From the NCBI RefSeq assembly GCF_023277745.1, contig NZ_CP086322.1, positions 7,750,001-7,814,000 of the forward strand: a stretch of DNA of 64,000 bases, read 5' to 3'. Every line of letters begins with the position of its first letter. The first letter of the stretch is position 1. A model generated the notes under the pieces. The model did no database searches. It was given only the letters and a program-made list of their open reading frames with translations, and had not been told where the DNA came from. A program made the position numbers and the translations under genes. The DNA is from Streptomyces halobius (lineage in GTDB: Bacteria; Actinomycetota; Actinomycetes; Streptomycetales; Streptomycetaceae). Positions 1-64,000 of this stretch are shown piece by piece.

Positions 1-1
1 G

Positions 2-495
2 TGGACGTTCGCTCTCGCCGCGGTCGCCGGCATGGCGCACGACGTACTGATCCTCATCGGTGTCTTCACCTGGCTCGGCAAGCCCGTCGACGGGTGTTCC
101 TCGCGGCCCTGCTCACCGTGATCGGCTATTCCGTCAACGACTCCGTCGTCGTCTTCGACCGGGTCCGCGAGCTGTGGGCGAAGGCCCGCCGTACGCCCTT
201 CGAGCGGGTCGCCGACACCGCGCTGCTGCAGACCGTGCCGCGTACCACCAACACCGGCCTCGGCGCGGTCTTCATCCTGGCGGCGCTCGCCGCGCTGGGC
301 GGCGACTCGCTGACGGACCTCGCCGCGGCGCTGTTGATCGGCGTCGCCGTCGGCACCCACTCCTCGATGTTCACCGCGACACCACTGGCCGTCGAGCTGG
401 AGGCGCACCGCACCGCACCGCCGCGACCCGCGGGCCGACGGCCGGGAAGCCGGCCGGCCGTACGGGAGCCCGGCGACACCGGCGCCCGGGTCTGA
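2..495 (+). pseudogene. secF: SecF-like protein-export subunit, frameshifted 3' part
   Basis: This is the C-terminal part of a SecF/SecDF membrane protein, the accessory subunit that uses the proton gradient to help SecYEG export. Bases 2-93 read in one frame as a membrane segment containing HDVLILIGVFTWLGKPVDG. From base 94 the homologous continuation VFLAALLTVIGYSVNDSVVV is in the next frame, followed by the FDRVREL loop and two more hydrophobic segments, then a Pro/Arg-rich tail ending at TGA 493. A single G is missing near 92-94 (GACGGG then TGTTC, where GACGGGG would keep the frame). The 5' end is outside the window. It is either a second, decayed secF copy or a homopolymer sequencing error. 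Confidence 0.75.
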
Positions 496-514
496 GGCGG
501 CCGACAACGAAAAA

Positions 515-550
515 CCCGCAGGCCAGGAGGTGAATCTCCTGGCCTGCGGG
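515..550. terminator. bidirectional hairpin terminator
   Basis: A perfect 15-bp stem (515-529 with 536-550) encloses a 6-nt loop. It sits between the secF-like gene on + and tRNA-Pro on -, so it can end transcription from both sides. An A-tract precedes it on +, which becomes a T-tract for minus-strand transcription. Confidence 0.85.
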
Positions 551-562
551 CTTTGTGCACCG

Positions 563-636
<74 letters not shown>

Positions 637-857
637 GTGCAAGTGCCGGCCGGAAACTTCCCGGCCGGGGCGTGCACGAAGAAAAATACCCTGTCCTGGG
701 CCATGAATCCAAAGCGGGTCCCCTCCGGGCCGCGTCCGGCCCGGATCCGAGCGGTATCCGGGCGGCGCCCGAGCCGGTTCCGGACCGCATTCGGGCCGCC
801 TCCGGACCGGTTCCCCGCCCTCCGGCAGGCGCCGGGCTTCCGTGCTTCCATGAGGTT

Positions 858-1238
858 GTGGCCGGAAAGTCCCGCGGTGCCGATATCCGGGTGCGCCGGG
901 TGTACGAACCGCCCGAGGCGTCGGACGGCGCCCGGGTCCTGGTCGACCGGCTGTGGCCGCGTGGCCTGGCCAAGGACGACGCCCGGCTCACCGAATGGTG
1001 CAAGGACGCGGCCCCCTCGTCCGAGCTGCGCCGCTGGTACGGCCATCGGAGCGAGCTCTTCGACGGTTTCGCGGAGCGCTATCGGGAGGAGCTGTCGCGG
1101 GACGCGGCGCGGTCGGCGGCACTGCGGCATCTGCGGGAGCTGGCGGGGGAGGGCCCGCTGACGCTGCTGACCGCGACGAAGGACGCGTCCCTGAGCCATG
1201 CGGCGGTGCTGGTCGACGTCCTGCGCGAGGCGCCCTGA
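858..1238 (+). CDS. DUF488 family protein
   Basis: A 126-aa protein with the family signature near the N-terminus (VRRVYEPPE, then [11 protein letters not shown]) and the conserved middle and end ([27 protein letters not shown]). DUF488 proteins are small soluble proteins of unknown function, common in Actinobacteria. The GTG at 858 is chosen because homology starts just after it. No good ribosome binding site is visible, and the in-frame GTG at 891 is an alternative. About 145 bases upstream of argG on the same strand, with no sign of shared function. Confidence 0.8.
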
Positions 1239-1336
1239 GGCGTCGCCCCGAGGCAGTCGTCCTGCTCCCCGTCCCGCTCTCTACCTCCGTCTCTGACCTG
1301 CGCTTTCGATGCGGCGTTGACGAAACATACGGTGGA

Positions 1337-1366
1337 GTGCATACTTATACTCATCAGCGTATGCAC
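1337..1366 (+). promoter_or_regulatory. probable ArgR operator (ARG box) before argG
   Basis: An 8-bp perfect inverted repeat, GTGCATAC (1337-1344) and GTATGCAC (1359-1366), flanks an AT-rich centre. The sequence CATACTTATACTCATCAG lies within it. It ends 15 nt before the argG start and 4 nt before its ribosome binding site. Streptomyces ArgR sites are imperfect palindromes built on TGCAT-like half sites, so arginine repression of argG here is a strong inference. Confidence 0.7.
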
Positions 1367-1381
1367 CGTAAGGAGAAACCC

Positions 1382-2575
1382 GTGACCGAGCGCGTCGTAC
1401 TCGCCTATTCGGGCGGCCTGGACACCTCTGTCTGCATCGGCTGGATCGCCGAGGAGACGGGCGCCGAGGTCATCGCCGTTGCCGTGGACGTCGGCCAGGG
1501 CGGCGAGGACCTGGACGTCATCCGTAAGCGCGCGCTCGCCTGCGGCGCCGTCGAGGCCGAGGTCGCCGACGCGAAGGACGAGTTCGCCGACGAGTACTGT
1601 CTCCCGGCGATCAAGGCCAATGCGCTGTATATGGACCGCTACCCGCTGGTCTCCGCGCTCTCCCGGCCGACCATCGTCAAGCACCTGGTCGCCGCCGCCA
1701 GGAAGCACGGTGCGACGACGGTCGCCCACGGCTGCACCGGCAAGGGCAACGACCAGGTCCGCTTCGAGGCCGGTATCTCCTCCCTCGCCCCCGACCTGAA
1801 GTGCATCGCCCCGGTCCGTGACTACGCGATGACCCGGGACAAGGCGATCGCCTTCTGCGAGGAGAAGAACCTGCCGATCGCGACGACCAAGAAGTCGCCG
1901 TACTCGATCGACCAGAACGTCTTCGGGCGGGCCGTGGAGACCGGCTTCCTGGAGGACATCTGGAACGCGCCGATCGAGGACGTCTACGAGTACACCCAGA
2001 ACCCCGCCACCCCGCGCGACGCCGACGAGGTCGTCATCACCTTCGAGGAGGGTGTCCCGGTCGCCCTCGACGGGCGGCCCGTCACCGTGCTGCAGGCCGT
2101 CCAGCAGCTCAACGAGCGGGCCGGCGCCCAGGGCATCGGCCGGATCGACATGGTCGAGGACCGGCTGGTCGGCATCAAGTCCCGTGAGGTGTACGAGGCG
2201 CCCGGCGCCATCGCGCTGATCACCGCCCACCAGGAGCTGGAGAACGTCACCGTCGAGCGCGAACTGGCCCGCTACAAGCGGCAGGTCGAGCAGCGCTGGG
2301 GCGAGCTGGTCTACGACGGCCTGTGGTTCTCGCCGCTCAAGCGGGCCCTGGACGGCTTCATCGACGAGGCCAACCAGCAGGTCAGCGGGGACATCCGGAT
2401 GACGCTGCACGGCGGCCGCGCCGTCGTCACCGGCCGGAAGTCGGACCGGTCCCTGTACGACTTCAACCTGGCGACGTACGACACCGGCGACACGTTCGAC
2501 CAGTCCCTCTCGAAGGGCTTCATCGAGCTCTTCGGGATGTCGAGCAAGATCGCGGCCAAGCGTGACCTGGCCTGA
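1382..2575 (+). CDS. argG: argininosuccinate synthase
   Basis: A 397-aa cytosolic enzyme that joins citrulline and aspartate with ATP to make argininosuccinate, the next-to-last step of arginine synthesis. The ATP-pyrophosphatase motif SGGLDTS lies at residues 10-16. [13 protein letters not shown] and [15 protein letters not shown] are also typical, and the length fits the roughly 400-aa bacterial type. The GTG start is set by AGGAG at 1371-1375, six bases upstream. The ARG-box palindrome at 1337-1366 suggests ArgR repression. argH follows 82 bases after the stop, but a strong hairpin lies between them. Confidence 0.98.
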
Positions 2576-2596
2576 CCGGTAACGTCCCGTACCACC

Positions 2597-2628
2597 GCCG
2601 CCTCCCCGCCCCTCGGCGGGGAGGCGGC
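2597..2628 (+). terminator. hairpin between argG and argH
   Basis: A 14-bp perfect stem (2597-2610 with 2615-2628) around CCTC. It may end or weaken transcription from argG into argH. No T-run follows, as is usual in Streptomyces. Confidence 0.75.
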
Positions 2629-2648
2629 CGTACAAGACCGAGCTTTGA

Positions 2649-4088
<1,440 letters not shown>

Positions 4089-4105
4089 TGCGCGGTACGG
4101 ACGTG

Positions 4106-4134
4106 CGGCCTCCACCCCGGGCGGGTGGGGGCCG
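4106..4134 (+). terminator. argH terminator hairpin
   Basis: An imperfect stem of about 12 bp (4106-4117 with 4123-4134, one wobble) starts 18 bases after the argH stop. It is followed by TTTCC. Confidence 0.6.
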
Positions 4135-4200
4135 TTTCCGTATGCCCGCGTCGTCCTGTCGCGCTCCCAGATGCCCGCGCCGCCCTGTCGCACTCCCACG

Positions 4201-4240
4201 ATGAGACAATAGTGTCTCATTCGGCTATCCTGTGTCTCAT
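4201..4240 (+). promoter_or_regulatory. TetR operator overlapping a leaderless promoter
   Basis: ATGAGACA-ATAG-TGTCTCAT (4201-4220) is a perfect palindrome. A third half site, TGTCTCAT (4233-4240), lies exactly 20 bp (two helix turns) further on and overlaps the start codon at 4239. Possible promoter elements are GAGACA at 4203-4208 and TATCCT at 4226-4231, 17 bp apart. These would put the transcript start at the ATG itself. The palindrome covers the -35 region and the third half site covers the start, so autorepression is likely. Confidence 0.75.
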
Positions 4241-4790
4241 GGCTGTGGACCGTGAACGGGTACTCAAGGAAGCCGCCGCGCTGCTGACCCGCAGGGCGAC
4301 GACGTCGATGGACGAGATCGCGCGGGCCGCCGGCATCAGCCGCGCGACCCTGCACCGGCACTTCGCGGGACGGGACGCCCTGATCCGGGCCGTGGAGGAC
4401 CTCGGCATCGAGCAGTTCACGCAGGCGATGGACACCGCCCGGCTCGACGACGGGGACGCCGCCGACGCGCTGCGCCGGCTGATCGCCGAGGCCGAACCGG
4501 TCGCCGGTGTGCTGGCGTTCCTCTTCACCGAGAACCAGCTCTTCGAGGGCGGTGAGGTCAACGCCGGCTGGGCCCGGCTGGACGACCGGCTCGCCGCGCT
4601 CTTCCGCCGCGGCCAGGAACAGGGCGACTTCCGTATCGACCTCAGCGCCTCCTGGCTCACCGAGGCGTTCTACGGCCTGCTCGGCGCCGGCGCCTGGGCC
4701 GTGCACGAAGGGCGGGTCGCCCGCAACGACCTCAACCACTCGATCGCCGAGCTGCTGCTCGGCGGCATCCGTCGGAGCATGGAGAAATGA
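4239..4790 (+). CDS. TetR-family repressor of the downstream efflux pump
   Basis: A 183-aa regulator with an N-terminal TetR helix-turn-helix (SMDEIARAAGISRATLHRHF, about residues 23-42) and a helical ligand-binding C-terminal part. The ATG at 4239 has no ribosome binding site, and a -10-like TATCCT ends 7 bases before it, so translation is probably leaderless. The operator at 4201-4240 overlaps this promoter. The stop overlaps the start of the MFS gene (ATGA), so repressor and pump are translationally coupled. It probably senses the substrate of the pump, which cannot be told from sequence. Confidence 0.92.
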   Translation: MAVDRERVLKEAAALLTRRATTSMDEIARAAGISRATLHRHFAGRDALIRAVEDLGIEQFTQAMDTARLDDGDAADALRRLIAEAEPVAGVLAFLFTENQLFEGGEVNAGWARLDDRLAALFRRGQEQGDFRIDLSASWLTEAFYGLLGAGAWAVHEGRVARNDLNHSIAELLLGGIRRSMEK

Positions 4791-6382
4791 GCGAGACCAG
4801 GGCGTCAGGACGGGCCGGCTCGGCCCATGTGGACGACCAGCCCCGTCCGGGCCGCTGGCTCGCGCTCTCCGTCCTTGTCCTGGCCGTGCTGCTCGTCGGC
4901 GTCGACATCACCGTCCTCGGCCTCGCCACGCCCTTTCTGAGCGAGGATCTGCGCCCCTCGGGGACGCAGCTGTTGTGGATCGGTGACATCTACTCCTTCG
5001 TCATCGCCGGACTGCTGGTCTCCATGGGCAGCCTCGGCGACCGGATCGGCCGTAAGAAACTGCTGCTGCTCGGCTCCGTCGCGTTCGGCGCGATGTCGGT
5101 GCTGTGTGCCTACGCCACCACCCCGGAGATGATGATCGCCGCCCGCGCCCTGCTCGGTGTGGCCGGTGCGACGCTGATGCCGTCCACCCTCGCGCTGATC
5201 CGCAACCTCTTCCACGACCCCCAGGAGCGCAGCCTGGCCGTGGGCATCTGGGGCGCGATGGCGTCGGCCGGCACCGCCGTGGGGCCGGTCCTGGGCGGCT
5301 TTCTGCTGGGCCACTTCTGGTGGGGTTCGGTCTTTCTGATCAATCTGCCGGTGATGGCGCTGCTGGTGGCCATCGGCGCCAAGGTGATCCCGGAGTCCCG
5401 TAATCCGGATCCCGGTCCCTGGGACATCCCCAGCGTGCTGCTGTCCCTGGTGGGCATCGTCGGCGTCATCTACGCCGTCAAGGAGGCGTCGGTACACGGG
5501 TTTCGCTGGGACATCGGCCTGGCGGGTGCCGTCGGTGTGCTCACGCTGATCTGGTTCGTCCGCCGTCAGCTGACCCTGGACTCGCCGCTGCTGAACATGA
5601 AGCTCTTCCACCACCGGGGCTTCTCGGGGGCGGTGCTGGCCGATCTGCTGACCATCCTGGGCCTGTCCGGGCTGGTCTTCTTTCTCTCCCAGTTCCTCCA
5701 GATGGTGCAGCTGCGCTCGTCGCTGAACGCCGGGCTGGTCGAACTCCCGGCCGCGGTCGGCGCGGTGGCGGCGGGCCTGTCCGCCGGGTATGTCGCCCGG
5801 CGGCTGTCCGTACGGATCGTGGTGGCGGGCGGCCTCGCGGTGGTCGGGCTCTCGCTGGTCGGCTGTACGACCCTGGCCGCCGAAACCAGTACCGCCGCGC
5901 TGACCGTGATTCTCTTCGTCGTCGGTGTCGGCGCCGGTTTCTCGTTCACCGTCACCGCCGACGTCATCCTCTCCAGCGTCCCCAAGGAAGAGGCGGGCGC
6001 CGCCTCCGCGGTCGCCGAGACGGCCTACGAACTCGGCGCCGCGCTCGGCATCGCCCTGCTCGGCTCCATCGTCACCGGCATCTACCGCGGGTTCGCGGCA
6101 CCGCCCGGCGTGTCCGCCGACGCCGCCGACGCCGCTCGCGAATCGCTGGGCGGCGCCTTCGAAACGGCCGCCGGACTCCCCGCCGGCCAGGGCACGGCGC
6201 TGATGCAGGCGGCTCAGGACTCCTTCGTCCGCGGGCTGGACGTCGCGTCCGGCGTGGCCGCGGTGATCCTGCTGGGCGCCGCGGTGGCCGCCTGGTTCCT
6301 GCTGCGCGGCCAGGAGCTGGAGTACAGCCCGGAGAAGGCGGTGGCCGGGCGCGAGCCGGAGACCGAGTCCAAGGCCGTCTAG
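4787..6382 (+). CDS. MFS drug efflux transporter, DHA2 (14-helix) family
   Basis: A 531-aa proton-coupled exporter of the QacA/SmvA type. Helix 1 holds VLVGVDITVLGLATPF, motif A GSLGDRIGRKK follows helix 2, and motif C-like AVGPVLGGFLLG lies in helix 5. Fourteen hydrophobic segments can be counted, and the charged C-terminal tail is cytosolic. The start overlaps the stop of the TetR gene by 4 bases, so the two form one operon. Substrates are likely cationic or lipophilic drugs, from family knowledge only. Confidence 0.93.
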   Translation: MSETRASGRAGSAHVDDQPRPGRWLALSVLVLAVLLVGVDITVLGLATPFLSEDLRPSGTQLLWIGDIYSFVIAGLLVSMGSLGDRIGRKKLLLLGSVAFGAMSVLCAYATTPEMMIAARALLGVAGATLMPSTLALIRNLFHDPQERSLAVGIWGAMASAGTAVGPVLGGFLLGHFWWGSVFLINLPVMALLVAIGAKVIPESRNPDPGPWDIPSVLLSLVGIVGVIYAVKEASVHGFRWDIGLAGAVGVLTLIWFVRRQLTLDSPLLNMKLFHHRGFSGAVLADLLTILGLSGLVFFLSQFLQMVQLRSSLNAGLVELPAAVGAVAAGLSAGYVARRLSVRIVVAGGLAVVGLSLVGCTTLAAETSTAALTVILFVVGVGAGFSFTVTADVILSSVPKEEAGAASAVAETAYELGAALGIALLGSIVTGIYRGFAAPPGVSADAADAARESLGGAFETAAGLPAGQGTALMQAAQDSFVRGLDVASGVAAVILLGAAVAAWFLLRGQELEYSPEKAVAGREPETESKAV

Positions 6383-6506
6383 CGGAACACGGCCGGGCCC
6401 GTAGCGGGACGCCGCCCGGTGCGAACGAGGGACGGCGCGGGGGCGGGTGCCGGGCCCAGGGCGTGTCCTGCCGACCGGGCAGACGCGCACCCGTAATGAT
6501 CCACAA

Positions 6507-8549
6507 GTGCGCGACATCGGACGACGCTCCTTCCTCACCGCGGCGGGGGCACTGGCCACCACGAGCGCCATCGGCAGCGACGCCTACGCCACCGGCCACG
6601 CCCGCGACGCGGCCACCGCCGACGAGTACGTCGACGTTCAGCTGCTCAGCATCACCGACCTGCACGGCTACCTCCAGGGAGCCCCGGGCGGCAACTCCGT
6701 CCTCACCGGGGCGGGCGGGCGGAAGTACACCGTCGGCGGTGTCGCCTATATGGCCGCACACCTGGAACGCCTGCGGGCCGGTCGCCGCAACTCCCTGTTC
6801 TTCACCCCCGGAGATCTCTTCTCCGGCTGGGAGTTCGACACCTCCTCCTTCGCCGACGAGCCCACCATCGAGGCGCTCAACGCCATGGGCCTGGACTTCG
6901 CCTCGGCCGGCAACCATGAGTTCGACAAGTCGGTGACGTTCCTCACCTCGCACATGGAAAAGGGCATCCCCTTCCCCACCGTCGGCCGCGACGACTCCTT
7001 CACCGACTCCACCGGACGCCGCTTCCCCGGCGCCGCCTTCCCCTACTACAGCGCCAACATGGTGTGGCACGACACCGGCAGGACCGTGCTGCCGCCGTAC
7101 CACATCGCGTACGTGGACGCCGGGGGCGGCCGCACGCTGCCGATCGGCTTCATCCATCTGACGGCCATCGGCACCGAGACCTTCCCCGGCTCCTACCACC
7201 CGGGACTGCGGACCCTGGACGAGCTGGAGACCGCCAACCGCTGCGCCGCCGAACTCACCGGGCGCGGCGTCCGCGCGATCGTGCTGAGCATGCATGACGG
7301 CGCGGTCGCCGGCGGCGACTTCACCAGCGGCAGCAACCCCTCCGGCCCCGCCTACGACCTGGCGCTGCGCGTCTCCCCGGACATCGACGCCATCGTGACC
7401 GGCCACTGGCACCGCGCCTTCACGATGATGCTGCCCGACCCCGACGGCAACCCCCGCCCGTTCGTCGAAGCCGGCTGCTACGGACAGATCGTCAACGAGA
7501 TCAATCTGCGCCTGGACCCCCGGACCGGCTCCGTCGTCCGCTCGCTGACCACCGCCACCAACCACCCCAACACCCGGGATGTGACACCCCACCCCGGAGT
7601 GCGGTCGATCACCGACTACTGGGCGGGCTACAGCGCCCGGCGCGCCCGTACCCCGCTCGCCAAACAGACCGCCTCCTTCACCCGGCGGCGCAACGCCGCC
7701 GGCGAGAGCACCATGGGCGACCTCGTGGCCGACTGGGCGCTCTGGGCGGCACGGCAGCCGCACGAGCCGAAGGACGACCACGACGGCACCGTTCCCCGAG
7801 CTCTCGACTCCTCCCCCACTCTCAACTTCGTTCGAGCGGGGGGACCCCCATGCGCAGGGGAGACCCCGACCCCCGCGGAGCTCGCCGTCATCGCGGTCGC
7901 GCCGCGCGTCGGATCGGCGATCATCGCCGGGGACCTGGTCCGTGACGAGGCGTCAGGCGGCACCGTGACGCTCGGGCAGGCATGGCACGCGGTCGGCTTC
8001 GGCGACCCGCTCATGACGGTCACCGTCACCGGCGCACAGATCCACGACGCGCTGGAGGAACAGTGGGCACCGACCCCCGGCGGCGGCCTGGGCTTCGCAC
8101 CGCTGGCCGTCTCCGCCAACGTCCGCTACAGCTTCGACGCGGCCGGTCCGGTCGGCCGGCGCGTGGCCCCCGCCGACGTGCTCGTCAACGGCACCGCCCT
8201 CGACCCGGAACGCCGCTACCGCCTCGCCGCGCCCTCGTACACCCTCATCAACCAGGACGGCTTCAGCGCCTTCACCGGCTTCACCGCACCGGTCCGACAC
8301 GCCCGCGACTTCGAGAGCTTCGTCACCTTCGTCCGCGCCCGGCAGCGGCTGACGCCCGCACCGCTGGACCGGGTGGCGGTCAAGAACGCGACGGCGCCCG
8401 GCGCCCGGATCGGCACCGTCATCGAACGGCAGCAGCTGCTCCAGGCCGACGGCAGCGCCGTACCCCGGCCGGAGGCGGCGCTGCGTACGGCGTCCGCGGG
8501 CGGGCCCGAGGGCCAGCGCGTCTTCAACGGCTTCCGGGTGCCGTGCTGA
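6507..8549 (+). CDS. Tat-exported 5'-nucleotidase/metallophosphatase
   Basis: About 680 aa. A twin-arginine signal (GRRSFLTAAGA, RR at 6-7, cleavage near AYA) shows export in folded form. The metallophosphatase domain has the metal motifs ITDLHG (D51, H53), PGDLFSGW, GNHEFD (about 134-139) and GHWH (about 299-302). The C-terminal 5'-nucleotidase domain includes ESTMGDLVADW and NQDGFSAFTGF. It likely removes phosphate from nucleotides outside the cell. The GTG at 6507 is chosen because a TAATGA -10-like box lies 8 bases before it (leaderless); GTG 6447 is the alternative. Residues about 430-455 are encoded by an inserted repeat. Confidence 0.88.
   Translation: MRDIGRRSFLTAAGALATTSAIGSDAYATGHARDAATADEYVDVQLLSITDLHGYLQGAPGGNSVLTGAGGRKYTVGGVAYMAAHLERLRAGRRNSLFFTPGDLFSGWEFDTSSFADEPTIEALNAMGLDFASAGNHEFDKSVTFLTSHMEKGIPFPTVGRDDSFTDSTGRRFPGAAFPYYSANMVWHDTGRTVLPPYHIAYVDAGGGRTLPIGFIHLTAIGTETFPGSYHPGLRTLDELETANRCAAELTGRGVRAIVLSMHDGAVAGGDFTSGSNPSGPAYDLALRVSPDIDAIVTGHWHRAFTMMLPDPDGNPRPFVEAGCYGQIVNEINLRLDPRTGSVVRSLTTATNHPNTRDVTPHPGVRSITDYWAGYSARRARTPLAKQTASFTRRRNAAGESTMGDLVADWALWAARQPHEPKDDHDGTVPRALDSSPTLNFVRAGGPPCAGETPTPAELAVIAVAPRVGSAIIAGDLVRDEASGGTVTLGQAWHAVGFGDPLMTVTVTGAQIHDALEEQWAPTPGGGLGFAPLAVSANVRYSFDAAGPVGRRVAPADVLVNGTALDPERRYRLAAPSYTLINQDGFSAFTGFTAPVRHARDFESFVTFVRARQRLTPAPLDRVAVKNATAPGARIGTVIERQQLLQADGSAVPRPEAALRTASAGGPEGQRVFNGFRVPC
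7794..7872 (+). repeat. GC-rich palindromic repeat inserted in frame in the 5'-nucleotidase gene
   Basis: It contains CTCCCCCACTCTCAACTTCG followed by TTCGAGCGGGGGGACCCCCA. The inner part folds as CCCCC-A-CTC pairing with GAG-C-GGGGG. Related elements lie at 11484-11556, 13384-13421 and 53438-53484. Inside this gene it keeps the reading frame and codes for a low-complexity loop between the two enzyme domains. Confidence 0.65.
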
Positions 8550-8586
8550 ACCCCGGCCATCACTTGCTGAACCCCGGCCATCAATT
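8545..8586 (+). repeat. 21-bp tandem duplication carrying the stop codon
   Basis: GCTGAACCCCGGCCATCACTT (8545-8565) is followed directly by a copy with one change (8566-8586), then by a partial third copy GAGGAACCCCGATGG. The first unit contains the TGA of the nucleotidase gene. Confidence 0.85.
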
Positions 8587-8652
8587 GAGGAACCCCGATG
8601 GCGAGCAACCACCTCCGCGAGAGCGGCGGCGGTCCAGCCGCAAGGAGAGTGC

Positions 8653-9348
8653 TCAGGCGGCCCGCGCCTTCGTGGCGTACACGTCGACGTACTCCTGGCC
8701 GGACAGCCGCATGACGTCGCTCATCACCTCGTCGGTGACGGCCCGCAGGACATAGCGGTCGCGGTCCATGCCCTCGTAACGGGAGAAGTCCAGCGGTTCA
8801 CCGAAGCGGATCGTCACCGGGGAGATGCGCGGCATGCCCTTGCCGTTCGGCTGCACCTTGTCGGTGCCGATCAACGCGTACGGGACGACGGGAGCGCCGG
8901 TCATCAGGGCCAGGCGGGCGACTCCCGTTCGGCCGCGGTAGAGCCGGCCGTCGGGGGAGCGGGTGCCCTCGGGATAGATGCCGAACACCTTGCCCTCTTC
9001 CAGGACGCGGCGGCCGGTCATCAGCGCCGCGACGCCGCCGTGCCCGCCGTCGCGGTCGACGGGGATCATGCCGCCGGTGGAGAAGAACCACGCCATGAGG
9101 CGGCCCTTGACGCCCTTGCCCGTGACGTACTCGTCCTTGCCGATGTAGAAGACCTGGCGCTTGACGCACAGCACCATGAACAGCGAGTCGATGAAGGTGA
9201 CGTGGTTGCCGGCCAGGATCACCGGTCCGCTTCCCGGGATGCGCTCCATACCCTCAACCGTCGGGCGGAAAAGGACACGCATGACGAATCTGAGAATCGC
9301 CTTCAGCACAATGCGGGACAACGGGCCCTCCGGGTCGTGGCCGGTCAA
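8653..9348 (-). CDS. 1-acylglycerol-3-phosphate acyltransferase (PlsC family)
   Basis: A 231-aa membrane-associated acyltransferase that probably adds the second acyl chain to lysophosphatidate. The catalytic HX4D motif is NHVTFID (H49, D54), and the glycerophosphate-binding motif YPEGTRSPDG lies at 125-134. VDRDGG and VPYALIGTDKV also fit the family. The start is uncertain: TTG at 9348 gives the listed length, no ribosome binding site is seen, and a GTG further in is possible. Convergent with the nucleotidase gene and divergent from the glycerophosphodiesterase gene. Confidence 0.88.
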   Translation of the reverse strand: MTGHDPEGPLSRIVLKAILRFVMRVLFRPTVEGMERIPGSGPVILAGNHVTFIDSLFMVLCVKRQVFYIGKDEYVTGKGVKGRLMAWFFSTGGMIPVDRDGGHGGVAALMTGRRVLEEGKVFGIYPEGTRSPDGRLYRGRTGVARLALMTGAPVVPYALIGTDKVQPNGKGMPRISPVTIRFGEPLDFSRYEGMDRDRYVLRAVTDEVMSDVMRLSGQEYVDVYATKARAA

Positions 9349-9576
9349 CGTCGAGTGAGCGCAGAACTCTGCAGCCCAGGACCATACTCGCGGGTTACCC
9401 CCGCTCGCACATCAGGTTCACGAGGTCGATACGCAGAATTGACACGCGTTATCACCCTGTTCCCTCCCATGCCGCCGCCCTGCCTCCCGGCGGCGACCGT
9501 CCATGCATACGATGCGGTCCGTCCCGTTGACAGGTGCGGGACATGGAAAACCTCAGAACGATCAAGGAGCGCGGGA

Positions 9577-10731
9577 ATGCAGAAGCGGCAGCAGCCGGGA
9601 CGGCGGACGGTGCTGGGGGCCGCGGCCCTCGGCGCGGGAGCGGCGGTGTTCGGCGGCGCCGGCCACGCGAGCGCGAGCCAGACGAGCGCCGTCGGGCGCG
9701 GGGCGGCGGGCCGGGGGCTGCCGGTGCCGCTGGTCGTCGGCCACCGTGGCGCCGCCGGTTACCGCCCGGAGCACACCTTCGGCTCCTACCAGCTCGCCCT
9801 CGACATGGGCGCGGACATCATCGAGCAGGACCTCGTCCCGACGAAGGACGGGCATCTGGTCTGCCGGCACGAGAACGACATCACCGCGACCACCGATGTC
9901 GCCGACCACCCCGAGTTCGCCGGCCGCAAGACCACCAAGACCGTGGACGGCAAGGACCTCACCGGCTGGTTCACCGAGGACTTCACGCTCGCCGAGCTGA
10001 AGACGCTGCGCGCCACGGAGCGCATCCCCGACGTCCGGCAGCGCAACACCCTCTACAACGGCCGCTGGCAGATCCCCACCTTCGACGAGGTCCTGCGCTG
10101 GGCCGAGCGCGAGGGCGAAAAGCGCGGCCGCCCGGTGTGGCTCTACATCGAGACCAAGCACCCCACCTACTTCCGCAAGCTCGGCCTCGGCCTGGAGGAG
10201 CGGCTGGCGAAGGCGCTGCGCGCCCACGGCCGGCACCGGAAGGGCGCCCCGAACTTCCTGCAGTCCTTCGAGCCCAGCAGCATCCAGCGGCTCGGCGAGC
10301 TGGGCCTGCGCTGCCCCAAGGTCGTCCTGCTCGACGAGCCGAGCGTCCGGCCCTGGGACTTTGTCGAGGCCGGTGACACGCGCACCACGGCCGATCTGCT
10401 CAAGCCCGAGGGCCTGGAGTGGATCGTTGGCTTCGCCGACGGCATCGGTCCCTGGCTGCCGCAGGTCATCGCGCAGGACGAGAGCGGCAAGCTCGGTGAG
10501 CCCACCACGCTCGTCCGCGACGCGCACGCCGAGGGGCTGGCCGTTCACCCGTACACCATGCGGAACGAGAACAGCTTCCTGCCGCTCGACTTCCAGGTCG
10601 GCAAGGACCCCGACGCCTACGGTGACGTCTTCGGCGCCCTGAAGGCGTACTTCGCCACCGGCATCGACGGCATCTTCTCCGACAACCCGGACACCGCGCT
10701 GCTCGCGGCCGCGGACTTCCGCAAGGGCTGA
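9577..10731 (+). CDS. glpQ: Tat-exported glycerophosphodiester phosphodiesterase
   Basis: A 384-aa enzyme that cleaves glycerophosphodiesters (from phospholipid or teichoic acid breakdown) to glycerol-3-phosphate and an alcohol. A Tat signal GRRTVLGAAALGAG (RR at 9-10) ends near ASA. The GDPD domain begins with VGHRGAAGYRPEHT (H56, E65) and holds EQDLVPTKDGHLVCRHE (E83, D85, H98). AAGGAG at 9564-9569 lies 7 bases before the ATG, which fixes the start. As a secreted lipid and phosphate scavenger it pairs logically with the nearby secreted nucleotidase, although the two are not in one operon. Confidence 0.95.
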   Translation: MQKRQQPGRRTVLGAAALGAGAAVFGGAGHASASQTSAVGRGAAGRGLPVPLVVGHRGAAGYRPEHTFGSYQLALDMGADIIEQDLVPTKDGHLVCRHENDITATTDVADHPEFAGRKTTKTVDGKDLTGWFTEDFTLAELKTLRATERIPDVRQRNTLYNGRWQIPTFDEVLRWAEREGEKRGRPVWLYIETKHPTYFRKLGLGLEERLAKALRAHGRHRKGAPNFLQSFEPSSIQRLGELGLRCPKVVLLDEPSVRPWDFVEAGDTRTTADLLKPEGLEWIVGFADGIGPWLPQVIAQDESGKLGEPTTLVRDAHAEGLAVHPYTMRNENSFLPLDFQVGKDPDAYGDVFGALKAYFATGIDGIFSDNPDTALLAAADFRKG

Positions 10732-10951
10732 CCGGCCGCCGCTCCCGGCTTCCGGCCCCGGGACCGGCCCCGGCCTCCCCGCATGTCCCGCCAGTGCCTC
10801 CGAGTTGGGAATGTCACAGGGGAGCTCGGGGCCGGTCCGTACGCGTTGTCCGGAATGTCCGCGTGGGATGTCCGCCGTGGAGATTGCCGCTGTCGATTTC
10901 CGGGGACTCCGGAAACACCGAGAGCGAACCGACAAGGGGAGGCATACGCGC

Positions 10952-11470
10952 ATGGGCACCAGCGTGACCATCTCTGCGGCGACCGACCAGGACGCCGAGC
11001 AGATCCTCAAACTCCAGTACCTCTGCTACCAGACGGAGGCCGCGCTGTACGACGACTACGGCATCGAGCCGCTCACCCAGACCCTGGACTCCCTGCGGGC
11101 GGAACTGGGCGAGGGCTGCGTCGTGGTCGCCAGGCTCGGCGAGGAGGTGGTCGGATCGGTGCGCGGCACCGTCGACGCGGCCGGCACCGGCGAGATAGCC
11201 AAGCTCATCGTGCATCCGCGGATGCAGCGGCACGGCCTGGGCGGACGGCTGCTCGACGCGATCGAGGCGCGGCTGGCGGCGGAACGGTCGGCCAAGCGCT
11301 ACCGCCTGCGCACCGGACACCGCAGCGAGGGCAATCTGCGGCTGTACCGCGGCCACGGTTACGCACCGGTCGGGACGGAGCAGATCACCCGCAGGCTGAG
11401 CATGATCACGCTGGAAAAGGCCGCGCTCGAAGAAGACGTGGCCGCCGGGGCGCTCGTCGCGGGGGCGTAG
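10952..11470 (+). CDS. GNAT-family N-acetyltransferase
   Basis: A 172-aa single-domain GNAT. The acetyl-CoA binding motif is in IVHPRMQRHGLGGRLLDAIE (about residues 84-103), and the C-terminal LYRGHGYAPVGTEQITRR gives the usual beta-bulge end. ATG 10952 follows GGGGAGG (10936-10942) at 9 bases. The substrate cannot be inferred. A very strong inverted repeat follows the stop. Confidence 0.88.
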   Translation: MGTSVTISAATDQDAEQILKLQYLCYQTEAALYDDYGIEPLTQTLDSLRAELGEGCVVVARLGEEVVGSVRGTVDAAGTGEIAKLIVHPRMQRHGLGGRLLDAIEARLAAERSAKRYRLRTGHRSEGNLRLYRGHGYAPVGTEQITRRLSMITLEKAALEEDVAAGALVAGA

Positions 11471-11483
11471 CGGAGCGGGTGGG

Positions 11484-11556
11484 GCCCTGCTCTTCACGAG
11501 CTCGGGGGGTCCACGCACGCGCATGGGCCCTCCCCCGAGCTCGTGAAGAGCAGGGC
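11484..11556. terminator. 25-bp perfect inverted repeat, bidirectional terminator and repeat element
   Basis: Left arm 11484-11508 and right arm 11532-11556 are perfectly complementary over 25 bp. The spacer contains TCCACGCACGCGCATGGG. It sits between convergent genes (GNAT on +, membrane protein on -). Its GGGGGG-TCC and CCTCCCCC parts relate it to the repeat at 7794. Confidence 0.9.
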
Positions 11557-11580
11557 AACCCGTCCCATGGCCCTCCCCGG

Positions 11581-12033
11581 TTACGCCGTACGCGACCGGC
11601 GCAGCCAGATCAGCCCGGTGACGGGCAGCAGGACCGGGATGAAGAGATAGCCCTTCCCGTAGTCCGACCACACCGTGGCGTCGGGGAAGGCGGACGACTC
11701 GACAAGCGTCCAGGTGCCGATGCCCAGCACCCCGAGGAGCTCCAGGGCGCAGCAGACGAACGCGGCGATGCGGGCGCCCTCACCGCCGCGTACCAGCGAG
11801 AAGGTGATGAAGCCGTAGACGGCCGCGGAGACCGCCGAGAGGCTGTACGCCAGCGGGGCCAGGTCGAACTGTGCGACGACCTGGAAGGCGGAGCGGGACG
11901 CGGCCGCGACGGTGAAGACGGCGTAGAGGGTGACCAGCAGCCGACCGGGGCCGCTGCCCAGGGAACGCTTCGCGGACGCCGCGGTGCCGTCGGCCGCGGT
12001 GGCCGCCTCCGGGGTCGCCGAGGGCTCAGGCAC
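11581..12033 (-). CDS. small integral membrane protein, unknown function
   Basis: 150 aa. An Ala/Thr-rich N-terminal 30 residues is followed by about four hydrophobic segments (LLVTLYAVFTVAAASRSAF, LAPLAYSLSAVSAAVYGFIT, IAAFVCCALELLGVLGIGT, YLFIPVLLPVTGLIWL). It is not a family I can name. The GTG start overlaps the end of the upstream membrane gene by 8 bases, so the two are translationally coupled and probably act together in the membrane. Confidence 0.8.
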   Translation of the reverse strand: MPEPSATPEAATAADGTAASAKRSLGSGPGRLLVTLYAVFTVAAASRSAFQVVAQFDLAPLAYSLSAVSAAVYGFITFSLVRGGEGARIAAFVCCALELLGVLGIGTWTLVESSAFPDATVWSDYGKGYLFIPVLLPVTGLIWLRRSRTA

Positions 12034-12394
12034 TGCCGCCTCCCCAGATGTCGAAGAGCCGCACTTCCAGCACGGCCAGCACCACGGCGCCCGCCGCGAC
12101 GGTGGCCGAACCCCAGCGGGTGCGCTCCGAGAGCGACATGAACCCGGTCCCGGGGACGCAGACGGCCGCCCCGAGCAGATAGGCCACGAAGATGGCGGTG
12201 CCCTGCTCCGGCGACTGCCCGCGCGCCAACCGCACGACCGCGACGACCAGTTGGACGACGGCGAGCAGCGCCACCACGGCCATGCCGATGAAGTGCCAGT
12301 CCTTCGTCGGCTCGTCGCGGTAGGCGGCGAAGCCGCACCAGGCGGCGAGGGCGAGCGCGGTGACCGCGACCGCGATCGTCAGCGCGTCGATCAT
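12026..12394 (-). CDS. small integral membrane protein, unknown function
   Basis: 122 aa with about four hydrophobic segments, starting MIDALTIAVAVTALALAAW. GGAGGT five bases before the ATG at 12394 fixes the start. It is the first gene of a two-gene operon with the membrane protein ending at 11581 and is divergent from the HAD phosphatase gene, with 134 bases between them. No catalytic motif is seen. Confidence 0.8.
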   Translation of the reverse strand: MIDALTIAVAVTALALAAWCGFAAYRDEPTKDWHFIGMAVVALLAVVQLVVAVVRLARGQSPEQGTAIFVAYLLGAAVCVPGTGFMSLSERTRWGSATVAAGAVVLAVLEVRLFDIWGGGSA

Positions 12395-12528
12395 CGTGAC
12401 CTCCGGGCGGCGGGGCCGCGCGCCGTGGGGTTGTGGAGCATGGGGCGATGCTAATCGGCTTCCGGTGGCCGCCCGCCGTCGGCCCCACCACGGCACATAC
12501 GCCCGTCGAGCACGTACGCTCGTCAAGC

Positions 12529-13176
12529 ATGAACATCTCCGCTGAAGCGCTCCTCTTCGACAATGACGGCACCCTGGTCTCCTCCATCGCGTCCGTCGAC
12601 CGCTGCTGGACGCGGTGGGCGAAGGAGTACGGCGTCACCGCGGAGGACTTCGCGCGGATCCAGCTGCACGGCCGCCCGGCGGTCGAGATCGTCGCCGATC
12701 TGCTGCCCCCGGACCGGATACCCGAGGCGCTGGCCCGGATCGAGCAGCTGGAGGTCGAGGACGTCGCGGGCGGGGTCGTCGCGCTGCCCGGCACCCACGC
12801 GCTGCTGGCGGACCTGCCCGCCGAGCGGTGGGCCGTGGTCACCTCCGCCACCCGACGGTTGGCCGAGGCGCGGCTGGGCGAGGCCGGGGTGCGGCCGAAG
12901 CACCTGATATCCGCCGATGACATCAGCCGTGGCAAGCCCGACCCGGAGCCGTTCCTGCTCGCCGCCGCACGGCTCGGTGTCGACCCGGCCCGCTGCGTCG
13001 TCTTCGAGGACGCGCCGGCCGGGCTGGCCGCGGGCCGCGCGGCCGGGATGACCACCGTGGCGTTGACCACAACGCACCGCGCCGGTGAGCTCCACGCGGA
13101 TGTGGTCGTCCCCGATCTGTCGGCGGTGTCCGGGCAGGCCATCGACGGCACGGTGGAGCTCACCGTCGCGGACTGA
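12529..13176 (+). CDS. HAD-superfamily phosphatase
   Basis: A 215-aa hydrolase of the beta-phosphoglucomutase/sugar-phosphatase type. The nucleophile motif is LLFDNDGTLV (D11, D13), motif II is VVTSATRRL, motif III includes the Lys of RGKPDPEPFLLAA, and motif IV is VVFEDAPAGLAAG. These place it with glycerol-3-phosphate, 2-deoxyglucose-6-phosphate or phosphoglycolate phosphatases. No ribosome binding site precedes the ATG. A TACGCT box 8 bases upstream hints at a leaderless transcript. Confidence 0.9.
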   Translation: MNISAEALLFDNDGTLVSSIASVDRCWTRWAKEYGVTAEDFARIQLHGRPAVEIVADLLPPDRIPEALARIEQLEVEDVAGGVVALPGTHALLADLPAERWAVVTSATRRLAEARLGEAGVRPKHLISADDISRGKPDPEPFLLAAARLGVDPARCVVFEDAPAGLAAGRAAGMTTVALTTTHRAGELHADVVVPDLSAVSGQAIDGTVELTVAD

Positions 13177-13260
13177 TCCGCCGTCCACGGACCGGTCAGC
13201 CCTGTCTGCTATCCGGACGGGTGTGATCGGCCCGTACGCATGTCTGGTTTACTTGCCGCC

Positions 13261-13347
13261 ATGACCACGACGAGCAGCCGCACCCCTGCGACCGAGGCGA
13301 CCACGACGCCCGGTGCTCGTTGCCTGTGTCGAATGTGTGACCGCTGA
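13261..13347 (+). CDS. candidate 28-aa Cys-rich leader peptide before metNIQ
   Basis: The ORF runs from ATG 13261 to TGA 13345-13347. Its second half is GARCLCRMCDR: three Cys and one Met in the last eight residues, after a Thr-rich first half. It lies 234 bases before metN on the same strand. There is no ribosome binding site. TTTACT at 13248-13253 ends 7 bases before the ATG, which fits a leaderless transcript. Cys-rich uORFs are known in Actinobacteria to sense cysteine supply by ribosome-mediated attenuation. Such a role here, for a sulfur amino acid importer, is inference. Confidence 0.5.
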   Translation: MTTTSSRTPATEATTTPGARCLCRMCDR

Positions 13348-13383
13348 GGGCCCCCGCCTGAGCCTCGCGCCCCGAAGCGAGCA

Positions 13384-13421
13384 CCCTCCCCCAAGCTCTG
13401 AAGGGGCAGGGGGACCGCCAT
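13384..13421 (+). repeat. GC-rich palindromic repeat in the metN leader
   Basis: CCCTCCCCCAAGCTCTGAAG followed by GGGCAGGGGGACCGCCAT. TCCCCC can pair with GGGGGA. It resembles the elements at 7794 and 53438 and lies between the Cys-rich mini-ORF and metN, so it could act as a terminator or attenuator hairpin. Confidence 0.5.
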
Positions 13422-13580
13422 GCTGCGCCGTACGTCGGTCCCGACGTCCCGACGCCGACGGCCGCCCCGCGTCACCGGAACCCGGAGCCGGGCCCTGCGC
13501 CCGCCGCCGCTCCCCGTTCCCCTCTGCCGCACTCGCAAGAATGCCCCGTGCCCGGCGGGCGAGCCGCCGAGCACTCGACA

Positions 13581-14672
13581 GTGACGGAATTCCCTGTGAT
13601 CACCACAACGGGCCTGACCAAGGTCTACCGTTCAGGCGACCGCGAAGTCACCGCCCTGGACGGCGTCGATCTGCACGTCCGCGAGGGCGAGGTGTACGGC
13701 GTCCTCGGCCAGAGCGGCGCCGGCAAATCCACCTTGATCCGCTGCCTCAACCTCCTGGAGCGCCCCACCTCCGGCACGGTGACCGTGGCCGGCCAGGATC
13801 TCACCGCGCTGGCCGGCGACCAGAAACGCGCCAATGCCGCGCTGCGCGCCGCCCGCAGCCATATCGGCATGGTCTTCCAGCACTTCAACCTGCTGTCCTC
13901 GCGCACCGTCCAGGACAACGTCGAACTGCCCCTGGAAATCCTCAAGCTCGACCGCTGCGAGCGCGCCCGCAAGGCCCTGGAACTGCTGGACCTGGTCGGC
14001 CTCGCCGACAAGGCCAAGGCGTACCCGGCGCAGCTCTCCGGCGGCCAGAAGCAGCGCGTGGGCATCGCCCGCGCGCTGGCCGGCGACCCCAAGGTGCTGC
14101 TCTCCGACGAGGCCACCAGCGCCCTGGACCCGGAGACCACCCGTTCCATCCTGCAGTTGCTGCGCGACCTCAACCGCCGGCTGGGCCTGACCATCGTCCT
14201 GATCACCCACGAGATGGACGTCGTCAAGACCATCTGCGACTCGGCCGCGCTGATGAAGAACGGCCACGTCGTCGAACAGGGCACCGTCGCCGAACTGCTG
14301 GCCACCCCCGGCTCCGAACTGGCACGGGAGCTGTTCCCGGTCGGCGGCGAGCCCTCGGGCGCGGACCGCACCGTCGTCGACATCACCTTCCACGGCGCGG
14401 CCGCCACCCGCCCGGTGATCTCCGAGCTGGCGCGTACCTACAACATCGACATCTCGATCCTCGGCGCCGCCATGGACACCGTCGGCGGCAAGCAGATCGG
14501 CCGGATGCGGATCGAACTCCCCGGCCGCTTCGAGGAGAACGTGGTGCCCATCGGCTTCCTGCGGGAGCAGGGTCTGCAGGTCGACGTGGCGGACGCGGCA
14601 GACGACGAGCCCGACAACGAACCGGCGGTCCCGGCGCCCGCCGCCGCGCCGCTCAAGGAAGGTGCCAAGTGA
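13581..14672 (+). CDS. metN: methionine ABC importer ATPase MetN
   Basis: About 363 aa. Walker A GQSGAGKS at about 42-49, Q-loop GMVFQHFNLLS, ABC signature LSGGQKQR near 151, Walker B VLLSDEATSALD near 172 and switch-His ITHEMD. The C-terminal NIL domain (RTYNIDISILGAAMDTVGG, about 275-345) is the regulatory methionine-binding domain of MetN. The start is uncertain: GTG 13581 or GTG 13596; homologs usually begin at ITTTGLTKVY. The stop overlaps metI by 4 bases. It powers uptake of methionine, possibly D-methionine or related compounds. Confidence 0.95.
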   Translation: MTEFPVITTTGLTKVYRSGDREVTALDGVDLHVREGEVYGVLGQSGAGKSTLIRCLNLLERPTSGTVTVAGQDLTALAGDQKRANAALRAARSHIGMVFQHFNLLSSRTVQDNVELPLEILKLDRCERARKALELLDLVGLADKAKAYPAQLSGGQKQRVGIARALAGDPKVLLSDEATSALDPETTRSILQLLRDLNRRLGLTIVLITHEMDVVKTICDSAALMKNGHVVEQGTVAELLATPGSELARELFPVGGEPSGADRTVVDITFHGAAATRPVISELARTYNIDISILGAAMDTVGGKQIGRMRIELPGRFEENVVPIGFLREQGLQVDVADAADDEPDNEPAVPAPAAAPLKEGAK

Positions 14673-15415
14673 GCTGGACCGAGATGCGGCCGCTGCTGCT
14701 CGACAACACGCTCGACACCCTCTTCATGGTGTGGTGGTCGGCGTTCTACGCCGTCCTCATCGGCATCCCCGTCGGTGTGCTGCTGCATCTGACCGACCGC
14801 GGCGCCATGCTGCAGAACGTCGTGGTGAACAAGGTCCTCGGCGCGATCGTGAACATCGGACGGTCCTTCCCGTTCCTGATCCTGATCGTGGTGCTGATCC
14901 CCTTCACCCGGCTCGTCGTCGGCGTCTCCATCGGCCCCACCGGCGCCGTCGTCCCGCTCGCCATCGCCGCCATCCCGTTCTTCGCCCGCCTCGTGGAGGC
15001 CGCGCTGCGCGAGGTCGACCACGGCCTCGTGGAGGCCGCCCAGGCGATGGGCGGCGGCACGTGGACCATCGTCTTCAAGGTGCTGCTCCCGCAGGCGCTG
15101 CCCGCGCTGGTCGCGGCCGTCACCACCACCGTCATCACGCTGATCGGCTACTCCGCGATCGCCGGCGCGGTCGGCGGCGGCGGCCTCGGCAACCTGGCCT
15201 ACACCTACGGCTACCAGCAGTACGAGACCTCGCTGATGATCACCACCGTGGTCGAGCTGATCGTCCTGGTCACGCTCGTGCAGCTGCTCGGCGACCTCGT
15301 CGTCCGCCGGCTGGCCGGCCGCGGCAGCCGCGGCACGTCCGTTCGTCGCGTCTTCGGCGGTTCGCGCCGCGTACGGACCGAGGAGCCGGCGCCCGCCACC
15401 AGCGAGGCCGCCTGA
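14669..15415 (+). CDS. metI: methionine ABC importer permease MetI
   Basis: A 248-aa inner-membrane permease with about five helices and the EAA loop (VEAAQAMGGGTWTIVFKVLL) that docks on MetN. IGYSAIAGAVGGGGLGN is the typical MetI helix-loop. The GTG start overlaps the metN stop (GTGA). The Arg-rich cytosolic C-terminal tail of about 35 residues is longer than in E. coli. Confidence 0.95.
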   Translation: MSWTEMRPLLLDNTLDTLFMVWWSAFYAVLIGIPVGVLLHLTDRGAMLQNVVVNKVLGAIVNIGRSFPFLILIVVLIPFTRLVVGVSIGPTGAVVPLAIAAIPFFARLVEAALREVDHGLVEAAQAMGGGTWTIVFKVLLPQALPALVAAVTTTVITLIGYSAIAGAVGGGGLGNLAYTYGYQQYETSLMITTVVELIVLVTLVQLLGDLVVRRLAGRGSRGTSVRRVFGGSRRVRTEEPAPATSEAA

Positions 15416-15518
15416 CCCCCCTGAGCCACACCCGCATCACCCAGGGCCCGGACCCTTTGCCGGGCGTACACCACACACGCGTCAACGAGCCCGTGTGAAC
15501 AAGAAAGAGGCACTCTTC

Positions 15519-16376
15519 GTGCGTAACACCGTCAAGATCGCCGTGGCCGTCGCCGCCGCTTCCGCCGTCGCCCTCGGCGCCGGCGCCTGCAGCGCCCCCT
15601 CCGACGCCATCGCCAGCGGCGACAAGGGCGACAAGAACGCCCCGCTCGTCGTCGCCGCCAGCCCCACTCCGCACGGCGCCATCCTCGACTTCGTCAAGAA
15701 CGAGCTGGCGGACAAGGCGGGCCTGAAGCTGGTCGTCAAGCCGTTCAACGACTACAAGATCCCGAACAAGGTCACCGACGACGGCCAGGTCGACGCCAAC
15801 TTCTTCCAGCACAAGCCGTTCCTCGACACCTTCAACAAGGAGAACGGCACGCACATCGTGCCCGTCGTGAACGTCCTCATCGAGCCGCTCGGCGTCTACT
15901 CCAAGAAGCTCGACAGGCTCTCGGACCTCAAGGCCGGCAGCACCGTCTCCGTTCCCAACGACCCCTCCAACGAGGGCCGGGCACTCAAGCTGCTCGCCGA
16001 CCAGGGCGTGATCACCCTCAAGCCCGGCGTCGGCGCCGACGCCAAGCTGACCGACGTCAAGGACGACAAGGGCGTCAAGCTCACGGAGCTGGAGGCCGCA
16101 CAGACCGCACCCCGCATCGACGATGTCGACGCCGCGATCATCAACGGCAACTTCGCCATCGGCGCCAAGCTCAAGCCCTCCGAGGACGCCCTGGCCCTGG
16201 AGAACGCCAAGGACAACCCCTACGCCAACTTCCTCGCCGTCAAGAAGGGCAACGAGAACGACCCGCGGATCAAGAAGCTCGCCAAGCTCCTGAACTCCGA
16301 CGAGGTCAAGAAGTTCCTGCAGGACACGTACAAGGACGGCTCGGTCATCCCGGCCTTCGGACCCGCGAAGAGCTGA
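15519..16376 (+). CDS. metQ: methionine-binding lipoprotein MetQ
   Basis: A 285-aa solute-binding lipoprotein of the NlpA/MetQ family. It has a signal peptide with Cys after LGAGA, then VVAASPTPHGAILDFVKNEL, DDGQVDANFFQHKPFLDTF and VPNDPSNEGRALKLL, all family hallmarks. AAAGAGG at 15504-15510 supports GTG 15519 over GTG 15495. It is third in the metN-metI-metQ operon, 103 bases after metI, and delivers methionine to MetI at the outer face of the membrane. Confidence 0.95.
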   Translation: MRNTVKIAVAVAAASAVALGAGACSAPSDAIASGDKGDKNAPLVVAASPTPHGAILDFVKNELADKAGLKLVVKPFNDYKIPNKVTDDGQVDANFFQHKPFLDTFNKENGTHIVPVVNVLIEPLGVYSKKLDRLSDLKAGSTVSVPNDPSNEGRALKLLADQGVITLKPGVGADAKLTDVKDDKGVKLTELEAAQTAPRIDDVDAAIINGNFAIGAKLKPSEDALALENAKDNPYANFLAVKKGNENDPRIKKLAKLLNSDEVKKFLQDTYKDGSVIPAFGPAKS

Positions 16377-16400
16377 CGGCCGTTCGACGGCCCCCGTGCC

Positions 16401-16437
16401 GGGGCCCCGGATCCGCGCACCGTGCGGCCGGGGCCCC
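16401..16437 (+). terminator. metNIQ terminator hairpin
   Basis: GGGGCCCCGG (16401-16410) pairs with CCGGGGCCCC (16428-16437), with further pairing of CCGC/GCGG inside the loop. It starts 24 bases after the metQ stop. Confidence 0.7.
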
Positions 16438-16568
16438 CGCGCGTGGCGAACCCGCAGGCAGATGCTGCATGCTGGTGCATTCAAGACGGGTCGGACGACC
16501 CGCGAACTCACGGAGAAACGGCCCGTGACGTCCCGGAACACCATGGTCAACGGCGTGGGAGCAGCGGC

Positions 16569-17204
16569 ATGACATCCACCTTTCCGGACATCTCCATCAG
16601 CACGGACCGGCTGGTGCTGCGCCCCTTCGAAGAGGCCGATGTGCCCGCCCTCACCGAGATGATGACCGACGAACTCGTCACCGCCTGGACCGATCTGCCG
16701 CACCCCTACACCACCGCCGACGCCCGCGCCTGGGCCACCGGCAAGGCCGCCGCGGTCCGTACCGAAGGCCGCGGCATCGCCCTGGCCGTCACCGAATTCC
16801 TCACCCAGCGCCTGGTCGGCGCCCTCCACGTCGACCACACCGACTGGCGGGTGCTCAGCACCGAGATCGGCTATGTCATCGCCCCCTGGGCCCGCGGCGA
16901 GGGCTATGCCGGCGAATCCGTGCTCGCGGTCGCGCACTGGCTCTTCGAGGACCAGAAGTTCGAGCGTATCGAGCTGCGCACCGCCGCCGACAACACCGCC
17001 TCCCACCAGGTCGCCCAGAAGATCGGCTGTATCAGCGAAGGCGTGCTGCGCAACGCCTGGATAGCCCGCAGCCCCACGGAAGACGGCGGCTGGACGGACA
17101 TCCGGACGGATCTGATCGTGTGGAGCCTGCTGCCCGAGGACCTCGACGGGGTCCCCGGCCGCGCGGCGGACGCCAGCGGGTTCGGCTACCCCGAGTGGAA
17201 CTGA
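16569..17204 (+). CDS. GNAT acetyltransferase, RimJ/RimL type
   Basis: 211 aa. It starts as RimJ/RimL-type enzymes do (STDRLVLRPFEEADVPALTE). IGYVIAPWARGEGYAGES holds the acetyl-CoA loop, and ELRTAADNTASHQVAQKIG is the conserved strand-helix. GGGAG lies six bases before ATG 16569. Members acetylate ribosomal protein N-termini, amino acids or antibiotics; the substrate here is unknown. It lies between metNIQ and cobL with no obvious link. Confidence 0.88.
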   Translation: MTSTFPDISISTDRLVLRPFEEADVPALTEMMTDELVTAWTDLPHPYTTADARAWATGKAAAVRTEGRGIALAVTEFLTQRLVGALHVDHTDWRVLSTEIGYVIAPWARGEGYAGESVLAVAHWLFEDQKFERIELRTAADNTASHQVAQKIGCISEGVLRNAWIARSPTEDGGWTDIRTDLIVWSLLPEDLDGVPGRAADASGFGYPEWN

Positions 17205-17342
17205 ACAGGTCTCTCTCCGGTCTGGACCTCCCGAGGTAGTCTCGGCCTGCGCACCTCCGCGACCAGCGCGGACCCTTGTCACAGCACCGCGGAGCCCCCA
17301 CTCGCCCGCGTAACCAACAGCAGCCCCAGGAGACTGACGAGC

Positions 17343-18563
17343 ATGGCCGACCGGGTCACGGTGATCGGATGGGACGGCTCGCCGCTGACCGCCGCCGCCC
17401 GCTCCGCCCTGGGCGCTGCGACGCTGGTGGCCGGCGCCGCCCACCACCTCGCACGGCCCGAGATCCCGCCGAACGCCGAACGCGTCCGGCTCGGCAGCCT
17501 GTCCCTCGCCGCCCGCCGTATCGCCCGGCACCGCGGCTCCGCGGTCGTCCTCGCCGACGGCGACCCCGGCTTCTTCGGCGTCGTACGCACCCTCCGCGCG
17601 CCCGAATTCGGCCTGGAAGTGGAAGTGGTCCCCGCCGTCTCGGCCGTCGCGGCCGCTTTCGCACGGGCCGGCATGCCCTGGGACGACGCCCAGATCGTGG
17701 TCGCCCACAGCCGCGATCTGCGCCGCGCGGTGAACGTCTGCCGCGCCCACACCAAGGTCGCGGTTCTCACCGCACCCGGCGCCGGCCCCACCGAACTCGC
17801 CCTGCTGCTGCGCGGCGTCCACCGCACGTTCGTCATCTGCGAGGAACTGGGTACCGACCGCGAGCAGGTGACAGTCCTCACATCCGACAAGGCCGCCGAC
17901 CACGTCTGGCGCGACCCCAATGTCGTGATTGTCGTGGGTGGTTCGCCCGCCGGCGCCGCGGCCCAGGGGACCGGCTGGATCGCCGCCCACGAGGTGGGAC
18001 ATCCGACCGGCCCGCGCGGCTGGGGACTTCCGGCCCGCGCCTACGGCGGCGCCCTCGACGAGGGCGAGTCCGTCCAGCTGCGGACGGCCCAACTGGCCCG
18101 TATGGGACCGCGAGTGGGCGATCTGGTCTGGGACATCGGCTGCGGCAGCGGCGCCGCCGCCGTGGAGGCGGCGCGGTTCGGCGCCGCGGTCATCGCGGTG
18201 GACGCCGATGACGACGCCTGCGGGCGCACCGCCGCGGTCGCCCGTCGCTACGGCGTACAACTCCAGGTCGTGCACGGGCGCGCGCCGCACATCCTGGAAG
18301 ACCTGCCCGAGCCGGACGTGGTGCGGATCGGCGGCGGGGGAGCGGCGGTCGTTGACGCCTGCGCGGCCCGCCGCCCGGAACGCATCGTGACCCACGCCGC
18401 GACCCGCGACGAGGCCGAATCGATCGGCAAAGCGATGGCCGACGGCGGCTACGACGTCGAGTGCGCGCTCCTGCAGTCCGTCGACCTGGACACCTCGGTC
18501 TGGGTCGAACGCGAACGTTCCGTCGTCTTTCTGCTCAGCGGCTATCGCGTTCCTCACCCGTGA
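17343..18563 (+). CDS. cobL: precorrin-6Y C5,15-methyltransferase (decarboxylating), CbiE-CbiT fusion
   Basis: A 406-aa bifunctional enzyme of aerobic cobalamin synthesis that methylates C-5 and C-15 of precorrin-6B and removes the C-12 acetate carboxyl. The N-terminal half (1 to about 205) is the CbiE tetrapyrrole methylase (VTVIGWDGSPL, VVLADGDPGFFGVV). The C-terminal half (about 225-400) is the CbiT SAM domain (VWDIGCGSGAAAVEAARFG near 262, PDVVRIGGGG). AGGAG at 17328-17332 serves ATG 17343. It lies just upstream of the BluB-CobT fusion and cobA. Confidence 0.95.
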   Translation: MADRVTVIGWDGSPLTAAARSALGAATLVAGAAHHLARPEIPPNAERVRLGSLSLAARRIARHRGSAVVLADGDPGFFGVVRTLRAPEFGLEVEVVPAVSAVAAAFARAGMPWDDAQIVVAHSRDLRRAVNVCRAHTKVAVLTAPGAGPTELALLLRGVHRTFVICEELGTDREQVTVLTSDKAADHVWRDPNVVIVVGGSPAGAAAQGTGWIAAHEVGHPTGPRGWGLPARAYGGALDEGESVQLRTAQLARMGPRVGDLVWDIGCGSGAAAVEAARFGAAVIAVDADDDACGRTAAVARRYGVQLQVVHGRAPHILEDLPEPDVVRIGGGGAAVVDACAARRPERIVTHAATRDEAESIGKAMADGGYDVECALLQSVDLDTSVWVERERSVVFLLSGYRVPHP

Positions 18564-18647
18564 CCGGTACGGCACCCTGCGGAGGGTAGGCTGGCGGATC
18601 GTTGCGCCGCCGTTCCGCGTTCGGCTTCGTGCGCCAATATCCGGAAA

Positions 18648-18803
18648 ATGCCGTGGTTTTGGTCGAAAATGAAGCTCTGGAGAGCGGACGTGCCGCGAGG
18701 CGCGCTCGCTCGTTCTAGCTATCGGGGCGTCGGCGCGCCCCGGTCGAGCGCGTCGCACGGGCGGTTGGAAGGAGCACTACCAATGGGCGAGGGGTACGCA
18801 TGA
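18648..18803 (+). CDS. candidate 51-aa uORF coupled to bluB-cobT
   Basis: ATG 18648 opens a frame starting MPWFWSKMKLWR (three Trp) that ends at TGA 18801-18803, overlapping the ATG of bluB-cobT as ATGA. Within it, AAGGAG (18769-18774) is well placed for an internal ATG at 18783, which would give only MGEGYA. Either version would couple translation into the large gene. No homology is recognised, and the 5' part is less GC-rich than its neighbours. Confidence 0.25.
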   Translation: MPWFWSKMKLWRADVPRGALARSSYRGVGAPRSSASHGRLEGALPMGEGYA

Positions 18804-21800
18804 CCGACACCGGCCAGGTCCCGGGCGAGGGACAGCCGGAGAACGCAGGCGGACATCCCGGGCAGCCACAGCCGGCGTCCGTTCCCTTCCCTGCCGACGC
18901 CGGACCGATGGAACAGCAGGGCTGCGTCCCCGCTCCCGACGCCTACCCCTACCTCGACCCGGCCGACGGTGCCGCCGAGGACGACGATCTGCTGCTGATG
19001 CCGGGTGCCCAGGGCGCCTGGAGCGAGCAGCAGGCACAGCAGCCGCTCCCGCAGCCGCACGAGACCCACCAGCAGGCGCCGGCCCAACCGCCGCAGCAGG
19101 GCGTACCGGGACAGGGCGTACCGTTCGCCGCCCCGGGCGCCGGTTTCGCGCCGGTGCCCGCGCAGGGCGGCGACCATGAGAGCGGCGGCCGGGACTCCGG
19201 TTCGGTCGACCTCAGCGCCGTCCGCATTCCGCAGCCCGCCGCACCGCCGCAGCAGGAACGTCCGCAGAACGCGCCCGAGGCGCCGGCGCCACCGGAGCCC
19301 ACCCGCCCGACTGCGCCCGAAGCGCTGGCGCAACCAGACCCCACCCGCCCCACCGTGCCCACCCGGCGCCCGCTGCACATGGGCCCGCCCGTCCCGGACC
19401 CGACCGGCGGCGTCGTTCGCTCGCTCGCCGACCGCGGGCCTGCGGGCACGCCCCCGCAGAACGCCGCGCGGCACGCCGGACCACAGGTCACCGGCCCCGA
19501 GTACTTCGACACCCCCGCCGAGAGCCCGGCACCCGCCCCGGCCGAGCAGCCCGCCGCCGCCCCGCCGGCCGAGCCGCAGACGGCGCCAGGTCGGCAGCCC
19601 CACGCCGAGCAGAACTTCGCCGATGTGGCGTACGCCGAGCAGCCGTCCGCGGCCCCGTCGTACGGTGAGCAGCCCTACGGCGGCCAGGTGTACGCCGAGC
19701 AGTCCTACGGCGCCGCGGGCCAGGGCCCGCTGCCGGGCCCGCAGCTCGGTGAGATCCCGTCACAGGTCCCGCCGTGGGGCGAGGCGTCCGCGCAGGCGGT
19801 GGCGGCCCCGGTGGCGGAGGCGGCCGATCCCGCTGCGGTGGCGCCGCCCGCCGAGGCCGGTGCCGTGGCCGCGCGCGAGGCGGCTCCTGAGGGCGGGGGA
19901 GAGGCGGCTCCGGCCGACCGGCCGGTCGCGTCCGACCAGTCGGCTGCCGTCGGCCGCCCGGACGTGTCCGCTGAGCCGGTGTCGTCCGAGCGGCCGCCCG
20001 CGTCCGACAACGCGGTCGCGCCTGCCGGGTCCCAGCCGTCGGCCGCCGGGCCCGTGTCGTCGTCCGCCGCGCCGGGCGTCGCGCTGCCCGTCGAGCAGCC
20101 GCAGCCGATGCCGGCTCAGGGCGCTCCGGATGCCGGGGCGGTCGCCGCGGACGCCGTCCAGGAAGGGCAGCGGTCCGCGGCCCCGGTGGAGGCGCGGCCT
20201 CAGCACCCGCAGGACGTGGTTCCGGACGCGGCGACGGCAGGTCAGGACGTCCAGCCCGCCCCGGAGGCAGCTCACGAGGCCGCGCCGGACGGTGCCGTCC
20301 CCGCCCAGCAGCCCGAGGCCGCCGCCGCGGCTGCGCAGCAGCCCGTGGAGCAGAGCCAGGCCGTCGAGGCCGAGGCGGCGGGGCGGCCTGCCGCGGACCG
20401 AGCGGCGCTGCCTCAGACGGCGCAGGCCCAGGCTCCCGCGGAAGCGCAGGCGCAGCCGGCCGTCGCCGACCAGGCCCCGCAGGCCGTCGGCGAGGCCGCT
20501 CCGTCTGCCGAGCCGACGCAGCCCGCCCAGGCCGAGGCCATGCCCGGGCGGCCCGTGGAGGCCGTCGAAGGACAGCGCCACCCGGCGGCGCGGGGCGGCG
20601 CACCGTCCGTTCCCGTGACCGTCCCGGCGGCCACGGCCATCCCGATGCACGCCGCCGCGCCCCAGGGACCCGTCGCGATGCCCCAGGCCGAGGCCGGCGC
20701 ACCCGAGGCGCAGGCCGTTGTAGAGCAGCCCGAAGCCCTGCTTCAGGAGGCCGGACAGCCGAAGCCCGGTGCGCCCGTGGACCCCGCCGTGCAGCAGACC
20801 GGCGAGGTCCCGGCCCCGGAGGCCACGGCCCAGGGCCCGGTCGCCCCCGGCGAGCAGCAGCCCGTACCGTCCTCCGGCAACGTCGGCGAGGCGAACCATC
20901 CGGCCGGCCCGACCGACGCGGTACCCGAGGCACCCCAGGGCGCCGCACCCGGGGCCGCCGAGCCGACTGCCGCACCCCAGCCGGTGCCCGCCCCGGCCGC
21001 CAACGCCGAGCAGCCCCGTGCGGACGCCCCCTCCCCCCAGCCCCCGTCCGTCGGGCCCGACGGCGGCCAGGCCGCCGAAGGCGAGCAGCCCCAGGCCGGG
21101 CCCCCGGCCGACGGCGCTCCCGCCGAGGCGGCGCCCCATCAGGAGGGCGCAGAACTCGTCCAGCTCGGAGAGGGCCACGAAGACGAGGGCCGCGGAGACG
21201 AGATCCACGAAGCCGACGGCCAGTCGGCCGAGGGCCAGGAAACCGCAGGCCAGGAGCACCATCAGCCCCAGGCCACGGACCAGCACGGGCCGGAACACGC
21301 GCCCCGGCAGGACGGCGCCGACGCCTCCGAGACGGCAGCGCCTTCCGATGTGGCCGGCACCCCCGTTGCTGCTGCACACCAGGACCAGGACCAGGACGGC
21401 CCGGCGGCGGACAACCCCCCGGACGCCGACGGAGCCCCGGCCCAGCCCCCGGCCGCCGGATACGACGACTCCGAGCGCGCCGCCGTGCACCGTGTGATCC
21501 GCGAACGCCGCGACATCCGCAACGGTTTCCGCGCCGATCCGATCCCCAACGACGTGCTGCTGCGTGTCCTGGAGGCAGCGCACACCGCCCCCAGCGTCGG
21601 CCACTCCCAGCCCTGGGACTTCGTCGTGATCCGCTCGGCCGAGACCCGCGAGAAGATGCACCAGCTCGCCATGCAGCAGCGCGAGGCGTACGCCAAATCG
21701 CTGCCCAAAGCGCGGGCCAAGCAGTTCCGCGAGCTGAAGATCGAGGCGATCCTCGAAACGCCGGTGAACATCGTCGTCACCGCCGACTCCACCCGTGGCG

Positions 21801-23179
21801 GACGGCACACCCTCGGCCGCCACACCCAGCCGCAGATGGCCCCGTACTCCTCCGCGCTGGCGGTCGAGAACCTCTGGCTCGCCGCGCGCGCCGAGGGCCT
21901 GGGCGTCGGCTGGGTCAGCTTCTTCGACGAGCGGGAGATGGTCCGCGAACTGGGCCTGCCCGAGCACCTTGAGGTCGTCGCCTATCTCTGTCTCGGTTAC
22001 GTCGACGAGTTCCCGGACGAGCCCGAGCTGCTGCAGGCCGGCTGGTCCAAGCGCCGCCCGCTGTCCTGGGTCGTCCACGAGGAGACGTACGGCCGCCGCG
22101 CGCTGCCCGGCGAGGACCCGCACGACCTGCTCCAGGAGACCCTCCACGGCATCCGCCCGCTGGACGCCAAGGCACTCGGTGAGGCATGGGAGCGCCAGAA
22201 ACGGATGACCAAGCCCGCCGGGGCGCTGGGCATGCTGGAGATCATCTCCGCGCAGCTGTCCGGGCTGTCCCGTAAGTGCCCGCCGCCCATCCCGGAGCCG
22301 GCCGCCGTCGCGATCTTCGCCGGCGACCACGGTGTGCACGCCCAGGGCGTCACCCCCTGGCCCCAGGAGGTCACCGGACAGATGGTCGCCAACTTCCTGG
22401 GCGGCGGCGCGGTCTGCAACGCCTTCGCCAACCAGGTCGGCGCCGAGGTCTGCGTCGTCGACGTCGGCGTGGCGGGCGACCTCCCGGCCACCCCGGGACT
22501 GCTGCCGCGCAAGATCCGCCCCGGGACCGATGACTTCACCGCGGGCCCGGCGATGACCCAAGAGGACGTGCTGAAGGCCGTCGAGGTCGGCATCGAGACC
22601 GCCCGCGACCTGGTCGCGGCCGGCAACAAGGTGCTGCTCACCGGCGAGATGGGCATCGCCAACACCACCACCTCGGCCGCCCTGATCGCCGTCTACACCG
22701 GCGCCGACCCGACCGAGGTCACCGGCCGCGGCACCGGCATCAACGACGAGACGCACGCTCGCAAGGTCGATGTCGTCCGCCGCGCCCTGGAACTCCACCA
22801 GCCCGACCCGGCCGACCCCGTCGGGGTGCTCGCCGCGGTCGGCGGACTGGAGCACGCGGCCCTCGTCGGCCTGATCCTCGGCGGCGCCTCGCTGCGTACC
22901 CCGGTCATCCTCGACGGCGTCAGCCCCGGCGCCGCCGCCCTGGTGGCCCGCGCCATCGCCCCCGAGGCGCTGGCCGCCTGCATCGCCGGCCACCGCAGCG
23001 CGGAGCCCGGCCATGTCGCGGCGCTGACCAAGCTGGGCCTGCGCCCGCTCGTCGATCTCGATCTGCGCCTCGGCGAAGGCACCGGCGCGCTGCTCGCGCT
23101 CCCCGTGGTGCAGAGCGCCGCCCGCGCCATGCACGAGGTCGCCACCTTCGACTCCGCCGGAGTGACGGAGAAGAGCTGA
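18800..23179 (+). CDS. cobT: BluB-CobT fusion with a long disordered N-terminus
   Basis: 1459 aa. Residues 1 to about 885 are low-complexity, rich in Pro, Ala, Gln and Glu, with an acidic EDDDLLLMPG patch near the start. Residues about 890-1095 are a BluB-type nitroreductase (AVHRVIRERRDIRNGF, APSVGHSQPWDFVV, LGVGWVSFFD) that makes 5,6-dimethylbenzimidazole from FMN. Residues about 1110-1455 are CobT (KPAGALGMLE, FAGDHGVHAQGVTPWPQEVT, LTGEMGIANTTTSAAL, GTGINDETHARK) that couples the base to nicotinate mononucleotide to give alpha-ribazole phosphate. The fusion passes the lower ligand directly to its activating enzyme. The N-terminal function is unknown. Confidence 0.95.
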   Translation: MTDTGQVPGEGQPENAGGHPGQPQPASVPFPADAGPMEQQGCVPAPDAYPYLDPADGAAEDDDLLLMPGAQGAWSEQQAQQPLPQPHETHQQAPAQPPQQGVPGQGVPFAAPGAGFAPVPAQGGDHESGGRDSGSVDLSAVRIPQPAAPPQQERPQNAPEAPAPPEPTRPTAPEALAQPDPTRPTVPTRRPLHMGPPVPDPTGGVVRSLADRGPAGTPPQNAARHAGPQVTGPEYFDTPAESPAPAPAEQPAAAPPAEPQTAPGRQPHAEQNFADVAYAEQPSAAPSYGEQPYGGQVYAEQSYGAAGQGPLPGPQLGEIPSQVPPWGEASAQAVAAPVAEAADPAAVAPPAEAGAVAAREAAPEGGGEAAPADRPVASDQSAAVGRPDVSAEPVSSERPPASDNAVAPAGSQPSAAGPVSSSAAPGVALPVEQPQPMPAQGAPDAGAVAADAVQEGQRSAAPVEARPQHPQDVVPDAATAGQDVQPAPEAAHEAAPDGAVPAQQPEAAAAAAQQPVEQSQAVEAEAAGRPAADRAALPQTAQAQAPAEAQAQPAVADQAPQAVGEAAPSAEPTQPAQAEAMPGRPVEAVEGQRHPAARGGAPSVPVTVPAATAIPMHAAAPQGPVAMPQAEAGAPEAQAVVEQPEALLQEAGQPKPGAPVDPAVQQTGEVPAPEATAQGPVAPGEQQPVPSSGNVGEANHPAGPTDAVPEAPQGAAPGAAEPTAAPQPVPAPAANAEQPRADAPSPQPPSVGPDGGQAAEGEQPQAGPPADGAPAEAAPHQEGAELVQLGEGHEDEGRGDEIHEADGQSAEGQETAGQEHHQPQATDQHGPEHAPRQDGADASETAAPSDVAGTPVAAAHQDQDQDGPAADNPPDADGAPAQPPAAGYDDSERAAVHRVIRERRDIRNGFRADPIPNDVLLRVLEAAHTAPSVGHSQPWDFVVIRSAETREKMHQLAMQQREAYAKSLPKARAKQFRELKIEAILETPVNIVVTADSTRGGRHTLGRHTQPQMAPYSSALAVENLWLAARAEGLGVGWVSFFDEREMVRELGLPEHLEVVAYLCLGYVDEFPDEPELLQAGWSKRRPLSWVVHEETYGRRALPGEDPHDLLQETLHGIRPLDAKALGEAWERQKRMTKPAGALGMLEIISAQLSGLSRKCPPPIPEPAAVAIFAGDHGVHAQGVTPWPQEVTGQMVANFLGGGAVCNAFANQVGAEVCVVDVGVAGDLPATPGLLPRKIRPGTDDFTAGPAMTQEDVLKAVEVGIETARDLVAAGNKVLLTGEMGIANTTTSAALIAVYTGADPTEVTGRGTGINDETHARKVDVVRRALELHQPDPADPVGVLAAVGGLEHAALVGLILGGASLRTPVILDGVSPGAAALVARAIAPEALAACIAGHRSAEPGHVAALTKLGLRPLVDLDLRLGEGTGALLALPVVQSAARAMHEVATFDSAGVTEKS

Positions 23180-23181
23180 CC

Positions 23182-23248
23182 GGGGACGGCGGCAGCGGGC
23201 CGTCCCCGATGACCCCCGGCCCGCAGCCCCATAGGCTGTGGGCCGGGG
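23182..23248 (+). terminator. two hairpins between cobT and cobA
   Basis: Hairpin 1 is GGGGACGGC (23182-23190) with GCCGTCCCC (23199-23207). Hairpin 2 is CCCGGCCCGCAGCC with GGCTGTGGGCCGGG (about 23214-23248), with one G-T wobble. Both start right after the fusion gene, so cobA probably has its own promoter. Confidence 0.7.
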
Positions 23249-23372
23249 CCATAACCTCTCACCAGGGGGCCCGGTGCCTCGCCGGGGGTTCCCGGGGCGT
23301 ACCACCGCTCACCAGCCGCTCCAGCGCCGCAGCGGCCGATCTCGCACCACCCGCACAAGGAGCCGTACCGCC

Positions 23373-24617
23373 ATGGCTGAGCACGTCGCCGAACACGCCG
23401 CCTACCCCGTCGGACTGCGGCTGTCCGGCCGCCGCGTGGTCGTTCTCGGGGCGGGCCAGGTCGCCCAGCGCCGGCTGCCCGCGCTCATCGCCGCCGGCGC
23501 CGACGTCCTGCTGATCTCCCCGTCCGCCACCCCCTCCGTCGAGGCGATGGCCGACACCGGCGAGATCCGCTGGGAGCGCCGCCGCTACCGGCCGGGCGAT
23601 CTCGACGGCGCGTGGTACGCACTGATCTCCACCGACGACCCGGAGGCCAACGCCGTCGCCTCCCAGGAGGCCGAGGACCGCCGGGTGTGGTGCGTACGGT
23701 CCGACGACGCCGAGGCGGCCACCGCCTGGACCCCGGCCACCGGCCACAGCGAGGGCGTCACCGTCGCGGTGCTCACCGGCCGCGACCCGCGCCGTTCCGC
23801 CGCCGTCCGCGACGCCATCGTCGAGGGCCTGCGGGACGGCAGCATCGCGGCCCCGCACCACCGCACCAGGGCCCAGGGCGTGGCCCTCGTGGGCGGCGGC
23901 CCCGGCGACCCGGACCTGATCACCGTCCGCGGCCGCCGCCTCCTCGCCGAGGCCGACGTCGTCATCGCCGACCGCCTGGGCCCCCGCGATCTCCTCGCCG
24001 AACTTCCTCCCCACGTCGAGGTGATCGACGCCGCGAAGATCCCCTACGGCCGCTTCATGGCGCAGGAGGCCATCAACAACGCGCTGATCGAGCACGCCAA
24101 GGCCGGCAAGGCCGTGGTGCGCCTCAAGGGCGGCGACCCGTTCGTGTTCGGCCGTGGCATGGAAGAGGCCCAGGCGCTCGCCGAGGCCGGTATCCCCTGC
24201 ACCATCGTGCCCGGCATCTCCAGCACCATCTCCGTCCCCGGTGCCGCCGGCATTCCCGTCACCCACCGCGGCGTCGCCCATGAGTTCACCGTGGTCAGCG
24301 GCCATGTCGCCCCCGACGACGAGCGCTCGCTGGTCGACTGGCCGTCGCTCGCCAAGCTGCGCGGCACCCTCGTCGTCCTGATGGGCGTCGAGAACAGCGC
24401 CGCCATCGCCGCCAAGCTCATCGAGCACGGCCGCCCCGCCGACACCCCCGCCGCTGTAGTCCAGGAAGGCACCACCGCGACCCAGCGCCGCGTCGACGCC
24501 ACCCTCGCGACCCTCGGTGAGGCCGTACGGGCCGAGGGCGTCCGTCCCCCGGCGGTCATCGTCATCGGCGACGTCGTCGGGGTCGCGGCCGCCGCCACCG
24601 ACCGTACCGACAGGTGA
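23373..24617 (+). CDS. cobA: uroporphyrinogen-III C-methyltransferase with siroheme-synthase N-domain
   Basis: 414 aa. Residues about 13-150 are the CysG N-terminal Rossmann dehydrogenase domain (VVVLGAGQVAQRRLPALI, YALISTDDPEANAVA), and residues about 168-405 are the SUMT methylase (ALVGGGPGDPDLITVRG, VRLKGGDPFVFGRGMEEA, GISSTISVPGAAGIPVTHRG). It makes precorrin-2 for cobalamin and can oxidise it toward sirohydrochlorin for siroheme. AAGGAG at 23357-23362 lies 10 bases before the ATG. It sits at the branch point between B12 and siroheme and belongs to the cob cluster here. Confidence 0.95.
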   Translation: MAEHVAEHAAYPVGLRLSGRRVVVLGAGQVAQRRLPALIAAGADVLLISPSATPSVEAMADTGEIRWERRRYRPGDLDGAWYALISTDDPEANAVASQEAEDRRVWCVRSDDAEAATAWTPATGHSEGVTVAVLTGRDPRRSAAVRDAIVEGLRDGSIAAPHHRTRAQGVALVGGGPGDPDLITVRGRRLLAEADVVIADRLGPRDLLAELPPHVEVIDAAKIPYGRFMAQEAINNALIEHAKAGKAVVRLKGGDPFVFGRGMEEAQALAEAGIPCTIVPGISSTISVPGAAGIPVTHRGVAHEFTVVSGHVAPDDERSLVDWPSLAKLRGTLVVLMGVENSAAIAAKLIEHGRPADTPAAVVQEGTTATQRRVDATLATLGEAVRAEGVRPPAVIVIGDVVGVAAAATDRTDR

Positions 24618-25561
24618 CCACCCGCCTACGCGGCATGGGAACCTCGACACCGACAAGGCACTATCTCCCCGTGGCAGACATCATCACCGTCGATGACCCG
24701 GACGACCCGCGCCTGCGCGACTACACCGGCCTCACCGACGTCGAACTGCGGCGCCGCCGCGAGCCCGCCGAAGGGCTCTTCATCGCCGAGGGCGAGAAGG
24801 TCATCCGGCGCGCCCGGCACGCCGGCTACGAGATGCGCTCCATGCTGCTCTCGGCCAAGTGGATCGACGTCATGCGCGATGTCATCGACGAGGTCCCGGC
24901 ACCGGTCTACGCGGTCAGCCCGGACCTCGCCGAGCGGGTGACGGGCTACCACGTCCACCGCGGTGCCCTGGCCTCCATGCAGCGCAAACCGCTCCCGCAC
25001 CCCACCGAACTGCTCGGCACCGCCCGCCGCATCGTCGTCATGGAAGCGGTCAACGACCACACCGACATCGGGGCGATGTTGCCTTTGGGTCTCCAAAGGA
25101 GTGCAGGTCAGCGCGTCGCCATCTTCGAGGACATCGTTGATCACGCGAATCTGGGGGCTGCCTTCCGCAACGCAGCCGCTCTGGGGGTGGACGCTGTTTT
25201 CCTCACGCCACGCTGCGCTGACCCCCTTTACCGGCGGGCCGTGAAGGTGTCGATGGGCGCTGTCTTCCACGTTCCCTGGACCCGGCTGACCTCTTGGCCG
25301 AAGGACATCGAGCTGTTCCGTCAGCACGGCTTCGTGACGGCTGCCCTGTGCCTCGGTGAGAAGTCGATCACGATTGACGAACTGTCCGCCCGCCGGTACG
25401 AGAAGCTGGCCCTGATGCTCGGCACCGAAGGCGACGGGCTGTCGGTCGACGCCCTACGCGCGGCCGATGAATGGGTCCGGATCCCGATGGCCGCAGGAGT
25501 GGACTCCCTCAACGTCGCCGCAGCCTCCGCCGTGGCCTTCTACGCGACGAGGCTCAGGTGA
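24614..25561 (+). CDS. SpoU-family RNA 2'-O-methyltransferase, mosaic gene
   Basis: About 315 aa from GTG 24614 (overlapping the cobA stop); homologs usually begin at ADIITVDDPDDPRLRDY, i.e. GTG 24671. The N-terminal part (DVELRRRREPAEGLFIAEGE) is the RNA-binding domain. Motif 1 occurs twice: a truncated VVMEAVNDHTDIGAM (near 25040-25080), then a complete FEDIVDHANLGAAFRNAAAL (25126-25185). The C-terminal knot motifs MLGTEGDGLS and IPMAAGVDSLNVAAA follow. From about 25070 third positions are much less GC-rich. The gene looks like two SpoU genes joined in frame. It methylates a ribose in tRNA or rRNA; the site is unknown. Confidence 0.85.
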   Translation: MTTRLRGMGTSTPTRHYLPVADIITVDDPDDPRLRDYTGLTDVELRRRREPAEGLFIAEGEKVIRRARHAGYEMRSMLLSAKWIDVMRDVIDEVPAPVYAVSPDLAERVTGYHVHRGALASMQRKPLPHPTELLGTARRIVVMEAVNDHTDIGAMLPLGLQRSAGQRVAIFEDIVDHANLGAAFRNAAALGVDAVFLTPRCADPLYRRAVKVSMGAVFHVPWTRLTSWPKDIELFRQHGFVTAALCLGEKSITIDELSARRYEKLALMLGTEGDGLSVDALRAADEWVRIPMAAGVDSLNVAAASAVAFYATRLR

Positions 25562-25639
25562 GCCCCGACACCCGATCGGCACGGCGGGTGGCTGCCGCCC
25601 GCCGCACTGCGCCTGGTGGCCGAGCGGTCTGCCCGGGGC

Positions 25640-25780
25640 GCTCGGACCCGCCGCCTCGCCACCGAGGTGGGTGCTCCCGGCGAGGATGCCGATGGCCACA
25701 GGAGTGGCCATCGCGATCGTGCCCTCGACGGCGCCCGAGAGGTGCAGTGGGGTCTTCTTCACCGTAAACAGATCTGCCAC
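25640..25780 (-). pseudogene. fragment resembling an FUSC-type membrane protein
   Basis: From GTG 25780 the minus strand reads VADLFTVKKTPLHLSGAVEG then TIAMATPVAIGILAGSTHLG. This resembles the first helix of FUSC/aromatic-acid exporter-like membrane proteins, then loses any recognisable content. It abuts other gene fragments. The assignment is tentative. Confidence 0.35.
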
Positions 25781-25850
25781 GGATGTCGCCGCCACGGGCG
25801 GCCGCGGCCATGTTCAGCGCGGCGACGACCAGTTCGGCACCGTGGCGGGC
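25776..25850 (-). pseudogene. fragment of an IS3-family transposase (integrase core)
   Basis: The minus strand reads ARHGAELVVAALNMAAAARGGDIRG, which looks like the segment before the second catalytic Asp in IS3 OrfB proteins. The catalytic residues and both ends are missing. Confidence 0.45.
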
Positions 25851-25859
25851 GCTGCGACC

Positions 25860-26148
25860 GCCGGCCGCCGCCATCGTGCACCATCAACGGCGTGGCGCTC
25901 GCGGTGTCGTGCAACGTCGCCAGGTACTCCCGCTCACCTGCCCGGCGCGCGGCGGCGACCGACGTCCTCCTGCGCTCCGCGGTCTCCCGCTCGGTCGCGC
26001 GGTCGGCAGCGCGGGTCTTGGCCCGGACGATCAGATACGAAGCCTCGACAGCACCGCCTCGACGAGCCGCCGTCCGGTCAGCAGCAGCGCCGATACCTCG
26101 GAGGACGAGGCGATGGCGTCGCCCGCGAGATACGCAGCGGTCGTCAGC
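25860..26148 (-). pseudogene. fragment of a sensor histidine kinase
   Basis: The minus strand first reads YLAGDAIASSSEVSALLLTG and RRLVEAVLSRLR, a membrane-like stretch that stops. After a frame change it reads RRAGEREYLATLHDTASATP, which matches the dimerisation/phosphoacceptor helix of actinobacterial histidine kinases (His in LHDT). No ATPase domain follows. Both ends and the frame are broken, so it cannot make a working kinase. Confidence 0.6.
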
Positions 26149-26164
26149 GCCGTGCCGGTCCCGC

Positions 26165-26235
26165 CACCGGCCGTCGGGCATCGAGAAGACGACATTCGCG
26201 GCATCGACGATGACCAAGGAATCCGAAGAATCCAC
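26165..26235 (-). pseudogene. 5' end of a small conserved actinobacterial gene, truncated
   Basis: GGAGGTG stands 6 bases before GTG 26235. The encoded start is DSLVIVDAANVVFSMPDGRW, close to a Streptomyces family whose members begin VVDAANVVGSVPDGWWRDR (often annotated as NTP pyrophosphohydrolase; I am not sure of the function). Homology ends at base 26165, where unrelated sequence begins, so only the first 25 or so codons with their ribosome binding site survive. Confidence 0.5.
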
Positions 26236-26288
26236 GGCGTACACCTCCCACGGCCGGGCGGCCCCCGGCGGTCCGTCCGTGGCAGGGC

Positions 26289-27248
26289 TCAGCTCCAGCG
26301 CTTCACCAGCTTGGTCAACGACCGCACCACCTTCCGGATCCGGGTCTCGTCGTCGCGTACCGTCCGGCTGAACTCGACGTGCAGGAACGGCACTTCGGCG
26401 GCCGCCGCGGCCCGGCCCTGCACATTGGTCCGCCCGGCCAGCTCGCAGCGCCGCGCCCAGGCCCGGCAGATCCGCAGCTCCTGCTCCCGCATCGCATCGG
26501 CGAACGACCGGCCGTCGGCCAGCGCGGCCGTGCCCGCCCCGGTCGAGGCGACGACGTCGAAGCCGGGGGCGGACTTGTCGGCGAAGCCGTGTAGCTGGAC
26601 GCCGGGAAGCTTGCGGTCGACGAGGGCGCGCACCACGGTGTGGAAGACGGTGTCCGTCCGGTGTGCGACATCCGCCGCATTGCCCCGGCCCGCCGTGCGG
26701 TGGGCGCCGGCCAGCACCAGGACACCGCCCGGCGCGGCCCGGACGAGCCGGACGGCCGGCATCTCGCTGCGGGCGTCGGCGACGGGGTGCGGAACCTGGA
26801 CCGACCACTTCGGTGCGCTGCTCAGCTCGACGTAGACGCGGCCCCAGCCGCGCGCGGGCTGCGCCCCGGTGCGCTCGGCGATCTCGGCGTACCGGCGGCC
26901 GGAGGGGCGGTCGGTCAGCTCGGTCAGCGCATAGCCGGCGCGGGCCAGTTCGCGACCGGCGTCGCGTCGCCGGCCGTCGAGCAGCAGGGCGGTGCCCTTG
27001 GCCACCGCGGTCCGTTCGCGGTAGCCGGGCGGCCGGTAGTGGCGTCGCTCGTCGAGTCCGGAGGTGAACGCGGTGATGCGGGCTTCCAGGTCGACGGTGG
27101 TGGGATGCGGTGTCGTGTGCGTCGGTGGTGCCGTCTCCGCGGGTGGTGTGCCGCAGGCCGAGGCGAGCAATATCAAGGACGTTACGGACAGTCCGAGCTT
27201 TATGGTGGTTACCGGAGGTAGCAGGGATTTGGTAAAGAAGAGTCTCAT
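26289..27248 (-). CDS. secreted lipoprotein, possible amidohydrolase-like fold
   Basis: 319 aa. The signal peptide ends in the lipobox LLASAC, and a Pro/Thr-rich linker follows. The body contains VQVPHPVADARSEMPAVRLV and VLVLAGAHRTA followed by ADVAHRTDTVFHTVV. This resembles an uncharacterised secreted family with a conserved HP-x2-D-x2-SE pattern that looks like a zinc hydrolase site; that reading is inference. ATG 27248 is only 20 bases from the start of capA on the other strand, so both probably share control. A role in trimming or releasing the polymer made by the pgs genes would fit the context. Confidence 0.75.
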   Translation of the reverse strand: MRLFFTKSLLPPVTTIKLGLSVTSLILLASACGTPPAETAPPTHTTPHPTTVDLEARITAFTSGLDERRHYRPPGYRERTAVAKGTALLLDGRRRDAGRELARAGYALTELTDRPSGRRYAEIAERTGAQPARGWGRVYVELSSAPKWSVQVPHPVADARSEMPAVRLVRAAPGGVLVLAGAHRTAGRGNAADVAHRTDTVFHTVVRALVDRKLPGVQLHGFADKSAPGFDVVASTGAGTAALADGRSFADAMREQELRICRAWARRCELAGRTNVQGRAAAAAEVPFLHVEFSRTVRDDETRIRKVVRSLTKLVKRWS

Positions 27249-27271
27249 ATAGTGATAAGAATAGTGGGGTG
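27249..27271. promoter_or_regulatory. very short divergent promoter between lipoprotein and capA
   Basis: Only 20 bp separate the two starts. On + there is TATAGT at 27249-27254. On - there is TATTCT about 9 bases before the ATG at 27248. The whole 27170-27270 stretch is AT-rich for this genome. Both genes lack a normal ribosome binding site, so leaderless or near-leaderless transcripts with overlapping promoters are likely. Confidence 0.4.
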
Positions 27272-28489
27272 ATGAACCGTTCCACCCGCTTTCGCCCGTT
27301 CCGCCGTGCAGTGCTCGCGCTCACTGTGAGCGCCACCGCCGGCTGTGGGCTTCTCCCCTTGGGCGGAGCGCAGGCGGAGGCGGCGCCGACCGCGTTCACG
27401 CTGGCCGCCGGGGGCGACATCCTCATCCACCCGCAACTCACCGGCCAGGCACGGCGGGACGCGGGCGGCACGGAAGACGGCGACACACCTCCGGACTTCA
27501 CCAGGATTATGGCTGGGGTGGCTCCCGTGCTGCGCCGCGCGGACCTGGCGGTCTGCCACTTCGCACCGGTCGTCGGCGGCCCGAAGGGCCCCTTCCAGAG
27601 CTACCCGGATTTCCTCGTACCACCGCAGATCACCACCGCGATCAAGGGCGCCGGATACGACACCTGCTCGACCGCCTCCCAGCACACCCTCGACCACGGC
27701 CCGGCCGGTGTCCGGCGGACCCTGGACGCCCTGGACAAGGCCGGACTGCGGCACACCGGCTCGGCGCGCAGCCGGGCCGAGGCCCAACGGCCGCTGATCA
27801 TGGACGTCAAGGGCGTCAAGGTCGCCCAGCTCTCCTTCGCCTTCGGCTTCAACGGCCGCGAGGTCCCCGAGGACAAGCCCTGGCTGGTCAACCAAACCTC
27901 CTTCGCCAGGATCGCCGCCGCCGAGCGCGCGGCCCGCAAGGCCGGCGCCGAGGTGGTCGTCCTCAGTATCCACTGGGGCCGCGAGCACCATCCGGAAGCC
28001 TCCGCGCCCCAAGTGGCGTTGGCCCGCCGGATCGCCAAGGAGACCGGTATCGACCTGGTCATCGGCCATCACGCGCATGTCGTCCAGCCGATGGAGAAGG
28101 TCAACGGCACCTGGATCGCGTACGGGCTGGGCAATCAGCTCGCCCGGCACGACGTACCGTCCGGGCTCACCGAGGAAGGCGCCATCGGCTGGTTCGAGTT
28201 CACCCGGCGCGACAGCGGGGGCTGGGATGTGGCGGCGCGCTTCGTTCCCACCCTCGTGGAGATCCCGCCGGACGACCGGGCCCCGGACGAGGCGGAGCCG
28301 GCCCGCGAGCCGGGCGCGCCCAGGGACCACCGGCTGGTCGACGTGGCCGCCGCGCTGCGCGACGACCGGCGGCTGAGCGAGCGGCAACGCGCCCGCTACC
28401 AGGTCGCGTTCGAGCGCACCGAGGGGACACTGCTCAACCGCGGCGCGGCCAAGGACGGTCTGCGGCCGCTCACCGAACTGCCCGGCTGA
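27269..28489 (+). CDS. capA: CapA/PgsA-family poly-gamma-glutamate synthesis protein, lipoprotein
   Basis: 406 aa. The signal peptide ends in the lipobox TAGC, so it is membrane-anchored outside the cell. The CapA metallophosphatase-like fold shows AAGGDILIHPQL (about 46-57), DTCSTASQHTLDHG, VVVLSIHWGREHHPE and VIGHHAHVVQPME. Residue N in the usual GNxH pattern is replaced by SQHTLDHG. CapA is needed with PgsB and PgsC for synthesis and export of poly-gamma-glutamate. It is the first gene of the pgs locus. The start is GTG 27269 or ATG 27272. Confidence 0.9.
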   Translation: MMNRSTRFRPFRRAVLALTVSATAGCGLLPLGGAQAEAAPTAFTLAAGGDILIHPQLTGQARRDAGGTEDGDTPPDFTRIMAGVAPVLRRADLAVCHFAPVVGGPKGPFQSYPDFLVPPQITTAIKGAGYDTCSTASQHTLDHGPAGVRRTLDALDKAGLRHTGSARSRAEAQRPLIMDVKGVKVAQLSFAFGFNGREVPEDKPWLVNQTSFARIAAAERAARKAGAEVVVLSIHWGREHHPEASAPQVALARRIAKETGIDLVIGHHAHVVQPMEKVNGTWIAYGLGNQLARHDVPSGLTEEGAIGWFEFTRRDSGGWDVAARFVPTLVEIPPDDRAPDEAEPAREPGAPRDHRLVDVAAALRDDRRLSERQRARYQVAFERTEGTLLNRGAAKDGLRPLTELPG

Positions 28490-28617
28490 GCGCGCGGCCG
28501 CCCGGCTGACGGAGCCCCACTGCACGGGGCCGCTTCCGCACGCCCCCGTCCGGCCGCTGCCTCCGCCCGTACGCCTTCCCGGCACTCACTCTTCGTTCTC
28601 CCGAAAGGAATCCCCTG

Positions 28618-30963
28618 GTGGTCGCTTCGCGCGCGAGGCGGCGGCAAAAGGCCCGCCGCAGGGCCGATATGTCGCTGCTGGGCGGTATCCGCCCGCCGAT
28701 CGCGGTGCTGTCGGCGCTGCTGCTCGCGCTGGCCGGACTCACCGCCGTCGGACTCGGCGGCTCCCAGGAGAGCGTCCCCAAGGCGGTGTTCACCTCCCAG
28801 CAGCACTTCGCCGAGGACGGCGCCATCGCGCTGCGGGCCTCCCTCGACGAGAGCGTCACCGACTTCCAGCGCGCCGCCGCGCTCGCCTCCGCGGGCCCGC
28901 CGGCCGACGCCGACCACGTCCTGGACACCCTCGGCAACGTCTACGAGAAGTGGCGCGGCACGGCCGTGGTCGACATCGCCTCCGGGAAGCTGCGCGCGGC
29001 CCGCGGCGAATCGCTGCCGCTGGCCGCGATCGACCGTACGAAACTCGCCGATGACGGCGGCCTGGCCCCGCGGATGGTCCGGCTGCGCAACGGCGAGACC
29101 CGGCTGCTTTCGCTCGCCCTGCTCTCCTGGGAGGGCCGACCGCAGCAACTCCTCGTCGGCTCCAGCAGTCTGAAGGTCCCCGGGATCAGCCTGGGCGCGT
29201 TCCGCTCCATCGCGGTGGTCGACACGAAGGGCACGGTCCTCAGCAGCGACGGCATCCCGGAGCCCGAGCAGGTGCTGACCGACCTCCAGCGCAAGGAGGC
29301 CGGCCGGTCCCGGCGCCAGCTGTCGGCGTTCGCCCGCGATGCCGCCGTCAAGGCGGCCCAGCACCCGGCCAAGGCCAAGGAGCTCGGCTCGGGCGGCTTC
29401 CCCGGCGTGAGCGGGAGCCTGACCGGCGAGGCCCATGCGGGGGAGCGGGCGGTCGCCGGCTACGCCACCCTCGCCACCACGGACCCCAAGGAGCACTCCA
29501 CCGCCACGGGCCTCGGGCTGACCGTGGTCGCCATGGTCCCGGTGACCGAGGAGCCCGGTGGTACCGCCGATTCGCTGTTCGGCCTGCTCGCTGCGGCGGC
29601 GCTGCTGTTGATCGGCGCGCTGACCGTGGGGCTGCTGCTGGGCACCGTCCAACGGCCGCTGCTCCAGCTGTTCCTGGAGAGCCGCCGCCTCTCCCGCGGC
29701 GACCTCGCCCGCCCGGTGCGCGTCCCCCGGCACGGCGAAGCGGCCCGGATCGGCCGCGCACTGGAGAGCCTGCGCGGCCAGCTGCTCGGGGAGCGGCCGG
29801 AGCACGCGTCCTTCGCGTCCGGGCCCCCGGACGCGGTGCACCGGCACCGTCCGGCCGCCGGTCCGCGCCGGATCCCGGGCCTTCGCCTACTCGGCAAGAC
29901 GGGTACCCGCGGCCTGCTGGCCGTCTGCGCCTGTCTGCTGCTGGCCTGGTCCGCGCCCCTGGGCTTTCTGCTCAACCGCACCGACGGCACGGTCACCGTC
30001 CCCCAGCAGCTCGTCAACGACCAGCGCGAACGCACCGACACCCTCGCCGACCGGGTGCGCCGCGCACTCAACGAGGGGCACACCGACCTGACGTCGGTGG
30101 CCTCGCTCCTCGGCGCGGACACCACGGCGGGCCAGGCCCAAACCCTCCTGCACCGGACCCTGTACGAGCACCACCGCTACCGGTCGCTGTACGTCGTGGA
30201 CGCCAACGGAGGTGTGCTCAGCCGGGTCGGCGAGGACCCGCGCGCCACTGACGGTGCCGGCCGCGACCGGCAGCTCGCCGTCGTCAACGACCATGGCAAG
30301 GAGCCGGTGATCGTCGGCGCTGCATCGGTGCCCGGCCGCAAGGGCGCCACCGTCGTCGGCGAATTCCGTATCGACTTCCTCAACGCGCTGCTCAAGCGGC
30401 CCGGCCTGGGCCAGATCCGGTTGGTCGACGCCGACCACCGGGTCATCGGCGGCAACACCGGCTACCGGGCGTTCCAGGACCTGCCCGCCGAGCGGCTGGA
30501 CCGCCTGGTGACGGCGGTCAACCTCAAGGCCGGCAGCGCGAAACGGGCCGGCGGCATCCTCTCCCGTACGGGCGAGGGCGCCAAGGTCGCCGCGGCCGCT
30601 CCGTTCACCGGCGGCGGCGTCGCCGAACCGCTCGGCTGGACGGTGGTCAGCTGGCAGTCCGCGACCCATCTGGACACCCCGGAGTCCATCCGCGAGCACC
30701 GCTCCCTGCTGGCCGGTCTGCTCGGGCTGACCGCGGCCGCGGCCTGCCTCGGCTGGCTGCACATCGTCGTCGTACGGCCGCTGCGCGAACTGGCCGGGCA
30801 GGCCGAGACGCTGGCCGCCGGCGACCGCCGCACGGTGCTCTACCCCCGCCACCACGACGAGGTCGGCGCGGTCAGCCGCAGCCTGGAGCTGATCCGGCAG
30901 CGACTGCCGGCCAGGTCCGCGCCCGCCGGCCGGCCCGCCCCGACCAGCGACCCAAGGAACTGA
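28618..30963 (+). CDS. double sensor-like membrane protein (two TM-extracellular-TM-HAMP modules, no output domain)
   Basis: 781 aa. Module 1: TM about 27-48, an extracellular Cache-like domain, TM about 318-342, then HAMP-like RLSRGDLARPVRVPRHGEAA. Module 2: TM about 431-455, a second extracellular domain (YRSLYVVDANGGVLSRVGED, GQIRLVDADHRVIGGNTGY), TM about 698-720, then a HAMP-like helix (RPLRELAGQAETLAAGDRRT, PRHHDEVGAVSRSLELIRQR) that ends the protein. No kinase, cyclase or methyl-accepting domain follows. AAAGGA serves GTG 28618. It lies between capA and pgsB, 6 bases before pgsB, so it may act directly on the synthase. That is inference. Confidence 0.85.
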   Translation: MVASRARRRQKARRRADMSLLGGIRPPIAVLSALLLALAGLTAVGLGGSQESVPKAVFTSQQHFAEDGAIALRASLDESVTDFQRAAALASAGPPADADHVLDTLGNVYEKWRGTAVVDIASGKLRAARGESLPLAAIDRTKLADDGGLAPRMVRLRNGETRLLSLALLSWEGRPQQLLVGSSSLKVPGISLGAFRSIAVVDTKGTVLSSDGIPEPEQVLTDLQRKEAGRSRRQLSAFARDAAVKAAQHPAKAKELGSGGFPGVSGSLTGEAHAGERAVAGYATLATTDPKEHSTATGLGLTVVAMVPVTEEPGGTADSLFGLLAAAALLLIGALTVGLLLGTVQRPLLQLFLESRRLSRGDLARPVRVPRHGEAARIGRALESLRGQLLGERPEHASFASGPPDAVHRHRPAAGPRRIPGLRLLGKTGTRGLLAVCACLLLAWSAPLGFLLNRTDGTVTVPQQLVNDQRERTDTLADRVRRALNEGHTDLTSVASLLGADTTAGQAQTLLHRTLYEHHRYRSLYVVDANGGVLSRVGEDPRATDGAGRDRQLAVVNDHGKEPVIVGAASVPGRKGATVVGEFRIDFLNALLKRPGLGQIRLVDADHRVIGGNTGYRAFQDLPAERLDRLVTAVNLKAGSAKRAGGILSRTGEGAKVAAAAPFTGGGVAEPLGWTVVSWQSATHLDTPESIREHRSLLAGLLGLTAAAACLGWLHIVVVRPLRELAGQAETLAAGDRRTVLYPRHHDEVGAVSRSLELIRQRLPARSAPAGRPAPTSDPRN

Positions 30964-30969
30964 ACGGCC

Positions 30970-32289
30970 GTGCTCTTTCTCTACCTCGTCCTCGTGGTGT
31001 GCTGCGCCGTCCTGCTGGTCGCCGGCGTCATCGAACAGCGCCGGCACTTCGACAACCTCGCCCGCATCCCGACCCGGGTACTGGTCAACGGCATCCGAGG
31101 CAAGAGCTCCATCACCCGGCTGTGCGCCGGCGCACTGCGCGGCGGCGACCTGACCACCGTCGCCAAGACCACCGGCACCGCGGCCCGGTTCATCCACCCG
31201 GACGCCACCGAGGAGCCCGTCTACCGCAAATTCGGCATCGCCAATGTCGTCGAGCAGATCGGCATCGTGCGGCGGGCCGCCGCCTACCGGCCGGACGCCC
31301 TGGTCATCGAGTGCATGGCGGTGATGCCGGCGCTCCAGGAGATCAATCAGAGCAAGCTGATCCGCTCCACCATCGGTGTGCTGTGCAATGTCCGCGAGGA
31401 CCATCTGGAGGAGATGGGACCGACGCTGGACGATGTGGCCCGCTCGCTGTCCCGCTCGATGCCCGAGGGCGGCATCTGCGTGACGGCCGAGCGGGACCGG
31501 TTCGCGATCCTCCAGGAGGAGGCGGACGCCCGTAACTGCCAACTGGTCTACGCCGACCCGGACAGTGTCACCGACGAGGAGCTGCGCGGCTTCAGCTGGT
31601 TCACGTTCAAGGAGAACGTCGCCATCGCGCTGACCGTCGCCGAACTCCTCGGCGTGGACCGGCAGACGGCCCTGAAGGGCATGTACGACGCGCCGCCGGA
31701 CCCGGGAGTGCTGTCGGTGGAGCGGTACCGCACCCCGGACGGCAAGCGGCTGCGGTTCGCCAACGTCTTCGCGGCCAACGACCCCGAGTCCACCACGATG
31801 AACATCGAGCAGCTGCTCCAACTGGGCGCGATCCGGCGGCCGTTGAACCTGGTCATCAACTGCCGCCCGGACCGGGTGGAGCGCAACGGCCAGATGGGCC
31901 AGCTCGTCCCCGGGCTGGCGCCGGAGAAGGCCTTCCTCATCGGCCAGCCCACCAAGAGCGCCCTGGACGCGATCCCCGCCGAGTGGCGGCACCGCGCGGT
32001 GGACCTCGGAGGGGAACGCCGGGAGCCCGGGGAGTTCATGGCCGAGCTCTTCGCCCGGCTCGGCCCCGACTCGTCCCTCGCGGCCATCGGCAACATCCAC
32101 GGCCAGGGCGAGGCGCTCCTGGAGCAGCTCGCCGAACTGCCGCACGACGGCGGGCCGGGGGACGAAACCGGTGGCACCGGGCCCGCGGACCAGCAGGCCG
32201 CCGTCCCTCACCCCACCCCGTACGACCCGCTTGACCCGCTTGACCCGTTCGGCTCGTACGATCCGCACGTCCCAGGAGAACCCCGTTGA
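30970..32289 (+). CDS. pgsB: poly-gamma-glutamate synthase subunit PgsB (CapB)
   Basis: A 439-aa ligase of the Mur-ligase-like superfamily that polymerises glutamate through gamma-amide bonds using ATP. One N-terminal membrane helix (LFLYLVLVVCCAVLLVAGVI) is followed by the P-loop VNGIRGKSSITR (G41-S47), KTTGTAARFIHPDA, VIECMAVMPALQEINQSKLI and VCNVREDH-like GVLCNVREDHLEEMGP. The last 45 residues are an acidic Pro/Asp tail with a DPLDPLDPF repeat. GTG start, 6 bases after the sensor-like gene. The stop overlaps the pgsC start. Confidence 0.93.
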   Translation: MLFLYLVLVVCCAVLLVAGVIEQRRHFDNLARIPTRVLVNGIRGKSSITRLCAGALRGGDLTTVAKTTGTAARFIHPDATEEPVYRKFGIANVVEQIGIVRRAAAYRPDALVIECMAVMPALQEINQSKLIRSTIGVLCNVREDHLEEMGPTLDDVARSLSRSMPEGGICVTAERDRFAILQEEADARNCQLVYADPDSVTDEELRGFSWFTFKENVAIALTVAELLGVDRQTALKGMYDAPPDPGVLSVERYRTPDGKRLRFANVFAANDPESTTMNIEQLLQLGAIRRPLNLVINCRPDRVERNGQMGQLVPGLAPEKAFLIGQPTKSALDAIPAEWRHRAVDLGGERREPGEFMAELFARLGPDSSLAAIGNIHGQGEALLEQLAELPHDGGPGDETGGTGPADQQAAVPHPTPYDPLDPLDPFGSYDPHVPGEPR

Positions 32290-32768
32290 TCCCCGCCGTC
32301 CTGACCCCCGAGATCGCCGCCATCGGTATCGCCCTGGGGCTGCTGTTCTCGCTGGTCTGCTACCTGACGACCAACCTGTCCCCGGGCGGCATGATCACCC
32401 CGGGCTGGCTGGCGCTGACCCTGGTCGAGGACCTCCAGCTGGTGTCCATGGTCGTCGGCGTCACCGTTCTGACGTATCTGGCGACCCTGCTGGTCCAGCG
32501 CCATGTGATCCTCTACGGCAAGCGGCTGTTCGCCGCCGTCGTGCTGCTCGGTGTGTTCCTGCAGGCGACCCTGCTGTTCATCCTCCAGCGCGAGTTCCCG
32601 CTGATGTACTCCAACCAGACCCTGGGCTTCATCGTCCCCGGTCTGATCGCCTACCAGCTGGCCCGTCAGCCCAAGGGCGCCACCCTCCTCGCCACCGGCT
32701 CGGTCACCCTCGTCAACTACGTGGTGATCACCGCCGGCATCCTGCTCGGCGCGCTGCCGTCCACCTGA
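32286..32768 (+). CDS. pgsC: poly-gamma-glutamate synthase membrane subunit PgsC (CapC)
   Basis: 160 aa, about five membrane helices, with the conserved PgsC layout: EIAAIGIALGLLFSLVCYLT, SPGGMITPGWLAL, ILYGKRLFAAVVLLGVFLQ and TLGFIVPGLIAYQLARQPKG. It forms the membrane part of the PgsBCA synthase. The TTG start overlaps the pgsB stop by 4 bases (TTGA), so the two subunits are made together. Confidence 0.92.
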   Translation: MIPAVLTPEIAAIGIALGLLFSLVCYLTTNLSPGGMITPGWLALTLVEDLQLVSMVVGVTVLTYLATLLVQRHVILYGKRLFAAVVLLGVFLQATLLFILQREFPLMYSNQTLGFIVPGLIAYQLARQPKGATLLATGSVTLVNYVVITAGILLGALPST

Positions 32769-32792
32769 TCCCGAGAACGGAGCCGACCCCGC

Positions 32793-33878
32793 ATGACCAC
32801 CACCGACAAGCGCCGCCGGAACCGCGTACTGCACGCCGCCACGGTGATCGCCCTGCTGGCCGGCAGCGCCGTGCTCACCGTCGCCCTGCGCGAGGAACAG
32901 CAGGCCAATACCCCCACCGTCCAGGCTGTCACCGAACCCGGCGCGGCCCCGGCCGACGCCAAGGGCTCGGGCACCCAGGGCGAGCGCTGGGAGCGGCTGA
33001 GCAATCCCGCCCGCACGGTGCTGCGCGACGGCGCCGGCAAGGTGCTCGCCACCTTCACCGACGGCGCCCGTACGGCCACCCTGACCGGGCCCAGCCGCAG
33101 CTTCACCGAGCCCGCGCACACCGCGTCCCGGATCGTCACCGAGGACTGGGTGCGGCTGATGCCGGAGAAATGGCGGGTCGGCGCCGAGACCGAGCCCTGG
33201 TTCACCAAGTGGTTCAAGGAGATGCGCGACAGCACCGCGGACGACGTCTTCGCCATCGCCTTCCAATACGTCGAGGGAGCGCCGGTGAAGAAGGACGCCG
33301 CCGGTGTCGCGTACGCGGGCGACGCCAACTTCGGGCCGATCAACCCCAACGGCCGCGTCGGCGCCGATCTCCGGCTGGAACAGTCCGACTTCTACGACTA
33401 CCTCGGTATCCCGTACACCTTCCGCGACGGCACCCACGTCACCCCCGAAGCCGCCCGGGCTCGTTCCATGGACTGCTCCGGGTTCATTCGTACGGTCTTC
33501 GGCTACCGGGCCCGCTTCCCCCTGATGTCGTCCGACACGACCGGCGACGGGCTGCCGCGTACCGCCAACGGCATGGCCCGTTCGAAGACCGGCGTGGACA
33601 TCATCAAGCTCAAGGGTGCCGCACCGCGCTACGAACGGCCGGCCTCCATCGACCAGTTGCAACCCGGGGACCTGGTTTTCTTCTGGCTCGACGCCCGGAC
33701 CAAGGACCGCCTCGACCATGTCGGCATCTACCTGGGCCAGGACACCGACGGCCACCGGATCTTCATCTCCAGCCGGGAAGAGGTCAACGGACCCACCATC
33801 GGCGACAAGGGCGGCGTTTCCCGCCTCGACGGCAACGGCTTCTACGCCGAACTGCTGCGCAGCGCCAAGCGCCTGTAA
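32793..33878 (+). CDS. exported NlpC/P60-family hydrolase of the pgs locus
   Basis: 361 aa. An N-terminal signal anchor (VIALLAGSAVLTVAL) is followed by a linker and a region about 63-215 without a known domain. The NlpC/P60 domain carries the catalytic Cys in RSMDCSGFIRTVFGYR (C228), PGDLVFFWLD and the catalytic His in LDHVGIYLG (H309). These enzymes cut gamma-D-glutamyl bonds in peptidoglycan; relatives (PgdS, CwlT types) cut poly-gamma-glutamate. Its place 24 bases after pgsC suggests it opens the wall for export or trims the polymer. Confidence 0.9.
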   Translation: MTTTDKRRRNRVLHAATVIALLAGSAVLTVALREEQQANTPTVQAVTEPGAAPADAKGSGTQGERWERLSNPARTVLRDGAGKVLATFTDGARTATLTGPSRSFTEPAHTASRIVTEDWVRLMPEKWRVGAETEPWFTKWFKEMRDSTADDVFAIAFQYVEGAPVKKDAAGVAYAGDANFGPINPNGRVGADLRLEQSDFYDYLGIPYTFRDGTHVTPEAARARSMDCSGFIRTVFGYRARFPLMSSDTTGDGLPRTANGMARSKTGVDIIKLKGAAPRYERPASIDQLQPGDLVFFWLDARTKDRLDHVGIYLGQDTDGHRIFISSREEVNGPTIGDKGGVSRLDGNGFYAELLRSAKRL

Positions 33879-33924
33879 CCCCCGGACACGCGACGATGCC
33901 CGGGCCGGCTCCGCCGAGCCGGTC

Positions 33925-34050
33925 CGCGCATCTGCAACCAAGCCTGCTGCAGCCGTCGACCGCGGAGTGCCGGTAGACGTAGCCGCCCCGCTCGGTCTTC
34001 TTCTGCCTCGCGTGCCTGGCTTGCCGACTGTCCCGACCATGGCCCGCCAC
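33925..34050 (-). mobile_element. remnant of an IS481-family transposase
   Basis: On the minus strand QKKTERGGYVYRHSAVDGCS appears, matching the integrase core around the first catalytic Asp of IS481-type transposases (GYVYLHTAVDGYSRLAY in relatives). Nothing recognisable of the element remains on either side. Confidence 0.55.
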
Positions 34051-34139
34051 CCACCCGTCGAGGAGGTTGGTGGGGCCCTGCCGGTGATAGCGTTGCTCTC
34101 TTCTCCGGCGTTTCCGGATGGAGTCCCGTCAGGCACCTC

Positions 34140-34817
34140 ATGACCGACTCGCACCAGCTCCTCCGCGATGCACTCGACGTCTTGGACACTGCCTTTGCAC
34201 CACGCGCCGAACTGCCGATTTCCGTGGGCGGCTGCACCTACTGCTACCCCGAAAGCGATCTCGAAGCCCTGACCGGCCCCGTACAGGAGATACCGGAGCA
34301 ACTGATCTCCCACGTCGCGATCGAGGTACCCGACCACTGGGACGACTTCCCCGGCTTGTACCGCAAGTTGGCGCCCCGGATCGTCCGACTCCTCATTGCC
34401 GGCGAGCTCACCCACAGCATCGTCGCCTCCCGGCTGCTCGCCGCCGGCTGGCGCAACTGGACCGCGCCGGAGCGCACAGCACTGGAGAACGTCTGGCGCG
34501 CCTGGTGGCAGTCGGTCCTGAACACTCATTCGAGCACCGGGCACGTCATCGACGTACTGGAGACGCTCGCGGTCACCGCAGGAACCCTCGCCCCCTGGCT
34601 GGCCAGGTGGGCCCGAACCCGCACCGAGTCAGCGGACCTGCACCTCGGCTACGCGCTCGACTGGTGGCTCATCGAGGACGAACTCGCCGACCTCCACTTC
34701 GGCTTCCACGACGAGGTGCACGCCACGCCGGAACTGTTGCCATGGCTCCTGTCCTTGGAGGACGGCCGCATCGGTGCCACACATCTGAGGGAAGTCGAGC
34801 GCATCTCATACAGCTGA
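34140..34817 (+). CDS. hypothetical protein in the island
   Basis: 225 aa, soluble, acidic and Trp-rich (WRNWTAPERTALENVWRAWW, YALDWWLIEDELADLHFGF). It begins MTDSHQLLRDALDVLDTAF. A GGCTYCYPESD stretch in the first third has two Cys that could bind metal or form a disulfide. No family is recognised. Codon use is less GC3-biased than in the flanking core genes. No clear ribosome binding site. It lies between an IS481 remnant and a response-regulator fragment and could be the cargo of a lost element. Confidence 0.7.
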   Translation: MTDSHQLLRDALDVLDTAFAPRAELPISVGGCTYCYPESDLEALTGPVQEIPEQLISHVAIEVPDHWDDFPGLYRKLAPRIVRLLIAGELTHSIVASRLLAAGWRNWTAPERTALENVWRAWWQSVLNTHSSTGHVIDVLETLAVTAGTLAPWLARWARTRTESADLHLGYALDWWLIEDELADLHFGFHDEVHATPELLPWLLSLEDGRIGATHLREVERISYS

Positions 34818-34865
34818 GCAACCTCGTACGGGGGATGCGGCGAGGGCCGTCGCCGTGGTTCGGTC

Positions 34866-35088
34866 AGGAACAGGACCAGGCGCCGCCGTCGGCTGGGCGC
34901 TGGTACGCCGTCAGGTCGCGTAGGTCGGGCATCAGGGTGTCGAGGATCACCAGGTCGAACCACCGGGCGGCGAGAAGCGCCAGTGCTCGGAGCTGGTGCT
35001 CGCCCTGATTGCCTGATAGCCCGCCAGCTCCGTGGCCTCCAGCAGCTGTTCGGATGTTGCCGCTGCGTCGAGGACGATCAGAAGGTGT
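34866..35088 (-). pseudogene. fragment of a response-regulator receiver domain
   Basis: The minus strand begins RHLLIVLDAAATSEQLLEAT then ELAGYQA. A frame change follows, then RWFDLVILDTLMPDLRDLT, matching the phosphoacceptor Asp and LMPD of receiver domains. The remaining sequence stops at once. The 5' end runs into the terminal repeat of the insertion sequence, so the element entered at or near its start codon. Confidence 0.6.
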
Positions 35089-35955
35089 CTCACGTGGCGA
35101 GTCTGGCGAGTTTCTTGTAGCAGGTCAGGGTGGCTGCGAGGCCGAGGAAGGCGAGGAAGTGGGAGCCCTTCCGCTCGTACCGGACTGTGCGGCGGCGGCA
35201 GCCGATCGGCCAGGCTGTGGACCGCTCGATCTTCCAGCGGTGGCGGCCGAGCCGTTCGCTCGATTCGACCCCTGGGCGTGCGATGCGCGGGACAAGCCCG
35301 CGTTCGCGCAGCCGGGCGAGGTGCTCAGCGGAGGAGTGCGCCGTGTCCGCCCGGAGCTTGACCGGGCGGCGGCGTCGCGGTGCTCGGCGGGAGCGGACGG
35401 CGGGGATCGAGCGGATCAGCGGCTTCAGGGCCAGGATGTCGTTCGTCTTCGCGGCCGACACCGCGACGACCAGGGGAATGCCCGGGCCTCGGACGACACA
35501 TGCAGCATGCTGCCCTTCTTGTCGCGGTCGACCGGGTTCGGCCCGGTCAGCGAGCCCCTTTTTCCGCCCGGACCGAGGCGGCGTCAACGATCGCCGAGGT
35601 CCAGTCCAGCTCGCCCCGGGCGCCGAGTTCGTCCAGGACCGCGCGGTGCAGCCGGTGCCACAGCCCTGCCCTTGTCCATACGGTGAACCGGCGGTGCGCG
35701 GTGGCGGGCGACACCCCGAACGTCTCCGGCAGATGCCGCCACGCGCACCCGCTGGTCAACACGTACACCACCGCCGTGAACACGGCCCGCTCATCGCACG
35801 GAGCGGTCCCACCGCCCTGGGGGCGGGGACGTGAACGGCGGCAACAACGGGGCGACCAGCTCCCACAGACCATCAGGAACCAGTCGCTGCGACAGATCAA
35901 CACCCACAAGGAGCAAGATGCCGCAGCTCACACCATCACCACATGAGACATCCCC
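35085..35955 (-). mobile_element. decayed IS5-family (IS427-like) insertion sequence
   Basis: Ends carry imperfect inverted repeats: GGTGTCTCACGTGG at the left and GGATGTCTCATGTGG (minus strand) at the right. About 870 bp long, with a single transposase gene on the minus strand that is broken by frameshifts. The left end abuts a receiver-domain fragment. The right end abuts the 3' end of a protein-kinase gene and supplies part of its stop codon. Exact borders are plus or minus a few bases. Confidence 0.8.
35090..35907 (-). pseudogene. IS5-family transposase, multiple frameshifts
   Basis: Pieces in order: VGVDLSQRLVPDGLWELVAP, then FTAVVYVLTSGCAWRHLPET and LDWTSAIVDAASVRAEKG (DDE Asp), a third-frame stretch GSLTGPNPVDRDKKGSMLH, and GIPLVVAVSAAKTND to RIARPGVESSERLGRHRWKI. 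Frame changes lie near 35825, 35550 (at GGAAAAAGGGG, a site that may be a programmed slip) and 35480. At least two are not programmable, so the protein is dead. Confidence 0.8.
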
Positions 35956-37295
35956 TAAGGGACCCCCTGACCCGCGCCCCCGCCCTCGTACACCACAACA
36001 CCCGCCGCCCGCCCCGCGCCCAGCCCCTGCGCCGGTCCCTGGCAGCCCTGGGCCGCCGCGATGCCCAGCGCCACCAGCAGCGTCACCACCACGAACACGA
36101 TGACCCGCTGGCGCAGCAGTCTGCGGTCGGGACCGGGGCGGCGCCCGCCCGATGCCGTACGCACCGGGGAACGCGCACCGTTCCGCCCCCCGATCCGCGC
36201 CGCCGGGACCCGCCCCGAACCGCGCCCGCCTGTCCGCGGGTTGGTGCCCGGCGCCGAGGCGGGCCCGCCCGGCCGGCCCGTCGCCTCGCGGGACGACGAG
36301 GGCCGGGACGACTGCGGACGCGGCACGGGAGTGCCCGAGGGTCGTCGTTCGGTGCGCTGCCGTGCGTACTCGTCGGCCCGCTGCCCGGCCGGCCGGTCCC
36401 CCGGGCGGCGCTCCGCGCGCCCCCAACCGCCCCCGGAGCCCGAGCCGTTCTCCAGCGGGCCACCGGACAGACCGTGCGCCTCCCGGGCCGCGATCTCCTT
36501 GAGCCGCAACGACAGCGACAAGGTGCTCGGGCGGTCCACCGGGTCCTTGGCCAGACACGACGCGAGCAGCGGCGACAGTGCGTCGGGCACCCCGGCCAGC
36601 TGCGCCTCCTCGTGCACCACCCGGTAGAGCATGACTTCCGAACTGCCCTGCCCGAAGGGGGAGTCCGCGGTACAGGCGTACGCGAGCGTGGCGCCCAGGG
36701 CGAAGATGTCCGTCGCCGGTGTCACCGCGGCCCCGCGCACCTGCTCCGGCGCGAGAAAGCCCGGCGAGCCGACGGCCGTACCGACATGCGTGAGCGTGCT
36801 GGCGCCGGTGGCCCACGCGATACCGAAGTCGATGATCCGCGGCCCCTTGGGGGACAGCAGGATGTTGGACGGCTTCAGGTCGCGGTGGACGACGCCCGCG
36901 TCATGGACGGCGAGCAGCCCTTCGGAGAGCGCGGCACCGATGGAGGCGACCTGCGCCGGCGACAGCGGCCCTTCGTCGTTCACCTTGTCGTGCAGCGAGG
37001 GGCCGGGCACGTACTGGGTGGCGAACCACGGGCGGTCCGCGTCGAGATCGGCGGCGACCAGCCGGGCGGTACAGCCGCCGCGGATCCGCCGGGCCGCCGA
37101 CACCTCGCGCGCGAAGCGTGAGCGGAACTCCTGATCCTCCGCCAGATCCGGCCGGATCACCTTCAGGGCCACCCGCTGGCCGCGCTTGTCCGAGCCGAGA
37201 TAGACCACGCCCATCCCGCCCGCGCCGAGCCGGCGGTGCAGCCGGAACGACCCGACGACACGCGGGTCCTCGCGCCGGAGCCGCATCATCGCCAT
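35955..37295 (-). CDS. Ser/Thr protein kinase with one C-terminal membrane helix
   Basis: 446 aa. Kinase domain about 16-275: Gly-loop LGAGGMGVVYLG, VALKVIRP (K45), catalytic HRDLKPSN (H137-N144), DFG (156-158), SPGFLAPEQV. A basic Arg/Pro/Ser-rich linker (about 290-395) is followed by a helix (RVIVFVVVTLLVALGIAAAQ) and a short outer tail. It is a Hanks-type receptor kinase with almost no sensor domain. The last codons and TAG stop lie at the edge of the insertion sequence, so the original C-terminus has probably been cut or altered. ATG 37295. Confidence 0.9.
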   Translation of the reverse strand: MAMMRLRREDPRVVGSFRLHRRLGAGGMGVVYLGSDKRGQRVALKVIRPDLAEDQEFRSRFAREVSAARRIRGGCTARLVAADLDADRPWFATQYVPGPSLHDKVNDEGPLSPAQVASIGAALSEGLLAVHDAGVVHRDLKPSNILLSPKGPRIIDFGIAWATGASTLTHVGTAVGSPGFLAPEQVRGAAVTPATDIFALGATLAYACTADSPFGQGSSEVMLYRVVHEEAQLAGVPDALSPLLASCLAKDPVDRPSTLSLSLRLKEIAAREAHGLSGGPLENGSGSGGGWGRAERRPGDRPAGQRADEYARQRTERRPSGTPVPRPQSSRPSSSREATGRPGGPASAPGTNPRTGGRGSGRVPAARIGGRNGARSPVRTASGGRRPGPDRRLLRQRVIVFVVVTLLVALGIAAAQGCQGPAQGLGAGRAAGVVVYEGGGAGQGVP

Positions 37296-37924
37296 GTCCG
37301 TCCCCTACCTGCGGTGGGGAGGCCCCACTCCGCTGCCAACCGTCTGACGTGGCACAGCTTACGGACTGACGGCCCGCTGTGCGCAGAGGCCGCGCATGCG
37401 TCGGCGGCCGGATTGTCAGTGGCCGGTGGCACTCTCGAAGGGCGGCGGGAAGTGGCCCGCCTTTCCGCCCGGGGGCTGGCGTGGGGGGGCCAAGCGTCTG
37501 ATGTGGACGGGAGATTGACGCGATGAAAGATGATCGGGGCGGGTTGGTCGTGGATGCCGGGGAAAGTGCCGGCGTTCGGGGTGGAATGGAGGGCGGGGTG
37601 CACCCAGGGCCGGGGGAGCGGTGTATGGGGGAGCGGCCGAAGTGAGCGAAGTCACCCGGAGGCGGCGCGGCGGCGGCCGATGGAGGGAGCGCCGCCGCGC
37701 GCGGCCCGTCTTTTCCGGGGTCTCCCCAGGTGCCGTCCCCCGGCTCTCCACCCAGGGGAGTACGCCGGGCCTCCGCGCGTCATCCTCCCGGAGGCCCGGC
37801 AATCCATACGACGGCATGACGCCCGGCGCCCGGCGCGTGCCTAACGTGGTGTTCAAGCGGCGGGCGCAGCACTCGTCCCCCGAGGTCACCCGCCCGCCGC
37901 CCCACACACGACAGGAGCGGGACG
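37296..37924. other. intergenic stretch without a convincing gene
   Basis: 629 bp between the kinase (-) and a small membrane protein gene (+). I see a 41-codon open frame from ATG 37523 without a good ribosome binding site, an orphan hairpin at 37764-37800, and promoter-like AT-richer sequence near 37490-37530. It should hold the promoters of both flanking genes and could hold a small RNA. Confidence 0.6.
37764..37800. terminator. orphan hairpin
   Basis: GCCGGGCCTCCG (37764-37775) and CGGAGGCCCGGC (37789-37800) form a perfect 12-bp stem with a 13-nt loop. No gene is recognised before it on either strand, so it may end an unannotated small transcript. Confidence 0.5.
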
Positions 37925-38131
37925 ATGGCGGACACCTCCGGACGGACGGCGCGGGCGCAGGGGCACCCGGTCGCCCCGGCGCTCGGCGGCCACCAGCCGT
38001 CCAGCGCCCGCCACCCCCTCGTCGCGGTGGCCATCGTGCTGCCGCTGGCGATCCTTCTGACCGTGGTCTTCGGCGTCTGGGAAGCCGTGATCACACAGGC
38101 GTCGTCCGTGGTCGGAATGCTGGGGCGCTGA
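37925..38131 (+). CDS. small single-pass membrane protein
   Basis: 68 aa. A polar N-terminal 30 residues is followed by one membrane helix (HPLVAVAIVLPLAILLTVVF) and a short tail ending VVGMLGR. AGGAG at 37913-37917 lies 7 bases before ATG 37925, a strong start signal. The family is not known to me. A terminator follows at 38221. Confidence 0.7.
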   Translation: MADTSGRTARAQGHPVAPALGGHQPSSARHPLVAVAIVLPLAILLTVVFGVWEAVITQASSVVGMLGR

Positions 38132-38220
38132 CAGGGCGTCCCGGCTCCGGGAGAGCGGTCCGGGACGGGGACTTCCGGCCGAAAACCCCGTGGGGACGGG
38201 GGTGCGGCGGACGGCACGAA

Positions 38221-38250
38221 TGGCCGGGCATCTGGGGAGATGCCCGGCCA
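38221..38250 (+). terminator. hairpin terminator
   Basis: TGGCCGGGCATCT (38221-38233) pairs perfectly with AGATGCCCGGCCA (38238-38250) around GGGG. A CTTTCC tract follows. Confidence 0.8.
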
Positions 38251-38372
38251 TCGAGCTTTCCCGGCCGCCGCGCGGGGAAGCCTGCCCGCACCGCGCGTAC
38301 GATCCAGGCCGGACGGCCCGTATCGGCCACCGCCCGCGCCACCCACGACGCGCGCACGGAATCGGGGGGACC

Positions 38373-39371
38373 ATGACCGCACCACTCCTCGGCCGCCTGG
38401 CGGCTCTCTCGGCGGGCCCCGCCCCGGGAGGCGGGCCGACGCCGGAGACGGCCCCCGAAGTGCTCGCCGACCGCCCCGACGGCACGGTCGTCCGCAGCGG
38501 CCGGACGGTCGCCAAGGCGCACGCCCCCGGCTGCGACCCGCGCGATCTCGCCGCGCGCCTGGCCATCGCCGCCCACCCGTCGCTGCACGGCATCCTGCTG
38601 CCCCCGCTCCCGGTCACCGCCCCCGGCGGCTATCTGACCTGCGCCGAGGACGGCCGCGCGCTGACCCGCTGGCCGTACGGCAGCCCGGTCTCGTCCGAGG
38701 ACCCGGAGGCCGCGCCATGGGAGGACGCCGCCCGCCTGCTGGCCCGGCTGCACGCCGTGGACGCGTCCCAACTGCCCGGCCCCGTACCGTCGATGCGCGG
38801 CCCCGCCAAGGCCGCCCGCGCCCTGTCCCGTCTGCGCACCGCCCTCGCGCAGCATCCACCACGACCGGGCCCCGGATCTCTTTCCGCCGCCGCCGACGCC
38901 ATCGAGCGCGCCTGGACCCTCCTGCCGCCCTGGGCCCGCGCCGCCGCCCCGCCACCCCTCAGCACGTCCCTCTGCCACGGCGATCTCCACCTCGGCCAGC
39001 TCGTCCGGCATCCCGCCGCCGACGGTCCCTGGCTGCTGATAGACCTCGACGACCTGGGCCTGGGCAACCCGTCCTGGGACCTCGCCCGCCCCGCCTCCTG
39101 GTTCGCCACCGGCCTGCTCGCCCCGGATCTCTGGTCCCGTTTCCTGTCCGCCTACCGCGCCGCCGGCGGCCGCGCCGTACGCCCCGACGGCGATCCCTGG
39201 GCCGACCTGGAGACACCCGCCCGCGCCCTCACCGTGCAGACCGCCGCGCTCGCCGTCGCCAAGGCCGCCACCGCGTCCCGCCCGCTGGACGAGATCGAGT
39301 CGGCCGTCGTCGACGCCTGCGCCCGGATGACTTCACTGCCGGAGCAGTTGGCACCCGCCGCCCGGACGTAG
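38373..39371 (+). CDS. aminoglycoside-phosphotransferase-fold kinase
   Basis: A 332-aa protein of the APH/choline-kinase superfamily. The catalytic loop is LCHGDLHLGQLV (about 209-220), and the metal-binding motif is LLIDLDDLGLGNPSWDLARP. The N-terminal lobe is Ala/Pro-rich. The substrate is unknown; housekeeping members phosphorylate small metabolites rather than antibiotics. ATG 38373 follows GGGGGA closely. A short gap separates it from the zinc-ribbon gene, and the two may be co-transcribed. Confidence 0.85.
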   Translation: MTAPLLGRLAALSAGPAPGGGPTPETAPEVLADRPDGTVVRSGRTVAKAHAPGCDPRDLAARLAIAAHPSLHGILLPPLPVTAPGGYLTCAEDGRALTRWPYGSPVSSEDPEAAPWEDAARLLARLHAVDASQLPGPVPSMRGPAKAARALSRLRTALAQHPPRPGPGSLSAAADAIERAWTLLPPWARAAAPPPLSTSLCHGDLHLGQLVRHPAADGPWLLIDLDDLGLGNPSWDLARPASWFATGLLAPDLWSRFLSAYRAAGGRAVRPDGDPWADLETPARALTVQTAALAVAKAATASRPLDEIESAVVDACARMTSLPEQLAPAART

Positions 39372-39445
39372 GGTGAACACCTCGCCGCCGGAAGGCCGTT
39401 CCGGCGGTGCCGCAGTGAGCAGCGACGGATCAGGGGAGTTGAGCG

Positions 39446-39721
39446 ATGATGCAGTGCCCCAAGTGTCACGCACCCATGCATACGTACAACCGCAATGGCG
39501 TGCATATCGAGCAGTGCGCCGGCTGCCGGGGAATCTTCCTCGACTACGGGGAGCTGGAGTCTCTGAGCCGCCTGGAGGCGCAGTGGACCCAGCAGGCCCC
39601 GCCGCCGCCAGCCCCGCAGGCGTACCCCGCCGCCCCGGCCTGGGGCGCCCCGCACCAGGGCCACCACGGGCACCACGGGCATCACCGCCGCAGCTTCGGC
39701 CACATGCTCTTCTCCTCTTGA
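39446..39721 (+). CDS. small TFIIB-type zinc ribbon protein with a His-rich tail
   Basis: 91 aa. The zinc ribbon is MQCPKCHAPMHTYNRNGVHI followed by EQCAGCRGIFLDYGELE, the zf-TFIIB pattern (CPxC...CxxC-x-G-x-F/W-x-D). A Pro-rich linker leads to a metal-binding tail HQGHHGHHGHHRR. The function of such proteins is unknown, and the tail suggests nickel, zinc or copper handling. ATG 39446 or 39449 follows GGGGAG. Confidence 0.85.
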   Translation: MMQCPKCHAPMHTYNRNGVHIEQCAGCRGIFLDYGELESLSRLEAQWTQQAPPPPAPQAYPAAPAWGAPHQGHHGHHGHHRRSFGHMLFSS

Positions 39722-39833
39722 ACGGCGGCCCGAACGGCGACCGGTCGACCGCTCCGGAACGAGGCCCGAACCCGGACCACCAGAGGGCTCGGACGACCAC
39801 CACGGACCCGGACAACCGCCGGGGGAACAACGA

Positions 39834-39865
39834 CCGAGGGCCGGAGCGATCGCTCCGGCCCTCGG
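39834..39865. terminator. perfect palindromic terminator of the tRNA cluster
   Basis: A 32-bp perfect palindrome (39834-39849 with 39850-39865) just beyond the last tRNA on the minus strand. It probably also stops readthrough from the zinc-ribbon gene. Confidence 0.85.
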
Positions 39866-39873
39866 CTGGTGTG

Positions 39874-39945
39874 TGGACGATACTGGGATTGAACCAGTGA
39901 CCTCTTCCGTGTCAGGGAAGCGCTCTCCCGCTGAGCTAATCGTCC
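39874..39945 (-). tRNA. tRNA-Val (anticodon GAC), copy 3 of the cluster
   Basis: Acceptor GGACGAT/ATCGTCC; anticodon arm CTTCC-CTGACAC-GGAAG gives GAC; T-arm GGTTCAATCCC. Last gene of a five-tRNA minus-strand operon. Confidence 0.95.
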
Positions 39946-39984
39946 TCGGGACCACGGATCACAACGATCTCCGTGGGTGCGGCG

Positions 39985-40056
39985 TGCGCGATACTGGGAT
40001 TGAACCAGTGACCTCTTCCGTGTCAGGGAAGCGCTCTCCCGCTGAGCTAATCGCGC
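39985..40056 (-). tRNA. tRNA-Val (anticodon GAC), copy 2, different acceptor stem
   Basis: The body is identical to the neighbouring copies, but the acceptor stem is GCGCGAT/ATCGCGC instead of GGACGAT/ATCGTCC. The changes are compensated on both strands, so the stem still pairs. Confidence 0.95.
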
Positions 40057-40081
40057 GGGAGCCCGGAGCGGACCGGGCCGG

Positions 40082-40153
40082 TGGACGATACTGGGATTGA
40101 ACCAGTGACCTCTTCCGTGTCAGGGAAGCGCTCTCCCGCTGAGCTAATCGTCC
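40082..40153 (-). tRNA. tRNA-Val (anticodon GAC), copy 1
   Basis: Same sequence as the copy at 39874-39945. It lies a few bases downstream of tRNA-Cys in the operon. Confidence 0.95.
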
Positions 40154-40154
40154 T

Positions 40155-40228
40155 TGGAGGTGGAGACGGGATTTGAACCCGTGTAGACGGCTTTGCAGGC
40201 CGTTGCCTCGCCTCTCGGCCACTCCACC
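40155..40228 (-). tRNA. tRNA-Cys (anticodon GCA)
   Basis: Acceptor GGTGGAG/CTCCACC, anticodon arm ACGGC-CTGCAAA-GCCGT gives GCA, T-arm GGGTTCAAATCCC. CCA appears encoded (40155-40157), unlike in the Val copies. Confidence 0.95.
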
Positions 40229-40263
40229 AGGAGTGCAGGGGTTCGGGAAGATCCCCCACATCG

Positions 40264-40336
<73 letters not shown>

Positions 40337-40513
40337 AGTTGTCTCTCCCAGACTACGTCCGGGAGCTACCTGTCCTCCGGGGCGCTTCCGCGTCCCGGCG
40401 ACGTGTTGAACTCTAGCGGATTCCGGGGCCAGTACAAAAACGCGTTTGTGCAGCGTGCTGCGCTGCTCGGTCGGCCCGGGCGGCTGTCGGGCCCCCGCCA
40501 TAGACTCACTGAC

Positions 40514-41584
40514 GTGCACGACTTCCCTCCCATGGCCCGCTTCGGCGGTCTGATAGCCACCGACCTGCGCGATGTCACCAGCGATCCCGCGGCCCTGGAC
40601 TCCACGGGCTGGTGGGCGGTGGTCGCCGACTTCGAGGGGGGCGTGGTCTGCGCCCGCTTCGGCGACATCCGCCCGGCCACCGCCGCGGACGGGCCCGCCC
40701 CCGGCGGCTGGCACGGCCCGGCACCCGGCGACTGGTCCAGCTCCCTGGACCGCGCCGCCTATACCGCGGGCGTACGACGGATCCGTGAACACATCGCCGA
40801 CGGCACGGTCTACCAGGTGAACCTCTGCCGGGTGCTGACCGCGCCGCTGCCCGACCCCGGCCGCGCCGATGTGGACGCGCTGTCCGCGGTGCTGGCCCGC
40901 GGCAACCCCGCGCCATACGCAGGAACGATCCGGCTGCCCGGTCACGGCGTCGAGGTCGCCACCGCCTCGCCCGAGCTGTATCTGCGCCGCGACGGCCGCA
41001 CCGTCGAGTCCGGCCCGATCAAGGGGACCGGACGGACCGCCGCGGATCTCACCGAAAAGGACCACGCCGAGAACGTGATGATCGTGGACCTGGTCCGCAA
41101 CGACCTCGGCCGGGTCTGCGCCACCGGCACGGTGACCGTCCCGGCACTGTGCGCCGTCGAGCCGCACCCCGGCCTGGTCCACCTCGTCTCCACCGTGCGC
41201 GGCGAACTGGCCGGGCGGAACCACCGGACGGCCTGGGCGGACCTGCTCGGCGCCACCTTCCCGCCCGGCTCGGTCACCGGCGCCCCCAAGTACAGCGCCC
41301 TGAAGATCATCGACGAGCTGGAGACCGCGCCCCGCGGCCCGTACTGCGGCGGCATCGGCTGGGTCGACGCCGACCGCCGCGTCGGCGAGCTCAATGTCGG
41401 CATACGGACGTTCTGGATCGACCGCACCGCCCCCGACGGCCCCGTGCTGCGCTTCGGCGCCGGAGCGGGGATCATCTGGGACTCCGATCCCGAGCGGGAA
41501 TGGGCCGAGACCGAGTTGAAGGCGAGCCGGCTGCTCGCGGTAGCGTCGGGCACGCACGAGGTGAGCGGAGGAAGGCGACGATGA
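40514..41584 (+). CDS. pabB: aminodeoxychorismate synthase component I
   Basis: A 356-aa chorismate-binding enzyme that aminates chorismate for folate p-aminobenzoate. The motif PIKGT (about 168-172) has the Lys used covalently by PabB, where TrpE and MenF differ. ENVMIVDLVRNDLGRVC and GATFPPGSVTGAPKYSAL are the other chorismate-binding motifs. It lacks an N-terminal glutamine amidotransferase. TAGACT at 40501-40506 lies 7 bases before GTG 40514 and there is no ribosome binding site, so it is probably leaderless. The stop overlaps pabC (ATGA). Confidence 0.93.
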   Translation: MHDFPPMARFGGLIATDLRDVTSDPAALDSTGWWAVVADFEGGVVCARFGDIRPATAADGPAPGGWHGPAPGDWSSSLDRAAYTAGVRRIREHIADGTVYQVNLCRVLTAPLPDPGRADVDALSAVLARGNPAPYAGTIRLPGHGVEVATASPELYLRRDGRTVESGPIKGTGRTAADLTEKDHAENVMIVDLVRNDLGRVCATGTVTVPALCAVEPHPGLVHLVSTVRGELAGRNHRTAWADLLGATFPPGSVTGAPKYSALKIIDELETAPRGPYCGGIGWVDADRRVGELNVGIRTFWIDRTAPDGPVLRFGAGAGIIWDSDPEREWAETELKASRLLAVASGTHEVSGGRRR

Positions 41585-42408
41585 AGATCTGGCTCGACGG
41601 GGGACTGCGGGACGCCGACGGCGCCCGGGTCTCGGTCTTCGACCACGGCCTGACGGTCGGCGACGGCGTCTTCGAGACACTCAAGGCCGTCCACGGGCGG
41701 GCCTTCGCCCTCACCCGCCATCTGGAGCGGCTCACCACCTCCGCCCGGGGAATGGGACTGCCCGCCCCCGACCTCGACGAGGTACGCGACGGCTGTGCGG
41801 CCGTCCTGGACGCCAACCCGATGGCCCTCGGCCGGCTGCGGATCACCTACACCGGCGGCCTCTCACCGCTCGGCTCGGACCGCGGCGACAACGGCACGAC
41901 CCTGGTCATCGCGCTCAGCGAGACGGCGCCCCGTCCCGACACCACCGCCGCCGTCACCGTCCCCTGGACCCGCAACGAACGCGGCGCGCTCGCCGGCCTG
42001 AAGACCACCTCGTACGGCGAGAACGTCGTCGCGCTCTCCCGCGCGCGCGAACTGGGCGCCTCCGAGGCACTGTTCGCCAACACCGTCGGCGCGCTCTGCG
42101 AAGGCACCGGCTCCAATGTCTTCGTCGTCCTGGACGGCGAGCTGCACACCCCGCCGCTGTCCTCCGGCTGCCTGGCGGGGATCACCCGCGCCCTCACGGT
42201 CACCTGGGCCGGCGCCAAGGAGACCGACCTGCCGCTGGACGTCCTGGAACGGGCCGAGGAGATCTTCCTGACCTCCACCCTGCGCGACATCCAGGCCGTG
42301 ACCCGGATCGACGGGCGCCAACTCGCCGACAGGCCGGGCCCGGTGACGGCCGAGGCCATGCGGATCTTCGCCGAGCGGTCGGCCGCCGACATCGATCCGC
42401 GGTGCTGA
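41581..42408 (+). CDS. pabC: aminodeoxychorismate lyase (class IV aminotransferase fold)
   Basis: A 275-aa PLP enzyme. VFDHGLTVGDGVFETLKAV is the class IV N-terminal signature, K141 in GLKTTSYGENV is the PLP Lys, and EALFANTVGALCEGTGSNVF and LTSTLRDIQAV follow. It overlaps pabB by 4 bases, so it most likely removes pyruvate from aminodeoxychorismate to give p-aminobenzoate. A D-amino-acid or branched-chain aminotransferase is possible from the fold alone. Confidence 0.88.
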   Translation: MKIWLDGGLRDADGARVSVFDHGLTVGDGVFETLKAVHGRAFALTRHLERLTTSARGMGLPAPDLDEVRDGCAAVLDANPMALGRLRITYTGGLSPLGSDRGDNGTTLVIALSETAPRPDTTAAVTVPWTRNERGALAGLKTTSYGENVVALSRARELGASEALFANTVGALCEGTGSNVFVVLDGELHTPPLSSGCLAGITRALTVTWAGAKETDLPLDVLERAEEIFLTSTLRDIQAVTRIDGRQLADRPGPVTAEAMRIFAERSAADIDPRC

Positions 42409-42440
42409 CGGGCCCGGCCGCGGCCGGGTAGAAAAGCCTG

Positions 42441-43268
42441 ATGACCACTACGCTGCGGCCCACCGGACCGGAAGCACGCCAGGACGGCGGCGGCCGGGCC
42501 CGTTCGTACGACGTCTGCGTCAACAGCCGCCGGGTCGGCGGGATACGGCTGGCCACCGACGAGCGGTTCGGGCCGACGGCGGGCCGGATCGAGGCTCTGG
42601 AGATCGACCCCGCGGACCGGCGTCGCGGCCGCGCCACGGTCGCCGCGCTCGCCGCCGAGGAGGTGCTGCGCGGCTGGGGCTGCCGACAGATCGAGCTGAC
42701 CGTCCCGGCCGAGGCCGCGGCCGCCGTGTGCCTGGCCGCCGCGCTGGGCTACACCGAGCGCAGCCGCCTGCTGAGCAAAGAGCTGGGCCCGCCCCCCGAG
42801 CTGCCGGACGGCAGCCGCGACCGCACGCTGACCGAGGCGGAGTTCCCGGCCTGGCGCGACGCGGAGCTCGCCGCCTACGTGCCGACGCTGATGAGCAACG
42901 GCCTGACCCGTGAACAGGCCGAGCGGGCCGCCGCGTACGGCCCTTCGTTCCTGCCGGACGGCCCGGCCGGGCCCGATCACGCGGTGCGGATCCTGGTACG
43001 CGACGGAGTCGACGTCGGCAGCGTCTGGGTCGCGACGCGGCGGCCAGGACAGCCCGGCGGCCATGTCATGGATGTGCGGGTGGACACCGAACACCGTGGG
43101 CGCGGCCACGGACGCACCCTGATGCTCGTCGCCGAGCGGGTCTGCCTCGCCGCGGGCCTGCCGGTCCTGGGCCTCAACGTGTACGCCGGCAACGCTCCGG
43201 CCCGCCGGCTCTACGACTCGCTGGGCTACCGGCCCTCCGCGTACCTGCTGTGGAAGCCGATCCTGTGA
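42441..43268 (+). CDS. tandem GNAT acetyltransferase
   Basis: 275 aa with two GNAT halves. The first (about 30-110) has IEALEIDPADRRRGRATVAA. The second (about 120-275) has VMDVRVDTEHRGRGHGRTLM and LNVYAGNAPARRLYDSLGY, the canonical acetyl-CoA loop and end. The first half is degenerate and probably structural. ATG 42441 has no ribosome binding site. A TAGAAA box six bases upstream suggests a leaderless start. It lies 32 bases after pabC. Substrate unknown. Confidence 0.85.
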   Translation: MTTTLRPTGPEARQDGGGRARSYDVCVNSRRVGGIRLATDERFGPTAGRIEALEIDPADRRRGRATVAALAAEEVLRGWGCRQIELTVPAEAAAAVCLAAALGYTERSRLLSKELGPPPELPDGSRDRTLTEAEFPAWRDAELAAYVPTLMSNGLTREQAERAAAYGPSFLPDGPAGPDHAVRILVRDGVDVGSVWVATRRPGQPGGHVMDVRVDTEHRGRGHGRTLMLVAERVCLAAGLPVLGLNVYAGNAPARRLYDSLGYRPSAYLLWKPIL

Positions 43269-43354
43269 CGGGCCACGGCCGGGCGCCCCGGCAGCGCTGA
43301 AGCGCCCGCAGCGCCCGGCTCGCCGCCCCGGCCCGGCCGGCCCGCCTCGGTGCC

Positions 43355-43888
43355 TCAGCCCTGCTCGGCCAGCAGCCGGTCGGCGATCTCCTCGATCCGG
43401 GCGCGCAGCCCCTCCTGGTTCCGGCCGCCGTCCAGCCGCTCACCGCCGATCACATACGTCGGGGTGCCGGTCACACCGATCGCCTTGCCCTCCGCCTGGT
43501 CCGCGTCGACGATCAGCAGATGCCGCCCGTCGATCAGCGCGGTGTCCACCTCCTCGGCGTCCAGCCCCAGCTCCCCGGCGACCTCCAGCAGCAGCTTCTC
43601 GCCGCGCCCGCCCAGCTCCTCGGCCCGCGCCAGCACGGCCTCGATGTACGGCCAGCCCTGCCCCTGGTCGGCGGCCTCCTCGGCGGCCTGGGCCGCGGCA
43701 TAGGCGTGCTTGTGCTTCTCCAGGGGGAAGTGGCGCAGCCGGATGTCCAAACGGTCGCCGTAGCGCTCGCGCAGCACGCGCAGATCGTCCAGGGCGGTAC
43801 GACAGTCCGGGCACTGCAGCTCACACCAGACGTCGAGGACGGGGCGGGCGGCAGAGGCGGCGGCGTCGGAGGCGGTGGCGTCGTTCAT
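43355..43888 (-). CDS. DsbA-family thioredoxin-like oxidoreductase (cytosolic)
   Basis: 177 aa. The active site CPDC (C26, C29) lies in DVWCELQCPDCRTALDDL. The helical insert and the cis-Pro loop GVTGTPTYVIGGERLDG mark the DsbA/FrnE fold. There is no signal peptide, so it acts in the cytosol as a thiol reductase or isomerase. ATG 43888 is chosen where homology begins; a longer start would add a Gly/Arg-rich stretch. Convergent with the tandem GNAT gene. Confidence 0.88.
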   Translation of the reverse strand: MNDATASDAAASAARPVLDVWCELQCPDCRTALDDLRVLRERYGDRLDIRLRHFPLEKHKHAYAAAQAAEEAADQGQGWPYIEAVLARAEELGGRGEKLLLEVAGELGLDAEEVDTALIDGRHLLIVDADQAEGKAIGVTGTPTYVIGGERLDGGRNQEGLRARIEEIADRLLAEQG

Positions 43889-44059
43889 GGGGGCCAGTCT
43901 TCCAGCCCGGCGACCGGCGCCCGAACCGGGACCTGCGGAGGATCCGGTCCCCGAGATGTCCCTGAGCACCTACCGGAACATGGCCCCAGGCGCACCGGAC
44001 AAGGCACGATGGAGAGGAGCGAAACGCACGCTCGCCCATTTCATCGGCAGGAGGACCGG

Positions 44060-44515
44060 ATGCTGACCTCGACCGTCTGTGCCGCGGTGTCGGCTGCGGG
44101 CCTGGGGATTGCCGCGCTGACGGCTTACCGCAAGCGGTTCCTGGCCGCGACCCGCATCGCCGCTTTCTCTCTCATCCCCATCGGCCTGGTGCTGACCGGC
44201 GTCATCGACTGGCTCACCGACATCGCCTTCAAGCCTTCGGTCTGGGCCGGCTTCGGCGTGCTCGCACTCTCGGCCGTGCTGTTCACGATCAGCCGGTTCG
44301 TCGAGCGCCGCCGGGGGATCGGCGGCCGCAAGGAGCGCAAGGCCACGGCGGCCGGCGGGGCCGACGCGGTGGCCCCGGCCGCCTCCGTACCGTCCCTCGG
44401 CGCCGGCCAGCCCGCCGCCCAGCCCGCCGCGAAGGCGAAGGCCAAGGACAAGGGCGGTGCACCCAAGGATGACTTCTCGGACATCGAAGCGATCCTGAAA
44501 AAGCACGGGATCTGA
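44060..44515 (+). CDS. small membrane protein with a cytosolic basic tail
   Basis: 151 aa. Three hydrophobic segments (STVCAAVSAAGLGIAAL, IAAFSLIPIGLVLTGVIDWL, VWAGFGVLALSAVLFTISRF) precede a basic ERRRGIGGRKERK segment, an Ala/Lys-rich linker and a conserved-looking end DDFSDIEAILKKHGI. AGGAGGA five bases before ATG 44060 is the strongest ribosome binding site in the window, so the protein is probably abundant. Relatives are sometimes mislabelled cellulose synthase. Function unknown. Confidence 0.85.
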   Translation: MLTSTVCAAVSAAGLGIAALTAYRKRFLAATRIAAFSLIPIGLVLTGVIDWLTDIAFKPSVWAGFGVLALSAVLFTISRFVERRRGIGGRKERKATAAGGADAVAPAASVPSLGAGQPAAQPAAKAKAKDKGGAPKDDFSDIEAILKKHGI

Positions 44516-44583
44516 TGAACTCCCGCTGCTGAAGGGGGAATTGGGCGCACTCCGTCGATCAACTGCGCCATGATGCGCGCGAG

Positions 44584-44739
44584 ATGAACGATGAGTGCGC
44601 CCTGGCCGGCGACGACGCCCCGGCCCCCGAAACGCGCGGTTGTCTTTTCGCGCTGTCCCAGCCGCCGCTGATGCTCTTCCTCGGCATCATCGGCTTTCTG
44701 CTCCTTCTCGGCGCGGTCCACGATCTCTATATCCTGTGA
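44584..44739 (+). CDS. 51-aa single-pass membrane protein
   Basis: The frame ATG 44584 to TGA 44737-44739 encodes a polar head MNDECALAGDDAPAPETRG and then a membrane helix QPPLMLFLGIIGFLLLLGAV ending HDLYIL. The clean amphipathic layout and the 68-base spacing after the previous membrane gene support a real gene. The ribosome binding site is weak (GCGCGAG directly before the ATG). Confidence 0.55.
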   Translation: MNDECALAGDDAPAPETRGCLFALSQPPLMLFLGIIGFLLLLGAVHDLYIL

Positions 44740-44787
44740 CGCCGGCGTCACGGCGTGTCGCCGCGCCGGACTTCAGCCGTTCGGTCG

Positions 44788-45348
44788 TCAGCCCGCCGCC
44801 TCCCGGCGCCGCGCCCGGTAGGCCGCGACATGCAGCCGGTTGCCGCAGGTGCGGCTGTCGCAGTAGCGCCGGGAGCGATTGCGCGAGACGTCGACGAAGG
44901 CACCGGCACTCCGGCGCCTCGCACTACCGCAGCCGCTCCCGCTCCCCGGCGACGACGAGGAAGGCCAGCGCCATCCCGCCGTCCGCGGCCAGATGCTCGG
45001 CGACCGAGGCGCCCGGTGCAAGTAGTGGACATGCCAGTCGTAGTGGTCGTGGTCGGTCAGCCGCGGGGTGGTGCCGGCCGACGCGACCAGGAAGTTCAGC
45101 AGCTCGGCGGCGGTGCGGTCGTCCTCGGCGGCGAAGACCTCGGCGAAGCGCGCGCGGACGCCCCGTACGGCCGCCAGATCGCCCTCGCAGAGGGTGCTCA
45201 CATCACCGACGTGGTTGCGCTGCACGAACTCCTGGAGCGCCGTGAGGCCGGTCAGGCTGTCCGGCGCTCCGGGCGCCTCGCCCTCCGGGGCGGTGTTGAG
45301 CAGATCGACGACCGCGTCCAGCGCGCACCGGGTGTCATGGGTGATCAA
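44788..45348 (-). pseudogene. CGNR zinc-finger regulator with compensating frameshifts
   Basis: Starts at TTG 45348 (GGGAG 7 bases upstream) with LITHDTRCALDAVVDLLNTA, the ABATE ligand-domain start, and ends with SRNRSRRYCDSRTCGNRLH, the CGNR DNA-binding end. Between bases about 45030 and 44915 the frame is shifted. The homologous sequence (PGASVAEHLAADGGMALAFL, then CEAPECR) sits in another frame with a TAG in it. One base is lost near 45030 and two near 44915, restoring frame but replacing the first zinc Cys pair. It is probably non-functional, or a sequencing artefact. Confidence 0.65.
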
Positions 45349-45574
45349 CGGTCCGCTCCCTGGCCGGGCGGGAGCGCCGACGGTGCCGCCCCCGCTGTCG
45401 TTGCCGAATGTCGCCGACTCTAGCGCCTGGAACAAGCCTCGGCGCCGTCTCCGCGGTGGGTCCGCGGCGACGGCGCCGAAGTGTGCCGTGTGATCTGTGT
45501 CGGTCCTGCGCCGTCTCCCCGAGTCGGACGGTGCTGGTGAGCGGGTTGGATGCGTTGGGCGGCTGGGGTGCGTC

Positions 45575-45988
45575 TCAGCTCTCCGCCAGAATGTGGGAGA
45601 GCTCGGTGTCGAGATCGAAATGGCGGTGTTCCGTACCGGGCGGTACGGCCGCGTCGGTCCTCTTGAGGAACGATTCAAGGGCCCGCGCAGGGGCTTCGAG
45701 AAGGGCTTCGCCTTCCGGGGAGCTCAGGGCGATGCAGACCACGCCCTGTCCGTGGCTCCGGGACGGCCAGACGCGGACGTCTCCGGTGCCGGTGGGCCGG
45801 TGCAGGCCCTCGGCGAGGAGATCGCGGGCGAAAACCCACTCGACGGTTTCCTCGGCTCCGGTGTGGAAGGTGGCATGCACGGCATACGGATCGGCCGTGT
45901 CATACCGCAGGCCCGCGGGTACAGGCAGTGAGGACTCGCTCGACACAACGAGGCGCAGGTGCAGCTCGCAGCTGACCGTGGTGTTCAT
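45575..45988 (-). CDS. ssgB: sporulation-specific cell division protein SsgB
   Basis: A 137-aa SsgA-like protein. It begins MNTTVSCELHLRLV and contains ADPYAVHATFHTGAEETVEW, VFARDLLAEGLHRPTG and VCIALSSPEGEALLEAP, nearly invariant in Streptomyces SsgB. SsgB marks division sites in aerial hyphae and recruits FtsZ during sporulation septation. It is monocistronic. A stress-sigma-like promoter lies about 60 bases upstream. It shows that the organism is a sporulating, mycelial actinomycete. Confidence 0.97.
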   Translation of the reverse strand: MNTTVSCELHLRLVVSSESSLPVPAGLRYDTADPYAVHATFHTGAEETVEWVFARDLLAEGLHRPTGTGDVRVWPSRSHGQGVVCIALSSPEGEALLEAPARALESFLKRTDAAVPPGTEHRHFDLDTELSHILAES

Positions 45989-46049
45989 AAGCGCCAGGGC
46001 CTTTCGCTCAGTGTGCGCTCGGGGATTCGCACGTCGGCGAAATCGACAT

Positions 46050-46073
46050 GCCACCTACGGTGCCGTTGTAAAC
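46050..46073 (-). promoter_or_regulatory. possible sigma-H/sigma-B type promoter of ssgB
   Basis: On the minus strand GTTT (46073-46070) and GGTGGC (46055-46050) are 14 bases apart. This is close to the GTTT-N14-16-GGGTAT pattern of stress sigma factors, which are known to control ssgB in Streptomyces. The transcript would start about 55 bases before the ATG. Confidence 0.35.
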
Positions 46074-46178
46074 CCCTCTGACGGTTTTGGGTGCCTTGAG
46101 GTACCTCTTACGGCGGATTGCCGGCTCATCCCCAGCGGCAATTCCGGCGGACGGATCGCGTCCGGTAAGTTGTGCCTT

Positions 46179-46610
46179 ATGAATACGGAGGGTAACGGGG
46201 GGTCGGAGGCTGCCGAAGGGGGCGCCGAGACGGACGGGCGGTCGCTCGGTTCGCGTGCGCCGCGCTTCATCAGGCGCTCCCGGCCGCTGCATCTGAGCTG
46301 GCAGGTCGGAATCTTCGTCCTCGGTCTCACCGTGGTGACCGTCGGCGTGATCATGCTGCCGCTGCCGGGGCCCGGCTGGCTGGTGATCTTCGCCGGTATG
46401 GCGATCTGGGCGTCGGAATTCGTCTGGGCCCAGCTCGTGCTGCGCTGGACCAAGCGGAAGGTGACCGAGGCGGCGCAGCGAGCGCTCGACCCGAAGGTGC
46501 GGCGGCGCAACACCGTTCTGACGACCATCGGCGTAGTGATCGTCGCGGTGTTGCTCGCGGTGTATGCGTGGAAGTTCGGTTTCGCGATGCCGTGGAAGGT
46601 CGACCAGTGA
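46179..46610 (+). CDS. small membrane protein, TIGR02611-like
   Basis: 143 aa. After a Gly/Glu-rich head come two adjacent helices (QVGIFVLGLTVVTVGVIML, PGPGWLVIFAGMAIWASEF) with the hallmark LPLPGPGWL, then a basic helix KVTEAAQRALDPKVRRR and a last helix. The family is conserved beside ssgB in actinomycetes (from memory) and has no known role. ATG 46179 lacks a ribosome binding site. TAAGTT ends 7 bases before it, so it is probably leaderless. Divergent from ssgB. Confidence 0.85.
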   Translation: MNTEGNGGSEAAEGGAETDGRSLGSRAPRFIRRSRPLHLSWQVGIFVLGLTVVTVGVIMLPLPGPGWLVIFAGMAIWASEFVWAQLVLRWTKRKVTEAAQRALDPKVRRRNTVLTTIGVVIVAVLLAVYAWKFGFAMPWKVDQ

Positions 46611-46663
46611 CCTGGAAATGGTCGGAAGCGCCTGCCGACGTGCGGTAATGTTGGCGGCGCGCC

Positions 46664-46735
46664 GGGCGATTAGCTCAGTGGGAGAGCGCTTCGTTCACAC
46701 CGAAGAGGTCACTGGTTCGAACCCAGTATCGCCCA
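46664..46735 (+). tRNA. tRNA-Val (anticodon CAC), copy 1
   Basis: Acceptor GGGCGAT/ATCGCCC, anticodon arm CTTCG-TTCACAC-CGAAG gives CAC, T-arm GGTTCGAACCC. A strong terminator follows at once. Confidence 0.95.
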
Positions 46736-46741
46736 CTCGCA

Positions 46742-46774
46742 GAGGGCCCGGAGACGTCAAGTCTCCGGGCCCTC
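46742..46774 (+). terminator. tRNA-Val terminator
   Basis: GAGGGCCCGGAGAC (46742-46755) pairs perfectly with GTCTCCGGGCCCTC (46761-46774); loop GTCAA. Confidence 0.9.
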
Positions 46775-46801
46775 ACCGCTGTCAGCGCGCACACTGGGAC
46801 C

Positions 46802-47263
46802 ATGCCCGACTGGTCACGCCGTCTGCATCACTACCGTTTCCGCAGCGTATGGCTGCTCGATGCGCCGCCCGCCGTCGTCTACGCCGTCCTCGGACGCGGT
46901 GAGTCCTATCCCCGGTGGTGGCCGCAGGTGCGTGAGATCACCTCGATCGACGAGCGCTGTGGCACGGCCCGGATCCGGTCGATGCTGCCGTATGACCTGA
47001 AGATCGTGGCGAGTGAGCGCGTACGGGACCCGGCTGCGGGGGTGCTGGAGATAACGCTGCGCGGGGACGTGGCCGGCTGGGCGCGCTGGACGATCAAGCC
47101 GGGCGGGGGCGGGACACGGGTCGTCTACGAGCAGGAGGTCGAGGTCTGCAAGCCGCTGCTGCGTGGGCTCGCCCTGCCGGGCAGACCGCTGTTCGCCGTC
47201 AACCACCGGCTGATGATGCGGGCCGGCCGGCGCGGGCTGGCCGCCTGGCTCGCCCGCGGCTGA
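46802..47263 (+). CDS. SRPBCC (polyketide-cyclase-like) ligand-binding protein
   Basis: 153 aa with the START/SRPBCC layout: RSVWLLDAPPAVVYAVLGRG, ESYPRWWPQVREITSID and GWARWTIKPGGGGTRVVYEQ ending in a long helix. Such proteins bind hydrophobic ligands or act as cyclases or aromatases. No biosynthetic genes lie nearby, so the ligand is unknown. It sits between two identical tRNA-Val genes, each with its own terminator. Confidence 0.85.
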   Translation: MPDWSRRLHHYRFRSVWLLDAPPAVVYAVLGRGESYPRWWPQVREITSIDERCGTARIRSMLPYDLKIVASERVRDPAAGVLEITLRGDVAGWARWTIKPGGGGTRVVYEQEVEVCKPLLRGLALPGRPLFAVNHRLMMRAGRRGLAAWLARG

Positions 47264-47377
47264 CGGGGCCGGACGTCCCGGCCCGGCCGTGGGGGGCCGC
47301 GGGAACAGGAATTTGATGGAAGGCCCTGGTGGCCTGTATTGTTCTGCTCGTTCGCGAGGGAAACCCCGCCGACACCC

Positions 47378-47449
47378 GGGCGATTAGCTCAGTGGGAGAG
47401 CGCTTCGTTCACACCGAAGAGGTCACTGGTTCGAACCCAGTATCGCCCA
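47378..47449 (+). tRNA. tRNA-Val (anticodon CAC), copy 2
   Basis: Identical over its whole length to the gene at 46664-46735, 714 bases upstream. It is followed by its own terminator. Confidence 0.95.
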
Positions 47450-47456
47450 CCCGATC

Positions 47457-47490
47457 AAGAACCGGGCCGCCAAAAGGCGGCCCGGTTCTT
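47457..47490 (+). terminator. tRNA-Val terminator
   Basis: AAGAACCGGGCCGCC (47457-47471) pairs perfectly with GGCGGCCCGGTTCTT (47476-47490) around AAAA. Confidence 0.9.
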
Positions 47491-47644
47491 GTCGTTGAAC
47501 GGGTTTTGTGTCATTGAGACGTTTTCTGTCGTGGAAATCGCCGAGTTGAAGAGGCGCCGGGTTGAAGGCCGCGCCGAGTGGGAATCCGTTTTCCGTGCCG
47601 CTGTCGAAACCGCACCGGCAAAAGGCCGGAATTCTGAGGGGTTA

Positions 47645-48370
47645 TCAGGCGGCGGCGGGAAGTTCCGGACGCAGCGGCCAATGCGGATCGACGGTCTCGG
47701 GAGTGCCGCTGCGGGCGAACCATTCCTGGAGCCCGCGGGCCTGGGCGGCGTACCAGATCGCCTGGCGGGTGTGCAGCTCGCCGGGACGCAGCCCCTCCAG
47801 CCGGGACGCGAAGCGGTGGCCCAGTGCGCGGACGACCCGCAGCGCGGCGAACGCGTCGGCGGCCGCCTCATGGGCGTCGGACAGCTCGATCTCGTAGTGC
47901 GCGCACAGGTCGGTGAGCGTGCGGCGGCCCTTGCGGTAGCGGTCCAGATGTTTGTCCAGGACCCGGGGGTCCAGGACGTACAGCGGATGGACGTCCAGAT
48001 AGGCGTCGAGGGAAGTGGCGCGATGCCGCTTCAACTCGCGGTCCAGGAGCGTGAGATCGAAGGGGGCGTTCATCACGACCAGCGGCCGGCCGGCCACCGC
48101 CTGAGCGGCCAGAGCGCGCGCGACCTCCTCCAGCACCGGCGCCGGCCAGCGGCCGTGCAGCGCGAGATGGTCGGCCGTCAGACCGTGCACCGCCGTCGCG
48201 GCCTCGGGGATCTCGACGCCCGGATTGATCAGCCAGCGGGTGACGCGCGGGGCGGAGCGCGGAGTCTCCTGCACGACCAGGGCCGCGGAGACGATGCGGT
48301 CCCGCTCGACGTCTATGCCCGTCGTCTCGGTGTCGAAGGAAGCAAGCGGACCCTCATACCAGCTCGGCAT
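47645..48370 (-). CDS. DnaQ-like 3'-5' exonuclease (DEDDh)
   Basis: A 241-aa exonuclease of the DNA polymerase III epsilon/RNase T superfamily. Exo I FDTETTG (D13, E15), Exo II VVMNAPFDLTLLDREL and Exo III DAHEAAADAFAALRV (H-x4-D) are all present, so the metal site is complete. The C-terminal 70 residues (HTRQAIWYAAQARGLQEWF) are an extension typical of Streptomyces members. It is not the replicative proofreading subunit by context; repair or RNA processing is more likely. ATG 48370. Confidence 0.9.
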   Translation of the reverse strand: MPSWYEGPLASFDTETTGIDVERDRIVSAALVVQETPRSAPRVTRWLINPGVEIPEAATAVHGLTADHLALHGRWPAPVLEEVARALAAQAVAGRPLVVMNAPFDLTLLDRELKRHRATSLDAYLDVHPLYVLDPRVLDKHLDRYRKGRRTLTDLCAHYEIELSDAHEAAADAFAALRVVRALGHRFASRLEGLRPGELHTRQAIWYAAQARGLQEWFARSGTPETVDPHWPLRPELPAAA

Positions 48371-48654
48371 CAGCCCAACTCCTCGCACTAGTGCGGCGGA
48401 TGACGCCGTACGCCACCCGACCTGGTGATACCCGAGCCGACCGGTGGTCGAACCGTCCTTGTTTGCCGACCACTTGACGCGGAGACAACCACAGTGACGG
48501 GCCGACGCGATTCCGCGCGGTCCAGCGGTGGCGTCCCCGGACGCCACCGGAAACGGCCGACGGCGCGCGGGGGCAGCGAGGCTCCCGTACGCGGCCGGCC
48601 GACTCCCCGTCCTCCAGACGCATCGATCGGCACAGCCCGGAAGGCACCACCGCG

Positions 48655-49221
48655 ATGACGCTCGCGCAGCCCGAACCGGGCGGGTTGTTGCCCCAGCGGA
48701 CCACCCCGCGGCGCGGCGGACTCGCCACCACCGCCTGCATGGAGACCCTCCAGGTCGGCTATCTGCACGCGATCGCCGCTGCCTCGGGATGCTCGCTGGC
48801 GCAGCCCTTCCCGGACAACGGAATCGACTGGCACGTCAGCCACGCCGCGCCCGGCCACACCGTCGACGACGAGGTCACCATCAAGGTGCAGCTCAAATGC
48901 ACCTACCAGACCGCCCCGCGCCCGCCCGGGGCGACGTTCGCCTTCACTCTCGACAACGAGCACCTGAGGACGCTGGCCCGTACGCCCGTGGCGGTGCACA
49001 AGATCCTGGTCGTGATGCTGGTGCCACGGGACCGGAAGGACTGGCTGCGGGCGGGCCACGACCGTCTCGAACTGCGGCACTGCTGCTACTGGATCAACTT
49101 GGCCGGCCACAAGGTCAGCGGCCGGCGCAGGACCACTGTGCGGATCCCGACCACGCGGATCTTCGACGACCGCGCGCTCTGCGAGATCATGACGCGGGTC
49201 GGGGCGGGAGGGAGACCCTGA
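48655..49221 (+). CDS. DUF4365-like domain protein
   Basis: 188 aa. LQVGYLHAIAAASGCSLAQP, DNGIDWHVSHAAPG and EVTIKVQLKCTYQT match the DUF4365 pattern. DUF4365 is thought to be related to restriction-endonuclease folds, with D and QLK as possible metal ligands (NGIDWHV...VQLKC). GGAAGG lies 10 bases before the ATG. Its TGA overlaps the ATG of the next gene by one base, so the two form a coupled pair, perhaps a nuclease with a partner. Confidence 0.75.
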   Translation: MTLAQPEPGGLLPQRTTPRRGGLATTACMETLQVGYLHAIAAASGCSLAQPFPDNGIDWHVSHAAPGHTVDDEVTIKVQLKCTYQTAPRPPGATFAFTLDNEHLRTLARTPVAVHKILVVMLVPRDRKDWLRAGHDRLELRHCCYWINLAGHKVSGRRRTTVRIPTTRIFDDRALCEIMTRVGAGGRP

Positions 49222-50405
49222 TGTACCGGCCGACCGATGAATTCGACACGAGGCTCCTGGACCCGGCGGAGGTCGATCCGGCGGTGCTCAGCGCGCTGCT
49301 GGCCCGGCACGGCTGGCGGCGCAGGGGTGGGGCCGGGGGCAGCTACGCGCGATGGACACCGCCGGGCGGGGTGGGCGGCACCAGCCTGTTGGTGCCGCAC
49401 GACCGACGGTTCCCCGACAGCGCGGAGCTGCTGGCCGAGGCGCTGGCGGCGCTGGCTCAGAGCGCGGCGCCCACCGCCCGCGAGGTGCTGGTGGGGCTCG
49501 CAATGCCCAGCGACGAGGTGCGCTGGGAGCGCGAGGTCCCGGACGACGGCTCGGGGGCCGCCCTCTGGGTGGCGCAGGAACAGCTGCGCGGCGCCGCGCG
49601 CTCGATGCTGATCGCCGGCGCGCTGGGCACCTACGCCAAGGCCGGCTACTACGGCGCCCGGCACAAGCGGCAGGCCGAGGGATTCCTGGGCGAGGTGCTG
49701 ATCGGCCCGGCAGCGGCGGGCCGGCTGGCCGCGTACGTCCCGGTGCGGGCCGGGCGCGACGCCGTCGCCGGGCTCCAGCGCGCGCTGCACGCGGCCCGCG
49801 ACGCCACCGACTACCAGCGGGCCACCGGCGGCATGGAGTCCTTCGACGCCGCCGTCGAGCTGGGCGTCTGCCATGAACTCGCGCAGGCCCTGATCGCGCT
49901 GGTCCGGGACGTGGAAGGCGTACGGATCGCGGTGGCATGGTCACCGGCCGCCGGCGCCCCGGCCGGCTGCCCCGCCCGCCCCGAACCGGTGGAGTTCTCG
50001 CCCGGCGATCTCCCCGCGCTCCAGCGGGCCGCCCAGCGCTACGTACGGGACGAGCCGTCGCTGCCGGTGCGGGTGACCGGCGCGGTCGTACGGCTGCGCA
50101 GGGAGCGGCCGGGCGGGCCGGGGACGGTGCGGCTGCGCGTGATCACCGGGGCCGATGTGGTGCAGGTACGGGTCGCCCTGCAAGAGGAGGACTACCGGGT
50201 CGCGGCGCATGCCCATCTGGTGGGGCTGCCGATCCGGGTGACCGGGCGGCTGGAGAGCCGGGGCGGCTTCCGCCGGATCACCGGGGGCCACGAGGTCACC
50301 CCCGTACAGACCGACGAGGCGGAGCGGGACCGGCTGATGAAGGCGCTCCAGGAGAATCTCGACGTCTTCGAGGAGGCGTGCGGCGGACCGCTGGACGGGG
50401 AGTGA
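49221..50405 (+). CDS. hypothetical protein coupled to the DUF4365 gene
   Basis: 394 aa, soluble, no family recognised. The first 45 residues (LLARHGWRRRGGAGGSYARW) resemble a short nucleic-acid-type head. The middle (LRGAARSMLIAGALGTYAKA, FDAAVELGVCHELAQALIAL) is helical. The C-terminal 120 residues (VRVTGAVVRLRRERP, ADVVQVRVALQEEDYRVAAH, VRVTGRLESRGGFRRITGG) look like a beta-rich, OB-fold-like domain. GGGAGGGAG precedes ATG 49221. It is probably a functional partner of the upstream protein. Confidence 0.75.
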   Translation: MYRPTDEFDTRLLDPAEVDPAVLSALLARHGWRRRGGAGGSYARWTPPGGVGGTSLLVPHDRRFPDSAELLAEALAALAQSAAPTAREVLVGLAMPSDEVRWEREVPDDGSGAALWVAQEQLRGAARSMLIAGALGTYAKAGYYGARHKRQAEGFLGEVLIGPAAAGRLAAYVPVRAGRDAVAGLQRALHAARDATDYQRATGGMESFDAAVELGVCHELAQALIALVRDVEGVRIAVAWSPAAGAPAGCPARPEPVEFSPGDLPALQRAAQRYVRDEPSLPVRVTGAVVRLRRERPGGPGTVRLRVITGADVVQVRVALQEEDYRVAAHAHLVGLPIRVTGRLESRGGFRRITGGHEVTPVQTDEAERDRLMKALQENLDVFEEACGGPLDGE

Positions 50406-50507
50406 CCGGGGCCGGGGAAACCGTTTCGCGGTCGGGCGCGGAGGCTCGGTACGATTCGCGTGCGCAGCAATCGCTGACGTGAAAGAGACATGAGTCAGGA
50501 GAGACCG

Positions 50508-52487
50508 GTGTCAGACGTCCGTGTGACCGTCCAACGCGATTCCGAGCGGGAAGAACGCGTGGTGACCACGGGCACTACGGCCGCCGACCTCTTCCAGGGT
50601 GAGCGCACTGTCGTCGCCGCGCGGGTGGCCGGGGAGCTGAAGGATCTGGCGTACGAGGTCGCCGACGGCGACGCGGTCGAGCCCGTCGAGATCACCTCCG
50701 AGGACGGCCTCGACATCCTGCGGCACTCCACCGCGCATGTGATGGCGCAGGCCGTACAGGAGCTGTTCCCGGAGGCGAAGCTCGGCATCGGCCCGCCCAT
50801 CAAGGACGGCTTCTACTACGACTTCGACGTCGAGACCCCGTTCCACCCGGACGATCTCAAGCGCATCGAGAAGAAGATGCAGGAGATCCAGAAGCGCGGG
50901 CAGAAGTTCTCCCGTCGCGCGGTCAGCGACGACGCCGCCCGCGAGGAGCTGGCGGACGAGCCGTACAAGCTGGAACTGATCGGCCTCAAGGGCTCCGCGG
51001 CGGACGCTGCCGAGGGTGCCTCAGCCGAGGTCGGCGCCGGTGAGCTGACGATCTACGACAACCTCGACGCCAAGACCGGCGAGCTGTGTTGGAAGGACCT
51101 CTGCCGCGGTCCGCACCTGCCGTCGACCCGCGCCATCCCGGCGTTCAAGCTGATGCGGTCGGCGGCGGCGTACTGGCGCGGCAGCGAGAAGAACCCGCAG
51201 CTGCAGCGGATCTACGGCACCGCCTGGCCGACCAAGGACGAGCTCAAGGCACACCTGGAGTTCCTCGCCGAGGCCGAGAAGCGCGACCACCGCAAGCTGG
51301 GCGCGGAGCTCGACCTGTTCTCCTTCCCCGAGGAGCTCGGCCCCGGCCTCGCGGTCTTCCACCCCAAGGGCGGCGTCGTCCGCAAGGTGATGGAGGACTA
51401 CTCCCGCAAGCGCCACGAGGACTCGGGCTATGAGTTCGTGAACTCGCCGCACATCACCAAGCAGGGCCTCTTCGAGACCTCCGGGCATCTGCCGCACTAC
51501 GGGGACGCCATGTTCCCGGCCATAGAGTTCGACGGGCAGAACTACCGCCTCAAGGCCATGAACTGCCCCATGCACAACCTGATCTTCAAGTCGCGCGGGC
51601 GTTCCTACCGTGAACTGCCGCTGCGCTTCTTCGAGTTCGGAACCGTCTACCGGTACGAGAAGTCGGGCGTGGTGCACGGCCTGACCCGCTCGCGCGGCTT
51701 CACGCAGGACGACTCGCACATCTACTGCACCAGGGAGCAGATGCCCGAGGAGCTGGACACGCTCCTCACCTTCGTGCTCGACCTGCTGCGCGACTACGGC
51801 CTCCACGACTTCGAGCTGGAGCTGTCCACCCGCGACGAGTCGGACAAGTTCATCGGCTCGGACGAGGACTGGGAGGAGGCCACCGAGGCGCTGCGCCAGG
51901 CCGCCGAGAAGCAGGGCCTTCCGCTGGTCCCGGACCCGGGCGGGGCGGCGTACTACGGCCCGAAGATCTCCGTGCAGGCGCGCGACGCGATCGGACGGTC
52001 CTGGCAGATGTCGACCCTCCAGGTCGACTTCAACCAGCCCCAGCGGTTCGGCCTGGAGTACACCGCCGCGGACGGCTCCAAGCAGCAGCCCGTCATGCTG
52101 CACCGCGCCCTGTTCGGCTCCATCGAGCGGTTCTTCGGCGTGCTCCTCGAGCACTACGCGGGCGCCTTCCCGGCGTGGCTGGCCCCGGTGCAGGCCACCT
52201 GCATCCCGATCGGCGACGCGCACGTCGCGTACCTGGAGGAGTTCGCCGCCCAGGCGAAGGCCAAGGGGCTGCGGGTCGAGGTGGACTCGTCGTCGGACCG
52301 GATGCAGAAGAAGATCAGGAATGCCCAGAAGGCCAAGGTGCCGTTCATGATCCTTGCCGGTGATGAGGACATGGCGCACGGCGCGGTGTCCTTCCGCTAC
52401 CGGGACGGGTCGCAGGAGAACGGCGTTCCGCGTGACCAGGCGATCGCCAAGCTCCTGGATGTCGTACAGCGCCGCGTCCAGGTGTGA
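50508..52487 (+). CDS. thrS: threonyl-tRNA synthetase
   Basis: A 659-aa class II synthetase that charges tRNA-Thr and edits Ser-tRNA-Thr. It has an N-terminal TGS domain (about 1-65), the editing domain with [18 protein letters not shown] (from H73), the catalytic core with [10 protein letters not shown] (zinc Cys), [14 protein letters not shown] and [17 protein letters not shown], and an anticodon domain ending near VQRRVQV. GTG 50508 is preferred over ATG 50490 because AGGAG lies six bases before it and homologs begin SDVRV. The leader is about 100 bases, with no T-box. Confidence 0.97.
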
Positions 52488-52513
52488 TGTGTTCCCCGTC
52501 GCTGCGGGGTTTC

Positions 52514-52541
52514 AGGGGCGGTCCCCTTCGGGGCCGCCCCT
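52514..52541 (+). terminator. thrS terminator hairpin
   Basis: AGGGGCGGTCCCC pairs with GGGGCCGCCCCT around TTCG (52514-52541), 27 bases after the stop. Confidence 0.8.
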
Positions 52542-52575
52542 CGGCACGTCCCCACCGGGGAATATGCTGACCACC

Positions 52576-53121
52576 ATGACGAGTGAGCCGGAGCAGCAGA
52601 TCGGAGTCGGGACGCAGGACGCCTTTCAGCGCCTGTGGACGCCCCACCGGATGGCCTACATCCAGGGGGAGAACAAGCCGACCGGCCCGGGGGGCGACGA
52701 TGGCTGCCCGTTCTGCTCGATCCCGGCCAAGTCGGACGAGGACGGGCTGATCGTCAAGCGGGGCGACCTGGTCTATGCGGTGCTCAACCTGTACCCCTAC
52801 AACGGCGGCCACCTGATGACCGTCCCGTACCGTCACGTGGCCGACTACACGGACCTGACGGGGCCGGAGACCACCGAGCTCGCCGAGTTGACCAAGCAGG
52901 CGATGACAGCGCTCCGTACCGCCTCCGGCGCCCACGGCTTCAATCTGGGCATGAACCAGGGCAGCGTCGCCGGCGCCGGGATCGCGGCCCATCTGCACCA
53001 GCACGTCGTACCGCGCTGGGGCGGCGACACCAATTTCATGCCCGTCACGGCGCACACCAAGGTGCTGCCCCAACTCCTCGCCGACACACGGGCGATGCTC
53101 GCGGACGCCTGGCCCGAGTAA
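52576..53121 (+). CDS. HIT-family nucleotide hydrolase/phosphorylase (Ap4A-phosphorylase-like)
   Basis: 181 aa. The HIT triad is AAHLHQHVVPRW, with a zinc-type CPFCSIPA near residue 45 and YPYNGGHLMTVPYRHVADY. The mycobacterial neighbour of thrS with the same architecture (Rv2613c) is an Ap4A phosphorylase, so that activity is the best guess. TATGCT at 52563-52568 lies 7 bases before ATG 52576 and there is no ribosome binding site, so it is probably leaderless; ATG 52564 is the alternative. Confidence 0.92.
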   Translation: MTSEPEQQIGVGTQDAFQRLWTPHRMAYIQGENKPTGPGGDDGCPFCSIPAKSDEDGLIVKRGDLVYAVLNLYPYNGGHLMTVPYRHVADYTDLTGPETTELAELTKQAMTALRTASGAHGFNLGMNQGSVAGAGIAAHLHQHVVPRWGGDTNFMPVTAHTKVLPQLLADTRAMLADAWPE

Positions 53122-53210
53122 GGGGCCGTCGGAGCGGGCCCGCGGGGTGATGTACACCCGTACGAACCAGAGAGATCGCCGCTTCTCGCATTCGTTGCCA
53201 CGCTAAGGGT

Positions 53211-53420
53211 GTGGTGACCTCCCAAGATCGTTGTGCCGTGCCGCGCGCGGCCGTCCCGTCCGCGGGCGCCGGTGCGCGGCACGCCCCGTCCTGCGCACGG
53301 GACTCCTGCGTGAGGTCCCATCCCGGGCAGGCCGGCACGGTGGCCGTGCCGCTCCGGGGCCCTGACGGCCTCCGCCGGCGCGGTCCGCGCACGGTGACGA
53401 CAACGAAGCTGGTGATGTGA
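53211..53420 (+). CDS. candidate 69-aa Cys/Arg-rich ORF coupled to the propeller lipoprotein
   Basis: GTG 53211 to TGA 53418-53420. Four Cys are scattered in a basic, Pro/Ala-rich sequence starting MVTSQDRCAVPRAAV and ending TTTKLVM. Its stop shares one base with ATG 53420 of the next gene (TGATG). TAAGGG just upstream could be a -10 box. No homology is recognised; it may be a uORF or only chance. Confidence 0.25.
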   Translation: MVTSQDRCAVPRAAVPSAGAGARHAPSCARDSCVRSHPGQAGTVAVPLRGPDGLRRRGPRTVTTTKLVM

Positions 53421-54664
53421 TGGGCGTTGACCGCACGCTCCCCCGAACCTCGTTCGGGGAGACCCCCACGCGGGGTCGCGGGAAGGGTGCCGGGACGGCC
53501 CGCGCCGGCCGCCGGGCCGGGCTGCTCGCCGCGGCCTGTGCGCTGATGGCGGCGGGATGCGGGGGCGGCGAGACCGACGCGGCGAAGCGGAGCCCGCATC
53601 CCGTGCGGTCGTCGCCTGCCCAGGCCGCCGGGCGGGGGCTGCCGGGGATGCCGCCGCCGCTGGACGAGCACGATCTCTACGCGGCGGACCGGCCCAACCA
53701 GCTGGCGCCGCAGGTCAGGAAGTTCCCCTCGCGGGTGTATGTGCCGAACACCGGCTCCGACACGGTCAGCGTCATCGACCCGAAGACGTACAAGGTCGTC
53801 GAGACGATCCGGGTGGGCGTGCAGCCGCAGCATGTCGTGCCGTCCTGGGACCTGAAGACGCTCTGGGTCAACAACAACCGGGGTCATGACCTCACCCCGA
53901 TCGATCCCGCCACCGGCAAGCCCGGCCGGCCCGTCGATGTCCATGATCCGTACAACCTCTACTTCACGCCCAACGGGAAGTACGCGGTCGTGATGGCCTC
54001 GATGGACAAGCAGCTGGTGTTCCGGGACCCGCACAGCATGAAGATCCGCAAGACCGTGCCGGTCGGCTGTGCGGGCGTCAATCACGCCGACTTCTCGCCG
54101 GACGGGCGGTACTTCATCGTCTCCTGCGAGTTCTCCGGCGAACTGCTCAAGGTCGATACGGAGCGGATGAAGGTCATCGGTCAGCAGAAGCTGCCGTTCG
54201 AAGGGGCGATGCCGCAGGATGTGAAGATCTCCCCGGACGGCAGGACCTGGTACGTCGCCGACATGATGGCCGACGGGGTGTGGGTCCTCAACGGCGACAC
54301 CTTCGGCGAGCCGAAGCTGATGCCCACCGGCAGGGGCACCCACGGCCTCTACGTCAGCCGGGACTCCCGGCACATGTATATCTCCAACCGCGGTGAGGGG
54401 TCGGTCTCGCTCCTCGACTTCACGACCGGCAAGCTCGTCGACAAATGGCGCATTCCCGGGGGCGGCAGCCCCGACATGGGCGGTGTCTCCGCGGACGGCA
54501 AGGTCCTGTGGCTGTCCGGCCGCTATCACTCCGAGGTCTATGCGCTGGACACCCGCACCGGCAAGACCCTGGCGAAGATCCCGGTCGGCGAGGGTCCGCA
54601 CGGGCTGGCGGTCTATCCGCAGCCGGGGCGGTACTCGCTGGGGCACACCGGGATCTTCCGCTGA
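53420..54664 (+). CDS. lipoprotein with YVTN-type seven-bladed beta-propeller
   Basis: 414 aa. The N-terminal 30 residues are encoded partly by a palindromic repeat (LPRTSFGETPTRGRG). The signal peptide RRAGLLAAACALMAAGC with lipobox MAAGC follows. The propeller repeats begin with SRVYVPNTGSDTVSVIDPKT, YNLYFTPNGKYAVVMASMDK, GVNHADFSPDGRYFIVSC and THGLYVSRDSRHMYISNRGE. Surface propellers of this type bind metals, heme or protein partners; no enzyme motif is seen. GTG 53417 is a possible alternative start. Confidence 0.85.
   Translation: MGVDRTLPRTSFGETPTRGRGKGAGTARAGRRAGLLAAACALMAAGCGGGETDAAKRSPHPVRSSPAQAAGRGLPGMPPPLDEHDLYAADRPNQLAPQVRKFPSRVYVPNTGSDTVSVIDPKTYKVVETIRVGVQPQHVVPSWDLKTLWVNNNRGHDLTPIDPATGKPGRPVDVHDPYNLYFTPNGKYAVVMASMDKQLVFRDPHSMKIRKTVPVGCAGVNHADFSPDGRYFIVSCEFSGELLKVDTERMKVIGQQKLPFEGAMPQDVKISPDGRTWYVADMMADGVWVLNGDTFGEPKLMPTGRGTHGLYVSRDSRHMYISNRGEGSVSLLDFTTGKLVDKWRIPGGGSPDMGGVSADGKVLWLSGRYHSEVYALDTRTGKTLAKIPVGEGPHGLAVYPQPGRYSLGHTGIFR
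53438..53484 (+). repeat. GC-rich palindromic repeat inside the propeller gene
   Basis: CCCCGAAC (53441-53448) and GTTCGGGG (53452-53459) form a perfect 8-bp stem around CTC. AGACCCCCACGCGGGG follows. It is related to the elements at 7794 and 13384. It is translated in frame ahead of the signal peptide, and the true start may differ from the one given. Confidence 0.65.
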
Positions 54665-54678
54665 GGGCGTCGAGCTCC

Positions 54679-54708
54679 GTCAGGGGCCGTTTCGGTGCGG
54701 CCCCTGAC
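54679..54708. terminator. bidirectional hairpin between convergent genes
   Basis: GTCAGGGGCCG (54679-54689) pairs with CGGCCCCTGAC (54698-54708), 8-nt loop, between the propeller gene (+) and the membrane protein gene (-). Confidence 0.85.
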
Positions 54709-54716
54709 GACCACCG

Positions 54717-56384
54717 CTAGGCGTTGTACTCGTCCGCCTTGCGCGGCTCCACGCCCTGGATCACACCGCTGAGGACCAGGGAGCGGTTGTCGAAGCGCTC
54801 GGTGTCCACGCCGTTCTCCTTCAGCACGCTCATGGCGGCGGCGTGCACCGTCCGCAGGACCGGGGTCGCGGCGCGCAGCGCGTCGTCGGCCATGAAGCGG
54901 TGGCGCCAGGGCTTGTCGGCCCAGACATGGCGCAGACCGAACGGCTCGGGGAGGGTGAGCTTGCCGCCGAGGAAGTCCAGGACGGGCGGGAACCACGTCA
55001 GCGGCGCCCGCGCGGCGAGGCGGACGACCTCCTGCGTCTCGATGAGCGGGAGGGTCACCTTCTTCGTCTCCCAGAACCGGACGGTCTTGGCGACCTCCTT
55101 GGTCTTGGGCTCCGGCTTGCCGGTGAAGAAGGAGTGCACCGGGCCGAGGGCGTGACCGGTCACCTCGATGCGCAGCGTCTCGTGCAGCACCGTGACGGTG
55201 ATCATCAGGGTGATCACCAGCTGACCGTCCCAGAGGACGAACTGGACGCCCAGGTAGTGGCGGTTGCCGGCGCCGAACTGCTGCTCGTTGCAGATGCGCT
55301 CTATCTCGTGCCCGCGGATCTGGTACGCGTCGGTGTCCGTGCCGTCCGGGCGGGAGACGGCGGCGGCCTTCTCACCGACCGGCGAGACGATCCAGTGGCG
55401 GACCGACGGCTGCGGGAAGCCGCCGGTGTGCAGCGGGGAGCGCTCCAGCATGCGCAGCCGGTCGTGGATCACGCGGATGACGTCCCAGCTGCGGAAGGGG
55501 TGGATCTCCACGCCTTCCCGCGCGGGCTTGAGCTCCTCGGCGAGCTGCCAGCTGCCCCAGCGCGTGCCCATGCCGAGTATGCCCTTGGGGCCGGCGTAGA
55601 AGACGACGTTGCTGCGCTGCTCGGCGGAGATTTTGGCGAGATTCTGCCGGAGGGTCTCGGCGGCGACCTGGTTCGGGTCCTGCGGCACCGCCTCGGGGAT
55701 CTTCGCGGCCACGCCACCGCCCTCCAGCAGGCCCTTCCAGGCCGCCCGCATGGTCACGGCGGCCTGTTCGCAGATCTGCTTGGCCCACCACCAGCCGATC
55801 ACCGGCGCGATGACCATGGCGCGGGCGTACAGCGGCCAGAAGCCGTTCACCGGCAGCTTGATCATGAAGAACAGGGCGACGCCGGCGAGCACGGTCAGCA
55901 GCGCGCCGCCGAGCAGCGAGACGCCGTTGCCCTCACCGTCCTTGGAGAGCATCTTCCGGAGCTGGAAGGCACCCAGCCACAGCAGCACGCCGGGCAGGAA
56001 CAGCAGCCCGAACAGCACCATCAGCAGCGTCAGCTTGCTGTCCCGCTGCTTGCGGAGGCGGCTGGCGGACAGACAGTGCTCGACGACGGTCTGCGGCTCC
56101 GTGCCGAAGGACTGGATGAGCGCCGCGCGCCCGCCGCCGAGCATCCGCACCTGCACGGCGCGCGAGAACGCCTCGCCGAGGTTGGGTGCGAACAGCGACA
56201 GCTTCGGTTTCTTGATGTCGGACGTGCCGGATTCGGAGTCGGCCTTGGAGATATCGGAGAGGGGGTTGTCCCGGTAGGCGGCCGAGGCCAGCGCCTGGGT
56301 CGCCGCGGTCTCTCCCGCGCCTCCCGAGAGCGGCACCTGCGCCCCCGGGCTGAAGTCGAAGCCGTCTGCCACTACCGCCCCCAT
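54717..56384 (-). CDS. large membrane protein of unknown function
   Basis: About 555 aa. A soluble N-terminal 125 residues includes DIKKPKLSLFAPNLGEAFSR. Two pairs of helices follow (LTLLMVLFGLLFLPGVLLWL; VSLLGGALLTVLAGVALFFM; LYARAMVIAPVIGWWWAK). The long C-terminal domain is mixed alpha/beta (NVVFYAGPKGILGMGTRWGS, IRVIHDRLRMLERSPLHTGG, YLGVQFVLWDGQLVITLMIT). I do not recognise a family. The start is uncertain among ATG 56384, ATG 56396 and further upstream. It lies downstream of the EF-G-like gene on the same strand. Confidence 0.75.
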   Translation of the reverse strand: MGAVVADGFDFSPGAQVPLSGGAGETAATQALASAAYRDNPLSDISKADSESGTSDIKKPKLSLFAPNLGEAFSRAVQVRMLGGGRAALIQSFGTEPQTVVEHCLSASRLRKQRDSKLTLLMVLFGLLFLPGVLLWLGAFQLRKMLSKDGEGNGVSLLGGALLTVLAGVALFFMIKLPVNGFWPLYARAMVIAPVIGWWWAKQICEQAAVTMRAAWKGLLEGGGVAAKIPEAVPQDPNQVAAETLRQNLAKISAEQRSNVVFYAGPKGILGMGTRWGSWQLAEELKPAREGVEIHPFRSWDVIRVIHDRLRMLERSPLHTGGFPQPSVRHWIVSPVGEKAAAVSRPDGTDTDAYQIRGHEIERICNEQQFGAGNRHYLGVQFVLWDGQLVITLMITVTVLHETLRIEVTGHALGPVHSFFTGKPEPKTKEVAKTVRFWETKKVTLPLIETQEVVRLAARAPLTWFPPVLDFLGGKLTLPEPFGLRHVWADKPWRHRFMADDALRAATPVLRTVHAAAMSVLKENGVDTERFDNRSLVLSGVIQGVEPRKADEYNA

Positions 56385-56521
56385 CACCGCACGCATCCGA
56401 TGATGCGGCTCTTTCCCGACTACCGCCCACGGCACACCCGCCGAGCTTGTGACCTCACTCAGCGTACAGCCGCCGGCCGGCCCAAGGGAGTTGAGCCGGA
56501 CGACGGCTGACGCACCGTCGA

Positions 56522-58720
56522 CTACGAGCCGTTCTCCGCCTCTTCCCGGTACTTGGCGGCGAGCGGCGCCGGCATCGGCTCATGCCGCAGATAGACCCGG
56601 TGGAAGCGGCCGGTGCCGTGCGAAAGGGAGCGCAGATCGACGGCGTACCGTCCGATCTCGGTCTCCGGCACCTCCGCGCGGACGAGCGTACGGCCGGCCC
56701 CCGACTGCTCGGTGCCCACCACCCGGCCGCGTCGGCCCGACAGATCGCTCATCACCGGGCCGACGAAGTCGTCCGGAACCAGCACACTCACCTCGGCGAC
56801 CGGTTCGAGGAGATCGATCCGGGCACCGGCGGCGGCCTCGCGCAGCGCCAGCGCGCCCGCCATCTGGAACGCGGCGTCCGAGGAGTCGACCGAGTGCGCC
56901 TTGCCGTCCAGCAGGGTCACCCGGATGTCGACGAGCGGGTGCCCGGCGGCGACCCCGCGCGCGGCCTGGGCGCGTACGCCCTTCTCCACGGAGGGGATGA
57001 ACTGCCGGGGCACCGCGCCGCCCACCACCTTGTCCACGAACTCGATGCCGGAGCCGCCCGGCAGCGGTGCGACCTCGATCTCGCAGATCGCGAACTGGCC
57101 GTGGCCGCCGGACTGCTTGACATGCCGTCCGCGTCCCGCGGCGGGGTCGCCGAAGGTCTCCCGCAGCGGCACCTTGTGCTCGACGGTGTCCACCTGGACG
57201 CCGTAACGGGTCCGCAGCCGCTCCAGCGCCACATCGACATGCGCCTCGCCCAGGCACCACAGGACCACCTGACGGGTGTCCTGATTGTGCTCCAGACGCA
57301 TCGTCGGGTCCTCGGCCACCAGGCGGGACAGGCCCTGCGAGAGCTTGTCCTCGTCGGCCTTGCTGTGTGCCCGGATGGCGACCGGGAGCAGCGGTTCCGG
57401 CATCGTCCAGGGCTCCATCAGCAGCGGATCGTCCTTGGCCGACAGCGTGTCGCCGGTCTCCGCGCGGGACAGCTTCGCCACACACGCCAGATCGCCGGCG
57501 ATCGCCTGCGGCAGCGGGCGCTGCTGTTTGCCGAAGGGGGTGGTCAGCGCGCCGACCCGCTCGTCGACGTCATGGTCCTCGTGGCCGCGGTCCTCCAGCC
57601 CGTGGCCCGACACATGCACCGTCTCGTCCGGACGCAGGGTGCCGGAGAAGACCCGGACCAGCGAGATCCGGCCCACGTACGGGTCCGAGGAGGTCTTGAC
57701 CACCTCGGCCGCGAGCGGACCGGCCGGATCGCAGGCCAGCGCCTCCCGGGGGGAACCGTCGGTCCCGGTCACCGCGGGCGCCTCCCGCTCGGCCGGGGTC
57801 GGGAAGCCGCCGGTGATCAGCTCCAGGAGCTCGACGGTGCCCAGCCCCTGCTTGGCGCCGTCGACGGCCGGGGCGGCGGCCAGCACGGGGTGGAAGGTGC
57901 CCCGGGCGACCGCCGTCTCCAGGTCGCCGACGAGGGTCTTGATGTCGATCTCCTCGCCGCCCAGGTAGCGGTCCATGAGGGACTCGTCCTCGCTCTCGGC
58001 GATGATCCCCTCGATGAGGCGGTTACGGGCCTCCTCGATCCTCGGCAGCTCGTCCGCCGTCGGCGGGCGCTCGGTGCGCTCCCCGGAGGAGTAGTCGTAG
58101 ACCCGCTGGGAGAGCAGGCCGATCAGACCGTGCACCGGGGCATGGCCGTCGGCGCCCGGTGTGCCGTACAGCGGGAGATAGAGGGGGATGATGGATTCCG
58201 GGTTCTCGCCGCCGAAGCTGCCGCGGCTCAGTGCGGTGATTTCGTCGAAGTCGGCGCGGGACGCCTCCAGGTGGGTGACGACGAGGGCGCGCGGCATACC
58301 GACCGCCGCGCACTCGTCCCAGACCATACGGGTCGAGCCGTCCACCCCGTCCGACGCCGAGACAACGAAGAGGGCCGCGTCCGCGGCACGCAGACCGGCC
58401 CTCAACTCCCCGACGAAATCGGCGTATCCGGGGGTGTCCAGCAAATTGATCTTGATGCCGCCCCAGTCGACCGGGACCAGGGACAGCTGTACGGAGCGCT
58501 GCTGGCGGTGCTCGATCTCGTCGTAGTCCGAAAGACAGCCGCCCTCCTCGACCCGGCCCGCCCGGTTGACCGCGCCGGACGCCAGCGCGAGCGCCTCGAC
58601 CAGAGTGGTCTTCCCCGACCCGCTGTGGCCGACCAGCACCACATTCCGCACAGCGGTGGGCCGGTCGGCCGCCGATGCCCTTCCGGCGGCTCCTGGGTGT
58701 GTACTCGTCCTGTCGCTCAT
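56522..58720 (-). CDS. elongation factor G-like GTPase (EF-G2 type)
   Basis: 732 aa with the full five-domain EF-G layout. G1 VGHSGSGKTTL (31-38), switch II LLDTPGYADFVGEL, domain IV near RETFGDPAAGRGRHVKQSGG and HGQFAICEIEV, and the C-terminal TGRFHRVYLRHEPMP. The G4 motif is degenerate (VVTHLEAS in place of NKxD), so guanine selectivity is doubtful. Actinobacterial EF-G paralogs (FusA2 type) cannot replace EF-G in translocation, and their role is unsettled. GGAGG 8 bases before ATG 58720. Confidence 0.92.
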   Translation of the reverse strand: MSDRTSTHPGAAGRASAADRPTAVRNVVLVGHSGSGKTTLVEALALASGAVNRAGRVEEGGCLSDYDEIEHRQQRSVQLSLVPVDWGGIKINLLDTPGYADFVGELRAGLRAADAALFVVSASDGVDGSTRMVWDECAAVGMPRALVVTHLEASRADFDEITALSRGSFGGENPESIIPLYLPLYGTPGADGHAPVHGLIGLLSQRVYDYSSGERTERPPTADELPRIEEARNRLIEGIIAESEDESLMDRYLGGEEIDIKTLVGDLETAVARGTFHPVLAAAPAVDGAKQGLGTVELLELITGGFPTPAEREAPAVTGTDGSPREALACDPAGPLAAEVVKTSSDPYVGRISLVRVFSGTLRPDETVHVSGHGLEDRGHEDHDVDERVGALTTPFGKQQRPLPQAIAGDLACVAKLSRAETGDTLSAKDDPLLMEPWTMPEPLLPVAIRAHSKADEDKLSQGLSRLVAEDPTMRLEHNQDTRQVVLWCLGEAHVDVALERLRTRYGVQVDTVEHKVPLRETFGDPAAGRGRHVKQSGGHGQFAICEIEVAPLPGGSGIEFVDKVVGGAVPRQFIPSVEKGVRAQAARGVAAGHPLVDIRVTLLDGKAHSVDSSDAAFQMAGALALREAAAGARIDLLEPVAEVSVLVPDDFVGPVMSDLSGRRGRVVGTEQSGAGRTLVRAEVPETEIGRYAVDLRSLSHGTGRFHRVYLRHEPMPAPLAAKYREEAENGS

Positions 58721-59019
58721 GTGTCTCGCCTCCAGGTCGACACTTTGCGGTGATTCGAGCTTTCCACCGAGGTCATGATGCGTCCATACATGGCACAACG
58801 GACGATCGGTGAGCTTACTGTCGATCTTGCCCCCTCCGGGCTGCGCACGGGCGCTTCAGCGGCCCCCGGGAGCGCCGAGGGGCGCGGGACGGATCCGCCG
58901 AGCCGCCGGGTTGCACCTCGCGCCGCGATGCCTTCGCGGTGCCCCCTGGCCGCCTGGCTACGATGGGCCAGCCGGTGGCCCCTTGACCGCACGGCCCATA
59001 TCGACTCTCCGGGAAGGCC
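58721..59019. other. divergent intergenic region, EF-G-like gene / pgsA
   Basis: 299 bp with no gene I can support. It should hold the promoters of the EF-G-like gene (-) and the phosphatidylinositol mannoside operon (+). The first 90 bases near the EF-G-like start are AT-richer; the rest is GC-rich without clear repeats. Confidence 0.6.
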
Positions 59020-59676
59020 ATGCTGAACAAGTACGCGCGTGCGTTCTTCACGCGTGTTCTCACGCCGTTCGCCGCCCTGCTCATCCGAATCGGGGTCAGC
59101 CCGGACGTGGTCACCCTCGTCGGGACCGGTGGTGTGGTGGCCGGTGCGCTGATCTTCTACCCGCAGGGCGAGTTCTTCTGGGGCACGATCGTCATCACCC
59201 TGTTCGTCTTCTCCGACCTGGTCGACGGCAACATGGCGCGGCAGCTCGGCCGTTCCAGCCGCTGGGGCGCCTTCCTCGACTCCACTCTGGACCGGGTCGC
59301 CGACTCGGCGATCTTCGGCGGGCTGGCTCTCTGGTACGCGGGCCGCGGCGACAGCCTGACCCTCTGCGCCATCGCGATCTTCTGCCTCGCCAGCGGCCAG
59401 GTCGTCTCGTACACCAAGGCACGCGGCGAGGCCATCGGGCTGCCGGTGAACGTCAACGGCCTGGTGGAGCGCGCCGAGCGGCTCGTCGTCACGCTCGTCG
59501 CCTGCGGTTTCTCGGGACTGGCGAAATTCGGCGTGCCCGGCATCCATGTCCTGCTGCCGATCGCCCTGTGGATCGTCGCCATCGGCAGCACCGTCACCCT
59601 CGGCCAGCGCGTCGTGACGGTGCGGCGCGAGTCGGCCGAGGCCGACGCCATCGCTCAAGGGGGGAACGGCGCATGA
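59020..59676 (+). CDS. pgsA: phosphatidylinositol phosphate synthase (CDP-alcohol phosphotransferase)
   Basis: A 218-aa membrane enzyme that joins CDP-diacylglycerol and inositol-phosphate to make phosphatidylinositol phosphate. The family motif D-x2-D-G-x2-A-R-x8-G-x3-D-x3-D appears as DLVDGNMARQ then WGAFLDSTLDRVAD. The position before the acyltransferase and pimA identifies it as the PI branch rather than cardiolipin or PG synthase. It overlaps the next gene by 4 bases. Not related to PgsA of the poly-gamma-glutamate locus despite the shared name. Confidence 0.93.
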   Translation: MLNKYARAFFTRVLTPFAALLIRIGVSPDVVTLVGTGGVVAGALIFYPQGEFFWGTIVITLFVFSDLVDGNMARQLGRSSRWGAFLDSTLDRVADSAIFGGLALWYAGRGDSLTLCAIAIFCLASGQVVSYTKARGEAIGLPVNVNGLVERAERLVVTLVACGFSGLAKFGVPGIHVLLPIALWIVAIGSTVTLGQRVVTVRRESAEADAIAQGGNGA

Positions 59677-60632
59677 GCCGCAGTCCACGCAGCAACCGCC
59701 TGATCGACACCGACCGGCTCGCCGACGCGCTCTACGGGCTCGGCTGGGCCACCGTCAAGAAGCTGCCCGAAGGGGTCGCGGTACGCCTCGGCCGGCAGAT
59801 CGCCGACATCGCCTGGAAGCGCCGGGGCAAGGGCGTCCGGCGCCTGGAGTCGAACCTCGCCCGGGTCGTCCCGGACGCCTCGTCGCAGCGCCTGGCCGAG
59901 CTGTCCCGGGCCGGGATGCGCTCGTACATGCGTTACTGGATGGAGTCCTTCCGGCTGCCGGCCTGGAGCGAGGAACGCGTCAAGGCCGGATTCACCCCCC
60001 AGGACATCCACTACCTCACCGACGGCCTGGCGAGCGGCCGCGGCGTCGTCCTCGCGCTGCCCCACATGGGCAACTACGACCTGGCGGGCGTCTGGGCCAC
60101 CACCAAGCTCGACATCCCCTTCACCACCGTCGCCGAACGCCTCAAGCCGGAAACCCTCTACGACCGGTTCGTCGCCTACCGCGAGGGGCTGGGGATGGAG
60201 GTGCTGCCGCACACCGGCGGCGCGGCCTTCGGCACCCTCGCCCGCCGGCTGCGGGCCGGCGGACTGGTCTGCCTCGTCGCCGACCGCGATCTGTCCGCTT
60301 CGGGCATCGAGGTCAAGTTCTTCGGCGAGACGACGAAGATGCCCGCCGGACCGGCGATCCTCGCGCTGCAGACCGGGGCGATGCTGCTGCCCGTCACCCT
60401 CTGGTACGACGACAGCCCGATCCTGCGGGGCCGGGTCCACCCGGAGATCGAGGTCCCCGAGACCGGCACCCGCGGCGAGAAGGCCGCCGTGATGACCCAG
60501 CAGCTCGCCGACGCCTTCGCCTCCGGCATCGCCGACCACCCCCAGGACTGGCACATGCTCCAGCGCCTGTGGCTCGCCGACCTGGAACCGCGCGACGAGA
60601 CCGGCAGCACGGAAACGGGGCCGACCGCATGA
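59673..60632 (+). CDS. phosphatidylinositol mannoside acyltransferase (HtrB/PatA type)
   Basis: 319 aa of the lauroyl-acyltransferase fold. The catalytic HX4D is ALPHMGNYDLAG, followed by TVAERLKPETLYDRFVAYRE and VCLVADRDLSASGIEV. In mycobacteria the enzyme at this place (Rv2611c, PatA) acylates the mannose of PIM1 and PIM2 on the inner leaflet. The ATG overlaps the stop of pgsA, and its stop overlaps pimA, so the three genes form one tightly coupled operon. Confidence 0.93.
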   Translation: MSRSPRSNRLIDTDRLADALYGLGWATVKKLPEGVAVRLGRQIADIAWKRRGKGVRRLESNLARVVPDASSQRLAELSRAGMRSYMRYWMESFRLPAWSEERVKAGFTPQDIHYLTDGLASGRGVVLALPHMGNYDLAGVWATTKLDIPFTTVAERLKPETLYDRFVAYREGLGMEVLPHTGGAAFGTLARRLRAGGLVCLVADRDLSASGIEVKFFGETTKMPAGPAILALQTGAMLLPVTLWYDDSPILRGRVHPEIEVPETGTRGEKAAVMTQQLADAFASGIADHPQDWHMLQRLWLADLEPRDETGSTETGPTA

Positions 60633-61780
60633 GAATCGGCATCGTCTGCCCGTACGCGTGGGACGTCCCCGGCGGCGTCCAGTTCCACATCCGCGACCTG
60701 GCCGAACACCTCGTCCGGCTCGGCCACGAGGTCTCCGTCCTGGCTCCCGCCGACGACGAGACCCCCCTTCCCCCGTACGTCGTCTCCGCCGGCCGGGCCG
60801 TCCCCGTCCCCTACAACGGCTCCGTCGCCCGCCTCAACTTCGGCTTCCTCTCCGCCGCCCGGGTACGCCGCTGGCTCCAGAACGGCGCCTTCGACGTCAT
60901 CCACATTCACGAACCGGCCTCGCCCTCCCTCGGCCTGCTCTCCTGCTGGGCGGCCCAGGGCCCCATCGTGGCGACCTTCCACACCTCCAACCCGCGCTCC
61001 CGCGCCATGATCGCCGCCTACCCGATCCTCCAGCCCGCCCTGGAGAAGATCAGCGCCCGCATCGCGGTCAGCGAGTACGCCCGCCGCACCCTCGTCGAAC
61101 ACCTCGGCGGCGACGCGGTGGTCATCCCCAACGGCGTCGACGTCGACTTCTTCGCCCAGGCCGAACCCAACCCGGCCTGGCAGGGAAAGACCATCGGCTT
61201 CATCGGCCGCATCGACGAACCCCGCAAGGGCCTGCCCGTCCTGATGAAGGCACTCCCCGCGATCCTCGCCGAGGTGCCCGACGCGCGCCTGCTGGTGGCC
61301 GGCCGCGGCGACGAGAACGAGGCCGTCGCCGCCCTCCCCGCCGACCTGCGCTCCCGCGTGGAATTCCTCGGCATGGTCACCGACGAGGACAAGGCCCGCC
61401 TGCTGCGCAGCGTCGACCTGTACGTCGCCCCCAACACGGGCGGCGAGTCCTTCGGCATCATCCTCGTCGAGGCCATGTCGGCCGGCGCGCCCGTCCTCGC
61501 CAGCGACCTGGACGCGTTCGCCCAGGTCCTGGACCAGGGCGAGGCCGGCGAACTGTTCACCAACGAGGACGCCCACGCCCTGGCCGACGCCGCGGTGCGC
61601 CTGCTGAACCACCCCCGACGCCTCACCGAACTGCGCCAACGCGGCAGCAAACACGTACGCCGCTTCGACTGGTCAACGGTGGGCGCCGACATCCTCGCGG
61701 TCTACGAGACGGTCACGGCCGGCGCGGCGTCCGTGGCGGCCGATGAGCGGGTGGGGCTGCGGGCGCGGTGGGGGTGGTAG
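60629..61780 (+). CDS. pimA: phosphatidylinositol alpha-mannosyltransferase
   Basis: A 383-aa GT4 (GT-B fold) glycosyltransferase that moves mannose from GDP-mannose to the 2-OH of phosphatidylinositol, the first step of PIM synthesis. N-domain YAWDVPGGVQFHIRDLAEHL; acceptor side IHIHEPASPSLGLL and TFHTSNPRSR; C-domain FIGRIDEPRKGLPVL and the donor-binding NTGGESFGIILVEAM (conserved E). It is third in the pgsA-acyltransferase-pimA operon. Confidence 0.95.
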   Translation: MRIGIVCPYAWDVPGGVQFHIRDLAEHLVRLGHEVSVLAPADDETPLPPYVVSAGRAVPVPYNGSVARLNFGFLSAARVRRWLQNGAFDVIHIHEPASPSLGLLSCWAAQGPIVATFHTSNPRSRAMIAAYPILQPALEKISARIAVSEYARRTLVEHLGGDAVVIPNGVDVDFFAQAEPNPAWQGKTIGFIGRIDEPRKGLPVLMKALPAILAEVPDARLLVAGRGDENEAVAALPADLRSRVEFLGMVTDEDKARLLRSVDLYVAPNTGGESFGIILVEAMSAGAPVLASDLDAFAQVLDQGEAGELFTNEDAHALADAAVRLLNHPRRLTELRQRGSKHVRRFDWSTVGADILAVYETVTAGAASVAADERVGLRARWGW

Positions 61781-61857
61781 CCGCGCTCGGCAGGCCCGGA
61801 CCGGTTGCTCCCAACCGGCCCAGGCCGAGCCCGGCGGATCACGTAATGTGACCCGCC

Positions 61858-62403
61858 GTGACCTCATTCATCTGGATCGTCGCCGCCCTGGTCCTGATCG
61901 GTGTCTACCTGAGCTGGACGGCCGGTCGGCTCGACCGGCTGCACACGCGGATCGACGCCGCCCGGGCGGCCCTGGACGCCCAGCTCCTGCGGCGCGCGTC
62001 CGTCGCGCAGGAGGTCGGTACGTCGGGCGTCCTCGATCCCGCCGCCTCGATCGTCCTCTACCAGGCCGCGCACGAGGCCCGGCAGGCCGAGGAGGACCAC
62101 CGCGAGGTGGCCGAGAGCGAGCTGAGCCAGGCGCTCCGCGCGATCTTCGCCGAGGAGGCGCAGCTGGAGGCCGTACGGGAGGCCCCGGGCGGCGAGCAGA
62201 CGGTCGCCGAGCTCACCGCCGCGGTCCGCCGCGTCCCGATGGCGCGCCGGTTCCACAACGACTCCGTACGGGCCGCGCGCGCCGTCCGCCGGCATCGGCT
62301 GGTGCGCTACCTCCGGCTCGCGGGTCATGCGCCGTTCCCGCTGGCCTTCGAGATGGACGACGAGCCGCCGGCTGTGCTGGACGACCGCTCGGCGGGAAAC
62401 TGA
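61858..62403 (+). CDS. LemA-like membrane protein
   Basis: 181 aa. One N-terminal helix (FIWIVAALVLIGVYLSWTAG) anchors a long helical body (RLDRLHTRIDAARAALDAQL, LSQALRAIFAEEAQLEAVRE, VPMARRFHNDSVRAARAVRR), close to the LemA helical bundle with its RFHNDSV/NxxV end. Function unknown, probably membrane-linked scaffolding. TAATGT at 61844-61849 lies 8 bases before GTG 61858 without a ribosome binding site, so it is probably leaderless. Confidence 0.8.
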   Translation: MTSFIWIVAALVLIGVYLSWTAGRLDRLHTRIDAARAALDAQLLRRASVAQEVGTSGVLDPAASIVLYQAAHEARQAEEDHREVAESELSQALRAIFAEEAQLEAVREAPGGEQTVAELTAAVRRVPMARRFHNDSVRAARAVRRHRLVRYLRLAGHAPFPLAFEMDDEPPAVLDDRSAGN

Positions 62404-62570
62404 CGGTGGCCGCCCCGGTGGCGGGGCGGGACGTCGCCGCCCGGCGGTGACGAGGAGCCGCCGACGGCCCGTAACGAGCCACTGACCTCTAATTGGCCCT
62501 TTTCCGGCGTGCCGCACAAACGGTTGTGTGAACCGCGACGTACAACCACCCGCATCGAGTGAGGTCAACC

Positions 62571-63482
62571 GTGTCCAGCACGCCCACCACGCCCCAGCAC
62601 CCCGAGACCGGAACCGCGCGCGTCAAGCGCGGAATGGCCGAGCAGCTCAAGGGCGGCGTGATCATGGACGTCGTCACGCCGGAAGAGGCGAAGATCGCCG
62701 AGGACGCGGGCGCCGTCGCCGTCATGGCCCTGGAGCGGGTCCCGGCGGACATCCGCAAGGACGGCGGCGTGGCCCGCATGTCCGACCCCGACATGATCGA
62801 CGGCATCATCAACGCCGTGTCCATCCCGGTGATGGCCAAGTCCCGTATCGGCCACTTCGTCGAGGCCCAGGTCCTGCAGTCGCTCGGCGTCGACTACATC
62901 GACGAGTCCGAGGTCCTCACCCCGGCCGACGAGGTCAACCACTCCGACAAGTGGGCCTTCACCACCCCCTTCGTCTGTGGTGCCACCAACCTGGGCGAGG
63001 CGCTGCGCCGGATCGCCGAGGGCGCGGCCATGATCCGCTCGAAGGGCGAGGCCGGCACCGGCAACGTCGTCGAGGCGGTCCGTCACCTGCGCCAGATCAA
63101 GGGCGAGATCGCCAAGCTGCGCGGCTGCGACCACAACGAGCTGTACGCCGCCGCCAAGGAGCTGCGCGCCCCGTACGAGCTGGTCAAGGAGGTCGCCGAG
63201 CTCGGCAAGCTGCCGGTCGTGCTGTTCTCCGCGGGCGGTGTCGCCACCCCGGCCGACGCCGCGCTGATGCGTCAGCTCGGCGCCGAGGGCGTCTTCGTCG
63301 GCTCCGGCATCTTCAAGTCCGGTGACCCGGCCAAGCGCGCCGCCGCGATCGTGAAGGCCACCACCTTCTACGACGACCCGAAGGTCATCGCGGATGCCTC
63401 GCGCAACCTCGGCGAGGCCATGGTCGGCATCAACTGCGACACCCTCCCCGAGGCCGAGCGCTACGCCAACCGCGGCTGGTAA
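62571..63482 (+). CDS. pdxS: pyridoxal 5'-phosphate synthase subunit PdxS
   Basis: A 303-aa TIM-barrel synthase that makes PLP from ribose-5-phosphate, glyceraldehyde-3-phosphate and ammonia. [40 protein letters not shown], the Lys of [14 protein letters not shown] and [16 protein letters not shown] are invariant PdxS motifs. GAGGT at 62561-62565 supports GTG 62571 over GTG 62559. pdxT follows 17 bases later; PdxT supplies the ammonia. Confidence 0.98.
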
Positions 63483-63499
63483 GGACGTAGGAACACAGA

Positions 63500-64000
63500 T
63501 GAGCAACCCCACCATCGGTGTGCTGGCGCTCCAGGGCGACGTCCGCGAGCACCTCACGGCGCTCGCCGAGGCGGACGCCCTGGCCCGGCCGGTACGCCGT
63601 CCCGAGGAGCTGGACGGGCTCGACGGCCTGGTCGTTCCGGGCGGCGAGTCCACCACCATGTCCAAGCTGGCGGTCGTCTTCGGCATGCTGGAGCCGCTGC
63701 GCGCCTTCGTCCGGGCGGGCAAGCCGGTCTACGGCACCTGCGCCGGCATGATCATGGTCGCGGACAAGCTGCTGGACGCCCGGGAGGACCAGGAGACGCT
63801 CGGCGGCATCGACATGATCGTGCGCCGGAACGCCTTCGGGCGGCAGAACGAATCGTTCGAGGCGGCCGTCGAGGTCGCGGGCATCCCGGGCGGACCGGTC
63901 GAGGGCGTCTTCATCCGGGCGCCGTGGGTCGAGTCGGTCGGCGCGGAGGCGGAGGTCCTGGCCACGTACGACGGGCACGCGGTGGCCGTCCGGCAAGGTG
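63500..64000 (+). CDS. pdxT: pyridoxal 5'-phosphate synthase glutaminase PdxT (cut by window end)
   Basis: The first 167 codons of a class I glutaminase that feeds ammonia to Pdx[27 protein letters not shown] and the nucleophile Cys in [10 protein letters not shown] (about residue 79) are present; [11 protein letters not shown] follows. The distal His/Glu of the triad lies beyond the window. ATG 63500, with GGAA upstream. Confidence 0.97.

Follow-up and report, generated by a model that had tools for sequence, protein, structure and literature searches.

The stretch of DNA analyzed here (the window, 64,000 nucleotides) spans bases 7750001-7814000 of the 9.24-Mb single-contig genome of Streptomyces halobius. 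It probably carries a poly-gamma-glutamate (PGA)-type synthase locus that has its own Cache/HAMP receptor and two hydrolases acting outside the cell. The locus consists of six genes, and the gene that lies directly before pgsB, encoding a twin Cache/HAMP protein, is a near-universal neighbor of pgsB in the loci that we compared.

Organization and genomic context of the locus

Five genes lie on the plus strand. The first, capA (27272-28489), encodes a PGA_cap family protein with a signal sequence (PF09587, 218.5 bits, cut-off 27), so that a CapA/PgsA protein is present in the locus itself. After 128 bp it is followed by the Cache/HAMP gene (28618-30963, alternative start at 28669) and, 6 bp further, by pgsB (30970-32289), a gene of the ATP-dependent gamma-glutamyl ligase type. 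The gene for the membrane partner, pgsC/capC (32286-32768), has a TTG start, and 24 bp separate its end from a gene for an exported NlpC/P60 hydrolase (32793-33878). A sixth gene (26289-27248, minus strand) is divergent to this operon and encodes an exported zinc-hydrolase candidate that is probably membrane-held. A preliminary description of the region 26289-33878 had listed capA, pgsB, pgsC and an exported NlpC/P60 gene, and all four are present, each with a family match over a Pfam or NCBIfam cut-off. It identified the kind of locus correctly but called the set complete while omitting the 781-aa Cache/HAMP gene, the largest of the set, and while missing the hydrolase fold of the divergent ‘lipoprotein’. 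The overlapping starts it reported exist for pgsB and pgsC (four bases, 32286-32289) but not for the other gene pairs.

PgsB scores 381 bits against the NCBIfam equivalog TIGR04012 (cut-off 222.7). An alignment with 24 relatives contains 104 invariant positions; among these 25 sequences, with relatives down to 42% identity, the motifs NGIRGKS, KTTG, ECMAV, NVRxDH, AAND and a DR pair are invariant, which we take to be Mur-ligase active-site motifs. PgsB thus looks active from its sequence. The inactive PgsB that was to count against the preliminary reading was not seen, and the locus is still best read as a PGA-type synthase accompanied by a hydrolase of its own. PgsB gave no match when used alone as a query against the PDB. 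PgsC is a member of CapC, the wider family (PF14102, 118.8 bits, cut-off 27); it falls short of the strict PgsC equivalog TIGR04011 (76.5 bits, cut-off 96.45). Across named genomes we found 397 pgsB relatives and kept the best 80 loci for profile searches. All 80 contain pgsC, at least 25 contain CapA and at least 74 contain nlpC; the latter two counts are lower bounds, since contig ends truncate some loci and both profiles derive from near relatives. A CapA relative is found somewhere in the genome in each of 12 genomes checked. The CapA of the window (27272-28489) also has a weak match to the model of the lasso-peptide epimerase MslH (36.9 bits, cut-off 700).

Such a gene set had been thought uncommon in Streptomyces. 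This is not right, as 55 of the 199 Streptomyces genomes searched carry pgsB and S. halobius itself has a second copy. PgsB proteins of 80% identity occur among the kin searched at the genus level, and at the level of the class relatives of pgsB were found in 15 of 394 genomes, one of the 15 being a doubtful 63-residue match. The second pgs locus of S. halobius (L031, at 8.71 Mb) has matches for the Cache/HAMP protein, pgsB and pgsC and none for capA, the zinc enzyme and nlpC. In L031 a divergent gene resembling a PAF-acetylhydrolase gene lies beside the Cache/HAMP, pgsB and pgsC genes, which are followed by a YkcB-like glycosyltransferase gene.

The earlier suggestion of an island is supported by the distance between the flanking markers, a SpoU-methyltransferase gene and a pabB-like gene. 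This distance, taken between the middles of the marker matches with both markers on one contig, is 15.9 kb here, and its median over 50 other genomes is 6.1 kb (61 genomes were searched; ten with a marker missing or on another contig were left out and 51 were measured). The excess of about 9.9 kb matches the size of the pgs set with its near flanks, and the locus therefore seems to sit in a roughly 10-kb insertion. One genome (G055) has a longer interval of 17.6 kb, but its pgsB lies elsewhere; by eye, pgsB lies between the two markers in none of the 14 other pgsB-bearing genomes among the 51 measured. Ten flank genes of the window, searched at an E-value of 1e-10 against 24 loci of 15-19 kb (which cover near flanks only), gave no match that would indicate a shared genomic site. 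A short frame (35090-35461, minus strand) close to the right-hand side of the insertion resembles, on visual inspection, the end of an IS-type transposase. To the left of the zinc-enzyme gene, the sequence at about 25780-26240 (minus strand) seems by eye to hold the disrupted remains of a protein resembling that at L046:6055-6441, with VDAANVV common to both. Five tRNA genes (three Val, Cys and Gly; 39873-40336, minus strand) are located a few kb past the insertion; tRNA genes are frequent integration sites.

The twin Cache/HAMP protein

The Cache/HAMP protein (781 aa) contains two Cache-like sensor modules, and a HAMP domain follows each of them. HAMP is matched in two stretches with 49.9 bits, over the cut-off, while dCache_1 reaches 26.1 bits and stays under the Pfam cut-off of 45. 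The Cache assignment rests on the predicted model, in which the modules resemble the dCache folds of chemoreceptors; an extracellular Cache part, as judged from this predicted fold, is thus combined with HAMP. A search for a C-terminal output domain (kinase, cyclase, chemotaxis) found none: little sequence remains beyond the second HAMP domain, and the protein has no other Pfam matches.

Within Streptomyces we compared 59 pgsB loci from 55 genomes, after dropping three matches shorter than 500 bp and including one 618-bp partial locus. In all 59, pgsB is immediately preceded on the same strand by the Cache/HAMP gene, with a gap of -7 to 118 bp. Away from pgsB there are only three Cache/HAMP matches in the genus, all of them short and one in a genome without pgsB. 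The linkage extends beyond the genus: the Cache/HAMP gene was found directly upstream of pgsB in 79 of the 80 named actinobacterial loci (profile search, best 80 of the 397 relatives), reaching as far as Rubrobacter. The partner takes different forms across the named loci, namely one module, two split modules or two fused modules. No Cache/HAMP match was found at locus L095 or at L070, the locus of the 42%-identical PgsB.

A PgsB tree of 41 rows places Lentzea, Rubrobacter, Jiangellales, locus L116 and a receptor-less Nonomuraea row on one side of a branch with a support of 100/99; its root is uncertain, given the great length of the outgroup branch. L116 has one Cache/HAMP module that is broken into two frames. 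In this tree ‘fused’ is the default label for the module state, and rows other than L116 were judged by reading-frame length only; L116 received the same label, so that the ‘fused’ counts are off by one row.

Putative extracellular hydrolases

The NlpC/P60 protein scores 39.1 bits against PF00877 (cut-off 23), and its residues C228 and H309 are invariant in all 20 aligned sequences.

Neither Pfam nor NCBIfam gives a match for the divergent protein, and PF05908, the family of gamma-PGA hydrolases, is matched neither by this protein nor by 80 members of its family. The best matches of its predicted fold are tied between poly-gamma-glutamate hydrolases and N-formylglutamate amidohydrolase, so that in the model it shares the fold of the PF05908 enzymes, with low Foldseek TM-scores (0.36-0.42, taken by query length, over the ten best rows apart from 9oqa). 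Residues H154, D158, H220 and E292 are invariant in 84 of 84 family sequences and follow each other along the sequence like the zinc ligands H, E and H and the catalytic E; the family's invariant H, D, H, E and R come in an order similar to that known for PghL. At the sequence level, hhalign of the family profile against the PF05908 and PF05013 sets gave E-values of 0.06 and 0.41, which are not significant, given 0.096 for an unrelated CapA profile. A smaller family profile aligned weakly with PF05908 (E 0.12), pairing H220, E292 and R298 with the invariant H, E and R of five PF05908 proteins. The link to the PF05908/PF05013 enzymes rests accordingly on the predicted fold and the invariant residues. 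H183 was dropped as a counterpart of PghL His77 since it is not invariant in distant relatives. The family profile gave no convincing relative in the PDB; its best match (E 0.041) is a designed-looking repeat ‘lysozyme’ entry that aligned outside the active site.

The earlier label of lipoprotein is plausible for this copy, which has the lipobox LLASAC. Across the family, a loose lipobox pattern was found in 15 of 80 members, an undercount because the pattern misses strings such as LTQC, and several other members look membrane-anchored by eye. The zinc-enzyme gene is located divergently near pgsB in 45 of the 59 Streptomyces loci and was found by profile search in 53 of the 80 named loci (best 80 of the 397 relatives). 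A Rubrobacter MAG (L077, 6003-8027) has two adjoining genes of this family, one after pgsC and the other on the opposite strand.

Proposed mechanism and relation to known systems

We propose that PgsB, as ATP-dependent ligase, and PgsC, as its membrane partner, would polymerize glutamate or a close analogue at the membrane through gamma linkages, with CapA assisting on the outside. The twin Cache/HAMP protein would be their fixed partner and would sense a small outside molecule; the resulting change would be passed via the HAMP domains to PgsB/PgsC and not to a kinase. The NlpC/P60 protein and the putative zinc enzyme with the PghP/N-formylglutamate-amidohydrolase fold would then trim or recycle the polymer outside. 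The presence of a sensor-like receptor without its own signaling output beside a synthase gene points to possible direct switching of the polymer machinery by an external signal. We advance, tentatively, a ligand-gated synthase in which the kinase-less receptor acts directly on PgsB/PgsC. Synthesis would then be switched at the protein level by a small molecule from outside, perhaps an amino acid or a breakdown product that the two hydrolases set free, and the receptor, not CapA, would be the defining third subunit of the actinobacterial branch.

The same linkage would also fit a protein that senses nothing and serves as a structural platform for export or assembly, partly replacing PgsA/CapA. 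The Cache/HAMP protein is membrane-bound without any output domain and is more constant beside pgsB than CapA (79 vs. 25 of the best 80 of 397 relatives), but we consider this role somewhat unlikely. We are similarly doubtful that both outside hydrolases act in peptidoglycan turnover and not in polymer release. Least probable among these alternatives is a different product, either a different amino-acid chain with gamma or beta linkages or a glutamate tail attached to some other surface molecule, in which case the second locus with its glycosyltransferase may decorate a glycan. PgsC stays under its equivalog cut-off, and YkcB-like glycosyltransferases are found after the second locus and in the distant locus L070; PgsB, however, lies far over the poly-gamma-glutamate equivalog cut-off (381 vs. 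222.7).

PGA synthases are known mainly from Bacillus. If the sensor is indeed tied to the synthase, receptor control without a kinase becomes directly testable, and such a branch would help to explain how a synthase can stand without a local CapA. The zinc-enzyme candidates, having no Pfam match, would join the enzymes that may cut gamma-PGA, and the presence of pgsB in 55 of the 199 sampled genomes suggests that a sizeable share of Streptomyces would be able to make an anionic peptide polymer. Among the titles and abstract openings listed in searches of the open-licence literature, we found no study of a Cache/HAMP pgs locus, of such a locus in an actinomycete or of such a polymer in Streptomyces; the part of the Frankia source cited here names a poly-gamma-glutamate biosynthesis protein and contains no Cache/HAMP pgs locus (PMC2266912).

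The Streptomyces locus shares with the Bacillus pgsBCA(E) system the PgsB ligase, PgsC/CapC, CapA and a downstream hydrolase gene; in the part of the Bacillus account cited here, a gene for PGA release immediately follows pgsBCA and control of the synthases is described as transcriptional (PMC8909396). It differs by the twin Cache/HAMP gene directly before pgsB and by the divergent zinc-enzyme candidate; capA comes first in the Streptomyces gene order, and CapA is often absent from the locus in the actinobacteria compared. Compared with PghP/PghL (3a9l, 5onj, 21dc; PF05908), the zinc-enzyme candidate lacks a PF05908 match and a significant profile similarity, has H-x3-D instead of H-x4-E and contains an extra N-terminal part. 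Unlike N-formylglutamate amidohydrolase (2q7s; PF05013), it has no PF05013 match, is exported and adjoins pgs genes. The Cache/HAMP protein, finally, is set apart from dCache chemoreceptors such as CtaA and PctA by its two tandem modules and by ending without a signaling output domain.
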